From NCBI RefSeq assembly GCF_019649055.1, contig NW_026570536.1, positions 1 to 56,150 of the forward strand: a stretch of 56,150 nt of DNA, in the 5' to 3' direction. This DNA comes from Paramacrobiotus metropolitanus (taxonomy: Eukaryota > Tardigrada > Eutardigrada > Parachela > Macrobiotidae). A program made the translations under genes and the position numbers. Each line of letters begins with the position of its first letter. Position 1 is the first letter of the stretch. The notes under the pieces are model-generated. The model saw nothing but the letters and a program-made list of their open reading frames with translations. It ran no database searches and had not been told where the DNA came from. Positions 1 through 56,150 of the stretch are shown one piece after another.

Positions 1-914
1 GGGAGTTGTCACCACGGTTACTTTGAGGATCCGTGCAGAATACAACCACAATGGGAATGCGCGGAATGTTGTGAAAATGCCTCTCGAGATGACCTTTCAG
101 AATGGCCGAAATGTAACACCGCATTAGCAGACCTTGAAGGTCATGCCCAAAAGTGAAAACATCATGCGGACAAACGGAATGGAAACCACACATCGAACGG
201 TATCATTGGAATAGATATCGAACGTGGTTGTCATGTGTGGAAAGTTTATAATCGGAAGAGGCAGATGGTAAACCATTGGTTGCAGTGTCGAGAAAGGTCC
301 AAGATCCCTCGATCCGGTAGCAACCGAAAGATTTGAAGAGATAGAAGAGATGACCGAAGAAGGAGAAATGTGGGAAGAAGCGAGTTGACCTTTTCTGGGA
401 CTTCCGTGTGAACCACATGTATAAAGGTGAAGGAGGACGATTATTTTCCCGGCAGGACTTGGTACGCCTGTCTACGAATCACTCGAAGTATATTACAACG
501 CGTTAAAGAGGGAACGAAGAAGTATTCCAAAAATACTGGAATCTCGAAGAAATCCCCAAATTCGACGTAAAAGATGCGAGAACTACAGGTAACCCGGAAA
601 AGAAGGCTACCGGAATAATGCAAAAGGTGACCTTTGCACCAGATCCAGATGGAGTGGACTACCCAGAACGAGGTGGCGATACGTGGTGCATGTATGAAAC
701 GATTCGAATGATGAATGGGTCACCGAACTGATGGCAAACTGCATTTTCGTCGGTCCCAAACGACCTAAAGGTTACGAAACAGCCCAACAGAATGAAGTTG
801 ATAAAGGGACTGTAAAAGAAGCAGAACAATGAGGAACCAGTTGAACACGGAATAGTCGAAGGAGGATCGAACGAAACGGAAGAAAGTTCAAAGTCGGCTT
901 TCGATATTGCGCAG
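1..914 (+). other. Degraded 5' part of the retroelement, no intact frame
   Basis: No plus-strand frame of useful length is open here, but the composition (purine-rich plus strand) matches the coding region that follows. Pieces look like former coding sequence shifted between frames, for example about 440-720. I could not recognise a Gag or protease. Three TGACCTTT motifs lie near 90, 387 and 628. The last forms an everted palindrome with an overlapping AAAGGT. Confidence 0.4.
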
Positions 915-1250
915 ATGTTAACGGACAGAGGTGAAATGTGGAGAAAGTTTAAAGAAGAAGTGGGGCGAATATCGAATGAACAGCAAAACCCAGTAACTGA
1001 GGCAAAAAACGGGGAAAGGTCACTCGATAACGGTGAGGAATGTCCGCCGGTCGAGTTGACCGAAAAGCCATTAACGAGCCCCGAAGAAATAAATGAACTG
1101 GAAAAGTCAAAATCGGACGAAGAAAGGTCAAACTCCGATCAATCAGAAAGGTCACCAACGAGAATTCGGGTAGCAAGGAGTCACCCAAGAGTCGCTGCAC
1201 GAAACGGACGAAAGGCAAAGAAGGGGACAAACCTCTGCTCAAAAATTTGA
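915..1250 (+). CDS. Charged low-complexity ORF upstream of RT (111 aa)
   Basis: A highly charged frame rich in Glu, Lys, Arg and Ser with no recognised domain. It overlaps the next frame by four bases, and both have the same acidic and Ser-rich character, so it is probably the N-terminal part of the same polyprotein separated by a frameshift. Three AAAGGTCA copies fall inside it, at about 1015, 1123 and 1147, in different reading phases. Function unknown. Confidence 0.35.
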   Translation: MLTDRGEMWRKFKEEVGRISNEQQNPVTEAKNGERSLDNGEECPPVELTEKPLTSPEEINELEKSKSDEERSNSDQSERSPTRIRVARSHPRVAARNGRKAKKGTNLCSKI

Positions 1251-3240
1251 AAGCGAAAAAACTTAGCGATTCGCGGGAAAACGAAAGTGACCTTTCATCA
1301 GAAGACGAAGGAGTTGATGAGCGCCCAATTGAAAAAGCTGACAAAGGTCAAGCTACTACACAAGAATATGAGAGCAGTAACTCCGACTCCGAGTGGACGA
1401 GTTCAAGTGATAACTCAACGACTTCGGAAGATTCAGGTGTAAGTGACCTTTCAGAACAAGAAGATTTAATGGACTTGGATGAAGATGACGAAGTAGATGA
1501 GGAAAAAGAAAAGGATATTAAAGTCAGAAGATTTAAAGTGGAAAAGGCTAGGATGTCGAAAGACGTGATCAAAGTCTACAGTGACCAAAGAATCAAATTG
1601 AAACCGTCCAATTGCACACGCGTAAAGGTCAAGATGGGAAAATACGCACCTGCCCAAAACAAGTTGATGTTTACACCGGTCCCACAAGTGGAAACGGAAG
1701 TGCAACCATTGGCAGGAGTAACGGACCACAGAGGAAAGTACTTTGAAATCGTCATTGCGAATCACAGCAGCAAATACCGGATTGTGAAGAAAAATCAGCT
1801 TCTTGGCTACGTTGAGCCGTATGAACATATGGAAAATGTAAAGGTCAACGCAGGGACAGTAAAGAACGTACTCGAAGGCCCTGAGGTGGATGATACAACG
1901 AAAGCTGAATTGAAGAAGATAATCGAAAACCTGAAATTGGGACCTGACCTTACCCAGGAACAGAAAAACGATGTGTACAACGCGTTCTGGGAATTCTGGA
2001 AAGTCTTACCGACATCCAAGAAACCGTATGGAGATGTGAAAGGGGTCACCCATGTAATTGATACGGGAGATGCGAAGCCAGTTAAATGTAACCCGGCCAG
2101 AACGAGTTGGACAGGCCGCGAGTTTATAACAAAGCATATCGAAGAGATGTTGGCACAAGATGTAATTGAACCGTCAGACGCCGAGTGGAGTTTCCCAGTC
2201 GTATTGGCAGTAAAGAAAAATGGCGACCGAACAATGGGAACAAGATTTTGCGTCAATTACATCATGCTTAACAAGCTAACGAGAAAGAATAATTACCCGC
2301 TAAATCCGGATGAGTTGCTCGACGCGTGCGCAGGCAACAAATATTACGGAAAAATAGATTTACAAAGTGGATTTTGGCAGATCCCAATGGATCCAGCGTC
2401 AATCAACAAGACGACCTTTGTAACGCAAGATGGAATGTACCGATTTAAAAAAATGCCATTCGGCGTATGCAACGGACCAGCAACATTCCAATTGTGTATG
2501 GACAAAGTTCTCTCGAAGCAAAAAGAAAGGGTTGCGTTTTCGGGTACATTGATGACGTGATCTTCGCCGGAAAGACTTGGGCGATCTTCATGCAGAATCT
2601 TGGAAAATGTCTTAATTAGTCTGGTTGAAGCGGGATTCACGATTAAACCAACCAAGTGCGAATTTGGAATGAGACAAATGGGATTTCTGGGTCATATACT
2701 CAGCGAAGACGGAATTCGTATGGACCCGGAAAAGGTCACCGCGGTCTCAAATTTCGGCCTCAAACAGAAAGACGGTCATTCCTTAGACTAGCGAACTATT
2801 ACCGCAAGTTCATAATGGGATACGCACAGAAGACTTGCCACTTGTATGAGCTGCTGAGACAAGATAAACATGTAGTGGACTGGACAGCAGTACATGAAGA
2901 AGAGTTCAACAGCTTGAAACAGTTGTTATGTGAAGGTCCAGTATTGGCAAAGTTTGACTGCAAAACCGACCGTCATCGAATGCGACGCGAGCAAAGGAAT
3001 TGGGAATACTGTCACAAGATGGACATCCATGCATATGCGAGCCGCGTCCTACATGGAGCGGAGAAAAATTACGGTGTAACGGAATGGGAATGTCTGGCAG
3101 TAGTGTTCGCTGTCAGGAAATTTAAGCCGTATCGATTACGCAGAATTCACCGTAAGGACGGATCATCAGGCGCTGACCAATTTGCTAAGGTCAGAGACGA
3201 ATAAAGTCGGAATGAACCCGCGCTTGACAAGATGGGCAAT
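1247..3240 (+). pseudogene. pol: Gypsy-type pol, first part: linker, reverse transcriptase, RNase H
   Basis: The first 100 residues are an acidic Ser/Asp/Glu-rich tract. They are followed by the beta-rich region that usually precedes RT in gypsy elements. RT motifs are clear: FCVNY, the first catalytic aspartate in KIDLQSGFWQI, and MPFGVCNGPATFQ. The YIDD box is present at about 2540-2550, but in another frame. Thumb and connection (GFLGHILSEDG) follow at 2600-2760. RNase H shows ASRVLHGAEKNYGVTEWECLAVV near 3040-3110. At least three single-base shifts separate these blocks, at about 2525, 2590 and 2790, with another in RNase H. No retropepsin was found upstream. The enzyme copies element RNA into DNA in family relatives. 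This copy is not intact as read. Confidence 0.85.
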
Positions 3241-5295
3241 GGCATTACAAGGTCATCAATTTAAAATCGAATACAAACCAGGAAAATATTGTGACAACGC
3301 AGATGCGTTATCAAGAGCACCAATTGAAGGTCCGACGTGTCAGGAGGAGGAAGTTGATGAGATTCCAAACTTCGAGGATTATAAGAAGGAATTTGACACG
3401 AAAGAACCAGCAATCGAAATCGGTCAGCTGTTCCTACAGATGGTGGAACAACGAGAAAAACGATTAAAGGTCACTTTAGCTACGTCGAATGAGTCGGCTG
3501 AAAACGAAGTACAAGTGAACCGAGTGAAAAGTTGGTTGCCCACCGTCAGTGACTTAAAGGTCACCGGACTTGACACGGAATCTAAAATGCAGAATGGAAA
3601 GGTCACTGGACTTGATAAAGCAGCGGAAAAGGGAGATGACCTTTGGGAAACGGACAAAGTTACACAAGCGTTGAACGAGTGTCCGATTAAGTTGCTGAGA
3701 TTCCCAAAACAGATGAAAAAGAGGTATAAACTGTTACCACGTTGCAAAGTCATCAAAGATTGGAATGAACTCAGTACAGCGACAGTCCGCATTGTCAACC
3801 TGCAAGGTGACGAGGAAGAGGTTGATGACTCAAACTTGCAATTGCGGAATAAACAGTTGAAAGATCCCCATCTGGCAATGATTATAGATGAATTGGAACA
3901 TCTACCAGACGCGGAAACAAGATCAAAATTTGAAGTGCATTACCAGCTGTGGAATGGCATATTATACCGAGTAAAGGATAAAAATGGCAAACTTGAAAGG
4001 TCATATGTGGTACCGTTGTCGATGCGAAGAGCGATAATCCACGCATTGCACGACGAGAAAGCAGCGGGACATTTGGGGTTTGAGAAAACACTGTCAGCAA
4101 TAAGACTCCGATACTACTGGGACAGGATGAGTACAGATGTGAAGAATTACATACTTGCGTGCCAAGGTTGCCAGTTCCGCAAGACACCGAGGAAATGCCC
4201 ACCCGGAAAGTTGCAAGAGATTAAAGTTGGACATCCGTTCTTCCGAGTGTACGCTGATCTGAAAGGACCGTTGTTACCGACGAAGAAACGGGGATACAAG
4301 TACATAGCGGTATTTATCGACCAACTGACGAAATATGTGATCGCGGTACCGATGAAAACAGCAACGGCTAAAGAATTTGCTAAAGTGTTCGTGAAGCACG
4401 TGATATTGTTAATTTTGGAGCACCGCACATCCTACATACGGATCGCGGACGACACTTTACAGCGGAAGTATTGGCAAAGGTCACCAATGTGTTTAAGATT
4501 AAACACACATTCGGAACGGCATATCACCCAGAAGGTCAAGGTCAAGTGGAAAGGCAGATGCAGACGATTGCGGATGGCTTGGCACAATATCTGAAGGCGG
4601 GAAATGAACGAAAATTTAACAAGTATCTCCCATACGTTATTTCGGCAATGAACAGAGTCGTGCCCGCCACAACGGGATATTCAGCATACTATAAGCTACA
4701 CGGCAGAGAAATGACAATGCCGGAAGATGTGGTTACAAAAACGAATATACCCGATGATTATGGAACTCCAGACGAATGGGTAGAGACCATGAAAAAGAAC
4801 TTGACCTTTGCCGAAGAAGTGGCGAGATTTAACATCAAAGACGCTTATGAGAAGAATGCGGAAATTTACAATAAGAAGAAATCGGAGCCGAATTTCAAAG
4901 TGGGCGACCTCGTACTGATACGATTACCAAAGGACACGAAACAAGGGAAGAAAGAAAACCAGTCGGATTTTAAGTCGAAATACGATAAAGTGTGGAAGAT
5001 TCTGAGTTTCCCGCGAACAAACGAAGCTGAGGTCATTGAGCAGAACCCTAAGAAGGAAGCAGACTTAAAGGTGGTCTCGATCGACCGATTAAAGCTGTGG
5101 CATCCGCCATTACCTGAGGAGAAAGATTCGCAAAAAGTATCAGAGCGTACCTCGAATTTTTTCGAACCACCTCTACTACCTGAAGTAGAACATGGAACAG
5201 TAGAACGAGTAACAGAGCGTACTCAAAAAGACTCGGCAGAATCTTTTTTCGAAGCACCTCTGCTTCCCGAAACGGAGAAAGCTAACGGAAAATGA
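3182..5295 (+). pseudogene. pol: Gypsy-type pol, second part: RNase H tail and integrase
   Basis: The first frame (to 4594) starts in the RNase H tail (LTRWAMALQGHQF), passes a long Lys/Glu-rich spacer, then reaches the integrase zinc finger: H and H in the stretch around AAGHLGFEKTLSAIRL, and CQGCQF. The first catalytic Asp sits in YADLKGP (about 4250). A frameshift near 4410-4470 interrupts the core. The second frame (4471-5295) carries the conserved HPEGQGQVERQMQT with the last catalytic Glu, and an SH3-like C-terminal domain around GDLVLIRLPKD. The spacer between RNase H and integrase, about 200 residues, is longer than usual for gypsy. The product joins element DNA to the host chromosome in family relatives. 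Confidence 0.85.
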
Positions 5296-5665
5296 ATCAG
5301 AGCGGGTCCGAAAAATGACTCAGTCACACAACAAAAGCCATTTTCGAACCGCACTCTGCTACCTGATATGAGTGGAGATAAACCGAGGAAGAAGAGAGGA
5401 AGACCCAGGAAAGAAGACAAAGATTTCGAGACAGCAGTTACAAAAAGTTAAGCGCAGAAGCTGGAAATTTGGCAGAAAGGTCACCAGCTTTCGGAGAAGA
5501 AATCGAAGTAGCAGGACGCGCTTGCAAAAGATTTCGAACCAGATCAAAGCCTTTTTCGAACCACGTACTGCTACCGGAGACAAGATGACCTTTTGAAATA
5601 GCAAGTTGGCGCTGAATATCAGAGCGCGATTCGAATTTTTCGAACCACGCACTGCTACCGGCAAT
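5140..5665 (+). repeat. Five degenerate copies of an FFEPxLLP-coding repeat
   Basis: A motif built around TTTTTCGAACCAC followed by CTnCTACC recurs near 5150, 5240, 5335, 5545 and 5630. Where the frame is open it encodes FFEPPLLPE or FFEAPLLPE. Later copies are shifted or changed to FFEPRTATG. The copies sit at the C-terminus of the integrase frame and beyond its stop, so the protein once probably extended through them. Low-complexity tails with short linear motifs often bind partner proteins, but no partner can be named. Confidence 0.65.
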
Positions 5666-5887
5666 GAGAATGACCTCATAAGGAAGAGAGATGAGGAAAT
5701 AGAGGCGGTCAAAACAAAGGCAGAACGATTGGGCCGCGATATAGCGAAAGCAATCAATGAGCGAAAGGTCAAGCAGAAGAAGAAGAAACCAACTCCTACG
5801 GAACTGCTAACCCAGAAAGGCGAACCTGAGGACGCAGCCGAGAAAGAACTCCTTGATCGGATAACTAAAGGACGCGAGAACAAATAA
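5372..5887 (+). pseudogene. Lys/Arg-rich tail frames after integrase
   Basis: Two short plus-strand frames (5372-5596 and 5606-5887) continue the basic, Lys/Arg/Glu-rich composition of the pol C-terminus and contain the last FFEP repeats. They are probably the shifted continuation of the polyprotein and not separate genes. Three AAAGGTCA/TGACCTTT copies lie at about 5476, 5586 and 5764. No fold is recognised. Confidence 0.35.
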
Positions 5888-6012
5888 CCACATAGACATA
5901 AATAAGGGTCACACTAGACAAAAATAGGAGTTGGGAAGGCAAAAAGAAAGGTCATCACTGTGCAAAAAGTTAACCTTTATTGTTTCATCTTTATAGAAGG
6001 TAAGCACAGTTA

Positions 6013-6745
6013 ATGGAAAGACTGGAACGGCAAAACTCGGATAATTCTGATTCGGAAAGTATTGGAAACCCATTAAAAGCATCGACACCTATAAGAATGA
6101 AGGTGAATACGGTTACGACACCTCATACGGTGAGGGATCGACGTCGTCAATGGGAACAGCTCAGAATGAAACCGGAACAGTTCAAGGAGGTTATTACGGC
6201 GGCCAAGGGTATTACGTGTATCACGATCCAGGACAGCAAACGAATTACCAGGACACAGTTAACTGGGTGCACCACGGCTCACCTGCCGGAACCCAGTATT
6301 CGGGACAAGTAACGGGCACCCCTTATCAACCGTACCCGGGATCGTATACCCCACCGTCGGGACCCTCACAGGTGATAATGGGACCGGCAAGAATGTTGAT
6401 GCCGCCACCACCGCAACAGACTACACCGAGTCGATTTACGGGACAGGGAGAATTCGGTGGAATGGTAACTCCAGCGCGATCACAAAGGTCATCCCCGATA
6501 TTACCGCCTTTTCCGGAGACGGAGGCTTGTCACTGTCGGACATCGGAGCGCCTCGCATGAGAACACCGCAGCAACTTGGAGCACAGCGCCTCATCGTAAT
6601 TCGCCACACAGAGGAGGAAGGCGACCAAGGCATTTACCGTCACTGGGTCCCAATTTGGATCAGACTGGACCAGATGGTTTACGGCTTACGCCCCCAGGCG
6701 AACCCTCAATACATGAATACGCACCGAAGCTTCCTTTGGACTTGA
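6013..6745 (+). pseudogene. N-terminal part of a large unassigned retroelement protein
   Basis: Three overlapping short frames (6013-6312, 6150-6560, 6527-6745) follow each other in different phases. The second has a Tyr/Gly/Gln-rich segment (GGYYGGQGYYVYHDPG) and then a Pro/Ser-rich segment, both typical of disordered, self-associating regions. Together with the frame at 6655-7815 they look like one protein broken by single-base shifts. It follows pol by about 130 bases, on the same strand. A Gag role is possible because no Gag was seen before pol, but nothing specific supports it. Confidence 0.4.
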
Positions 6746-7815
6746 GAGATGATGACCCGAACCTGAATTTAATAGTGGATAAAAAGGAAAAACTGACGGA
6801 AGCCGACTTAGAAGCCATCCGCGACTTCAATCGGAAATGCCGTGACCTTTACAGAATCCACATGCGAGTTGAAGACGAACACGCATGGTATGGAAAGTTA
6901 ATCAGCTTGGAAGCTGTTATCAAACCATGCCACATTGCCATGAAAGATAAGACGAAGCAGGTTGAAGCAAAGCGCAAGGAATACGCAATCCAAGTTGCAT
7001 CAATGTGGCAATATCATCCGACAATAAAAGGTAGAAGGTGGCCGGAGACTGTCGAAAAGATCCTTAGATATCTCAAGGTGTTCCCAGAAACAAGACAGAC
7101 GCCGACTACCAGCGTCGCGGGACCATCCAAACTCATAGCTGAAAAAGACGCCCCGGTCGATGAAATGACGGATGAGGACCTTTTGGCAACAAAGAAGAAG
7201 ATTGATGCTGAATTAACTGAACGAGCAGAAAGGTCACGGGCCAGCTCCACCGCAGGATCAGTACGTGGACGCACTAGTTCGGTTACAGAACCATCTAGCG
7301 GAGCCACGAAGAGTGGAAAAAGAGCAAGGTCACCAACGCTAAGCCCAAAAGAAACTGACAAGAAAGGGCAGCGAACGAAGAAGGCCACGTCAGGTAAAGC
7401 AACACCAGCTGAGCCGGCAAAGCCACAAGGCCCAGTCCCAGTGGGTAGAAAGAGCGCGCCACCCACACCGGCTGGAACAGAAGGTCAGATTCGATTCCCG
7501 AAGTGCAGAAGTTTTACGGCCAAATACACTGGGGAAGACCATAGAGAACGAAAGGTTACGGCACGAATAGTCGATAAGAAAACGAACAAAGAGATCGACT
7601 CGTATAATCCCCTCGCGGATAGGTCAGTTAAGGATGCCATTGGGGAAGAGTCAAAAACGGTAGTCAACGAGGCGCTACAGTTTATTCCCCCAGAAGAACG
7701 TCACAATCCAAGAGTTCTCATTCAGATGCTGAAACACGTGGTATCTAAAGTTGCGACTGAAGAAGATGCATGGATCCGTATCAAAGTGGGCACAAATGAT
7801 GACCACTTGGCATGA
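6655..7815 (+). CDS. Unassigned retroelement protein, helical then Ser/Lys-rich (386 aa)
   Basis: Residues of roughly 40-150 form a charged helical block with conserved-looking aromatic positions (EHAWYGKLISLEAVIKPC). Residues 160-280 are disordered, rich in Ser, Arg, Thr and Pro, with SR-like dipeptides. The last 100 residues are again ordered in appearance. I recognise no family. The frame overlaps the next (7751) by 65 bases, so the two are probably one protein separated by a frameshift. It may be a structural protein of the element, but that is only a guess from size and position. Confidence 0.5.
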   Translation: MDQTGPDGLRLTPPGEPSIHEYAPKLPLDLRDDDPNLNLIVDKKEKLTEADLEAIRDFNRKCRDLYRIHMRVEDEHAWYGKLISLEAVIKPCHIAMKDKTKQVEAKRKEYAIQVASMWQYHPTIKGRRWPETVEKILRYLKVFPETRQTPTTSVAGPSKLIAEKDAPVDEMTDEDLLATKKKIDAELTERAERSRASSTAGSVRGRTSSVTEPSSGATKSGKRARSPTLSPKETDKKGQRTKKATSGKATPAEPAKPQGPVPVGRKSAPPTPAGTEGQIRFPKCRSFTAKYTGEDHRERKVTARIVDKKTNKEIDSYNPLADRSVKDAIGEESKTVVNEALQFIPPEERHNPRVLIQMLKHVVSKVATEEDAWIRIKVGTNDDHLA

Positions 7816-8299
7816 TGCGGCATCGATCAGCATGATGCGGCATCGAGCGGAGATCGATGGAGCACATTTCCGACTCACAAGACGAATGGAAGACGGATCG
7901 TACAAAACGGTATTTTACGACGCTAAGAAGAACCCTTTGTGGGAGGTTGCCTCACAGGGACAGCTGAAAGAGACAGCGCATTTGGAAATTCATCCCCCGG
8001 CACAAGAAGGCGGAGCCGGAGAGACGGAAGAGGCGCAGGGCACGTCGGCAAATGTAACTGAAACAGGAGGGGCCAGACGTTCGCTACAAAGAGTGTTCGA
8101 GATTGCCCAAGGAAGTCATGAGCACCTTCAGTGTGATGAACCAAACTGTGCCCATTGTAATCCACCTGGTGACGATGAACCAGAGTCGGAAGATGAGGAC
8201 TCACCTGAGGAAGAAGAAGGCTCAGACGAAGAAACGGCCGACAAGCATAAAAAGCCCTCAAAAGTAAAGCCCTCAAAGTCAAACCGAGAGCGCGCTTAA
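7751..8299 (+). CDS. Unassigned acidic retroelement frame with a Cys/His cluster (182 aa)
   Basis: The frame continues the preceding one in a new phase. Near residues 130-140 is a compact CDEPNCAHCN cluster that could bind one zinc ion with a nearby His. It is followed by a long Glu/Asp-rich stretch (EPESEDEDSPEEEEGSDEE) and a Lys-rich end. A tandem 16-base duplication lies at its start (about 7811-7848, catgatgcggcatcga). The composition is that of a nucleic-acid or histone-binding linker. No family assigned. Confidence 0.4.
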   Translation: MRLKKMHGSVSKWAQMMTTWHDAASISMMRHRAEIDGAHFRLTRRMEDGSYKTVFYDAKKNPLWEVASQGQLKETAHLEIHPPAQEGGAGETEEAQGTSANVTETGGARRSLQRVFEIAQGSHEHLQCDEPNCAHCNPPGDDEPESEDEDSPEEEEGSDEETADKHKKPSKVKPSKSNRERA

Positions 8300-8300
8300 G

Positions 8301-8615
8301 TTGGAAGAAGCTATGAACCGTGAAAGGTTAAGAAAGGTGACTTTCTCAAAAAACGAAGGGAAGAAGAAGAGAAGAAGAAACGACAGGAGGAAGAAGATAA
8401 GAAGAAAAAGAGCGGTGATGAAAGCGATAGCACAAGCACCGGGAAGAAGAAAAGAGAAGGATCAAAAAAAAGAGATGAACCAGCGTCTCATGATGTTGAG
8501 ATATTGGACGAATCAGTCGGCGAAGTTGAAGAAAGGTCATCGACACCTACGAATTCAAAGAAAGTTATTCAATCGGCTACAGCAGAGCCGTCAAAAACCA
8601 AAGGAAAGGTCATAG
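8301..8615 (+). CDS. Lys/Arg-rich retroelement frame (104 aa)
   Basis: A very basic low-complexity frame (runs of Lys and Arg) that overlaps the next frame by 112 bases. It may be the shifted link between the acidic segment before it and the long frame after it, not an independent gene. There is no recognisable fold, and low-complexity purine-rich DNA keeps many frames open by chance, so confidence is low. Confidence 0.25.
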   Translation: MEEAMNRERLRKVTFSKNEGKKKRRRNDRRKKIRRKRAVMKAIAQAPGRRKEKDQKKEMNQRLMMLRYWTNQSAKLKKGHRHLRIQRKLFNRLQQSRQKPKERS

Positions 8616-9820
8616 CGGTGAAAAAAATCGTCCCCATCGTCATCTCCGCATCCACGCCAAAAGAGCGCAAGGACAAGCAGATTCGCGAAAAAGCGAAACG
8701 GGAGACGTCGCGTGAATCGGAGGCATCGGAAGTGAGCCTTCCAAGCACTTCGACGGTTAGTGCGAGGTCACATACGGATTCGAAAACGACACGATCAAGG
8801 ACTACTGAACCAAGAAGCTTAGCGGACGCACTAGATAAAGGGCAAAAAGCAAAGAGCGAACCCGTTAAGACAAAAGGAAAGGTCAAGACAGCCATAAAGG
8901 TCGACGCAATGGCAATGATCAATTACACTGAACCAGATGGAGAGAGTGAACTGGATTTCACCTCAGATGAAGAATTCGATGGTTCAGACGACGACAATTT
9001 GACCACGGTCGATGAAATCATCAACGCGTATAACGGAGCTGAGAAAAATTTCACACGAATAAGAACAGCATCGGTGACATCGAAATTCAAAGCGGGCCTG
9101 AAGACTTATCTGAAGAAACAGTGTCGCTGCTTCACTAAACGAAAGTTCGACGTTGTATTGGAATTCGCACGGAGTGCAGGGAAACTTATCCAGAAGCACC
9201 CAAACTTTTCGTATAAGGCCAAGCTGTTCAGACCTGCCAGTTCGGACAAAGCGCTGACTACTCCGAATGAAGCGGTCCCAATGCGAGTAGAAAGGGCAAT
9301 CGCAGGAATGACAAGCCCGTTAGGATCAACAAGCCATCGGATTAGCCAATATATTAACGCAGTTTGGAATGATGGGAACGGGATGATAAAGGAGATCGAC
9401 ACGGCAACCGAACGCGTACTGCCAAAGCTGATTAAACAGAATGTCCTTGCTACAACAAACGCAAATAAAGGACATCCAATCCGATACACGAGAGTTGGCT
9501 TGATACCACCGGAAAGACAGATCCACTGTCATATGTCTGACAGCCAGGATATGGAAAAGGTTACAGTTCCATTGAGCGGAGACCCGTCAACTCCGATATT
9601 GAATCAGATTGCACAGAAAACGGCTGAAGAAGAAGCGGCGAGGCTGAAATCACAAGCCCCGAAAATGTCGAGGAAAAAAGGACCAATGGACTCGGAATCG
9701 GGAAGTGATGACGATACTACAATAACGGCTCCTTCTGGACCTGCGACAGAAAAAAGACGAACAGTCGAAAGGTCAAGAGACATCTGGAACTACCGCAGAA
9801 GATCAACCGAAAGGTCATGA
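8504..9820 (+). CDS. Unassigned retroelement protein with a structured core (438 aa)
   Basis: Residues 1-130 are charged and disordered. Residues from about 160 to 355 look folded, with motifs such as LKTYLKKQCRCFTKRKF and ISQYINAVWNDGNGMIKEI. The last 80 residues are again disordered and end in RRSTERS. The core is rich in alpha-helical heptads and contains a CRC pair. No database family comes to mind. Five AAAGGTCA copies fall within it or at its end. It sits in the middle of the post-integrase block, so it could be capsid, RNA-binding or accessory. Confidence 0.5.
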   Translation: MDESVGEVEERSSTPTNSKKVIQSATAEPSKTKGKVIAVKKIVPIVISASTPKERKDKQIREKAKRETSRESEASEVSLPSTSTVSARSHTDSKTTRSRTTEPRSLADALDKGQKAKSEPVKTKGKVKTAIKVDAMAMINYTEPDGESELDFTSDEEFDGSDDDNLTTVDEIINAYNGAEKNFTRIRTASVTSKFKAGLKTYLKKQCRCFTKRKFDVVLEFARSAGKLIQKHPNFSYKAKLFRPASSDKALTTPNEAVPMRVERAIAGMTSPLGSTSHRISQYINAVWNDGNGMIKEIDTATERVLPKLIKQNVLATTNANKGHPIRYTRVGLIPPERQIHCHMSDSQDMEKVTVPLSGDPSTPILNQIAQKTAEEEAARLKSQAPKMSRKKGPMDSESGSDDDTTITAPSGPATEKRRTVERSRDIWNYRRRSTERS

Positions 9821-10306
9821 GACTTCAGATAAACGGGAGAAAGAAAAGGTCATGCTCCCGATGGACAAAGCAGCGGCAGAAGCAGAAGCGGCCTCCGCGC
9901 CAGGTGTTTCAGAAATCATTGTTCATACCACTAAAGGAAGTCTTCGAGAAAGAGCGATCGAAGTCAGCAGGTGAAGTGGGAGGTCATGAGACTTTGCCAC
10001 AAGAGGAAAAGAAGACAGCAGAACCAAAATCAGCGGGGTCATCATCAGGATCATTGGCAAAGCTGAGGATTGACGAAACAGCGACAACTGACCCAACGGA
10101 TTCGGCATCCTCCCAGAAGAGTAGCGGTACGCAAGAAAGGAGGCTACAGATTACACGCTAGGACCAGCATTGGACGTGAACAATCGTACATGGAACGAAG
10201 TCCAGGCTGCGCTCTAGATCATTCGAGAAAAAGAAATGCTCGGTACAGACTTGAAAAGACAAGTGGCAATAAATACAAACGGAAGGTCGTCACTCAACAT
10301 GACTGA
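9817..10306 (+). pseudogene. Broken linking frames between two retroelement ORFs
   Basis: Two short overlapping plus-strand frames (9817-10161 and 10070-10306) bridge the longer frames on either side with only a few bases of overlap at the left. They are Ser/Lys/Glu-rich and have no fold. The simplest reading is one long ORF from about 6.0 to 10.7 kb broken by several single-base shifts. Confidence 0.3.
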
Positions 10307-10679
10307 ACGAGCCCTGAAACGAGCATATAAGGAAGGAAAGTTGGGATGTAAATACAACAAGGACAACAAAGTCGTCTACTACCTTCCGAAACAGGGTCAG
10401 GAACGAACGCCCAGACTGAAAATGGAACTGGAGGCCTGGAAGATAGCCATCACAGACGTGGCTTTGGACGCCATTGGCGGTACCAATGGAGCGTCATGGA
10501 ATGACCTTTCGAACTTCATGGCCGTCAATTATGAATTGGGAGAATTGAATATTGAAAGTGATAAAGAGCGGATTAAGAACGCCGTCGAAGCCTTGATCGC
10601 AGACGAAGTGCTTCATATTAAACCAGATGGTCGAATCGACTTTAAGCCGGACAAACCACCGGCGAAGGAATCCGAGTAA
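10236..10679 (+). CDS. Winged-helix protein resembling the linker-histone (H15) globular fold
   Basis: Residues about 70-140 follow the pattern of an H1/H5-type winged helix: an opening helix (ITDVALDAIGGTNGASWNDL), a second helix (SNFMAVNYELG), a third helix containing KERIKNAVEALIADEVL, then a short wing with HIKPDGRIDF. H15-like domains bind DNA at the nucleosome dyad or act as generic winged helices. The first 60 residues are basic. This would be an unusual cargo for a gypsy element. Fold assignment is by pattern only and needs a structure prediction. It could equally be another winged helix. Confidence 0.45.
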   Translation: MLGTDLKRQVAINTNGRSSLNMTERALKRAYKEGKLGCKYNKDNKVVYYLPKQGQERTPRLKMELEAWKIAITDVALDAIGGTNGASWNDLSNFMAVNYELGELNIESDKERIKNAVEALIADEVLHIKPDGRIDFKPDKPPAKESE

Positions 10680-11030
10680 ACGGGACGAGTGCAATATGCA
10701 GCGAGTAATGAACCCTGCATAGTACAGAAAAAGCATAAACAGTACAAAAACGAAAGAGAAAGTGTTACGGGAAGGGAACGGGAAGAGTTTAACTTGAACA
10801 GTGATAAGACTAATAGAAAAGGTCACAGTAGTCAGAGAGTGCCGATAACGTGAGAAAGGTCACCACGTTACAGTGATAGAAAAGCCAGCAGGAGCTAGGA
10901 AAGTCTCAGCTCAGTAACGGAATAGGCGTAAAAATGATAGAAAGCCTTGATAACGGATAGGAATGGGAAAGATTAACGTGGAAAGGTTATTATGATGGAC
11001 TGTTTTATAATTGCAGATTGAAGCGGAAAA
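10680..11030. other. Noncoding spacer inside the retroelement
   Basis: No supported frame. It carries two AAAGGTCA copies (about 10,823 and 10,855). Its A/G-rich sequence has repeated GAAAG and GATAG steps. It separates the 6.0-10.7 kb ORF block from the 11.0-13.8 kb block and could hold a leader or internal promoter, but no such element is identified. Confidence 0.4.
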
Positions 11031-12380
11031 ATGGCACAGAAAGGTCAAGCCACTTCCAAACGTTTAGGAATAACGTCAGAAATTGATCGGTCTACGGGCT
11101 ATAATCCAAAGTGTCCGGACTGCTTACGGAATAACAAAAAGGTTGATAAGAAATTCCCTTGCTACACTTGTATTCACAAGCTGGAAGACCCACATGTCGT
11201 TACGCTTGTTGGGATTATGGAAGCTAAACGTGGGAACTTGGATGTCTTTCGAAATCTCATAAGCGCAAGGAATTACGGCGGCATCCCAGTAGAAGAGCGA
11301 ATGCTATTCGAAGATCGTTATCGAGAAGCGATCCGAAACAACGAACCTGGTTGGGATGACACCCTGGAGCCGTTGAAATGCCCACAAACAGACGCATACC
11401 GGAAGAAGTTTGAAGAAGATCAAGAGAAAACGCGAGTTCGGCAAATGGAAGATGAAATCCGGGCGAAAATTAATGCGGAAAATAAAAGAGCAAGTGAACA
11501 GGCCGCACGGGAAGCATTGCCCAGTACGTCGGGTTTAGCTGCACCCACGGGCATGGCCAGCCTTAATGAAGAAGAAGTGCAGCTGACACGTCAGTCCCTA
11601 ATCATTCAAATCGAAACGTTAATGAAAGATCCAGCCGCTATGCCAGACGAGTTATTAAAAGTGCTGTTGCGGGAGAAAAAACGACTGCAAGACGGATTCG
11701 CGCCGGCACCATACATAAAGAAGGAAGTGGAAAGACGTATGGACGAATTACGAAAATCTCGCCAAACTGAAAGCGATGTGCTGCAGGCGCTCAGAAGTTT
11801 CAAGCGGGACGAAGGTTTTATTCGACCTCGATCGCCTCCGCATAGAGAAAGGTCACGCGGACATTCACGAGAACATGAACGGACTTCCGAACGACGGAGA
11901 GAAAGGTCACGCGAGCATTCTCGTGAAAGGACACGGGATTACCGTAATGAAAGGTCACGCGAACGTTCTCGCGATAGAGATTACCGCGGCGGACGAGGAT
12001 GGGTACGTCATGGAAACGAGATAACTGAGATGACCATCCAGCGGAAAATTGATACGGCAAAGATCTTGGCAGCCACAAGAGAACGTGAAGAGAAACGGCG
12101 TGCGGAGACATTCCGTACGGAGCCTGAAAAGGAAGGGCATCAGGTGCCGATGGGAGTTGCGTTCCGAATCGCAACGTCAGAATGTCAACACCTGAAAGGT
12201 CATGGGATAAAAGACGCGAACATACGCGAAACCGAACACCAGACCCACACGATAAGAGATGGCAAGAACGAACCAAGTATTATGCAAGTTTTGAATCTGG
12301 CGCGAGTAAAAGGTCATCGAGCGCGGAAAGGGAAGATTCACCCCCAAAGTATCAGCGGGTGGAGTCAATGGTTCATGTAG
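11031..12380 (+). CDS. Zinc-ribbon and arginine/serine-rich retroelement protein (449 aa)
   Basis: A Cys-rich N-terminus (CPDCLRNNKK, then CYTC) forms a plausible four-Cys zinc ribbon at residues 24-47. A charged helical middle follows. Residues 265-320 are an RS-type domain with many RSRE and RERS units, like SR splicing or RNA-binding proteins. The final 60 residues look shifted. The next frame overlaps by 199 bases in another phase, and its N-terminus continues the Arg-rich character. An RNA-binding, nucleocapsid-like role is reasonable from composition, but it is inference. Three AAAGGTCA copies lie in the RS-coding stretch. Confidence 0.55.
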   Translation: MAQKGQATSKRLGITSEIDRSTGYNPKCPDCLRNNKKVDKKFPCYTCIHKLEDPHVVTLVGIMEAKRGNLDVFRNLISARNYGGIPVEERMLFEDRYREAIRNNEPGWDDTLEPLKCPQTDAYRKKFEEDQEKTRVRQMEDEIRAKINAENKRASEQAAREALPSTSGLAAPTGMASLNEEEVQLTRQSLIIQIETLMKDPAAMPDELLKVLLREKKRLQDGFAPAPYIKKEVERRMDELRKSRQTESDVLQALRSFKRDEGFIRPRSPPHRERSRGHSREHERTSERRRERSREHSRERTRDYRNERSRERSRDRDYRGGRGWVRHGNEITEMTIQRKIDTAKILAATREREEKRRAETFRTEPEKEGHQVPMGVAFRIATSECQHLKGHGIKDANIRETEHQTHTIRDGKNEPSIMQVLNLARVKGHRARKGKIHPQSISGWSQWFM

Positions 12381-13774
12381 TGGATCCAATTGTGAGTGTC
12401 GTACAAGAAGACGATGCGATGGAAGGAACTAGCTCAGTAGTGGAAACTGCATCTCAAGAGAATGTGACCCATCGACGGAACGTGATTTTGGATAGTGACC
12501 TTCAACCGGCTACACCGGCGAGTAATGAACCGTCGCAGCCTGAGTCAGGAGAGCGACGTGAACCGGAAGGTCAACGTGAACTGGATAATCGTCGCCAAGT
12601 TGGTCAGCGATTAAACTCCAGATTTAATAACCGACAACCCGATACTATTGATATGGAATATAATACGACTGATATTGATGAGCAAACGGTCGAAATCTGT
12701 CGATACTTTGGAATTGAGCCGGATTCGGTTGAAGCTAACAAAATTGGCACAATCCTGCGACAGCTGAGCCAATTCTTACTTGACTCGGGTTACGCGAAAG
12801 AAATTAAAGAGGGAGTGGAACAAGGACTTTTTCGCCGGTTATTCATCCACCGCGATTCGGTACGGGACTGTTATCTCCCTATCAGACGGAATGGGTTACA
12901 TAGTTTGGTGGATTTGAGCCTATTGGATATGCCGCTGGATACAACTGACCCAGTCGGGATGACACAGTTCTATTACAGAGACTATCCCGAACGACAAGAA
13001 TATGTGGCTCAATTTGTATTGCGATACGTAAATCCAGCCTTCAAGTTGCTTGCAGCAAGAGCATCGATAGGATTACAAGTGGATCCGAAAGACTATGCCG
13101 CAAAAAGGATGGGGCAAAAGGTCTTTGCTGCACGACTGGCACATTATAAGACACAGAACCAGTTGGTATCCAATACCATGAGGGATGACATCCCACCATT
13201 TTTCCGGGCTCACGTCGCTAAACTGGGACAACCGATGGAACATATCAGCATAGCGCATACGGCTCGCAAGGCGCTGAAGAAGTGTAAGACACGGATGGAA
13301 AAAGGCAACTTGATACAGCGCCATGCTTCCCAGGTAGAGGAAAGGATTAATAAGATTAAAGATTCCCTGGGAAGTGACTACGTCGAACCGGTGGACGGAG
13401 TCGAAACTTACATTGATGAATTCTTAGTGAAGAAAAGTGACCGTCGCCCAGAATGTGCTCCTAACCAGATGGGACGACGTGGTATACGGAACCAGCAACT
13501 TCGGGATAATCTCGCTGATGTACAACGCCGATTGGCAGATGACCCTGATAACCGAAGACTGCGACTGGAAGAAAATGATGCGCGCCATCGACTAGAGGCG
13601 GTTAAGCGCAGTCGCCAAGGGAAAGGTCGCGGCCAGCGAGAAGTTGACCCGTCAAAGGTCATGGAAGTTGATTCAACTGAACCGGTCGATCGAACATCTG
13701 ACCGTAATCAACCCGAAAGCGCTAAGAAGCGTCCGCCAAGAGATGGCGAGGGCGATTCAAATGAAATGGAATAG
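12182..13774 (+). CDS. Unassigned retroelement protein, structured core (530 aa)
   Basis: Residues 1-150 are disordered. Residues about 165-420 look folded and helical (VEICRYFGIEPDSVEANKIG, FYYRDYPERQEYVAQFVLRY). The C-terminal 110 residues are a basic coiled-coil-like tail ending in acidic and basic low complexity. I recognise no domain. The frame is long and uninterrupted, so this is the best-preserved protein of the element, and its overlap with the preceding frame may be a frameshift or a real overlap. Being the largest folded product outside pol, it is a candidate capsid or envelope-replacing structural protein, without direct evidence. Confidence 0.6.
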   Translation: MSTPERSWDKRREHTRNRTPDPHDKRWQERTKYYASFESGASKRSSSAEREDSPPKYQRVESMVHVVDPIVSVVQEDDAMEGTSSVVETASQENVTHRRNVILDSDLQPATPASNEPSQPESGERREPEGQRELDNRRQVGQRLNSRFNNRQPDTIDMEYNTTDIDEQTVEICRYFGIEPDSVEANKIGTILRQLSQFLLDSGYAKEIKEGVEQGLFRRLFIHRDSVRDCYLPIRRNGLHSLVDLSLLDMPLDTTDPVGMTQFYYRDYPERQEYVAQFVLRYVNPAFKLLAARASIGLQVDPKDYAAKRMGQKVFAARLAHYKTQNQLVSNTMRDDIPPFFRAHVAKLGQPMEHISIAHTARKALKKCKTRMEKGNLIQRHASQVEERINKIKDSLGSDYVEPVDGVETYIDEFLVKKSDRRPECAPNQMGRRGIRNQQLRDNLADVQRRLADDPDNRRLRLEENDARHRLEAVKRSRQGKGRGQREVDPSKVMEVDSTEPVDRTSDRNQPESAKKRPPRDGEGDSNEME

Positions 13775-13964
13775 TGTTGACCTTTAGGATCACACTATTA
13801 AAAAAGACGTCTACGGCATCTTGTCGGTACGTCACAAAGATGAAAGATGGTGTTGTATAAAGGGCGTGACATGTGACATGTTAACATTGATTGTATTTGT
13901 GTATTTGTTGGTTGCAGCGTTTATAGCACAGAATTGCCTAAAAGAAATCATGTGGAATACCTAT
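13775..13964. other. Spacer between last retroelement ORF and hairpin array
   Basis: It contains one TGACCTTT at about 13,778, immediately after the stop codon, and AT-rich sequence. No gene is seen. Confidence 0.4.
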
Positions 13965-14418
13965 TGGGGTTGAGATTGATTCGGTCTATAAAGCCGGCCC
14001 CAAGGGAGTAGTTACGGCAGTTAGCCGGCTCTCCTTCTTAAGCGATTCAGTGTTATAAATTGACAAGAGAAACGACGGTAATCAAGCCGGATCTCTTGAA
14101 TACGAAACGGGGCCACAAGCGGCGAAAAAGAGAAAGACAACAGGTGGAATATTGATGAGGTTAACTTAATGCGGCAACCAGCCGGCCTCATTAGAGTTGT
14201 TACGGTAAACTCTGCCGGCACTCTAGTTAAGCGATTCAGTGACAAAATCTGTGAAACGAGAAAACCTACGGTAACCAAGCCGGATTTCTCGTAATAACGT
14301 AAGCTACAAGCGGCGAACAAGAGTAAAAGATTAAAATGTGGAAATTTCATGGGGTGAACTTAATGCAGTAACTAGCCGGCCCCATCAGAGATGTTACGGT
14401 AAACTTGCCGGCACTCTG
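13965..14418. repeat. Tandem array of eight hairpins with a conserved CGG...CCGG core
   Basis: Eight short hairpins follow one another: 13965-14003, 14005-14034, 14064-14098, 14155-14191, 14192-14225, 14256-14292, 14349-14385 and 14386-14418. Each has an outer stem of 4-8 perfect pairs whose sequence differs between copies while pairing is kept (TTGGGG/CCCCAA, CAAGAGA/TCTCTTG, ATGAGG/CCTCAT, TAGAGT/ACTCTA, ACGAGAAA/TTTCTCGT, ATGGGG/CCCCAT). Each has a conserved inner part, CGG, a short loop and GCCGG or similar; the seventh has CAG in place of CGG. The hairpins repeat in threes with a period of about 190-194 bases, with AAGCGATTCAGTG and ACAAGCGGCGAA between them. Covarying stems argue for a selected RNA structure. 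The role is unknown. Confidence 0.75.
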
Positions 14419-14454
14419 GCCGCTCGAGGCATACTGAAGTTGGATGTGCGACGG

Positions 14455-14942
14455 AAAGGTCAAACTGCAAGTTTTACCAGGGAGGCAAGCGAAGAAGTGC
14501 TTGAAGGCCGCAGAAAATTGGCTAAGTTCCTCCATGACCTTTAATGGAAATTTGAAGAGAAGTCGGATGACCTTTGGGACCATTACCGCCCGAGAGAGTC
14601 ATCGTATCGGAATTTAAGTCGCATGACCTTTGGGACCATTAACCCAAAATGAGTCGCACATCTCAACTGATCATCTCAGCAAAGGATGACCTTTGCCAGG
14701 GAGGAAGCGAACTACGCTTGTCTACATGACGTCCCTCCATGACCTTTATGGATCTCATTTTGAAGTCGTACAATTGATACGCACCTAATTCCAAAGATGA
14801 AGCAGTATTCCTAAGTCGTACTTGATACGCACCTGATTCTCAAGCGGAGTGTGATGAAGTCGCATTACGGATGCGCAGGATTGCTCAATAGAGCGGAATG
14901 GATTAAAAGTGCGGAAAACGGTGGACAGGACCTGTGACCTTT
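14455..14942. promoter_or_regulatory. Dense TGACCTTT cluster in the retroelement tail
   Basis: Seven copies of the 8-mer lie in 490 bases: one AAAGGTCA at 14455 and six TGACCTTT at about 14535, 14568, 14624, 14687, 14740 and 14935. Two lie in a direct repeat, CGnATGACCTTTGGGACCATTA, at about 14565-14585 and 14621-14641. A second direct repeat, AAGTCGTAC...TTGATACGCACCT, occurs near 14764 and 14814. This is noncoding, so the motif here cannot be a by-product of protein sequence. AAAGGTCA is the known extended half-site of monomeric nuclear receptors (NR4A type). Binding here is inference. Confidence 0.55.
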
Positions 14943-14950
14943 GCGAGTCA

Positions 14951-16390
14951 GAAATGGAGGATCCTAGTCTACATTTGATTAATACTGTTTTTGATCTGTT
15001 TAACTGTTGATCTGTTCTATGATAGTATTTTTATAAATTGGATCTCTTTATTCGCATCGTAATTGTGCCTTATGGAATTGATGTGATAAAATGGAATAAG
15101 AGAATTTGATGTTTTCTTTCGAGCACGCACAGACACTGGCGACCGTCGTCTTCTCGTGGATTCGGGAGTGTGTCCAGCCTCACAGGAGCTCGGCATCCCC
15201 CCAGAGGCATGTGAGACCGGGATCACTAGCGTTCACGTCAGTGGCGCTACGCCTGTGGCGCTACGCCTTAGGATTACGTGTCTGTGTTGTGTCTCTTCTG
15301 ATTGGCTTGCGTTTCGATAGTGGGCGCGGCATAGCACGTGCTGCACGGTGTTGCACACTGTTGAACGGGCTCTACGTTTTACGATCGAGCTGTGCCGATC
15401 ACTTGTTGATTTCTGTTGTACAGACTTTCAATATTATTAAAAGTCAGCGATTTACGGTGCGACGTTTGTGTTTCCGCATAGCTCGCGATCCATATCGTAT
15501 CGCTCGCTTCCACGGGATAGATTCCGTTTCTGTCTCCGTATCTGGATCACTGTTGGATCTAGCATTAGAGGGTGTTTTGATTTTCGAAGAAAATAGCTGA
15601 AATTCTAAGGATTCTGATGGTACCAAGTGTAGGCTGATCTGACGCGGACGTGTTCGGGTATCTCCCTCGTAAATTTTAATCGGATTAGAGTAACCAAACA
15701 GTCAGCGTACAAGAAGCGTAATGAGTGAAACAGGGAGACTTGGCGCTTTATTGCTGCAAAAGTCATCGTTGTATTAACATACACGAGTTCATAATTAAGG
15801 CGGCTCATTTAAAGTATGAGGCTTCTTCGCCCTCTGTAAATGATTCAGTTCGCTTCGTGTTACGTATTAAATTAACGATAATAAATATTTTAAAACTTTA
15901 TTCAATACTTCATGCCTTAATTAAAATTCCGCAGCTGAATACTCCGTTAAAAATGCATAACCTAACCGGATTTGCCTAAGTTATTGTTAGAGACTGAGAG
16001 AGGAGATAATGTTCTTGATCGGAAGTTATCGTTATACACTATGCAAGCATATTTGTAGAAGTATACATAGCATGTCCGAAACATACGATTCCGTTCATCA
16101 CCAAATTGAGCAACCTTTTTACAGTTAGAGCTATTATCAAGCTCAGCCGAGTCGTAATTCGCAATTCGCATCGAAAGCCGAAAAGCATTGTTCGGCAAAA
16201 ACGTTATCTATCGGCCGGCCTTCACGTTTTCAGTTTGCCACGTATGAAGCGCACGCACAAACTCATTCACAACAATATTTACAGTTACACGCACCAATGT
16301 ATTCATAATTATTTGGCGGCAAAGTAAAAAAACGTGAATTACCACTCGTGATTTTGCAGTTTTCGTGAATGTTGTTAATTTGTTCTATAG
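14951..16390. other. Mostly featureless region between retroelement and kinase gene
   Basis: AT-rich from about 14,950. Around 15,112-15,240 a plus-strand frame reads RARTDTGDRRLLVDSG, which resembles the active-site strand of a retropepsin and could be a transposon remnant, but nothing else supports it. A 14-base tandem duplication (tgtggcgctacgcc) lies near 15,239-15,267. The N-lobe exons expected for the kinase gene that begins at 16,391 were not found. Confidence 0.35.
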
Positions 16391-19379
16391 GTGGAGATCT
16401 GGCAGCGCTCATAAAACAAATACATCGCGAAGCGACCCAGCTCGAATATCTTACTGTCATTAGCTACGCACTGGAGATGGCCGACGGCTTGAGTTATTTA
16501 CTGTATTCGCTCGCACATCTTGGACCACAGAGTGTGTGTACGGGAAAAACGCGCATTCAATATACACACTCTAACCGGGCCAAACGCGCGATTCGCGATT
16601 TGATAAATTTCTGATGTCTTACAACATCTGGACTGGAGAACTTCTTGAATAATGAAAAAAATTAGAGCTCTAACAATTTTTATCATGTTTAGGCTCGAAA
16701 GCAGCCATTAACATACAGCTTTGGCGTAAGCACGAGTTACAAACGGATTTTGTTGTGGTTTTGGGGTGCCCCTGGAGGGGGAGGGGTACGTTCCGCGTCA
16801 ACATTCTTGATGGCGATGAACCACCGAACAATGCGAGCTTTCAGCTACAGAACCTTTTTTTCCAGAGTGAATTGCCATTTAAATGAAAAGACTTGATTTA
16901 ATAAACAAAAATTCACAAGAAGAACTGTTCATCTTGAAACCAAATGAGGAATATTTCGTAGTCGTGCATTTTGCCCGGTTAGAGTGTGTATATTAAATGC
17001 GTGTTTTTCCCGTACACGGACTCTGTGGTTCAAGATGTGCGAGCGGATACAGTACACCAAAGAGGCATTATTCACGGGGATTTGAAACCGGGGAATATCT
17101 TAATTAAAATTCTAGCGAACGGCCGACAGAAAGTTTCCATTGCTGATTTGGATGATCTGGTACAAATGCGGGATAGTGCAACATGTTCCGCTGATGTTTC
17201 CCATCTGCGCGGCACAGTACGCTATATGTCACCGGAAATGCTAAATAAGTTCGCTTTAACTTCCGTTAAGAAGGAAACTCCCGGACGAAAAACCGATGTG
17301 TGGAGTTTGGGTTGCATTATGCTGGAACTGGGAGACTGTGTAGTTCCCGCTCAAAGCAGAGGAAAACGGCTATGTCGAGAAGATAGTAGGACAACCGTCG
17401 AAGCGGGACACGCACTAGAAAATAGTCAGTTTGCTGTTCTAGTTATCGACGGCTATATTCCATTTGTTGCGGAAGCAATTCCTCCTGATTTTGCGCAGTG
17501 CATTCGGCGTTGCCTAACCAGAAATACCGAGCAGCGATGGTCTTCGAACAAGCTGCTACAGAAACTGTGCAACACTGACCTGCAGGCTTTAACCAAAGCC
17601 AGACAGGAGCGCCACATGACCGGCGTTTTTCGCTACAATCAAGAATCGAGAGCCTCTAAAAACTTCGGCGCAAGTGTTATTCTATTCGATTCCCAATCTT
17701 TCACGGTACAATCATTCCCGCTGCCAGAAAATTTACAGGGAAATGCCTGCAGTGCGCCTTTCCGGGTCCAGAGAAGACCGTTGTGCTCCAGTTCAAAAAT
17801 CGGACAGCCAAGGAATTTGAAACATTTTCTTGGGATGCGAGGAAAAACTCAGTCCGTCATATTAGACTGTCAGTCCGCATCAACCACCCGGTTACGGTCG
17901 GGAACAAAATATTTTTCTGGCGCCAGGGAACCACTGCAGAGTTTCGAGTAATCGATTCTTCCGATGGATGCCTGTGGACATCTCACGAATTACGCAGTCC
18001 GAAGCGGTAAGAACAATACTGGTTTCTATAAACCTTTTCAGTCCGGATTAAGGAAAGCGACCCGGTTGATGGTACCAAACTCACGTACATTCAGGGGAAA
18101 CTTTTGCATTCGGGCACCCCAGAACACATTACATTTTGTTCGTTGACCAAAGGATTTGTATGCATTAGCCTGAAAACTCGTTTATACGCGTAACATCCAC
18201 TTGGATAAAATAACACTGGTGACCATGCCGTTCACGATTTTCACTCGGTTTGCGCCCTCTGCACTGCTTTTCACTCCATGCACTACCTGTTGCGCTCACG
18301 ACCTTCTCGTTTCTTCGCTTTTCAAGTTCTCCCTTCAGGTAGAACGGGAGAAGACTCTGTGGCTTACTTTCAGCAACGTAGTTCTGCAAATTTCAAAAAG
18401 GTTGAACTAGAATTTGGTATACGTACACATACGACAATCTAGTTCATATCAAGATGCACATATTTGCAAAATTCAAAGAAGGTCATTTCATAATAAGCTT
18501 TTGGTGCGCCAGCCTGCCCTTACTCGTTTTGGAATGATTTTTTACTCGTATCTCCACAATGTAATGTGTATCTGTACACACACACGGTGTTCGCGCCACT
18601 GGCCAGTCCTCACCAACCAAAGCGGTCCAAAATTTTGTCTAAAACAACTACAATATTATTTTTATAAATTGTAGTTAGGCTTGTGTGCTTGACCAATGCC
18701 TTACAATGAATTAGTCCAAAGCCCGACGGAAGAGCACTTTAGCTATGTAACGTGACCAGTGTCATAATTATATTAATGTGATAAAAAAACCTTTGTGGTC
18801 TACGAGTAGATCTTTAAGGTGATGTTCAAGCGCTTCGTTTTTTTCAGAATTGAAACAGTGAAAAGCGGCGTACGATTTAATGAAAAAGCAATTTACATTG
18901 GACTGGAAATGCATAACAGGCGGACAATGTTTGTTGAATGCTACGATACCGTACGTGCTCGGTGGGAAACGTTCCCTGACTTCCCGGGAATTCGAGAAGA
19001 TTTCGCTATGGTTGCGCTACAAGAGTACATTTATGTTTTGGGTGGACGAACCTGTAATAGTGACAGTAACCACCCGGGTGATGCAGTATCTTCGTGTTTC
19101 CGCTTAAACGTCATCACTCGGCGGCAATGGGAAGACGTCTCGTCATTCCTCCTGCCGCGGTACAAGCACTGCGCGTTCGTATGGGGAGACCATGTATTCG
19201 TAGCCGGTGGTTTGAGCGCCGGTGGAAATTACGAAAATTCAGTGGAAATGTACAGTACTACACGCAGTAGTCCATGGCGATGTGCAGAGTTTTCGGTTGC
19301 TGATGGAGGAGTCGAAGGACTGCGGTCGTCGGTATCTCGTGGTGCATACATCGGCACCACTGCAGCGCCACTCTTTTAG
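16391..19379 (+). pseudogene. Protein kinase-Kelch fusion gene 1, interrupted by a MITE
   Basis: The exon at 16391 opens after a TTCTATAG acceptor and encodes the helix-D to helix-E part of a Ser/Thr kinase. The frame is then broken by the MITE at 16501-17052 and resumes exactly with HQRGIIHGDLKPGN (catalytic loop HGD), the metal-binding position as ADLDD in place of DFG, RGTVRYMSPEML (P+1/APE region) and KTDVWSLGCIMLELG. After the C-lobe comes a family-specific beta-rich segment. The donor lies at 18,006/18,007. The intron runs to 18,847, and a Kelch exon (18848-19379) carries ALQEYIYVLGGR and CAFVWGDHVFVAGGL blades. A frameshift occurs near 17,745. No N-lobe was seen. It is a paralogue of the gene at 24,159. 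Confidence 0.75.
16501..17052. mobile_element. Mariner-type MITE inside kinase exon, TA target duplication
   Basis: The ends are inverted repeats of about 80 bases: the left begins CTGTATTCGCTCGCACATCT and the right end, read in reverse, begins CTGTATCCGCTCGCACATCT. TA dinucleotides flank both sides (16499-16500 and 17053-17054). Removing the element and one TA rejoins the kinase frame across a conserved motif (LSYL to HQRGIIHGDLKP), so the insertion point is exact. The 552-base interior codes for nothing. TA duplication and short length fit a nonautonomous Tc1/mariner element. Confidence 0.85.
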
Positions 19380-22300
19380 TCTGTTCTGTACGCAAATACG
19401 GTTTGTCAGAAATTGTTGGGGATGACCACTTAAACCATATCGGGCTTGTCTTTCCCAAAAATAAACAAAATTATTCTTAAAGTAAATGACTTTGTCTTTT
19501 CGTAATGTCCCGGATTAGCGTATTATCCTTTCCGGCCTAATTTGAGGTCTGTCGTATTGGTTATTACTTATTACCCAAAGAATGGAAAAACTGGGTCTCG
19601 GTTTGATATTGTGGCTTGCTTACAAATTTCGGTGACGGGAACTGGTGGGCAAATTCTGACTGCTTTTACTTTTTTTATGCGAACGATCTCGTTGTTCTGT
19701 TATTATGTACAAAGTTCGAATAAGATCTTTTGATCATTCATCAGAATTATACGGAAACGATAGCTCCTAATTCGCAGTTCTAAATTCATACTGTTCTTCT
19801 TAACTTCCTGGAAGCAGTTATGTTCAGTTGCAACAAATGGTCATGGACATTATCATTCATTTAAATGCGTACAGTTATTCGATTCTTTTAATAGCTGTTC
19901 CTTATTAATAACCATTACGGTAAATCAAACAAGCTTAAACGCGCATCGTGGAGCGTTGGCAGAAAGCGGAAATTTGCGGCCAAACAAGAGAGAATATTAA
20001 TTTTGATGTAATTTGGATTAAGCTGATGCCGTTCCCAAAATGCCACGTTTCCATGTTGGATTCTGATGCGGTGGCGCAGACATACTGCTGACTGCACCTG
20101 ACGGCTGACCTGTTTATTGCGGCGCATCTACATACTCGTACTTGCCAAACTTGCTAATCGACCGAGAGGCTTCCGGTCCAAATGGCTGTAGTGTTGATTC
20201 GATGCCCACAGGGCAAAGCAGGTAGTCCTGGAGCAGGACCCGGGCGTGATCTTATCTTGTATTATGCGTAATGCTTGTTCTGTTCGGCAGTTATTTTACG
20301 TGCCCCCGTTGCATTCCTTGTTAACATGCCGACTCTTTCCCATGGTGCCTCCAGTTCGCGATACTATCGTATCACAATGGTTCTGATCAGTTTCTCAGGC
20401 GGCTGAAGGGAAGACGCGCTCGAGGTTGGTGCTGAGGTTTCCATGCCTGGACTTCCGGCCCCGAATTTCTAACAACTGTGGCCGTCATAGCCTCCGGGGT
20501 TCATGATTCATCCACTCATTGCAGGTGCAATGGTGTGGAATAATATTCGGTGCATCTGTCCCACAGCCTGGAGCAAGCCAACCGTAATTCGAGCTGTGAA
20601 ATCGTTTAAAAAAATTGGCTATTTATGAATTCTTTAATTAAAAACATGGGAATAAAAATTGTGCCTTTTTAACTGCTGCTAACGAAAAACTGTAATTGCC
20701 AAAATTTAGCGAAAAACCATCCATCTTCTTTTCCAAAAGCGCTAATAAAAACAGAACACAGTCAGTGTAGGACATACTAATAGGAGTATACTTGTACGTA
20801 AAAATATCTGTAATATACTATAATAAATTTTGTATATCTGTACGGTCTTTCATGTGCATGGAATGACGAATCAGCAGTAACTGTTTGCAGCTAGTTCTCA
20901 GTTGACCATATCTTGTTTTTTTAAACTTAGCACTTAATTTCTGGTGAACTGAAGGTGAGGGCAACTCTTGATGCCAACGTCAGAAACCGCGCCTTTGACG
21001 CACGGTCGTCCTAGTTCATTGCAGATTAAACCTAAAACTGGTAAAATGAGAGTTATTTAAAAATATGTCGAGCGCGCAACTTATATAGCACCGCTAGCAT
21101 CGTACGAGTATTTCAGCGACCCGGCACGCTTGTGGCAGATTGTTAAGAAAAGCATGACCGCTAAAAGTTCTCAAGCAATTAGGTATCTGTAAATTATAGA
21201 TAGGAAAATTAGCGAAGAAGGAGTACATGAAGACGTCAAATTCTTAAGACGAATCAGATAAGTGAACAATACTGTCACATATATACAGATACATGACGTA
21301 ATCTACAAATCAGGGCCACTTCAGGCGTGCTGCGTAAATAGAACATACAGTATCAGCTCATCTTTCACCTGCAGCTAAGAAAAGTTTCCATCGTCCATAA
21401 CTGCTATTTAATCTTGAATAGTTTTTAAATGAACAAAAAAAAGTATCGGTTAACGGCACATTTAAGGGTGGTTTCGCTAATCTCAGATTCTCAATCATCA
21501 ACCTTACATGTAAAACAGAGAAACCCGGTTAAACCCCTTTTAAATTTCTGGTTACGATGCACAGACTGATAAAATTATACGAATACGAGTGCAAATAAAC
21601 AAATCAGTTACTTTATAGCAGCTAATTTTTTTATTTGCATTATTTTTATTAATTTTGTTTTCTATTTTTATTTTATATAAATATTAAGGGTTGAGCTTGA
21701 CACAGTCAGCACCTACCAGCAGTCAGTGTAGCCAAATTATCATTTTAATCCTCTTTGAACCCATTTGAAGGCTGTTCTTGGCTCTTGCAACCTCGACGCC
21801 GATGACCCTTACCGTTATAGAAAGCTTATACATAGGTGCGCAGTAATACCTCCACAACTTTGGTAGATTCTGGTGGATGTTTCGTCAGCGTGCAGGATAA
21901 AGAACGACCACTGTACTACATAAATGCACTGCACAATTATTAATGGAAGTTTCTCTGACGAATCTAGTACACGTAACAACTTTACTGGGGACTTTCAAAT
22001 ACGAATTGGCGCCAGCGCCAGTAGGGTCTCACACTAACAATAAAAGTAAAGTGATAATCACAAGTTTCCAGTTATGTATTGGCAATCTAATCTTTCAGCA
22101 GGGATAACAATTATCGGACACGCGTACAAATTTATCGGACAGTGGACCGTTATTCAGCAACCATTGCAAGATAAAATACTTATCCCGTGGCGTTGTGTTC
22201 GCAAGACTCAGTACACTGGAAGCCATCGGATAGGTAAACCTTGATATCTCAAAACATGAATGACCGTGAGCTCAAAATCTCAGTAAAGAGCAGTGCATGA

Positions 22301-22942
22301 TAAGCAAAAATACAGTTACGCAACTTGGCCTCTGAGCAGTGCTATTTTTGTTAGCTCCAGTATGCAAGGCTCTGTGTTAAAATTGGATACAAGATAGCAT
22401 CCAACAGTGACATACAAATGTAGGAAACCTTTGATAGATGCGCGTCAACTTTACTTAATTTCAATCGCAAAATCTCGCTCTTCCTAAACCGTGTCAGTTG
22501 TTACGGGCAAATACGGCTCGTTACATGGCGAATAAGTAGTTCATTTCTCCAAGATAATACTGAATTCGAATTTGTTTTCTTATCACCAACGCAAATCGGG
22601 ACACCGTGCCCAGCATTTGACACCCAAAAGAAAAACTAACTGCTAAAATATTTTTATCAACGGCAAGAGAGATTTCTGGTATTAGTAGAGAATAATTCTG
22701 ACACGTTAAAAGCAACAAAAGCATGGGCAGCCCAGCTATAAATTTTCAACTGATGAATGATGTAGGCAGATAGGAATTTCAGTATTTCGTTATCGCAATG
22801 TTTCTTGGTTCACTGCATTTTTTTCCAATCGATTTTGTCAAGGGGTCTTAAGGGTTTTGCCAGAAGAAAAGTATTCCGCCGATTTTACCAAGGCTCCGCA
22901 TAACATCGTTGGACCTGGTCTCTGGCCCATCGGATAAGGATG
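19380..22942. other. Intergenic region, nothing recognised
   Basis: About 3.5 kb of mostly AT-rich sequence with only short chance frames and no recognisable exons, RNA genes or transposon ends. Confidence 0.5.
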
Positions 22943-22950
22943 ATTCAAAC

Positions 22951-23390
22951 TAGTGTTGGGTCGGCCCGGCCCGGCCCGAGCAAGAGGGCCGGGCCGTCGT
23001 TTACAAGGCCCGGGCCGCAGGCCGATCCGGGCTGCGGCCCGACATGTCCCCGGGCCGCGGCCCGGGCCGTCTTGCAGCACAGTGATATTTTTTACCCGGA
23101 TGTCATTATGCAAGCGGCTACAGCGTGTACAGTATGTCAACGGAAAAATAGACGGATTTTAGCCTAGAAACGTCAATTGCTGTGAAAATTAAGAAAAACT
23201 CATTGAAAACTATTAAATTTCAGTAAAACGCAATGAAATTTTTTGTTTTTTCTACGTCTTTTTCAATATTTAACGTCCACAACGGGCCACGGCCCGGGCC
23301 GCGGCCCGGCGCGGCCCTCCCAAAAGGGCCGGGCCGACCTCGGCCCGGGCCGTTCGGGCCGCGGCCCTGGGCCGGGCCGGCCCAACACTA
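22951..23390. mobile_element. GC-rich hAT MITE with perfect 8-bp target duplication
   Basis: The element begins TAGTGTTGGG and ends CCCAACACTA. The flanking eight bases, ATTCAAAC, are identical on both sides (22943-22950 and 23391-23398), the size expected for hAT insertions. The ends are long inverted repeats of GGCCCGGGCC-type sequence, extreme in GC against an AT-rich neighbourhood, and the centre is AT-rich. No transposase is encoded, so it must have moved in trans. The perfect duplication implies a recent insertion. Confidence 0.92.
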
Positions 23391-23398
23391 ATTCAAAC

Positions 23399-24158
23399 TT
23401 TCATGCACGGATCGGGTGCTAACAATGACCACGGAAGCACCCTGTATAGAAATAATACCTATTATGTTTAGAAACAATGGTTTGATATAAAAGCTAGTAC
23501 CTGAAACAAAACATAACGTTACTAGTCGCAAGGTTTTTCTAATCAGCATACAGTATTATGGGCCATATGTTGATTAGAAACATCGTGCCATATGATATGG
23601 CAGATATACCATAATGCAGGCAAATGATAACAACGACTAAACCATTATTCTTCGCCTAATTGATACCATTATTCACTCACATGGTTTCCCTTACCGTGTT
23701 GTTTCGTCAGTTTCTAAAATTGCTGCAAGCACGGAATGCACTTCAGAATCGGTACGATACGATACGATACCATACTCGTACTCGTAATTTTCCACTGATT
23801 CTTACCGGCGTGTGCATACATGACTTTGTGTGCACCGTTACGTAATAAGTGTGCACCGATTATTAGTATAAGCTCGTATTCTGATTGGTTCGAAGTTAAG
23901 CCCACCCTTCTGGAAACAAATGAGAAGACGGAAATATGCACATGTATAAAAGTGCGTGGTTACATGTAAATTTTATGCATGTATTTTATGTATTTTTATA
24001 CATGTACATGTAAATTTTTATAAGGAAGCCAAAACGCATTAAGCCGAAACTTGCGTAAATATAATTTTATCCATTTTTTCTGGCGGTCATTCGGAAGTTC
24101 GAACAATTATACTAACGGTGACGTTGTATACGTTTGAAAAACCAGTTTTATCAGTGAA
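23399..24158. other. Intergenic region upstream of kinase gene 2
   Basis: AT-rich, with short repeats such as CATGTATTTTATGTATTTTTATACATGTACATGTAAATTTTTATA near 23,977 (tandem ATGTA steps) and CGATACGATACGATAC near 23,754. No exon or promoter identified with confidence. Confidence 0.4.
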
Positions 24159-25589
24159 ATGGCCGGTAGACCTGCCACCGAGCGCGAAAGGTTTGGCAGT
24201 GGACTGCGGTACTACTATGACCCCGTCACGGATTATATCGGCCGAGGAACTTCTGGTTCCGTTTACAAGGCAACCATTACCCGACGTCCCGGCTATGTTG
24301 GTGAGGTCATCGTGGCTGTAAAAGTGATCCAGCTAAAAAGCTTCGGAGCAGTTGATGCAACACCTCTGCAGCATCAAGGAGCAAGCCTTTACTAAAGCTG
24401 AAAATGAACGTCACATCACTGCCGTGTTTCACTTCAGCCAGGATATGGTCGGACCGAAAAAGTTCGGTGGAGTTTCGGTTCTGTTTGATTCGCTTACGTT
24501 TACGGTGAAACCGTTCCCGCTGCCAAAAAATTTGCAAGGAAAAGGCATTTTGTGTGCTTGCGTGGGTCCGGAAATGGCAGTGATTCTCCATGCGAAAAAC
24601 CATCACGTGAAGAAGGATAGGTACGAAACAATTTTATGGGATGTGACGAAGAGTACTATTCGTCAAGTTCCGTTATCGCGTCGCATCGACCACCCGATTT
24701 CTGTAAAGAACAAAATCTACTTCTGGTATTACGAGTCCGTAACGTTTCGCTCGATCGATATTTCCGACGGGAAACGATTTGCAATGCCCACTCCGAAACG
24801 GTAAGAACTGTATTGGCTTGCGCAAGCACTGGCCTGCTTGTACTTCTACTTTGCACAAAGTTCTGCAAGTTATTCGCTGAAATTCGAAATTCTATAGGTT
24901 TCTAACAGTGGAAAGCGGCATACTATTAAATGAAAAACTGTTTCACATTGGAGTGACAACAGAAAGCCGCAATCAAAATACCATGTTCGTGGAGTGCTAT
25001 GACACTGTATATGAAACCTGGCAAAAATTTCCCGATTTGCAAGGGTTCCGGAAAGGTTTTGCTATGGTTGCACTTCAAGAGCATATCTACGTTCTGGGGG
25101 GACGAACTATAAACAACAGTTGCAATGATAACATGCCGGGAGAACTTCTAAAGTCCTGCATGCGACTGAACGTCCATACTGGACAATGGGAGAGTGTTGA
25201 GTCCTTTATCCAGCCACGCTACAAACACTGCGCATTTGTATGGGGAGATTGCATATTCATCGCGGGTGGCTTGAATGAGAACGGGAATTACAAAGACTCA
25301 GTGAAAGTGTACAACGCTACACGCGATAGTCCATGGCGGCGTGCAGCAATTTCGGCTGCCGATGAAGCCGTCGAAGGACTTCTGGCACAACTGCTGCGAC
25401 ACTGTTTTAGACAAACTAATGAAACGGAAGTTCGCGAGAGAGTGTGTGCATGCGCTGGAAGGGTTGCATAAAATTTTCGAAAAATTCCAGATAAGCTATC
25501 TGTACGACGGGAAAGGAAAAACCGGCATCGGTTTTATTCATTGTTCCCAGGCGCAAGCAAATCCTCATGGCTGTCGGGGAATCGGATAA
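24159..25589 (+). pseudogene. Protein kinase-Kelch fusion gene 2, kinase core deleted
   Basis: It starts at ATG 24159 with a kinase N-lobe: glycine loop GRGTSGSVYKA and the VAVKVI strand carrying the ATP-binding Lys. Directly after this the sequence jumps to the last C-lobe helix (EQLMQHLCSIKEQAF), in a different frame. About 200 codons including the catalytic and activation loops are absent relative to gene 1. The beta-rich segment (24400-24800) then aligns with gene 1 along its length. A 97-base intron (24801-24897) occupies the same place as the 841-base intron of gene 1, with the same GTAAGAAC donor. Kelch blades follow (ALQEHIYVLGGR, CAFVWGDCIFIAGGL). The end is shifted near 25,400. It is a pseudogene or a kinase-dead adaptor. 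Confidence 0.7.
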
Positions 25590-27278
25590 GCTTAATTAAG
25601 TCCAAAAAATTCTGTAGTAGCCAATCCAGGCCGCCAATAATTTTACATCAACTCTCACCTAATTTTGTCGTTACACCGACTCTAGCGGGCGCCGGGAGCT
25701 AATTTATTTATTCACTGAAAAAGTAAGGTACTCTTTATACGTTCTTATTGCAAAAATAATAATATGTTTGTTTGGTCTGATTGTTGTATTTTCGATCTTA
25801 TTGCTGTTGAAAGAGCTGTAGTAAGTAATTAAATTCAATCGATGACGGTTAATTAATTTCTGTACCTGCACGGAGTTACCGGTGGCGTCGGCGAGATGTA
25901 GAGTATGGAATGCCCTCCCACTTTACAATAAAGCTTACATACACACATTTTTCCTCTTAACCGGGACAAAAATATCCATGTAAATGGACCTGCGGGTACA
26001 TTCAGTCCCGTCAATGTAAAGAAGATTACAATGAATTTTATGGAAACATCACGGTTTGACGGTTTACAAATGGTACTTCACGGTTGAACCAAAGTGGAGC
26101 AGTGTATTCAAACAATTTAAACGCTTGAAATTCACTCGTCTTAATTAGTTTAAATTTGCACAAGCCCGTTGATATGTTTACTGGCTAATGCCAAATAAAA
26201 AGATTAAGCCTGTTCACACTGGAATAATTTGTGCAATTTAAAATGCCCTTAGAATTTTTGCCTGAGAAAGATTTACACTACCCTTGGGAGCGAAAAATTT
26301 TACTGCCCTAGGGGCAGTAAAACATTCCATAAAATATATACACCTGGATAGTACATACAGTATCGTTTTAACCGTAGGCGTATTTACTTACTAACCAGAT
26401 TTTACTGTAATCACTGACTCCTGTGGATCTACAGTATATACCGAATATAACTGATTTCTGCAAATATTCCCCACTGGGAATATTTGCAGAAATTTGTTAA
26501 ATGCGGTAAGTTGGCGGGATTCGTAAGCCTTTTGAATGACAAACAAGGTGATTCACGTCAATATTGCAGCCGCCCATCTCCTTACTCAGCATTTAAGAAT
26601 CAATGGCAATTCCGCAAACCGGAAGCCCCTGACACCACATACGAGCTATGTGAGTGGATTTCGATGCCATAACGCCTTTTATCACATGCTACCGGTAGCC
26701 TCTTTACTAAATGAATCCTTTTCAGTCTGTCATCAGGATTGACTGGGGAGCGTAGAGACCAACTGAATTCAGAATAAACGTCAAAGGCGATCAAAATCAG
26801 AAAGACATCCAGCCAACGCCATCTACGTTCAAGACGCAGGTTTGTGCTAGGCGCTACCATACATACTGAAAGCCAGCTGTGCAGTTTGCATTGATGCTAA
26901 TGATTTTCCTTGTCAAAGGTTTCGGTGTGCTCACTTAAAAATCCAAGCGTTTCTTAAAACCATCGGACATGGAAAAACAGATTCCAACGCAGCGCACTTA
27001 TCTTATGAAATGATGCGTACAAATAACTATGTCTCCGGAAGCACCTGCTCGATCTTTCAAGGTTTAGAAACTGGGCGAATTGCTATCGTTGCTGAAACTT
27101 CCTTTCCTTGCTTTCGTTGCTAAAAATTCCTTTTTCTGGTTTTGTATTGCAAATTGTTTGTACCTACCTTTGTACAATCTGACTAAATGAGGAGGCTACG
27201 GTCTATGTTAAAAAGCCAGCGAACAGCCTTTTTTGCCCGCTGAGGCTGGTTGATCAAATGCAGCCTCTTTGTTGTGAC
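25590..27278. other. Intergenic region with two short perfect inverted repeats
   Basis: No gene seen. An 11-bp inverted repeat (TTTTACTGCCC...GGGCAGTAAAA) lies near 26,299 and an 18-bp perfect hairpin at 26,454-26,493. The sequence is otherwise AT-rich with scattered chance frames. Confidence 0.45.
26454..26493. repeat. 18-bp perfect inverted repeat with 4-base loop
   Basis: ATTTCTGCAAATATTCCC is followed by CACT and then its exact complement. It could be a fold-back end of a decayed element or an RNA hairpin. It is far too long to arise by chance in a window of this size. Confidence 0.8.
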
Positions 27279-27287
27279 TATAAATAG
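27279..27287 (+). promoter_or_regulatory. Candidate TATA box for the GPCR gene
   Basis: TATAAATAG lies 240 bases upstream of the GPCR start codon. Position and sequence fit a core promoter with a 5' leader of about 200 bases, but no transcript evidence is available. Confidence 0.4.
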
Positions 27288-27526
27288 ACTGAAGACAGCG
27301 CATTCCGGTGCTGCCAAAAAGCGCAAGCGGAGTGCTGCCTTGCTGTATCGATCGATCGCGCACATGTGTGTGTGAGTGGGTAAATCCGCTCGCATTCACT
27401 TACACACGTATGAGTGTGGCTGTCTGTGCGCGTACTAGCTTTACAAACCGGTTTTCGCTGTCTTCGCTACAACGCATACCTTCAACCCGTAGCTTCCTTT
27501 CTTGCTCGCATTGTAGGTAGCTTAAA

Positions 27527-28829
27527 ATGAACGTTGCATTGCTAATGAACCGTTCGCTTAACGCCACCAATGCCACTTTCGTAACCAGACCATCAATCCC
27601 GTATCCTGTAATAACCGTTGTATCCGTTTTATGCGCTGCAACTATCGCTTACAATATTCTTTTCATCTACGCTTTCGTGAAGGATGCTGCAATCCGCAGT
27701 CCATTTACGTACTATCTCCTTAACGTGTCCATATGTGACCTTGGCTTGGCCCTGTTCAGTATGTCCGGCTTCATCTGGTTCAATGTGTCACCGCGCTCGA
27801 GTGCGGCATACTGTCCTTATTATAACTTTCTCGCCAAACATCTCTTCATCGGTGCCGGGTGCGCGGTGATGCTGGTCAGTATTGACCGGCTGCTATCCAT
27901 GTTCGCACCGGTTCATTACAAAAACATTCGCTCCGTGAAATGCACCTGTGTGGCGTGCGTGGTGATGTGGCTGCTGATAGTCGCACTAACGGCGCCGTAC
28001 ATTGTGATGGATGCGCTGTGGTATAATCGCATGACCCTGCCGTGCGCGGTGAATTTTGGAGCTCAACGAACTTACGCTTTGGTAGTGGAGATTCTTGCTT
28101 ACGATCTGCCGCCGCTATTCGTTTTAAGCAGCTATGTTGTCATCTTCACGAAACTGTTTCGCCGGATGTTGCGAAAACGAGGCAATCGTGTGCTAAATGC
28201 ACCTAGCAATTCGCTCACTTTCAGTAAGTCTTGAGTACTAAACGAATATTTTGTGGTGTAAATCTTTACTGACCTTTTCACTAAGTAGTCGAGGATGATT
28301 TCACTTTGCCCGAAATTTTTATTAAACGATGTCCATATCAGAAAAAGTGTTTAACGATATCCATCATCCCAAACTAAAATAAAATACTTACTTACACATT
28401 ATCGATGACGCCAGTTTTCCTTTTCCAGCTGCAGCCATTTCAAAGCCAGAAGCGTCCGCCTACGGTACAGGAGAAACGGTTGCGGATATCAGATCCACCA
28501 AGCAGAAGCACCACAATGAAAGGAGAATGTTCAGTCTGTTTGCCTTGCTGGCATTGTGCGTCCTGATATGCTTCATTCCGCCCATAATTTATTTTTTAGT
28601 GGCGGATTTTACGGGATACTGGAACGTTACTCTGTTCCATACCTGCATCGTTTTAGAGTACCTCAGCTGTGTCTTCAACCCTCTAATCTATCATGCCAGT
28701 CTTCCGGAAGTCCAAAAGCTATTAAAAGATTGTTTTAGGAATAACACAGCTTGCTGGAATTGTCGATGCTGTTGCCTAGTGGGAAAATTCGGAAGACTAT
28801 TCGGAAGCAGCAGTTTTAACTATTTTTGA
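27527..28829 (+). CDS. Class A (rhodopsin-like) G-protein-coupled receptor, two exons
   Basis: Exon 1 (27527-28223) encodes an N-terminus with two Asn-glycosylation motifs and TM1-TM5. It includes LNVSICDLGLALF in TM2, the disulphide Cys of the first loop (SAAYCPYY), SIDRLLSMFAP at the end of TM3 (DRL in place of the usual DRY) and the second-loop Cys (LPCAVNF). The donor is TTCA/GTAAGT and the acceptor TTTTCCAG/CTGC, phase 1. Exon 2 (28429-28829) encodes TM6, TM7 with NPLIY, and a short Cys-rich tail (CWNCRCCC) suited to palmitoylation. The length, about 365 residues, is normal. The ligand is unknown. It is intact, and the Polinton begins 113 bases after its stop. Confidence 0.88.
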
Positions 28830-28941
28830 ATTAAGTACAGTACGACTTGTACAGTACGTAGTAGATACATCCAGAAGCGAGTAAAATCATTAATCCTACT
28901 CGGGCACATGTCGAAAATAACTTATGAATTATTACTCTGTA

Positions 28942-29042
28942 AGTGCTAGAAGAAACAGTATATTGTATAAACATAAAATGGCGTCGGTTACGTCATAAAC
29001 TGGAGTTGGGAGCTGCACTTTCCAGCTGCAATTCCCGGTTGG
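28942..29042 (+). repeat. Polinton left terminal inverted repeat
   Basis: About 90 percent identical over its first 75 bases to the reverse complement of 44727-44825. The identity includes GGCGTCGGTTACGTCATAAA and GGAGTTGGGAGCTG, and then fades. A local imperfect hairpin (CTGGAGTTGG at 29000 and CCAACTCCAG at 29057) adds secondary structure to this end. Confidence 0.85.
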
Positions 29043-29120
29043 ACTTTATGACTACAGCTTCCAACTCCAGAATATGAGTCATCACAATTGTATAGTGTAT
29101 GTCCATAGTGCATACTATAA

Positions 29121-29123
<3 letters not shown>

Positions 29124-29158
<35 letters not shown>
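29124..29158. repeat. (TA)n microsatellite
   Basis: About 17 TA units just inside the left Polinton repeat. Confidence 0.95.
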
Positions 29159-29163
<5 letters not shown>

Positions 29164-29274
29164 TAAAATTTTATACAATAGTTAACTAATTACAGTCTTT
29201 CGGGAGGAAGTAAGTATTAAAGGCACCACGGAACGCATGAAACCTAGAAAAAAAAATAAGTGACTTTTGCTACA

Positions 29275-29499
29275 ATGGCGCGCATTGTGTGTAAAAAAAA
29301 CTTTTGCGAAGCCGTGGTGGGGACTTGCATTATTGTTATGTTAATTCTTATAATACTGCTGGAAGCATTTTTCGGAGCAAGCCACAGTGTCAGGACCTTT
29401 ATTAACAATTGCACCGCACTGGAAGTTGATGATTTACTCAATCGAAACATCACCCCATGGGCGAGTGTTAAAATCAGAGTCAACAATTCTACGTTTTGA
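29275..29499 (+). CDS. Possible small membrane protein at Polinton left end
   Basis: A 74-residue frame with one strong hydrophobic segment (VVGTCIIVMLILIILLEAFFG) preceded by basic residues and followed by a short soluble tail. It converges on polB and overlaps its 3' end by about 65 bases on the other strand. The overlap makes the tail suspect, but the membrane segment lies in free sequence. No homologue recognised. Confidence 0.3.
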   Translation: MARIVCKKNFCEAVVGTCIIVMLILIILLEAFFGASHSVRTFINNCTALEVDDLLNRNITPWASVKIRVNNSTF

Positions 29500-32400
29500 G
29501 TAAGTAAGTTTAAATCGTTTGTTAATTTCCGCCGACGAAACTTCCAGCTTGCGCTTATTGCGTGTTATGTTGAACGGATAATTCACGGTAATTCCGCTTG
29601 GCTGGTCCGGTGGTGCCAGGCTTTCCAGTAGCATCTCTTTCAGGCTTTCCAGGTTTAGCTGTTTTTCGCTTGCCGTGTCAACGTAAATCCCTTGACTTTT
29701 ATCGTTTCACATCCAGTATTTGTCCGGTAAGCATAGCTTTTGGTCCTGGGACAACAAAGAAATAACATTTTAAGTTGCTCGCATATTATTATCTAGATAA
29801 TTATTCTTTTACCAAGCGCTACAAATTCGTCAATGTACTCGTCAGGCTGTAAAGACGAGGACAAATCACCCAAAGCACGTTCCCGTTGGTGGATCGGGCA
29901 AATCGTCTCTATGGATGTAGAAAATGCTGTCTGCAAAATAAAGAAGTGGATGAGCAATTTGCCGATAATACTGTTTCGCGCGTTCACCTGTATCGTGGTA
30001 TAACAAACGGTCTCCAACCATTTCCATGAATTTTAATAAGTGTAGCCGTGCGTACGCAGTCGTAAAAGCTGCGATAACAACATTGGTCTTTTTGCTCGTC
30101 GCAATGTAGTCCTTCTTGGAGCGGTATTGAACTGCCATAACTTCATCGGTGACCAAATCGAACCCGGCGACTTCGTACTTGTTAGAAAACAAGTAATCAT
30201 GGAATACCTCTTTCTTTTCCACCATATCCGTGTTGGATCGGTCTTCCTGTTGACCAAATTTTCCCCTGCAATGAGCGTAAAAATAATGAACATGCACAAA
30301 TTAAATAAGTTCACATGTGTACCAAAAACTATTTAGCATAAGCTTGCAAAGAGCTCTCAATGCGTCGTTTTTCGCAATATTCTTTTATCCAGTAGAATAT
30401 TTTCTTTAGCAAGGAATTCTTGAATATATCTGTCTTTTCATCTTCCGTTTGACACTGTGGTGGATATCCAGAAGCTTCCGTTTTCAGCTTCAAAAACAGG
30501 TCAATGTATTCTCTGAATAAATACTGCATTTGTTCTGGATAGTGCCAAGCCGAGTATATTTTATCGATACGATAGCCAACTTCTAATGCTCGATGAATTT
30601 CTGGAGTGCACCAAGTTCCTTCCAGAGCCCTGTCCTCATCATCGTGAGAACATGGTTCGCTTACGCGTTCCGTCACGCATTTAGCGCATAAAGGAAAAGT
30701 CAGTTTATCAGTTTTGTAAGGTAGCACCGGTAAAAAACAACGACGGTGGAGGAATGACGCGACATTTAATTATTCCAAAATACTCTCCACAGGCGGAAAA
30801 TCTTTAGTAATGATAACAGGCGGTCCCACCGGATAAGGTAGATTTTTGTTAATATAAGGGTATTCGCTGATAACGTCGAGCGAATAGATTTTTTCTCCAG
30901 GATCGCACTTGTGGTACAACTTGATAGCGTTTGTCCTGCCACCAGTAAATGCGTCTCGGGGTGCATAGGTTCTTCAATACCGGTCAACTGAATTATTTTC
31001 TGAAATTCCAGGTCAGTAGTGAGCCGGCTATCATAGTCGTGTTCCCAGATCGAAACTACGGAATAGCCCATAGTTTTGATAGCTTCAAGGCGTAAGGCAG
31101 TTGCTTTGTTAACTTCCTCCATTGGCCGTTTCAGAAAGGGATGCAGCGTGCTTTTGTTGTGCATTCGCTGCAGCCGTGCCACATACATCCTGCACAAAAA
31201 CATTGAAGGTGAATTGCGTTTTGAATGTGATCGATAACATTTATATCGAGCTGACTAACCTAAAAACTCGTAAGCGGTTTTGTATCCCGATCAAAACCAT
31301 CCACAGTCCAGTGACCGATTCGATGCTCTTTTGCAATTTTACATCATTTTCCATTTCAATCCAGCGTAGCCAACGCTCTCCTTTGACAGATGACTTTTGC
31401 CCTGACCAGGAGGGCCGATCAACGCAATTTGGTTTTCCTTCAGCATTCGCGCTCTCCAAAAGTAATTGCACATGCCGGGTGTGGTTAGTCCAGACGCAAA
31501 TGGGCATAATCCATCGGTTACCTGTTGGAAAAGCGCTCGAAATTTTTCGCACGCTTGTTGCAAAATGAGGACATCTTGTGAGCAATACCTAAAACGAATC
31601 GGATAAGTTCGATTCTGTAAATAGCATAAGGGTTTAGCTTACTTGATAAAGTGTGCATTAAAGTCGAATTTGTTCCTGTGACGGCGTCGCTCTTTGCGGT
31701 ACCATTTCATGAAGCGCTTTCGTTCTTTCTTTTTCATAGACTGATAGCCATAGTCATGACGATCGGGCCAAGCAGTTATTTTATTTCAGTTTTCAGGGGT
31801 ATTAAGTTTGTGTGGGAAATCTCCTTTGGTTTCTTGCAAACCAAATGCTTTCGCAAAATTTTTTAACGATGATGGTACATAGTTCATAGAGTCACGAAAT
31901 TTTATTTTGAGTTTGGGCACGTCCATCTGCATAACCTTGCTCCCGTTGAAAATAAGCGGACGTGGAATAACGCCGTTTTTCACGAGATAATTCAAAATGA
32001 AGTATCCATCAAATCCCTGAAAAATAAATTATCAATTTATTTAATAAAGAAGTTACTTAACGTGTTGACTTTCGCTACCTTCAAATTGTGCGCCATAAAT
32101 GTGTAGCCACGGAAACGCTCACTGAAAATGAAATCGCCAAGTTCTTGTGAAATGTCGCCGTTAATATTACCGTTTTTGGAAGAATAAATTTTTCATTTTT
32201 TGTCGCGATCACCGCTAGGTTGACTTTAAATTCTCCACTCTCGTCTTGATATGTTTCCAGGTCAAAGTATGCCAGCTTGTCGTTATGGTGCTTGGCCTTT
32301 TCTTTATCCGTAAATTCCACGGGTTTCATATAACACACATGGTTTTCCTCCGGCATATAGAATAACGAGCAAGTCGCACACAAAACCTCACCACATCGAT

Positions 32401-33733
32401 GTTGCTGATCGTCAACATCTAGTTCGATTTCCTTAGCAATATCGTGGTCCTGGTCATTGTCCTCACCATGAATTGTATCGTAATTGGTCTTCATACGGCG
32501 ATTTACCATGGAGACAAAGGTTTTACACTCACGGCAAATGAAAAAATTTGCGCAGATGGTGCTGCTCCCAGCTTGGTGTCTGTCAAAACAATCTTGCCCA
32601 TAGAAATCGCGGTTACAGTCCAGACAGTGTATGGTTTCTTGCTTATTCATTTTGCAAGTTGCAGACAAACACTGGTGGCACTTGAACTCGCAGCGGTGAT
32701 ACTGTCTTTGATCGTAGCCTTTCATGCAACGGTAACAGTAATAGTGGTGCTCAAAATAGGCCGGTAAAGATGTTAAAACATCAAAATGTTGATCGTGATG
32801 CAGCAGCATAATTCGCTTTTCGCAGTAGGCGCCGCAGTAGACGATAGAATTTCCATGATCCACAGATACCACAATAAACTGATAATTCGGTAAAACTTCT
32901 TCAAAGCGGGGAATATCTTGCACGTTGAATTCTCTGTTTGGCAGGTTGGCAGTCAACAATAATTCTTTTGTCTTCTGGTCTTGCAACTTTATGGTTCGGT
33001 AAAGCTTTGTGTACAGCTCTTTGTCGCCATCTGCATGCGCTTGTGCCACAACTATAGCCCTGGCCATACACAAACAGTCCGTATTTCGAATCTGGGTAAT
33101 ACATCTTTTGTTGTCTAAAATCCGCTGCAACAATTTTGATACATTTTTTCTGCATGATCCGGATGGCAAATCAGTGTGCTGGACTGACAGTTCAAATGAT
33201 TCGTCTAGCAGAAAAGCCTGATTAGAGTTTAGAATCCGCCTTATTGTCGTCATCCACCGTTCAATTGTTATTTGGTCCCGCCGAATAGGTGGCATCCAAA
33301 TTGGATACTGCAGAGCATTTTGATACATGCGGATTCGCACCAGGTTATGCGCTGGAATCGCAGCAATCACACTCTCCAGAATATCTTTCAAAACGAGTGT
33401 TATCGTTTTAACAGCATACTTGAACGATAGATTATCCAGCCCCGTCACTGTACATTTGTAAGTTTCGAACGAAACTGAAAATTTCTGGGAATATTTTGCT
33501 CCGATATTTTCGAGCACATAATAATCTTTAATGTCATTCAAGTCTGGATCGACTTCGTCAGCTATATTCAAAGCTGGCAGATCAGCTCGTGGTACAGTAT
33601 AATTATGATCAAGAAGAGCATAATCATGATTGAAAAGTGCGGTATCAGCAAACTGTGGGTTACTAGTACAGGCGTTAGAGTTGCCCTGTACACGATCAGG
33701 TACTTGCGTCATCGTAAAGACGAGCTCTGGCAA
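29434..33733 (-). pseudogene. polB: Polinton protein-primed DNA polymerase B, intron-containing and damaged
   Basis: The N-terminal 550 residues (32081-33733) include several CxxC pairs typical of Polinton polymerases and end with the first exonuclease motif, FDLETYQ. The second exonuclease motif spans a 62-base GT-AG intron (32017-32078). The third follows near 31,900. Polymerase motif A (SLDVISEYP, about 30,880) and the KTEASGYP segment of motif B (about 30,470) are present. The motif C DTDS box is split by a 57-base GT-AG intron (29931-29987). The thumb and conserved C-terminus (YSKRRIVDSDFNT) follow. At least four single-base shifts (about 30,990, 30,785, 30,735 and 29,875) and one TAG (about 30,335) interrupt it. 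The enzyme replicates the element DNA in family relatives. Confidence 0.9.
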
Positions 33734-33812
33734 CGTGATTTTACTAGTCTCAAAGATGCACCCAAGATACTCAGATTATATATGAATAAATTCCGCTACA
33801 GCATTTTTGTTA

Positions 33813-34655
33813 TCATCTGAATTTTCCAAACAGATCGCTCAATGATTCATGCGCTAAAAATGTCAGGCATGTTAATATCCGCGATCCTTTTTTGTTCAGT
33901 GCGGTCCTCACCGGAAATGAATACAGCTCCACAACGGATGCAGCACCTGTTACCCTGTTCATCTGCAATTTCGTAAACCTTGTCAGAAATGTTTTAAAAA
34001 GAACATCAAAATTTGAGCACGTACCCGAATAGTAATTTAGATCTGGTCTTGAAATTCGACTGCGCCATCGTCGATGATGACGAACGCCAGTGTCGGGGAT
34101 CGGCATGCGGCAAAGCAAGCATTTTTTGGAACTTTTTAGATACTGAGTCAGCATCCAGTTTGAGTAAGCCTGCGCTTTGTTGGGACTGTAGCATCTGTCA
34201 TTGCATAAATCGGAAAAGCGCGGGCAGCCTAACGAGTCCAAGTTGATGCAATCAGATTTTAATAAATCCTGGATAATACCGCACTTTTCTGAACCTTTTG
34301 CGTAGAAAACAACGCTTAGGGGGTCTTTAACGTTTTGCAGATAGTTTCTGAACGCTCGATTTATCTGAATCTCCAGGTCCGAGAAATCTTTAACAAATAT
34401 TTCATCGACATTCGTGGAACTGATGCCGTACTTGCTAACAATGTAATTATCCGGAGGAAGCAAAAATCGGGTGTAATATAGACAATGGAAATCAACAGAA
34501 CTAATTGCCAGTTCCGTTATAATTGACTTCTCATTACGATTATACCATTTGATGTCCACAACAATTCGAAAACCATTCTGCTTCGCCAAATAGAAATAGA
34601 TGCAGTAAGGAAAAACTGCTATGAAGCACATGTTTTGGCAAGACCACGAGTACAA
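33813..34655 (-). CDS. Nuclease-like protein A of the Polinton (DEDD/RNase H-like fold suspected)
   Basis: A 280-residue open frame directly upstream of polB. Near residue 32 it has an acidic beta strand (VVDIKWYNRN), then SIITELAI, a LLPP step, and later SVVFYAKGSEKCGII and NLDSLGCPRF. This spacing recalls DEDD-type exonuclease-like proteins in mobile elements, but catalytic acids are incomplete, so the enzyme role is unproven. The same landmarks occur in the plus-strand ORF at 42,387. The C-terminal third is Cys/His-containing and unassigned. The frame is open throughout, unlike most neighbours. Confidence 0.5.
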   Translation of the reverse strand: MYSWSCQNMCFIAVFPYCIYFYLAKQNGFRIVVDIKWYNRNEKSIITELAISSVDFHCLYYTRFLLPPDNYIVSKYGISSTNVDEIFVKDFSDLEIQINRAFRNYLQNVKDPLSVVFYAKGSEKCGIIQDLLKSDCINLDSLGCPRFSDLCNDRCYSPNKAQAYSNWMLTQYLKSSKKCLLCRMPIPDTGVRHHRRWRSRISRPDLNYYSGTCSNFDVLFKTFLTRFTKLQMNRVTGAASVVELYSFPVRTALNKKGSRILTCLTFLAHESLSDLFGKFR

Positions 34656-34972
34656 AATGCGATGTCCTGTTTATATTTCGAAACAAAACATCCACATGGC
34701 AGCGCAATGTTGCTGTAGTGTAATATTTTGTTGCACTGCAATTTGTTGCGGTACAAAGTAACTACACCTACACTCATACGTAAGGGTTTGGATGGCCAGA
34801 CTTTATTGCATTATTTGACGGAAAACAGACTGAATTATCATAGAGCGATCACGTATTACAGTGTTCAAATCAAAATAATGATTAATATAAGCACAAACCA
34901 TTCGATCATTCGACGATTTGCTATTGGTGAACAAATGAATAAGAGAGGTAAATGACTCGCCGGAGCATCGTT

Positions 34973-35322
34973 TTAGAATAAAAAGCAGCAGTACTGTCCG
35001 CACACGGTACTCCATTCCATTTGTAAACGATGCGCTTGCGAAATAACTAACTCGGCGTTCTTGCAAAAACTTTCAATATGGATGCCGTAAAATCTCGGTT
35101 CGTGACCATAAGAGTCAAAATATTCCAATTTTCCCGGGACGTCCTGGTAGAACGCCAACCAATGCGAGCCTGGCTTTGCAGCTTCGTCAGTATTGACAAC
35201 GCATGCCCATGGCAGCTTCATTGGCAGGGACGGTGGTAACATGTCCGCAGCAAATACACCAATAAAGCATCTTTCGTCACGGTACTTGAACGTAGCACGT
35301 GGTCGATTTCAGCAGTGTCCAT
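34973..35322 (-). pseudogene. Adenain-like cysteine protease (capsid maturation)
   Basis: The core frame (34973-35242) shows the adenovirus/Polinton C5-type active site in order: His in GSHWLAFY, Asp in YFDSYG, and Cys in the CGQYC stretch close to the C-terminus. The N-terminus (ATG at 35322) is in another frame, with one single-base shift near 35,287. The size, about 115 residues, is normal to slightly short for Polintons. In relatives it cleaves capsid precursors. Its position between the nuclease-like ORF and the capsid gene is typical. Confidence 0.85.
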
Positions 35323-35561
35323 TTTAGTGCCGATCTGCATTCAAAATAAAATCTGAATTTTTTTTTTTTTACACTTTGTCCTGTAACAACGGCGACCGAG
35401 AGCGCGAAGCGCCCGGTCGCCCATTGTTTACCACATCCGTCACGATTCTCTTCAGCGTCAAAAGGGGCCGACGGTGCGCCCACCCCCGCTGGCGACCCTG
35501 AAGCTTACCGCGCAGGCAACAACACGGCATTTTTAAGTCTTACAACACTTACGTTAGGTTT
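35323..35561. other. Short spacer with a poly-T run
   Basis: Between protease and capsid genes. It holds a T run at about 35,358-35,370 and no supported gene. Confidence 0.5.
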
Positions 35562-36892
35562 TTACGCTGTAAAATCCGCAATTAGCTGGCGATGTGAATT
35601 GACTTCAATAATATTATCCCACACCATCATCGTAATGGCCATAATTGGTTCAGTTAATTGGGCGGCGAACTGCAGGCGGATTGATAGATTTCCTTGGCGC
35701 ACGGTGCTCATCGGTCCCCGGCCTGTCCGTGAAGGTGTCAGATCGAATCCCCAAATAGAAAATCCTTCCGCAAATGCTTTACGGTCGAAAGGCAGCGCCC
35801 CGTCCGGTGCGTGCAAGCGGCCGAGCGTCTCCAACAGACCGTCATATGATTGCAAATAATCACCCGTGGCGAAATTTGGTCGGTAGGCTTGTGCGGGATA
35901 CGACTGTCCGTCGACTTCGACACTTATATAGTTGAGATTGAAATGTTCAAAGTTAAACGGATTACCTCGGCGCAGCCCGTGAAAACTCGAGCTTTTTACA
36001 AATCCCACAAAAACACATTTGGGTACTGCTCCAATATGTAAATTAGCCAGCACTGTGCTCTGAATCATACCAATATCATTAACACGCATACACACTCGCT
36101 CAATAGGGTATTTCACAGTCTTTGTCGATAATTGGGCAGTAAGCGCAGACAAATATGCCGGATTAGGCACAAAGCGTTTGACGTACAACCGCGGATTGCG
36201 AATGTATGCTTTAAAGGTATCCACTGGAAGATTGGCATATGTACGCAGGTAGAATTCCGGCTTATTCAAAATGAGGCGCACATGTAGCGGTACACCGGTG
36301 ATCAAATTTTTCCCTGCTGAAAAATGTCCGTACATAATTTGGCGCTGAACGGGACGTACTCGTTGGTCACAAACATAGCTTTTCGCGTTACTTCTCCAGC
36401 GTTATTGGCATGATCTTCTAGGTACCCGGGAGTGTCTATATAAAATCCAGCACTTGTTGCCTGGCTTTTAGGGCAGCCGGTGTGTACCCCAACAAATTTT
36501 CCAAGTACGCTCGGTAGGCATATAATGGGGTGGAATTAGTTATCAGGCGGTTGGCCATTGTTACCTCTACCGAGCTGAATATAGAATGCGCAATCAAGTT
36601 CACTGGTGCTACCAGATCCGTGTTTTCAATATGCGTAGCCGCACCAAGTCCTGCAATTTGCTTTTTGATTGCAATATCCATTTCTAGCGTAATTTCCGGT
36701 AGCACTAGCAGCGCCGACGTTGAAGGGGAATGTAAAGGAAATTTCTCCAGAACTAATTTCTTCTGTTTGCCCTGATGTTGGTAGAATGCGTTCTTCTTCT
36801 GTCCGCACAAAATCCGCTAGAGTGGCCGGAACGGAGAATAAATCCGACTCGACCTGCATAGCTGGCACGCTTCCTTCCAAAATAAAAGCCAT
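35562..36892 (-). pseudogene. Polinton major capsid protein, double jelly-roll
   Basis: The start at 36892 opens a short frame (VPAMQVESDLFSVPATLADF). After shifts near 36,720 and 36,450 the middle frame shows NLIAHSIFSSVEVTMANRLI and YAYRAYLENLLGY, landmarks of the first jelly roll. The long frame 35562-36335 carries the second roll, with NPRLYVKRFVPNPAYL, and ends with FAAQLTEPIMAITMMVWDN and a DFTA tail. About 440 residues in total is a normal size. In relatives hexons of this fold build an icosahedral particle. Two or three shifts make this copy nonfunctional as read. Confidence 0.85.
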
Positions 36893-36939
36893 TTTAAAAT
36901 GCGTCCTCAAATTCTCTTGGGGGAATCCGTTTAAGCCGT

Positions 36940-37359
36940 TTAAGTCGGAAGGAAGGTTTCTTTATCTTTTTTGTCCTCTTGTGCTGCTGCTTGAGCCGTT
37001 TGATGCCTCCTTGCTGTTGAGGTTGCGCAGTTAACGCTTCCGAAATTTTCTCCTACCTTCTTGGATGTTTCACTTAAAACTGTTGTCGCTGCGTCGCGTA
37101 AGTGGGGCTTTGCTGCTTCCATTGCTGCTCTGGCATGTGGTGCCGCTGCTTTAATAACCGGGGCAGCAAAATGCGCTAATTTACTAAACATTGCGCGCAG
37201 GAAATTAGGTAGCATAAATCCGCTGCCATTTTGCATTAAACTCCCGCGATAGCGTGTCATGACGGCTCCATAGCCGTGCTGGCTACTAGCGCCCGTGGCG
37301 GCCCCCGCAAATAAATCCAGATAGAACGATGGTGACGGCTCAAAGAGGATTACGGGCAT
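36940..37359 (-). CDS. Polinton pVI/PX-like minor virion protein
   Basis: Starts three bases below the penton stop. It has a short N-terminal peptide, then GYGAVMTRYRGSLMQNGSGF with the Gly/Arg pattern of this family, an amphipathic helix (LPNFLRAMFSKLAHFAAPVI), an Ala-rich helical middle and a Gln/Lys-rich tail. Adenovirus pVI-type proteins cement capsids and lyse membranes. The assignment is by position between capsid genes and by layout. The frame is intact at 139 residues. Confidence 0.6.
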   Translation of the reverse strand: MPVILFEPSPSFYLDLFAGAATGASSQHGYGAVMTRYRGSLMQNGSGFMLPNFLRAMFSKLAHFAAPVIKAAAPHARAAMEAAKPHLRDAATTVLSETSKKVGENFGSVNCATSTARRHQTAQAAAQEDKKDKETFLPT

Positions 37360-37361
37360 TT

Positions 37362-39829
37362 TTAGCGATAGTAATACTGAATGGGGCGGAAATGCAGCTT
37401 TACCATTGACTTTCCAGTCTGAAAAATTGCCGCTTCTCCGAGATCAGTTGCAATGTTGATATCAATAGTGTCCAGTCGATCGTATAAAACAGGTAAATAA
37501 TGTGGATCCTCAAACCTTTCGGAAACAATTTCGAAGCGAGGAACACTTGCTTTAATGGGGAAAGCGCGCAAAAGCTGCATAGTTTCATCGCCCACAATAT
37601 TGTAGTCGCACTTGTTGCAGTAGACAAAAATTGACTGGTTCCCAATGTGCATATTTACGGGCTTATCTGCTGTCATTGTTATAGACGTCTCCAACAGTTG
37701 CAACTCTGCCAGGGCTTTCAGCTGGTCGGACAGTGTTGTAGCTGCGGAAGCAAAATCTGTTTTTCCATTAAAAAATTTTCATATTGTTCAGACTGTGCAG
37801 CAGAAAATCGTCGTTCTTTAAATCCAAGCATACGGGATAGATGCAAAGATGAGGGAGGAAAATCCAGAAAACACGTACGCTGGGAAATTTGACTTTGAGC
37901 TTGGGCTCGGTTGCAAATAATTCTAGTTGAAAGCCGCCTGTTCTTTCGCTGAAGAATCGCGAAATGGCTTTAACCGTGGTACTTTACTGTTGATAAAATT
38001 AATGATGTCACTTTTCTCATAGATCCCTGCAGGTACCGTAATTGTGTCCCTCTCCATAGCGAAAACACCGTTGCTATCCATAGAAGTAATTTGGTCAACG
38101 TGCAACGTTTGGGGACTGGGTAAATTGTACATTGAATTAGGATACTGTATTTCCACCAATGCCATTTCCCATTGTCCCGGTAGCGATATCACGCTCTTTA
38201 ACTTTGTGGTCCATTCAGCTGCATTATTCTTTGGGAACTGTTGCATACAGTAGAGCCCTGCAACGGACTGGGAAATCCGATCCACTCCGAACCCACTCCG
38301 ATTTTCGGACCGGATTGGACGGATTTCAATCTGGAAAATTCGGAGTCGGAGTGGTTTCGGAGTTTTTGTGCACCTGATCGGATCGGGTTCGGATGCAATC
38401 GAGACTCCGAATAATCCGTAATTAAATAAATATTATTAATTAATTTTGATTGAATTTCACCGGCCTTCAAAACAAAAATTTTCGTCAGCGTCGCGCTTCG
38501 CGCGATGCTTCCATTTGCGCTTAATTAATTTGCACTGAAGTATCTGCTTTTGTTTAGTAAACTGTTGTTAATTCTCTTTCATTTCCTTTTATTAATTCTC
38601 CGGACACTTTTGAATATTTAGAGTGTTTTATGATTGTTATGATGTCGTTATTTGTTATCGTCTTATCAAATAATTTTAGTATAACTACTACAGTACGTTA
38701 AATGGATCACATGTGTGTTGTGCAGCTCAGTCAGTTTCACTAGGCACCGGCTTCCCATTTTTATTTGCAGCACTTGTAATTGGATTAATCCTGGAGATTA
38801 AGATAACAGTAATATTATATACGTTTAACTAAACTTACTCTAAGGTCCTAAAGAATACATGAAACTACCAATTATTTTAGTTCCGGACGTGTAGATACAT
38901 CCCTTCCTTTAATTTTCTCTCCCTTTTTTTGACCCTGGCTAATATGTGGGTAATCCGTGGGGTGAACCGGATACAACAAAAAGATCTGATACAGATTCCC
39001 GACAGTGAGGATAGATAATACAACGTGGACTGAAACGCTACGTACTGGATTGCCTTTCCGGCGGCCCAGTCGCCTAACTTGATCTAACTGTAATCAAGTT
39101 ATGATGGTGTAGGAATAACGGAAATACGGGAACGTAACAACAACAGGTTTTGGCAGTAGTTTAATAACGTTCGGTCGATCGATCGGTCGTAAGAAGTCGT
39201 TAAGAATAAGATTCCATTCCTTCCGTAAACAGTAACAGACTGCCATTTTATAGGCGAAGAGACATGAGTGTTTAGGTAAGGCTAAATGAGATGGGATAGG
39301 TTTTTTTGATTTAAGATTACACTCACAAAGTTTACACTTTACACTCAGACAGTTTACTCATACAACAGTTGTACATTATTAGTCACATACGCTATAATAA
39401 CTAACCTCCCCAGATGCTTCGACACTGTAGTGCTAAAAAACTAAATTTATCTAAAAACTATTTCTTGTATATGTAGATCCTCAGCGTACCCATTGTATGC
39501 CCAAGAAAATTGTACTTCTGAATTCTGAACATCTTTTGCTACCGAAACATGGCACTAAAAATTTTTTTAATGTAGGGATGTGTAATAAATCCAAGTAATA
39601 AATTGTTCTTTTCGAAAATTTTTTCGGATCGGATCGGAGTGGGTTCGGATTGGCCAAAATATTTTCGGATCGGATTGATCGGGTACGATTTTTTAGAATT
39701 CGAGTCGGACTGGGTTCGGATAAAACTTTTTTAAGTTCGGATCGGACTGGACGCAGTTCGTACTCCGTTGCAGGGTACTAACATACAGGCATCAGATGGA
39801 AGCGTGACATAAAAGCTATTATGAGCCAT
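37362..39829 (-). pseudogene. Polinton penton (single jelly-roll minor capsid), split by a hAT MITE
   Basis: The first 14 codons (SFYVTLPSDAC region, ATG at 39829) are separated from the rest by the transposon at 38251-39780. The frame resumes at about 38,250 with the conserved LPGQWEMALVEIQYP segment. The middle part is shifted at least twice (37,700-37,920, including SRMLGF). The C-terminal frame 37362-37703 has YCNKCDYNIVG and ends with VKLHFRPIQYY, the closing strand typical of the family. The ATG overlaps the integrase stop. Penton proteins fill the five-fold vertices in relatives. Confidence 0.85.
38251..39780. mobile_element. Nonautonomous hAT element inserted in the penton gene
   Basis: The ends TAGAGCCCTGCAACGG and (reversed) TAGTACCCTGCAACGG are inverted repeats. 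The flanking 8-mers GCATACAG (38243-38250) and ACATACAG (39781-39788) match at seven of eight bases. Inside the ends are many direct and inverted copies of TCGGATCGGAnTGG-like units. The 1.5-kb interior has no transposase frame. Insertion lies inside the penton coding sequence, so it came after the Polinton arrived. The end sequence resembles the hAT MITE at 22,951 (both begin TAGT or TAGA). Confidence 0.88.
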
Positions 39830-40842
39830 TTCTGACACGACTGAGTTCGGCTTCGTAATATTTCCGCAATTAAGTCCCGTCTTCATCCAGTAATACGTAG
39901 AGGGCTCAGGCTGTTGTGGTAATACTTGGTGTATCTTGTAAATTTCCTCCTTAAATGTTGACTCATATCCTTTTTTCAAAAAGTGTTTTGTCGATGGCTA
40001 CTCGTACTGTGTCACCTACGCTGTACTTTGGCTTTCTGCTTTCCCAATAATAATTCTGCATATAGTCGATTGAATATTTGCAGAGAAATTGGACCTTCGT
40101 CCTCATTAGGCGTGACTTTATGCGAAGAATGAATTGCGTTGTTGTAACTGTTTACCAAATCTCCCAGAACGTCCCAGTACACTTTAGACTGTCGGTGTCG
40201 AAACAATTTCCATATTCGTTTCTTGAGATTGCGTATGCCATTTCAGCTAAGGATGCTTTGATTGCTTTATTTTCAGAAGAGAACAAAAAAAACCTTTTAG
40301 GCTGTCAAAACTCTTAACGTCCTTATTGTAAAATTCAAGACCTTTGTCCGTTTGCAATTTAATGGGAGCTCCGAGTTCTGCAACACCTTTTCCAACCCAA
40401 GTTTTACTTCTAGACCGCTTTTATTCTTTAGTAGTTGACAGCTCACTTTCTTGCTGAAGACGTCGATCAAACAATATCCAACGGTATCCTTTGTTCTGCT
40501 TCGCATATTTTGACATGTCTGCCAGATCGGCTTGATATTGCTCCACAGGTTTGAGACAACTACGGGGTTTCTTTTGAACCTTTTTGCGTCGAGATTTGTG
40601 GACTGTATATGGATCCAGATGCTCAGCTGTTCCCGCGTTTGTTGATAGTTTGGTGCTTGTGGAAAGTGGCTGCGAAACTTTTGAATCCCTGTTAAGCTGC
40701 CCGGGTGCTGAGGTTCAGATACGCTTGTCGTAGCAGTAGATTGGCCATCGTATTCGTCGTCGCTACTGCTTGATCCATCGCAACAGCTAGATGTGCAGTT
40801 CCATGTCATACCTTCACCCAAAGACAAAGAAAGGGAACGCAT
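39819..40842 (-). pseudogene. Polinton retroviral-type integrase
   Basis: The N-terminal frame (40297-40842) has a Ser/Asp-rich leader, then the SHFPQAPNYQQTREQLSIW region and the core strand around DVFSKK with downstream KNKSGLEVKLGLEKVL. A first catalytic Asp segment (about 40,540) and the second (TDKG-type segment, about 40,330) are visible only in other frames. The 40012-40206 frame holds LVNSYNNAIHSSHKVTP. The SH3-like C-terminus (FKEEIYKI) follows. There are at least three shifts and a stop near the end. The stop at 39819-39821 overlaps the penton ATG. The enzyme inserts element DNA in relatives. Confidence 0.85.
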
Positions 40843-40852
40843 CCACCACCAC

Positions 40853-41335
40853 TCATTTGTTATTAATAGTCATCCAGTTGAACTGGGATTTGGTTCTTGA
40901 ACCGATGGGACCTTCGATTTGTAAAGTGTTTTCATCAAATACTTCTCGCTTTGCACGCTTGCGTTTTGCCGGGGGTGCAGGTGGAATAGGAGGGAAAGCA
41001 TCTAACATACGATCAGGCATATTAGGGGGTACCCACGGCTTCTTTAATAGTTGTACTGGAATGGGGGGCACAGATGCTGGAGGCGGAATAACCATTTGGT
41101 CAGGGCCGAACGCCGACTCTTTCAGCGCCAAAAAGCGAGCCAAGTTTCTTGATAACAGTTCCGCTTTCTCCCATTCGCTTAGCGTATTCCGTGAAATTAT
41201 ATCTCTCATCAAATCGTCCAGTTTACAATATCCAACTGCAGTGGGCTGCTGTTGTAATTGGACATCCGTTACAATACGACCAACAAATGTCACTTGCAAG
41301 TCTTTCATTTCGCTCGCGGGAACAATATAATGCAC
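40853..41335 (-). CDS. Conserved Polinton-type protein of unknown role, Pro-rich centre
   Basis: A 160-residue intact frame between integrase and the next small ORF. It starts with a short hydrophobic segment (HYIVPASEM). A helical block (YCKLDDLMRDIISRNTLSEW) follows with EKAELLSRNLARFL, then a Pro-rich linker with repeated PPIP/PPAP and a Lys/Arg patch (KRKRAKRE) that could act as a nuclear signal. ORFs with this helical block next to integrase recur in animal Polintons, but the function is not established. Confidence 0.6.
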   Translation of the reverse strand: MHYIVPASEMKDLQVTFVGRIVTDVQLQQQPTAVGYCKLDDLMRDIISRNTLSEWEKAELLSRNLARFLALKESAFGPDQMVIPPPASVPPIPVQLLKKPWVPPNMPDRMLDAFPPIPPAPPAKRKRAKREVFDENTLQIEGPIGSRTKSQFNWMTINNK

Positions 41336-41342
41336 TTCGGTT

Positions 41343-41671
41343 TCATTTCAGTAAGGCAGTTCCCAAAACAGCTGCCAATACAGGTAGAACCGCAGGTAAG
41401 AATCCTCCGCGCTGTAATAAAATTTCCCTCTTGCTTCGTAAAGGATATTTTTGAGGGCAATCAGCTTTAATGGTCGACGCCAACGCTGACACACCTTTAG
41501 CTGATCGGTGGTAAGAGGCACTGAATTCTTTACCAAATTCAAACAAATTTCTTCAAAACAGCGAAGTTGTCGTTTCGAAATATTTTCCAAAAGAAAACGA
41601 CGCTGCTTGGGTTTCAGCGATCGCAGGGTAAGGAGAAACGGTGCAAAGTCTTTTAAAATCTGATCACACAT
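41343..41671 (-). pseudogene. Small conserved Polinton protein with hydrophobic C-terminus
   Basis: A helical N-terminal part (TLRSLKPKQRRFLLENI, CFEEICLNLV, PLTTDQLKVCQRWRRPLKLI) is followed by a one-base shift near 41,435. In the other frame the protein ends QRGGFLPAVLPVLAAVLGTAL, a hydrophobic tail that may be membrane-active. Proteins of this pattern, ending in a Gly-Gly-Phe-Leu hydrophobic tail, are common in animal Polintons. Their role is not known. Confidence 0.6.
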
Positions 41672-41709
41672 TCTTGGGCAAGGTTGTCGTATGTGGATTA
41701 ATGTAAATT

Positions 41710-42352
41710 TTAGTCAACTCTCCCGGTAATATTGCTGAACAGAATCCTTAAATAGGCAGGTGTGTCCGGTTTCATATCCAGAATGAGAGGTTGAAATGGC
41801 CGACTTCCTCGTAAGCTCCGCTGAGATGTTTTAAACCAGTCTGCCTTTCTAGAATCTTGATTTGGTTCACATCACGATTATTTTTGAACAGTATAAGATA
41901 TTGTGCATTAAGATGCACGTCTCATAGCAGACCCTTGTTTATATAGGTTATTGAATAATAGAAATACACAAAGCCGTTTATGGTGTACTTTTTTGAGTGA
42001 AGTTTAGCCAAATGCTCATTTTTCACCAAACCACTTGCCACGTCATCCAGTATCAACAAAATATTTTGTTTACCATCAAAATAATTTTCATCCTCCACAA
42101 TTTGTTGAATATTTTTGTCAGTTCAATCCAAGGGACTTTGCGCTGAAGCACTTCGTAGGCTGGCTGCATTTCTCCGTACACCAAAATAATTCGTCCAAAT
42201 GGTTGGTCAAATAATTTATCGCGCTCCATAATTAATTTTGACACATATGTCGTTTTCCCCGAAGTCGTTGGCCCCACAACAAGGACTGAAGCGGGTAGTC
42301 GGAATCTCAAATCAGCTGTCGTGCGCGGATACCTATTTAAGTCCATTTCCAA
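41710..42352 (-). pseudogene. Polinton genome-packaging ATPase (A32/FtsK-like)
   Basis: Starts at 42352. The Walker A loop is GPTTSGKTT, and the Walker B strand (ILLILDDV) appears near 42,040-42,060 after a one-base shift near 42,100. The expected central segment is shortened or shifted. The C-terminal part (FKN, then NRDVNQIKILERQTGL) resumes near 41,880. Several shifts. In relatives this ATPase pumps DNA into the particle. It lies divergent to the plus-strand ORF at 42,387, with only 34 bases between. Confidence 0.85.
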
Positions 42353-42386
42353 AGGGCGGAGCTATTGCTAGCGTACCGATAACAGA

Positions 42387-42841
42387 ATGGAGACTTCAAA
42401 GCGGAGGGTTGTCTTAGATATTGATTGGTTTATCGCTGGCTCCCAACGGCTTATAAAACAGCTGGCATTTTGTGATTGCCCAACTAGTGTTAGCAGGTGC
42501 TACACATTCACCATTCCATCCCACTTTAATCCTTACCGCGTTGAATTTAGGAGCCAATCGCGTCACTCACACGGACTTGTCTGGCATAATCGTGGAGACT
42601 ATTTATACTTGGACATCGCCAGGGCGATTCAGGATATGCTGGAGCTTATTGGTGAACGACCTGCGCGTTTGACGTTTTTGTAAAGTTGGAAAAGCAAAAG
42701 ATTTTGGAAAATTATTTGCCTGAAGTGTTTAATCTTGAAGACATTGGGTGCCCGAAGTTTAAGGAGCTTACTTCATTACCACAAACAACGCTTTCAAAAG
42801 CGGAGACATTTGCAAATTGGCTGAATGGCGAAAATAACTAA
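42387..42841 (+). pseudogene. Nuclease-like protein B of the Polinton, paralogue of protein A
   Basis: Opens with an acidic beta strand (RRVVLDIDWFIAGSQRLIKQ). A conserved-looking YTFTIPSHFNPYR step follows. After a one-base shift near 42,681 comes FNLEDIGCPKF and a C-terminal helix (KAETFANWLN). The same order and the NL(E/D)xxGCP(K/R)F signature occur in protein A at 33,813 on the other strand. At about 150 residues it is much shorter. Its stop overlaps the start of the TBP-like ORF by 17 bases, a virus-like arrangement. The shift may be decay or assembly error. An exonuclease-like fold is suspected only. Confidence 0.55.
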
Positions 42842-43427
42842 CGTTGTTGCAACTGCTGACCTTGGCTGCGCAATTGACTTACCCAGCTTATCCGAACGCG
42901 CTCCGCTTGCTCATTATGCACCACATAAATTTTCCGGGCTTCTTCTCCGTTCCATTCGTCCTTACAAATCGCACTGCCAAGTGTACCGCAACGGCAAGAT
43001 CACAGTTAATGGTGCAAAGTCCATCAGTGATGCTCTCGCGTTATTGGATCACTATTACCGGAAACTGCAAAATACGGCTATCAAAAGCATCGTTAAAGAA
43101 TCCAAGAATTGTTAACATTGTCGCCACTTTCAATTTTGGGAAATTTCTTAGTTTAGAGAAATTATACAACTCAATAAGAGCAAAAGCTGATGCCATGTTT
43201 GAACCTGAAATATTTCCCGGCCATGCGAGTCCGGCTTTCAAGGTTGTACGGCGATGATTTTCCATTCTGGAAAAATTAATTTATTAGGTGCAAAAGATGC
43301 TGATACTCTTCATACTGCTGAAAACAGAATTGCGCCTGTTATTAGGAACCTAAATGCAGCAGTAAATAAAATTACAAAAAAAAGCTATCGTTGCATATTT
43401 CTGTTACCTGGCATTACAAAGCATTAG
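42825..43427 (+). pseudogene. TATA-binding-protein-like protein encoded by the Polinton
   Basis: Two imperfect repeats of the TBP saddle are visible. Repeat 1 (42825-43075) has TNVVATADLGCAIDL, YAPHKFSGLLLR and YRNGKITVNGAKS. Repeat 2 (43095-43400) has RIVNIVATFNFGKF, FEPEIFPG and MIFHSGKINLLGAKDA. Order, spacing and the two GAK turns match TBP, whose core is about 180 residues. Here start and stop are in the same phase 200 codons apart. Two compensating shifts (about 43,090 and 43,245) put repeat 2 partly in another frame. Of the intercalating Phe positions, the KF and IF ones are kept and one is Tyr (VYRNGK). In eukaryotes, archaea and some giant viruses TBP positions RNA polymerase at promoters. 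A promoter-selecting role here is inference. Confidence 0.85.
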
Positions 43428-44726
43428 TGCTAAATTTATTAAGAAATGTAAAGAACGTTTACCCTTAAAAGTATCTGGTACATACTACATATACAGTGCA
43501 ATACTGTACAATACATTACTCATTAATTATGATAATTAGATTTTATTACGAAATGTATTTTTTTGTTATAAAGCATTGAGCAAACATACAAGCATATAAT
43601 AATAATTTTTGTAATCAGGAAACTGCGGAATCAACAAATTACGCCATACCGTTGACAAGGTGGAAAAATTCTTTGAGAAGTTCAGGCCAACTTTTCCCAC
43701 TCAAACCCTCGTAGTTTATAGCAGCCCCGAAACTATGTACACATGACAAATACAGCATGGGTTACAACGTAATATAAACTAAAACACTTGCTTCACTTAC
43801 TTCGTGTACAAGAAATTCATAAATTCTGCAATTAGATAATCGTTAACAGAAACGTGGCTTTGGCTCCAGTGGAAAAAAATTTTGCAACGACCCTGGCGGA
43901 CTTTTTCCAGTTGATCTGCACGCACGCATAAGCATGCACGCAGTAGACTGCAAATAATTGTCAAAATTGATTACACACTACAGGCATAATGTACAGTAAT
44001 AAAGAAGATAATATTCCATCGTACCTGTTAGTTTCCATGATTATATATGTATAAATAAATTGAGAATAGAGCAGCTAGTAATATCCACTGAAAAGTAATT
44101 ATATTTCACTTACTATGCGTTGAAAGGCTTTGACGAGCCAGATGCGTTAAAGTGCTCCTCCATAGTGTAAAAGAATGTAAACAACTTGTTGAATCAAGCA
44201 GTGAAAGTAAACCAATATAACTGTACAGTGTACAGTAGTATCCATATAGTACAGTACCATCCATCCATCCGTACAGTACTCCAACCATTGGGCGCATGTC
44301 AAGTTTCACAATTATATATAAGCCGTGCACAATCCAGTTAAGCAATTAAACTACTCGATAAGTTGACAAATAATTTGTATATTATAAGTGCGCAGCATTA
44401 CTATAAGTGTTTTCAATCAATAAGAGACGCGCATGGTATGCAGCACCATCGCTGACGAGCCAGTTGCGCTAATGTGCCAATGCCGCTCCATGCGGTAAAG
44501 AATGTAAACAACCACTTGCACGCGTGCAACACGGCTGCACAGGTAGCTGCATCTGGGCTGCGAGCATCCTTGAGGTATGCACAGCAGATGCACCAGCGTG
44601 TGTGTGTGATTATCAGTAAGTGAGTAAATTAGTTAGTGTACTTCTATACGTGTACATATGCAGTAATCATATGCTGCAGTTGTGCTGAATCATATGCTGC
44701 AGTTGGGAGCTGCAAGTACAAAAAGC
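43428..44726. other. Noncoding right flank of the Polinton with subterminal repeats
   Basis: No gene recognised. Two imperfect direct repeats (44131-44188 and 44453-44512) share TGACGAGCCA, TGCG, CTCCAT and AAGAATGTAAACAAC. Short TACAGTAC motifs recur (44,227, 44,255, 44,271). The stretch is AT-rich and may hold origin or packaging signals, but none can be shown. Confidence 0.45.
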
Positions 44727-44825
44727 ACAACCGAATTGTAACTAGAAAGTCCAGCTCCCAACTCCAGTTTATGACGTAACCGACGCCATCTTATGTTTAT
44801 ACAGTATACTGTTTCTTCTAGTGCT
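44727..44825 (-). repeat. Polinton right terminal inverted repeat
   Basis: Mirror of the left repeat, ending CTTCTAGTGCT on the plus strand. Just inside is a tandem duplication of AATCATATGCTGCAGTTG (44,665-44,706). The same fold-back potential seen at the left end recurs here (CAGTTGGGAGCTG and CAGCTCCCAACT). Confidence 0.85.
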
Positions 44826-45618
44826 GTCCGTAATTATTAAACTGTTGTAAAGTAACACCGTACTGTACGTGATATTGCAAAAATTTCACATTGGGCGCAT
44901 TTCACAATTTCACATTTCATTTCATTAGTTTTTTTATGGGTATTAAACTCTCGTACAAGCGCTGTGTACTCTCGAGTCTCGACCCACGATCATGTGATCA
45001 ACAATAACTGAAGTACTGTATTTATTTACGTAATTATTGTTATTAATTGGCACTTAGATACAAAATATTATTACCCTAACGGGAATATTGGAGCCAATGT
45101 ATGCGTACAGCGTACTCACCACAAATAATTACTAATGCTTATACTATTCTGCAGTATTTATCACAAGCGATGCGCTGCGTGATTGTCGCTTGAAGCCTCC
45201 AGTTCTTGACGTACTCCCTGCATTTATTCAACAAAATGCCAGTTGCCAGAAGAAAATCACGTATAATCTGTTGGTCATGATGTGATTGAGTGATCAAAAA
45301 TCAGCAAGAACGACAGCCTCCGTGCGCCAACCATGGAACTATGGAGTTCTCGATGGGCGATACGATAGTGCGATATACGCCTTCATCGCATGATTAATGG
45401 GAGGGAAGCGTCTATATCACACAGCATTTGTTCATGCTGGGATCACCGTGGGAGCGTTGTTCCTCCTAAATCTGAAAGGTCATAAGCCCTCCATAGATCT
45501 CAGGACCTGCATTTCTTGGCAATGTCCAAGGCAAAACTTCGTTAAAAAGTTTTAAGTAACAGTGAGCCATAATAATGACGGCCAAGACGGTGTCCGATTT
45601 TGAACAATATTTTGACAG
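44826..45618. other. Spacer between Polinton and the three-finger gene cluster
   Basis: Nothing certain. The signal-peptide exon expected for copy A should lie here or beyond the Polinton, and I did not find a convincing one. One AAAGGTCA occurs near 45,476. Confidence 0.4.
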
Positions 45619-47700
45619 GCTGCCAATCGTTTTCGTGCTACGCATGTGACGAGAACAAGGACCCCGCTAATTGTCAGAATCCCCCCAAAGATGTTCCTAA
45701 GGAATTGATGACATGTAAGGAAAACGTTGTCACCTGCGTCATCAGCACAGGATTGCGGAACAGAACGAATAAGGAAACTGGCGTGTCTTCGTATGGTGTG
45801 TAAACTACCGGCCACTTTCGACACTCTTAACCTTTTTGCTGTTTTATGCTCAATAATAAATAATAATCACTGCATTTTTGCGAAAAGATTTTTTATTTCA
45901 ACAAAAATCAAGACAAGCTGAATTTTAATTATTAAATTTTATAAGCTGAATATTTTGTTGATAAGACAGACGATCTATCGTTTCTTCCAGTGCAGTAATA
46001 AAATTTTAATTTATATGCAATGAGAAAATAAAAATAAGAAAAATCAAATTATACAGCGGTAATTCACCCTGACACAATTTTTTTACTAATTTTTGAAAAC
46101 TACAGATATAACTACCAAAATATGCCAAATGACTGAATACTCGTAATTGCTGTTATTTTATGCAGTACCTATAATGACGCGGCGATGCTCGAGGGATTAC
46201 GAAGGCAAAGACGACCTCACTGCGTTCAACGCTGACGCCAAAGGTCAGCCGATGATCTGTTACATTCTGAATCGGCTGACCTTCGTGGACCGGCGCTGCG
46301 TATGCATCACGGAAAAATGCAACAGTAAAATTTGGGACGAGCTCATGGTCCTGCCAACTTTTAAGGTAACACTGAAACAAAGATTTTGTTTCCACAGTTT
46401 TTCCGTCAGTGTTGACGACGCAATTCAAGACCAAAGACAGTGGGTGCTTTGTTTTATCGTATATGACGCAAACAGACGCGTTTCTTTTCCAATTTGGTGG
46501 CTGCGATTTTGTTGTGTTCCTTTTCGCATGCTGCTTGTAGATATTATACTGGTTCGTTGAACCACGGACCGACTGGTCAGCTTTCACAATTTTTAATTGA
46601 TACATTGTGTGCTGGAACTCTGCAGGAACCCCGTACGGAAGGCGACACTCCTCAAATTCAGCCGCTGGGCAATATGTCGTTGGACAAGGTGGCGGAGGCC
46701 GCTGCCGCCTGGACACCACCTCCCGACGCTACCACTCCGGGTCCAATCACACCCTCTCCTGACATGACCACCGCCAATGAAAACATGACGGTTAGCGACA
46801 ACGCCAATGCAACGACTGACGCGAGCGGTGACATTAATGCTGCGAATGCTGGCGGTAATATAAATAATTCTCTCGGTTATGGTGAGACAAAACGTCTTAA
46901 TTTAAATTAAAATCAAAGTGACCGAAAAGATGAGTATATTCATAATTTCGTTCAGGAACAAATTAAAAATTCGTATAAGCGAATTTTGAAGGCAATAATT
47001 TGAAAACAAGCTGGAACTGCGCTCCGGTAAAAAAGGCGCTTCAAATTCGGACTTATCTATAAGTTAACAATAATCAGCTCGCTTTTTTGCGAAATTTGAA
47101 GCGGTAACAGTGAGGAATATCTCTTGATAACTGAATTTATTTTTGCGAATGAAACTTTTTACAATAAACTGTTTAATGTAAAAATTTTTGAAAAAGCTTT
47201 ATCCGGACATGGAACTTATTGTTTAGATAAAGTTAATGCAATGTATTGTTTTTGCAACAGGTGGATCTAACGCGGGATTAATTGCGGGACTAGCAGTTGG
47301 AGGGGTCAGTATATGTATATGTAAACAGTAAACACCTCGATATATTAACTGCCAAAAAAATTGCAGTATTACTAATTACTGCAGTACGGTTTTGTTATAA
47401 TAACCAGAACGAACGTTATAATCAGGTTTAATCGTTTACTGAGTGTGACATTTTTATCCGGCAAGATAACTGCCGAATTCCGGGCTGTTGAAGTATAAGA
47501 CTATATAACCTTTATGGGCAGGAACGGTTACCTGAAGCAAATTGCGTTTTATTGTGTAGTTGTGTTTGGCGGGTTTGGCTGGTGGCTTGTTGTGGTGGTT
47601 TAAATTCCGGAAGCCGAAGAAAAAGAAGAAGAGTGGCGACAGCGGTGGGAGCGATAATAGCGGGGAAACAGATGCTAGTGGCGGCGACGATGACGATTAA
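45619..47700 (+). CDS. Three-finger (Ly6/uPAR-like) membrane protein, copy A; exons 2-6
   Basis: Five exons join with consistent phases: 45619-45795, 46166-46365, 46626-46881, 47261-47304 and 47560-47700. Exons 2-3 encode a Cys-rich three-finger domain (CYACDEN, RRCSRDYEG and the closing RRCVCITEKCN). Exon 4 is a Thr/Pro/Asn-rich, probably glycosylated stalk. Exons 5-6 form a small-residue transmembrane helix (GLIAGLAVGG then LAGLAGGLLWWFKF). The tail is Lys-rich (KPKKKKKSG) then acidic (DDDD). Ly6 proteins are usually GPI-anchored. This family has a helix instead. A first, signal-peptide exon is missing or lies upstream, possibly displaced by the Polinton. The exon 5 donor is GTCAGT. The coding region is otherwise intact. 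Confidence 0.8.
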
Positions 47701-49092
47701 AATACTGTCAACGAGCGTTAACACTGTCCCTGAACTCTCGTATTTCCGCATGCCCTTTCTTGTGGTGGTGACCGCAAGCCATGTGACGGTAATCATGAAG
47801 AATGTGCATTTTTAATAAATGTCATTTCATTGCACTCTGATTATCAGCTTACACAACATCAGTTAGCGCTGCACCGGTTCGATGAAGTCATGGTTTATGC
47901 GCAGATTGTGCACCATTCATGTGCATGCACATACTGCATCAACATCAAGCAGGGTGTGTAATGGGCGCGGCATTTTCCGTGAACTACACTGTGGGGCACT
48001 TTTCATCCACCGCTACAGTATGCAATGCTAAAAAAATAGATAATCTAATCGAGCCGATTCACGAAATAAGGCAAAAATTTCGGTTACCATCGTTTTTGTG
48101 AGCGCAACTCAGTAAGCACTGCCAGTGATTGTAGCGATGACAATTTCAGTTAGCGAGACTGCCAGCTGGGCCTTGGCTTATGTCAATGAAGAGCCAGAAT
48201 CGGTGGCAGTACGGTAACAAAGCTCCACACGCAACCTTTCGAAATACGAACTTTGGCAAGCCCTCTTTCGTACATAAATCAGCGCTTAGCCTACACGGTA
48301 TTATGGCTATTACGACTGCGTAAGACTAGGGGCGACCGCTACAGCACTCCCGAAATTTTATATGCATGGTAATGAAAATGAGTGTTAACTTATTTAGCAA
48401 ATTAATTAAGAAAGTCAATTGATTTTTTATTTAAATAAACCTGCACATACTGTACAAATAAATCAGTGCTATAATGTACCATAAAAATTTAATAATTACA
48501 CAGGTATCTAAGTAAATACGAGTAATTAAGCAAACAGTGCGCTGTATTCGAAAATGAATGTTGCCGGGCGCTCAACGATCATCGCTGGTGCCAGAAAAAG
48601 TGCAAGCATTTTAGGTACATCCTTCTCAGCAAGCAGGTATATACAGTGTGTATTGTACTTACTGTGACATCAGCGAACTATAATAATTATTGTATTGCCC
48701 AGTAATTCGTAATATTTTTATCACATATGTGGAAGCTGTTTTACTCGAACTTGTTTGATCTTCAAATCGTATTCCATGCACTTTGTTGAAAATCATGCAG
48801 TACCTTATGAGCAACAGAAGGCATCAGAACCGCCCTTTTTTTGGATCTTGTCCGGACTATATTAAGGCAGAATATTCTGTAATCTGTATTATGCGGAAAA
48901 TCGTGTGCTCGAATCATTAAAATCTTTTCGTGAATGATGAATGGCGAAGAAACAATAATTTATGATATAAGCCAAGGTCTCTATTTCACGCACTTGCGCT
49001 CTAATGTAACGTAAAAGCCTATGTTCCTTTTTGATTTATAATCGCTGCTGCAACAGTTTTTCGAGAATCTGTAATAATTATTACAAAGTATT
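47701..49092. other. Intergenic spacer between copies A and B
   Basis: AT-rich with no recognised gene or transposon ends. Confidence 0.45.
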
Positions 49093-52000
49093 ATGAAGGC
49101 AACAAGTGGTGTTCTACCTGAGTACCTGCTGACTGCGATTACTGCCGGAGTTTGGCCATTTTTCCTGCTTATGCCAGGTGAAAAGTATTTAAAATAGAGC
49201 TGATTCTTTTCTCGTTCATGTACATACATATTTTAAAGCGTTCACTGCATTTTATTACGTACTTCAGAATTTCGCCAAGGTAATTCTGAGTTTTTATACT
49301 GCATTTAAACATACAGTTTACAAAAAAATTTTATAATTTTATCATGGCATTTTTTTTGAAAAAAGCATCGATTGAAAGAAAAAATTTTCAAATGTTTGTG
49401 TTTTTGTTGTTGTGCTCGTATAATTACGTACATTTGTAACCGACGAAAGTCGGACGATCGAATGTTGCAATGGACGGCATTTTGGGTTCATTAAGCCGAC
49501 TGAAACACAATGGGAAAAAATTCCCTTACAAAGTTCTGGCAGAGCAAATTTTGTTTTGTCTTTTCGATCTACGTTTGCGTGCTCAGAGCCAGAAACTTTG
49601 GTGACCAAAGTTTGGTCGCATACGAATTATGGCCGCACTGCTTTTATTATTAATCAAAAATCAGTGCGGTGTCGGAGAGAATCGAAGCCATTTATTTTGG
49701 CAGCTGGACATGTAATCGTGTTTTTCCAAGAGTAGAAGTATATCTAATGCGGAAGATGTAAGCCGACCTAAATATACGGCCATTATTCGTGGGCCGATCA
49801 AAGTGCCCGCGGCTCGAAAACATTCAGCACATTTTAGCCGCAAACGGCAACGCCGAAAACGTTTGGTAGGAAAACCTGCGGTGAACGTTTTGTAGCCCTT
49901 TTCGTTTTCGGACATATTAGTCGGCTTGCCAGTTTAGATGCCCGCCAAACTATTGGTATTGCTCTTGCGGATGTTTTGGTCGGTTACATATTATGATTTC
50001 ATTGTCAGATGTATTTATGGTATATCACAGTACACCATGCATTTTATGGTGTAGTACAGACTACAGAGTACAGCTTTAAAAGTTTTGCGTTTATTTTATG
50101 ATCTTATGTTTCAGGTTTTAGCGCACTGAAATGCTCGTTTTGTCCGCAGAACACAGGTCCAAAGTTATGCCTGGATCCCAGTCTTGACACTGTAGCTACC
50201 TGTCCGCCTAACCAACAAACCTGCGTGGTTGTTTCTGGATACAGAGCTCGACCGAATTCCACGGACAAAAATGCACTGGGTAATCAGCATAATGAGCATA
50301 GTAAATATTAATGTGACATTCTATCAAATCAGTTAGACTTTAACTGCAAGCAAGTACAGGAACAAAATGGTCGTATACTCTCTTATCCACATTCAGTACT
50401 CGTACCGTCGTACGCATGCAGCGCGGCTCTCGTACAATTCACTACTATCCGGCTCTCTTACACTACACTGCGCCACATGCGTACCAATACGTAACTGGAT
50501 ATGGGATTATGCGACCATTAATAATTTTAGTCTTGCACTGTAGTTCAGGTTCTATGCTGCATACTAACTTTTTATACTCTAGTGCCGACAATGTATCGAC
50601 AGTGTTCTGGACCTCCGTTTATACAAGGTGACGCGGAGAAATGGGCTGTGGTGCAGAGTAAAGGGAAGAAACTTCTCTGCTTTTTAATGGAACGCTCGGA
50701 CTTCGGAGTAGACCCCACCTTGCCCGGGGTGCCGACAACACGTCGCTGTATCTGCGGCCATGATAGCTGCAACACCATGACGTGGGACGAAGTGATGACG
50801 CAGTTTACCATGCCGGTACGGGTATTTAACAGCGTACTATTGGTCGGTTGTAGACTTAGAGTGGGTACAAGAGCGGATACCGTTAGCAGATGCGAGGGAA
50901 AATGGTCGTATACTCTCTTAATGGAGTTTGTGTACGTAAAACCTAATCGCAAGGATACTTCACTGAAACAGCTGGACCTTCATACCCAACCGTACAGGGC
51001 CATCGCTACAGTTCACAAAAGGCTATCTAGCGGATATAGTTGGGTTCGTTGTACAAAATTTGTGCAGTAGTCGTACGTACGTGCACGGGAGTTTCCGATC
51101 TCGCGCTCTCCCTCACACAGTTTGTCTTATTTTGTGACATTCTGCAGCCGAGTGATTTGGCCTGCTATCCACATTCCAAACTGCACGCGATGTCAGTTCT
51201 TCACCAGTTCCTTATCAAGAGAATGACATTGTATATAAAAGGGGCTGACGGTTGCTTAGCTCATCACTCCCTGTACTTCCTGCCGTCAGCCGACTGGAGG
51301 TTACGTTGTGGCTAAATATGGTGCTTATGTACCGCGCCTCATTTGACCGCATGCATTGCCGCAACGCCATGCTAATACTGGTGTAACCCCTAGAGTACAG
51401 TCCTGCCTGCACATACTTTGGAGAGGGTGTTTTAAAATCCGTTCCCGCACACTCTGCAGGGTGTAAAATCATTTTACCTACAGTTTTACTTCAAATTTCT
51501 TAATCTCGCCCCGGTTTTGTGCAAGCTAGCGTTTAAAGAAGATATGAGACGATGGTTTAGAATGGTGTAAAACGTTCGATCATGAACTAGGTTGTTTCAC
51601 ATAGGTGAACTTCACAGCGGCTGACGTACCCAAACAAGACGTTCTGGGAAACAATGCCCTCACGGATGTTTTAGCGAAGCTCAATGCTTCCGATGTCGCT
51701 CCTCCGGGTGCCGGCATCAGTGCCGCACCAGCGGGCACGGAAGGTCCTGTTGCGGCCGTCACTTCGGCACTAGCTGCAAACGATAGCAGCCTGAATGGAA
51801 ACGATACCAGTTCCGCTGGCCCAGCTGCAGGTAATGTCCAGCATGGTTCCCATAAGAGGGCTGCTATACCTCACAGCCAGGAGATTTAGATTTAATTATG
51901 GCATCACAAGGCCAAAAAAATGTAACATGACAAAGTTTTTTGATACTTCGATGTTTCCTGATACTTCGATGCATTCAGCACACTTTCACAGTGTGAATTC

Positions 52001-52642
52001 GTGTACCACCGGAGACACGGTGTTCTCGGCGATGTCCCACATTACCCGTAGGAAAATTACAATACCCGTAGTCTGTATTGTGAAAATGTTCGGAATGCGA
52101 AATGGGCCGAAACGTCGAAAGACGCAAACATTTTCTTATTATTACTATTTTTAATCATTTGCTTCCCCAAATTCGATGGGATCGTTCGCGTTATTTTTCT
52201 TGAAGGTGCACACCGAGTACGGTAGGTAGTTGTTCGTTATCAAACAAAAAATGTGTTAGTTGTATTAGCCTAACTGTCGCTAAGTGTACTAATGGGTTTT
52301 CAGCAAGCGGCGGATCAAACATGGGATTGATAGCTGGAGCAGTTGGTGGAGTGGTAAGGAGAGAATTGCGCCGATGGTTGCGACTATCATTTAAACCAGT
52401 GCATTTCGTTTCGTTAACAGATTGCTTTGGCTGCGCTGGCCGGCGGACTATATTACTGGTTTAAAATCCGCAAGCGGAAAGATAGTACTGGTGGCGACAG
52501 CGGAACAGCGGAAGGAGCGGTGGCAAGAGCGGCAACAGTGGAGGCACTGCGGCAAGCGAGGACGATGACGATTAAGGGACACGGTCTTGTGGTCTTTTCT
52601 CTTAATTGGAAACAGCGATTTAGTACGTCAGTGTATTGTTAA
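49093..52642 (+). CDS. Three-finger membrane protein, copy B; six exons
   Basis: Exons: 49093-49177 (signal peptide, LLTAITAGVWPFFLLMPG, phase 1), 50115-50279, 50583-50815, 51605-51830, 52304-52353 and 52421-52642. The three-finger domain has CSFCPQN, YRQCSGP and RRCICGHDSCN. The stalk is Ala/Ser/Asn-rich. The membrane helix spans exons 5-6 (GLIAGAVGGV and LAALAGGLYYWFKIRKRK). All splice phases match copy A. Around 52,500 a one-base shift replaces the acidic DDDD tail seen in copy A by a basic tail running to 52642. In the alternative phase the ancestral acidic end stops at 52575. It is presumably a surface receptor or ligand-binding protein. Confidence 0.82.
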
Positions 52643-54036
52643 ATGCAGCACCGGTGCGGTGCTTCAGAACGTTTGACCTTTTTTAGCGTGTTAAATTTGT
52701 TATTTATTTTTTAGTCAGCAAGTCAGCATCACATGACTGTAGTCTAAACATGCACGGGATTACGATGAGAGTGCCGAAATGTAAGGAAAATTGCCAGCAC
52801 TTGTTATCTGTGTGCTTGCGTTGTGCACAATATTTTACATATTATTGTGTTCGCTTGCGCTTTATTGGGCAGAAGGCCGTCAACAAGATAAAAAGTAACG
52901 CTAACGCTAAAACTCAAGAGGATGTAAGTAAAAATTTACTGTTTCATTCGCTTCACAAATTAAAGTACCGTAATTACCGAATTTGCACCCCTGGGGTGTA
53001 AAAGTTCAAACGTCCTGAAGGAGGGGTGCTTATTTCGGGGGGTGGTACTATTTTTTAAACACTATTTTTGGAGGGGGCCGATATTTTTCAAACCGCTTTG
53101 CATCGTGTTCAATCAAAATTGAACGCAGTAGATACCGGTATTTATAGTTTCACAACCTAGCGAGCAGCATTCTGAAGCAGCACCACATTATTTTTGTCCG
53201 TTAACTGTTTATTCATTAAATCATTACAATTATTATATGAAGCAATTTGCGGTATGTCTATCATTTTGTAGCGCTTAACATTTAATAACGCCCCCCTGGG
53301 CGGTAAATGCGGGGGGAGGCGCTATTTTTCAAACGGGTTATGGGAGGGGGGCTTATTACGGAGGGGGGCTTTATTATGGGGGGAGGTGCAAATTCGATAA
53401 TTACGGTATTTAGTATTTACTAATAATAAATTGCAAGTACTGGTAGGCAGTTCTAGGCTACTACTTCTGTACTTCATTAATTTTTACATCATTCAGCGAA
53501 TCAGCACATGCATGACGCACGATGCGGTATGTTTGAATTGTGCCTACTTGTGTACTACGTACGGATCGATCGAACACTACCACAACCGAATAATACTACT
53601 TGGCTGTGATAGCACTGTAACTGACTGCACAAACACTCACTCATGAGTTCATAACTGCAGTACTTAAATGATTTCGGAAAAGTTATCACTTACATATTTC
53701 TGACGCGCAAGACCCTGTAAAGTTACGCAGGTTTTATCTGACGTATTTTTCTGTGCCGCTACTGCTATAAAAATTTTGCGCTATGGCCACAATAAAGCCC
53801 CACATTACCGTCATTACGAGTATTTGATTCTTTGCAGTAATTATAATCAACGCTGTCCTGTGCTGAAGATCTGTTTCCATTGTCGAGCACAGAAATGCAC
53901 TCACAAAACTTTAACTAATGTGAATAATGCCTGTCTTGTATACGCCTTGCTGGTGCTAAATCTCGCAGGCAGGATCTGTCATGGATACTCCCGATTGAGA
54001 TGATTTATTTTCGTTACATTCGAACTGTATTATTGC
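52643..54036. other. Spacer between copies B and C
   Basis: Contains the MITE at 52966-53408 and otherwise AT-rich sequence. One TGACCTTT lies near 52,674. No gene recognised. Confidence 0.45.
52966..53408. mobile_element. G-rich MITE with TA-type ends
   Basis: The left end TACCGTAATTACCGAATTTG and the reversed right end TACCGTAATTATCGAATTTG are inverted repeats. The interior has runs of G (GGGGGG) on the plus strand in both halves and an AT-rich centre. If TA is the target duplication, it belongs to a Tc1/mariner-like group. It encodes nothing. Confidence 0.8.
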
Positions 54037-56122
54037 ATGTTCCGAAAAGATTATGAGTCGTTCATTCATTTGTTGATTATTTTTGGAGTTTGTGTTTTAT
54101 TGCACGTTCCAGGTAAGTAACTACTTACAAAATACTAAATTTGTATAACGAAATTGAAAAACTGGGGAAACTTGCTTAAAGTTTTATCGAGCTTTAAAGC
54201 AGCGTCACGCCCCTTATACTCGTATTATGTCAGTCACACAGTTTCACTTTTTGGATCTGTAGTGAAAAGCGAAGCCAAAATTGGCCAAAAAGTATTACAG
54301 TTCAAATCGAACACAGATTCACAATAATTTATCAGCTATACAACTTATTTAAGTAGTGTGTGCATTCATCCATTTTATCATTTTCAACAAAATGTTTATT
54401 TAGCAATCGAACTGGTCACAATGTGTTTCTGAAAAATTAAATTAAAGCCGAAAGAAACAATTCGTGAATAAAGTTTTTTTCAGTTTTGACTTCTGTGAAT
54501 GGATTTAAATCGCACATTTTCTTGCCAGCTGCAAAATCCTCTATCACCACCTTTTCTTGTAGATTCCGCATCGGTAACATGCAACACGTGCCTCGACGAC
54601 CCCCACGAGCCCACGAAATGCCTGAGTGGCAGCGCCGATACAGTGGAGAAGTGCTTCGACAACATGACCACCTGCGTAGTCTTCGCGGGTTTCCGGAGAA
54701 AACCACCCGACAACACTTCATTCCGTAAACGATCTGCACGCCTCGCTTTTTCCCGACTAACTTTAACAAGTCGTTTCGTGTAGGGCCAGTGATGTTCCGC
54801 CGCTGCCCAGAATTCAGCTTCGTCCTACCGGATTTCAATAATTTCAATATCGGACGGAATCGCCTTCCGAGTAAACCCAGTTTCCTCTGCTTTCTTATGG
54901 ATGAGTACTAGCAGGGAGTCGGCGAGGGCATCAGCATGGTGGATCGGCGGTGCGTGTGCAACGAGGATTATTGCAATAATAAAACATGGGACGAGATCAT
55001 GACGGAGTTCACTTTGCCGGTAGGTGAATATTTCTTCAAAAGAAAATCGGTTGGCAGCGTTTGTATGACCGATGGAAATATTTCTGTATGATATCCTTAG
55101 CAGATTTTTTTAATATGGCTATCTGTATGCATGTGTGTAGAAAGACTTTGAGAGGAACAGAACAGCAGTACCAATAAAAAATCCCTTAGGCAACAACTCT
55201 TTATCGCATGTCGTGCAAGCACTGAATCCCAGTCAAGCGCCGGACGGAAATGGTTCGCAGCCAGTTGAAGGTAGCTTTGGTGTGACGGCGGTGACTAAGC
55301 CCAGTGGCAACGACATGAACAGCGATGCAGCCTCTGCAGGTTCAGCAACAAAAGGCGAAGGTAATTCATTTTATAATATTTACTTATGACATGCCACTGC
55401 AACCACACCAAATGCGCATTGGTAAATTTAATGATTGATGCATTTCGTAATTAACAGCTTTGTACACAGTAGATAATTGTAGTACAGTGTATTATTTTGT
55501 GCCAAATAATCTGATTCTCCTATATGTTCAACGTACGTGACACTTTTTGGACGCGCTGGATCCAGCACGGGATTAATTGTGGGAATAGCGGCAGGAGTGG
55601 TGCGTATATGATTAATTACGTAGAATACGCAAGTAATCTTAATTTTTAATTACGCAGATTTATATAATAATTATAAAAATAATAATGTAATAGTGTTATC
55701 ATTGTAGTTTCCGGTTGGGGGTAGTCAGTATTGTGATGTGCTCGGCAGTGTGATCGTACACACTGGAAGGCGTGCCAAGAAACACACCGAGCGTCGAACA
55801 TTTATTCCTGCTAAATAACGCTTAGAACAGTAAATTTGCTGCACCGATCTTTTTCCAGGTGATTCTGGCGGTCGTGGCTGGTGGATTGTGGTACTGGTTT
55901 AAAGTGCGCAAGCGAAAAGATAGCACAAGTGGCAAAAGTGGTAACAGTGCCCGTAGTGGCAGTACTGCCAATAGTCAAGACACGGATGCCAGCGAAGAAG
56001 AACAATGTAAACGAGGCGAAGGTCAAGCTGAAACTCCGAACACCGCTGTTGTTGTGTGGCACAACACGGCTGTTTTTAAATTTTTAAAATTATCTACCTT
56101 CACTGTTATCTCTTTACGATAA
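54037..56122 (+). pseudogene. Three-finger membrane protein, copy C; probable pseudogene
   Basis: Exons by homology to copies A and B: 54037-54112 (signal peptide, LIIFGVCVLLHVP, GTAAGT donor), 54563-54724, 54784-55019, 55141-55360, about 55550-55599 and 55859-56122. The three-finger core is recognisable (CNTCLDD, FRRCPEF, RRCVCNEDYCN), as are the stalk and the membrane helix (LAVVAGGLWYWFKVRKRK). Exon 3 has an in-frame TAG (54909-54911). The acceptor of exon 5 reads GG in place of AG, and one base is missing beside it. Two independent lesions suggest a pseudogene, although assembly error could explain one. Confidence 0.75.
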
Positions 56123-56150
56123 GTACAATGGGTGGATGTTAAGCAGTGTA

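Follow-up and report, generated by a model that had tools for sequence, protein, structure and literature searches.

A TATA-binding protein gene carried by a Polinton-type element lineage of the tardigrade Paramacrobiotus metropolitanus

Most of the large virus-like transposons that we found in the genome of the tardigrade Paramacrobiotus metropolitanus carry their own TATA-binding protein (TBP) gene, and TBP is well supported as a core gene of a Polinton-type lineage. It has been proposed that several groups of eukaryotic DNA viruses descend from Polintons, and we know of little work on how transcription in these elements is controlled. We analyzed a stretch of 56,150 nucleotides (positions 1 to 56,150 of contig NW_026570536.1, hereafter the window), for which a reading of the letters alone (the original prediction) had proposed a TBP-like gene as cargo of a Polinton. 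The observation of a two-repeat TBP in a Polinton-type element is confirmed. A promoter-selecting role with altered DNA specificity appears, from sequence comparison, to be the best-supported reading of its function.

Results

Structure of the window element

The window holds a Polinton-type element of about 16 kb (28948-44819). It is bounded by 145-bp inverted repeats (arms 28946-29090 and 44677-44821, 83% complementary) and, on inspection of the sequence, by a perfect 6-bp duplication. Polintons are known to make target-site duplications of this length. Inverted repeats and duplication flank 42825-43424, and the TBP gene therefore lies inside the element, within the terminal repeats as had been proposed. 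The gene map is given in Table 1.

Table 1. Features of the Polinton-type element, in positions of the window.
Feature	Position	Strand	Remark
Left target-site duplication AGTGCT	28942..28947	.	identical to 44820-44825
Left terminal inverted repeat	28948..29090	+	element starts AGAAG
Family B DNA polymerase remnants, protein-primed type, several broken pieces	29400..33800	-	PF03175
X2, relative of X1 (DnaQ/DEDD-exonuclease-like fold family)	33816..34670	-	X-family HMM E=1e-22
Adenain-like cysteine protease (PRO), in pieces	34806..35308	-	homologue L021:7003-7530
Major-capsid-protein candidate, in pieces	35565..36816	-	label from size and position only
Run of small conserved element genes	36439..41921	-	same-order homologues in L027, L029, L037
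TATTTAAGG motif, within the ATPase gene towards its 3' end and ahead of the following gene	41746..41754	-	same site in divergent families
DNA-packaging ATPase, in pieces	41775..42361	-	weak P-loop matches; homologue L029:5611-6318
TATTTAAG motif, 53 bp before the X1 ATG	42334..42341	+	motif scan; reads TATTTAAGT at 42334
X1 gene, two frames here (42387-42680, 42656-42838)	42387..42841	+	3' end inside the TBP start
TBP gene: repeat 1 42825-43112; repeat 2 to 43254 and 43209-43424	42825..43424	+	PF00352; L027 homology
Right terminal inverted repeat	44677..44819	-	pairs with the left arm
Right target-site duplication AGTGCT	44820..44825	.	identical to 28942-28947

The polymerase piece at 30332-30727 matched PF03175 with E = 9.6e-5 (21.9 bits, under the cut-off of 25.8), and a homologous ORF in a related locus (L036:5759-8914) matched the same profile with 2.6e-51. 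For the protease, the homologue listed in Table 1 matched PF00770 with E = 5e-4 (20.2 bits, under the cut-off of 21.3), and the best Pfam match of the ATPase homologue was Pox_A32 (E = 7.5e-4, 19.5 bits, under the cut-off of 22.8). Homologues of the capsid candidate adjoin the protease gene and are up to 482 amino acids long; searches of Pfam, PHROGs and PDB sequences gave no match that would link the candidate to the double jelly-roll capsid protein expected of a Polinton. A retroviral-type integrase domain was not recognised in those ORFs that were scanned in the window element and in related copies. Elsewhere in the genome, rve domains lie within about 3 kb of TBP at C17:1067235 and C5:2062003 (positions compared by eye, with 150 of 1154 candidates scored).

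The element shares with Polinton/Maverick (adintovirus-like) elements the inverted repeats, the 6-bp duplication, a viral-type family B polymerase and the size of about 16 kb, together with its weak matches to an adenain-like protease and a packaging ATPase. It differs from them in having a TBP gene and, in many copies, PC4-like and DnaQ-fold genes. The earlier label 'animal Polinton' is borne out as regards the tardigrade host, and is qualified by the integrase result and by a capsid label that derives from size and position.

Two further observations concern the window itself. A stretch of about 1.3 kb (38440-39730) holds ORFs that have no counterpart in the 20 loci described below, and its flanking genes are adjacent in L027 and L029; judged by this comparison, the window copy probably acquired it by a later insertion. 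A 93-bp inverted repeat with a 370-bp spacer (16499-17054, 90% complementary) is possibly a small non-autonomous element.

The TBP gene of the window copy

Both TBP repeats are present and in the right order, as originally proposed. Repeat 1 matched Pfam PF00352 with E = 1.3e-18 (67.1 bits, cut-off 22.9), the first half of repeat 2 (piece 43066-43254) matched it with E = 4.8e-7 (30.0 bits), and the end of repeat 2 matched the TBP ORF of locus L027 at 1e-30. The predicted 17-base overlap with the upstream gene was also found: X1 has its stop at 42839-42841 after a last piece that runs to 42838, and the TBP ATG lies at 42825. The description of 42825-43427 as a single ORF had to be given up. The gene contains internal stops and occupies two frames with two frame changes over 603 bases, which means that the window copy is broken; X1 and the polymerase of the same element are broken as well.

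Genome-wide linkage of TBP to element genes

We searched the genome (169.8 Mb, 533 contigs) and found at least 230 TBP-like loci besides the host gene, fragments included. As the searches scored only part of the candidates (150 of 427 for the ATPase, 95 of 558 for the capsid candidate and 150 of 284-493 for TBP, the PF00352 profile search having scored 150 matches of 493), the linkage figures describe scored loci. A TBP lies within 12 kb of 139 of the 150 scored packaging-ATPase loci and of 84 of the 90 scored capsid-candidate loci, where about 3.3% would be expected in either case under uniform coverage; 11 ATPase loci and 6 capsid loci among those scored are TBP-less. Seen from the other side, an ATPase or capsid match lies within 12 kb of 158 of the 230 TBP loci among the loci scored, and 72 of 230 have none among the matches listed. 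A shorter TBP list linked only 93 of 150 ATPase loci, because most of the TBPs that it missed are divergent ones, found later by queries of their own. With a shorter TBP list, TBP was located 2-3 kb downstream on the same strand in 58 of 79 linked capsid loci and 4-5 kb upstream on the opposite strand in 17 of 79. Given the linkage to ATPase and capsid candidate, the claim that TBP is cargo of the element and not a nearby host gene was, if anything, understated, and other copies of the element, against which the claim could be checked, carry the TBP gene as well.

The surroundings (about 10 kb) of 20 PF00352 matches were extracted as L-numbered loci. All 20 contain at least one further ORF related to the window element (polymerase, protease, capsid candidate, ATPase or small genes). 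A single-sequence search labelled the TBP ORF in 19 of them, the remaining locus (L033) containing pieces of a divergent TBP by profile. Gene X is present in 18 of 20 loci, and a relative of X (P0149) has a DEDDh-exonuclease-like fold in a predicted model. Profile search detected a PC4-like gene in 12 of 20 loci (L021-L024, L028, L030, L032, L034-L036, L038, L039); from its sequence, the upstream half of this gene looks like a second, degenerate PC4 unit.

Individual loci showed further peculiarities. Identical 178-aa TBP ORFs occur at four loci (C81, C110, C134 and C185), which suggests recent spread of a family or duplication in the assembly, and contig C112 has a TBP-like locus. On C81, a BIR-domain ORF (L021:4010-4684, minus strand, E 2.7e-21) partly overlaps the 3' end of the TBP ORF; this BIR (inhibitor of apoptosis) ORF is a possible anti-apoptotic cargo gene in one family. 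In six of eight regions (L083, L085, L087-L090) the TBP and ATPase genes face each other head to head and their start codons overlap as CATG.

Conservation and origin of the element TBP

Forty distinct TBP sequences (37 main-type, 3 divergent) contain both repeats in a single ORF, and 38 of the 40 reach the end of repeat 2. Median dN/dS was 0.18 and 98% of values were below 0.5 (57 of 666 pairs with dS 0.05-1.5), indicating from the sequences that the element TBP gene is under purifying selection.

The host TBP gene is located at C4:406165-406662 (L001) and groups with the TBP of Hypsibius exemplaris (P0011) in a quick tree. Near-identity to this gene, which had been named as a sign of a chance pseudogene, was not seen: the TBP of L029, a close intact relative of the window copy, is only 27% identical to host TBP. 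We searched 5.8 billion proteins, using one element TBP as the query, and found 29 relatives, among them an annotated P. metropolitanus protein (P0127, 'TATA-box-binding protein-like'). The other 28 (sources ena, jgi and lgn; 41-60% identity), some of them on contigs of 19-28 kb, are taken to be metagenomic. Contigs of 19.4, 20.0 and 27.6 kb carry P0007, P0132 and P0122. Another database relative, P0008, was obtained in a separate search.

A careful tree of 64 rows (from the genome 14 main-type and 3 divergent TBPs, 21 from the database, 24 cellular and 2 marine) placed the element and database TBPs on one side, and all other rows on the other side, of a split with support of 100/99 and a branch of 2.48. 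Genome and database lineages were intermingled in the quick tree. We rejected a recent capture from the tardigrade host on the strength of this split and its branch, set against an AU test that did not reject element TBPs and host TBP as one clade (p 0.271). Given the AU result, the element TBPs may still derive from an animal TBP at some early date.

The two marine sequences, L061 and L062 (NHEP01000089.1 and NZ_PABT01000004.1), are contigs recorded as bacterial MAGs that encode a divergent TBP and are possibly binned eukaryotic virus. In the quick tree their TBPs group with cellular and not with element TBPs.

Fold and DNA-contact residues

We modelled a database relative (P0122) from 29 aligned proteins, with P0134 left out. 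The model (pLDDT 97.1, pTM 0.86) superimposed with a TM of 0.94 on the yeast TBP-TATA structure 1ytb and likewise on the TBP chain of the human TBP-TFIIB-DNA structure (1c9b_B). By its sequence the element protein is a true two-repeat TBP, and the predicted fold of this relative is the TBP saddle. A sequence search of the PDB returned 35 distinct TBP-relative sequences, which are TBPs of transcription systems.

Residues were compared between 37 genome, 29 database and 117 cellular TBPs, the cellular set being unbalanced because it was taken from a single search listing, in which TLF/TRF2 are not knowingly included. Residues are given in yeast TBP numbering, with their roles (DNA intercalation, groove contact, TFIIB side, TFIIA side) as known for TBP. 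Three of the four intercalating phenylalanines are retained in all 29 database sequences and almost throughout the genome: F99 is F in 35 and Y in 2 of 37, F190 is present in 37 of 37, and F207 in 36 with one gap. The fourth, F116, is replaced by tyrosine (37/37 genome, 28/29 database). Groove contacts have changed in the same uniform way, namely L114 to Q (37/37 and 27/29), V122 to T (37/37 and 29/29), T124 to N (37/37 and 29/29), V213 to N (35 plus 2 gaps of 37, and 28/29) and T215 to L (35 plus 2 gaps of 37, and 27/29). All six switched DNA-contact positions are constant in 116-117 of the 117 cellular TBPs. The three divergent TBPs have L114 to Q and T215 to L in common with the main type and leave F116 unchanged. 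On the TFIIB side E188 is retained (33/37 genome, 28/29 database) and E186 in only 11/37 and 12/29; the TFIIA-side lysines are not retained.

Element and cellular TBP (host C4, L001) thus have the two repeats, the fold and most intercalation sites in common, and are set apart by the low identity and the six uniformly different DNA-contact positions. As polar side chains replace Leu, Val and Thr in the groove, we predict a different base preference. A DNA-reading surface altered this consistently suggests that the elements have a promoter code of their own.

A motif upstream of some element genes

We collected 94 non-redundant sequences upstream of element genes and examined the final 100 bp of each. 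These show no clear enrichment of TATAAA (6.4% of regions vs 4.3% of background windows). ATTTAAG was among the top enriched words (9 of 94 vs 1.0 expected), and ACTAGT and CGCGGA were likewise enriched. Across 198 kb of element loci, with host flanks and copies related to each other counted in, there are 15 occurrences of TATTTAAGG. The motif precedes X1 in the window, in L025/L026 and in L027/L029, and is absent before X1 in the relative L037. Nine of the 20 ten-kb pieces have TATTTAAG on neither strand, despite containing X, TBP, capsid-candidate or polymerase genes.

We then took 20 more regions at ATPase 3' ends, picked by coordinates and some of them closely related. TATTTAAG was found on the coding strand in 14 of them and on the other strand in 2. 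Markov shuffles averaged 0.23 and never exceeded 4, and 14 comparison words, mostly one-base variants, were found in 0-3 of the 20 regions each. The site encodes Tyr-Leu-Arg (Y-L-R). In a codon test on 15 ATPase representatives of less than 75% identity, the codons at the motif site were TAT in 10/10, TTA in 10/13 and AGG in 7/13 cases, against TTA for 23/96 Leu and AGG for 4/71 Arg in other conserved columns; binomial values for this test are not exact because the families share ancestry. The other conserved ATPase columns mostly had near-expected codon identity, except that an Ile column (ATT 9/9) and a Cys column (TGT 6/6) were equally constant. Since the synonymous codons of the site are kept, the DNA string and not the peptide alone appears to be held. 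The distance from TATTTAAGG to the next open ATG was 82-83 bp in 9 of the 11 regions with the 9-mer and 59 bp in one, and no such ATG was seen in one.

Of the eight head-to-head ATPase/TBP regions, none had the motif on the TBP side, where about 40-209 bases upstream of the gene were covered, and one had it on the ATPase side. Given this rarity, TATTTAAG(G) can represent at most one promoter class. It is enriched upstream of some genes only, even within coding sequence. The suggestion that the TBP picks promoters has indirect support from the uniform changes in DNA contacts and from the recurrence of TATTTAAG(G) before some but not all element genes.

Discussion

From linkage, conservation, the fold of a relative and the residues at the DNA interface we infer a mechanism for the element TBP. 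We think it fairly probable that it is an element-specific promoter-recognition TBP for host RNA polymerase II, acting at least partly via TATTTAAG(G). The protein would bind and kink element core promoters through its changed minor-groove surface, and the box that it recognises would be, at least in part, TATTTAAG(G) instead of TATAAA. Its convex side would recruit host TFIIB and RNA polymerase II, allowing the element to transcribe a subset of its genes from promoters of its own. Help might come from the PC4-like protein that many of these elements encode, either in transcription or as a single-strand binding protein. The whole scheme would resemble the way in which beta- and gamma-herpesviruses use their viral pre-initiation complex.

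A wider proposal is more tentative, and we would lean against it if it had to be judged as a whole. It sees a Polinton lineage with its own promoter code, in which a TBP for a TATT-type box, the PC4-like protein and the DnaQ-fold protein X might form a minimal viral pre-initiation complex on host RNA polymerase II within an element of about 16 kb. Promoters would lie in the coding sequence of neighbouring genes, and TBP would be an old core gene and not a recent host capture.

Precedents for virus-encoded TBPs exist. In one report, the herpesvirus proteins BcRF1/ORF24 are described as TBP-like proteins that bind a TATT box and recruit host RNA polymerase II, and these TBP mimics are given as about 10% identical to TBP (PMC4893493). 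A viral TBP fold, a TATT-type box and the recruitment of host RNA polymerase II would be common to the element protein and to BcRF1/ORF24/UL87 of beta- and gamma-herpesviruses, which we treat as functional analogues only; the element protein differs in being recognisable as a TBP by sequence and in having about the size of the TBP core. TBP is reported in 59% of mirusvirus genomes (PMC10132985), sporadically in mirusvirus-like elements of an alga (PMC10675990), in megavirus chilensis (PMC11464507) and in an algal virus (PMC12085832), the mention of Polintons in the last two concerning another matter. Mirus- and giant-virus TBPs are likewise true virus-encoded TBPs; their carriers are large viruses, and of candidate viral TBPs our tree included those of L061 and L062.

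No Polinton TBP was found in the literature that we searched (Polinton, Maverick or adintovirus with TBP or TATA, tardigrade, Paramacrobiotus; mostly without subscription papers and preprints), nor did a text search find one in PMC11071308, PMC10120064 and PMC12220804. The remark in the original prediction that it knew of no TBP in standard descriptions of animal Polintons agrees with our search, and an element-specific TBP as core gene of a Polinton lineage is real and, as far as searched, unreported.

Other functions are conceivable for such a protein. As a decoy it would occupy TFIIB, TAFs or host promoters and so dampen host transcription or silencing. A fold largely retained together with some convex-face contacts while DNA contacts have changed is what a decoy might look like, and the BIR/IAP-like ORF next to one TBP suggests host-interaction genes in some elements. 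However, a decoy has no need for six DNA-contact positions re-set identically across families, and the TATTTAAG pattern hints at a DNA target within the element, so we regard this role as unlikely.

Slightly less likely still is a DNA-bending factor that serves replication, integration or packaging and not transcription. The DNA-kinking residues are retained, the window TBP lies near the element end, and in 6 of 8 regions the start codons of TBP and packaging ATPase overlap, all of which would suit such a factor. The solved relatives (35 PDB sequences) and the best fold matches, however, are TBPs of transcription systems, and the motif precedes genes and is not derived from the terminal repeats.

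We give the same low standing to a protein that supplements host TBP in ordinary TATA-box function, with the residue changes as drift. Expression would be boosted by a general TBP, three of the four intercalating phenylalanines are kept and TATAAA is slightly commoner upstream of element genes than in the background, but the residue changes are the same throughout and selection on the gene is purifying. Chance insertion of a host TBP or its pseudogene into one Polinton, which the broken state of the window copy might bring to mind, is ruled out for practical purposes by the linkage (139/150 and 84/90), the 27% identity of L029 to host TBP and the 100/99 split, and the database relatives speak against it as well.

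Promoter recognition by the element TBP, if true, would provide a natural orthogonal TBP-promoter system in an animal and, after the herpesviruses, another viral TBP acting on a TATT-type box. It makes testable the idea that small virus-like elements may separate their expression from that of the host by a change in TBP specificity.
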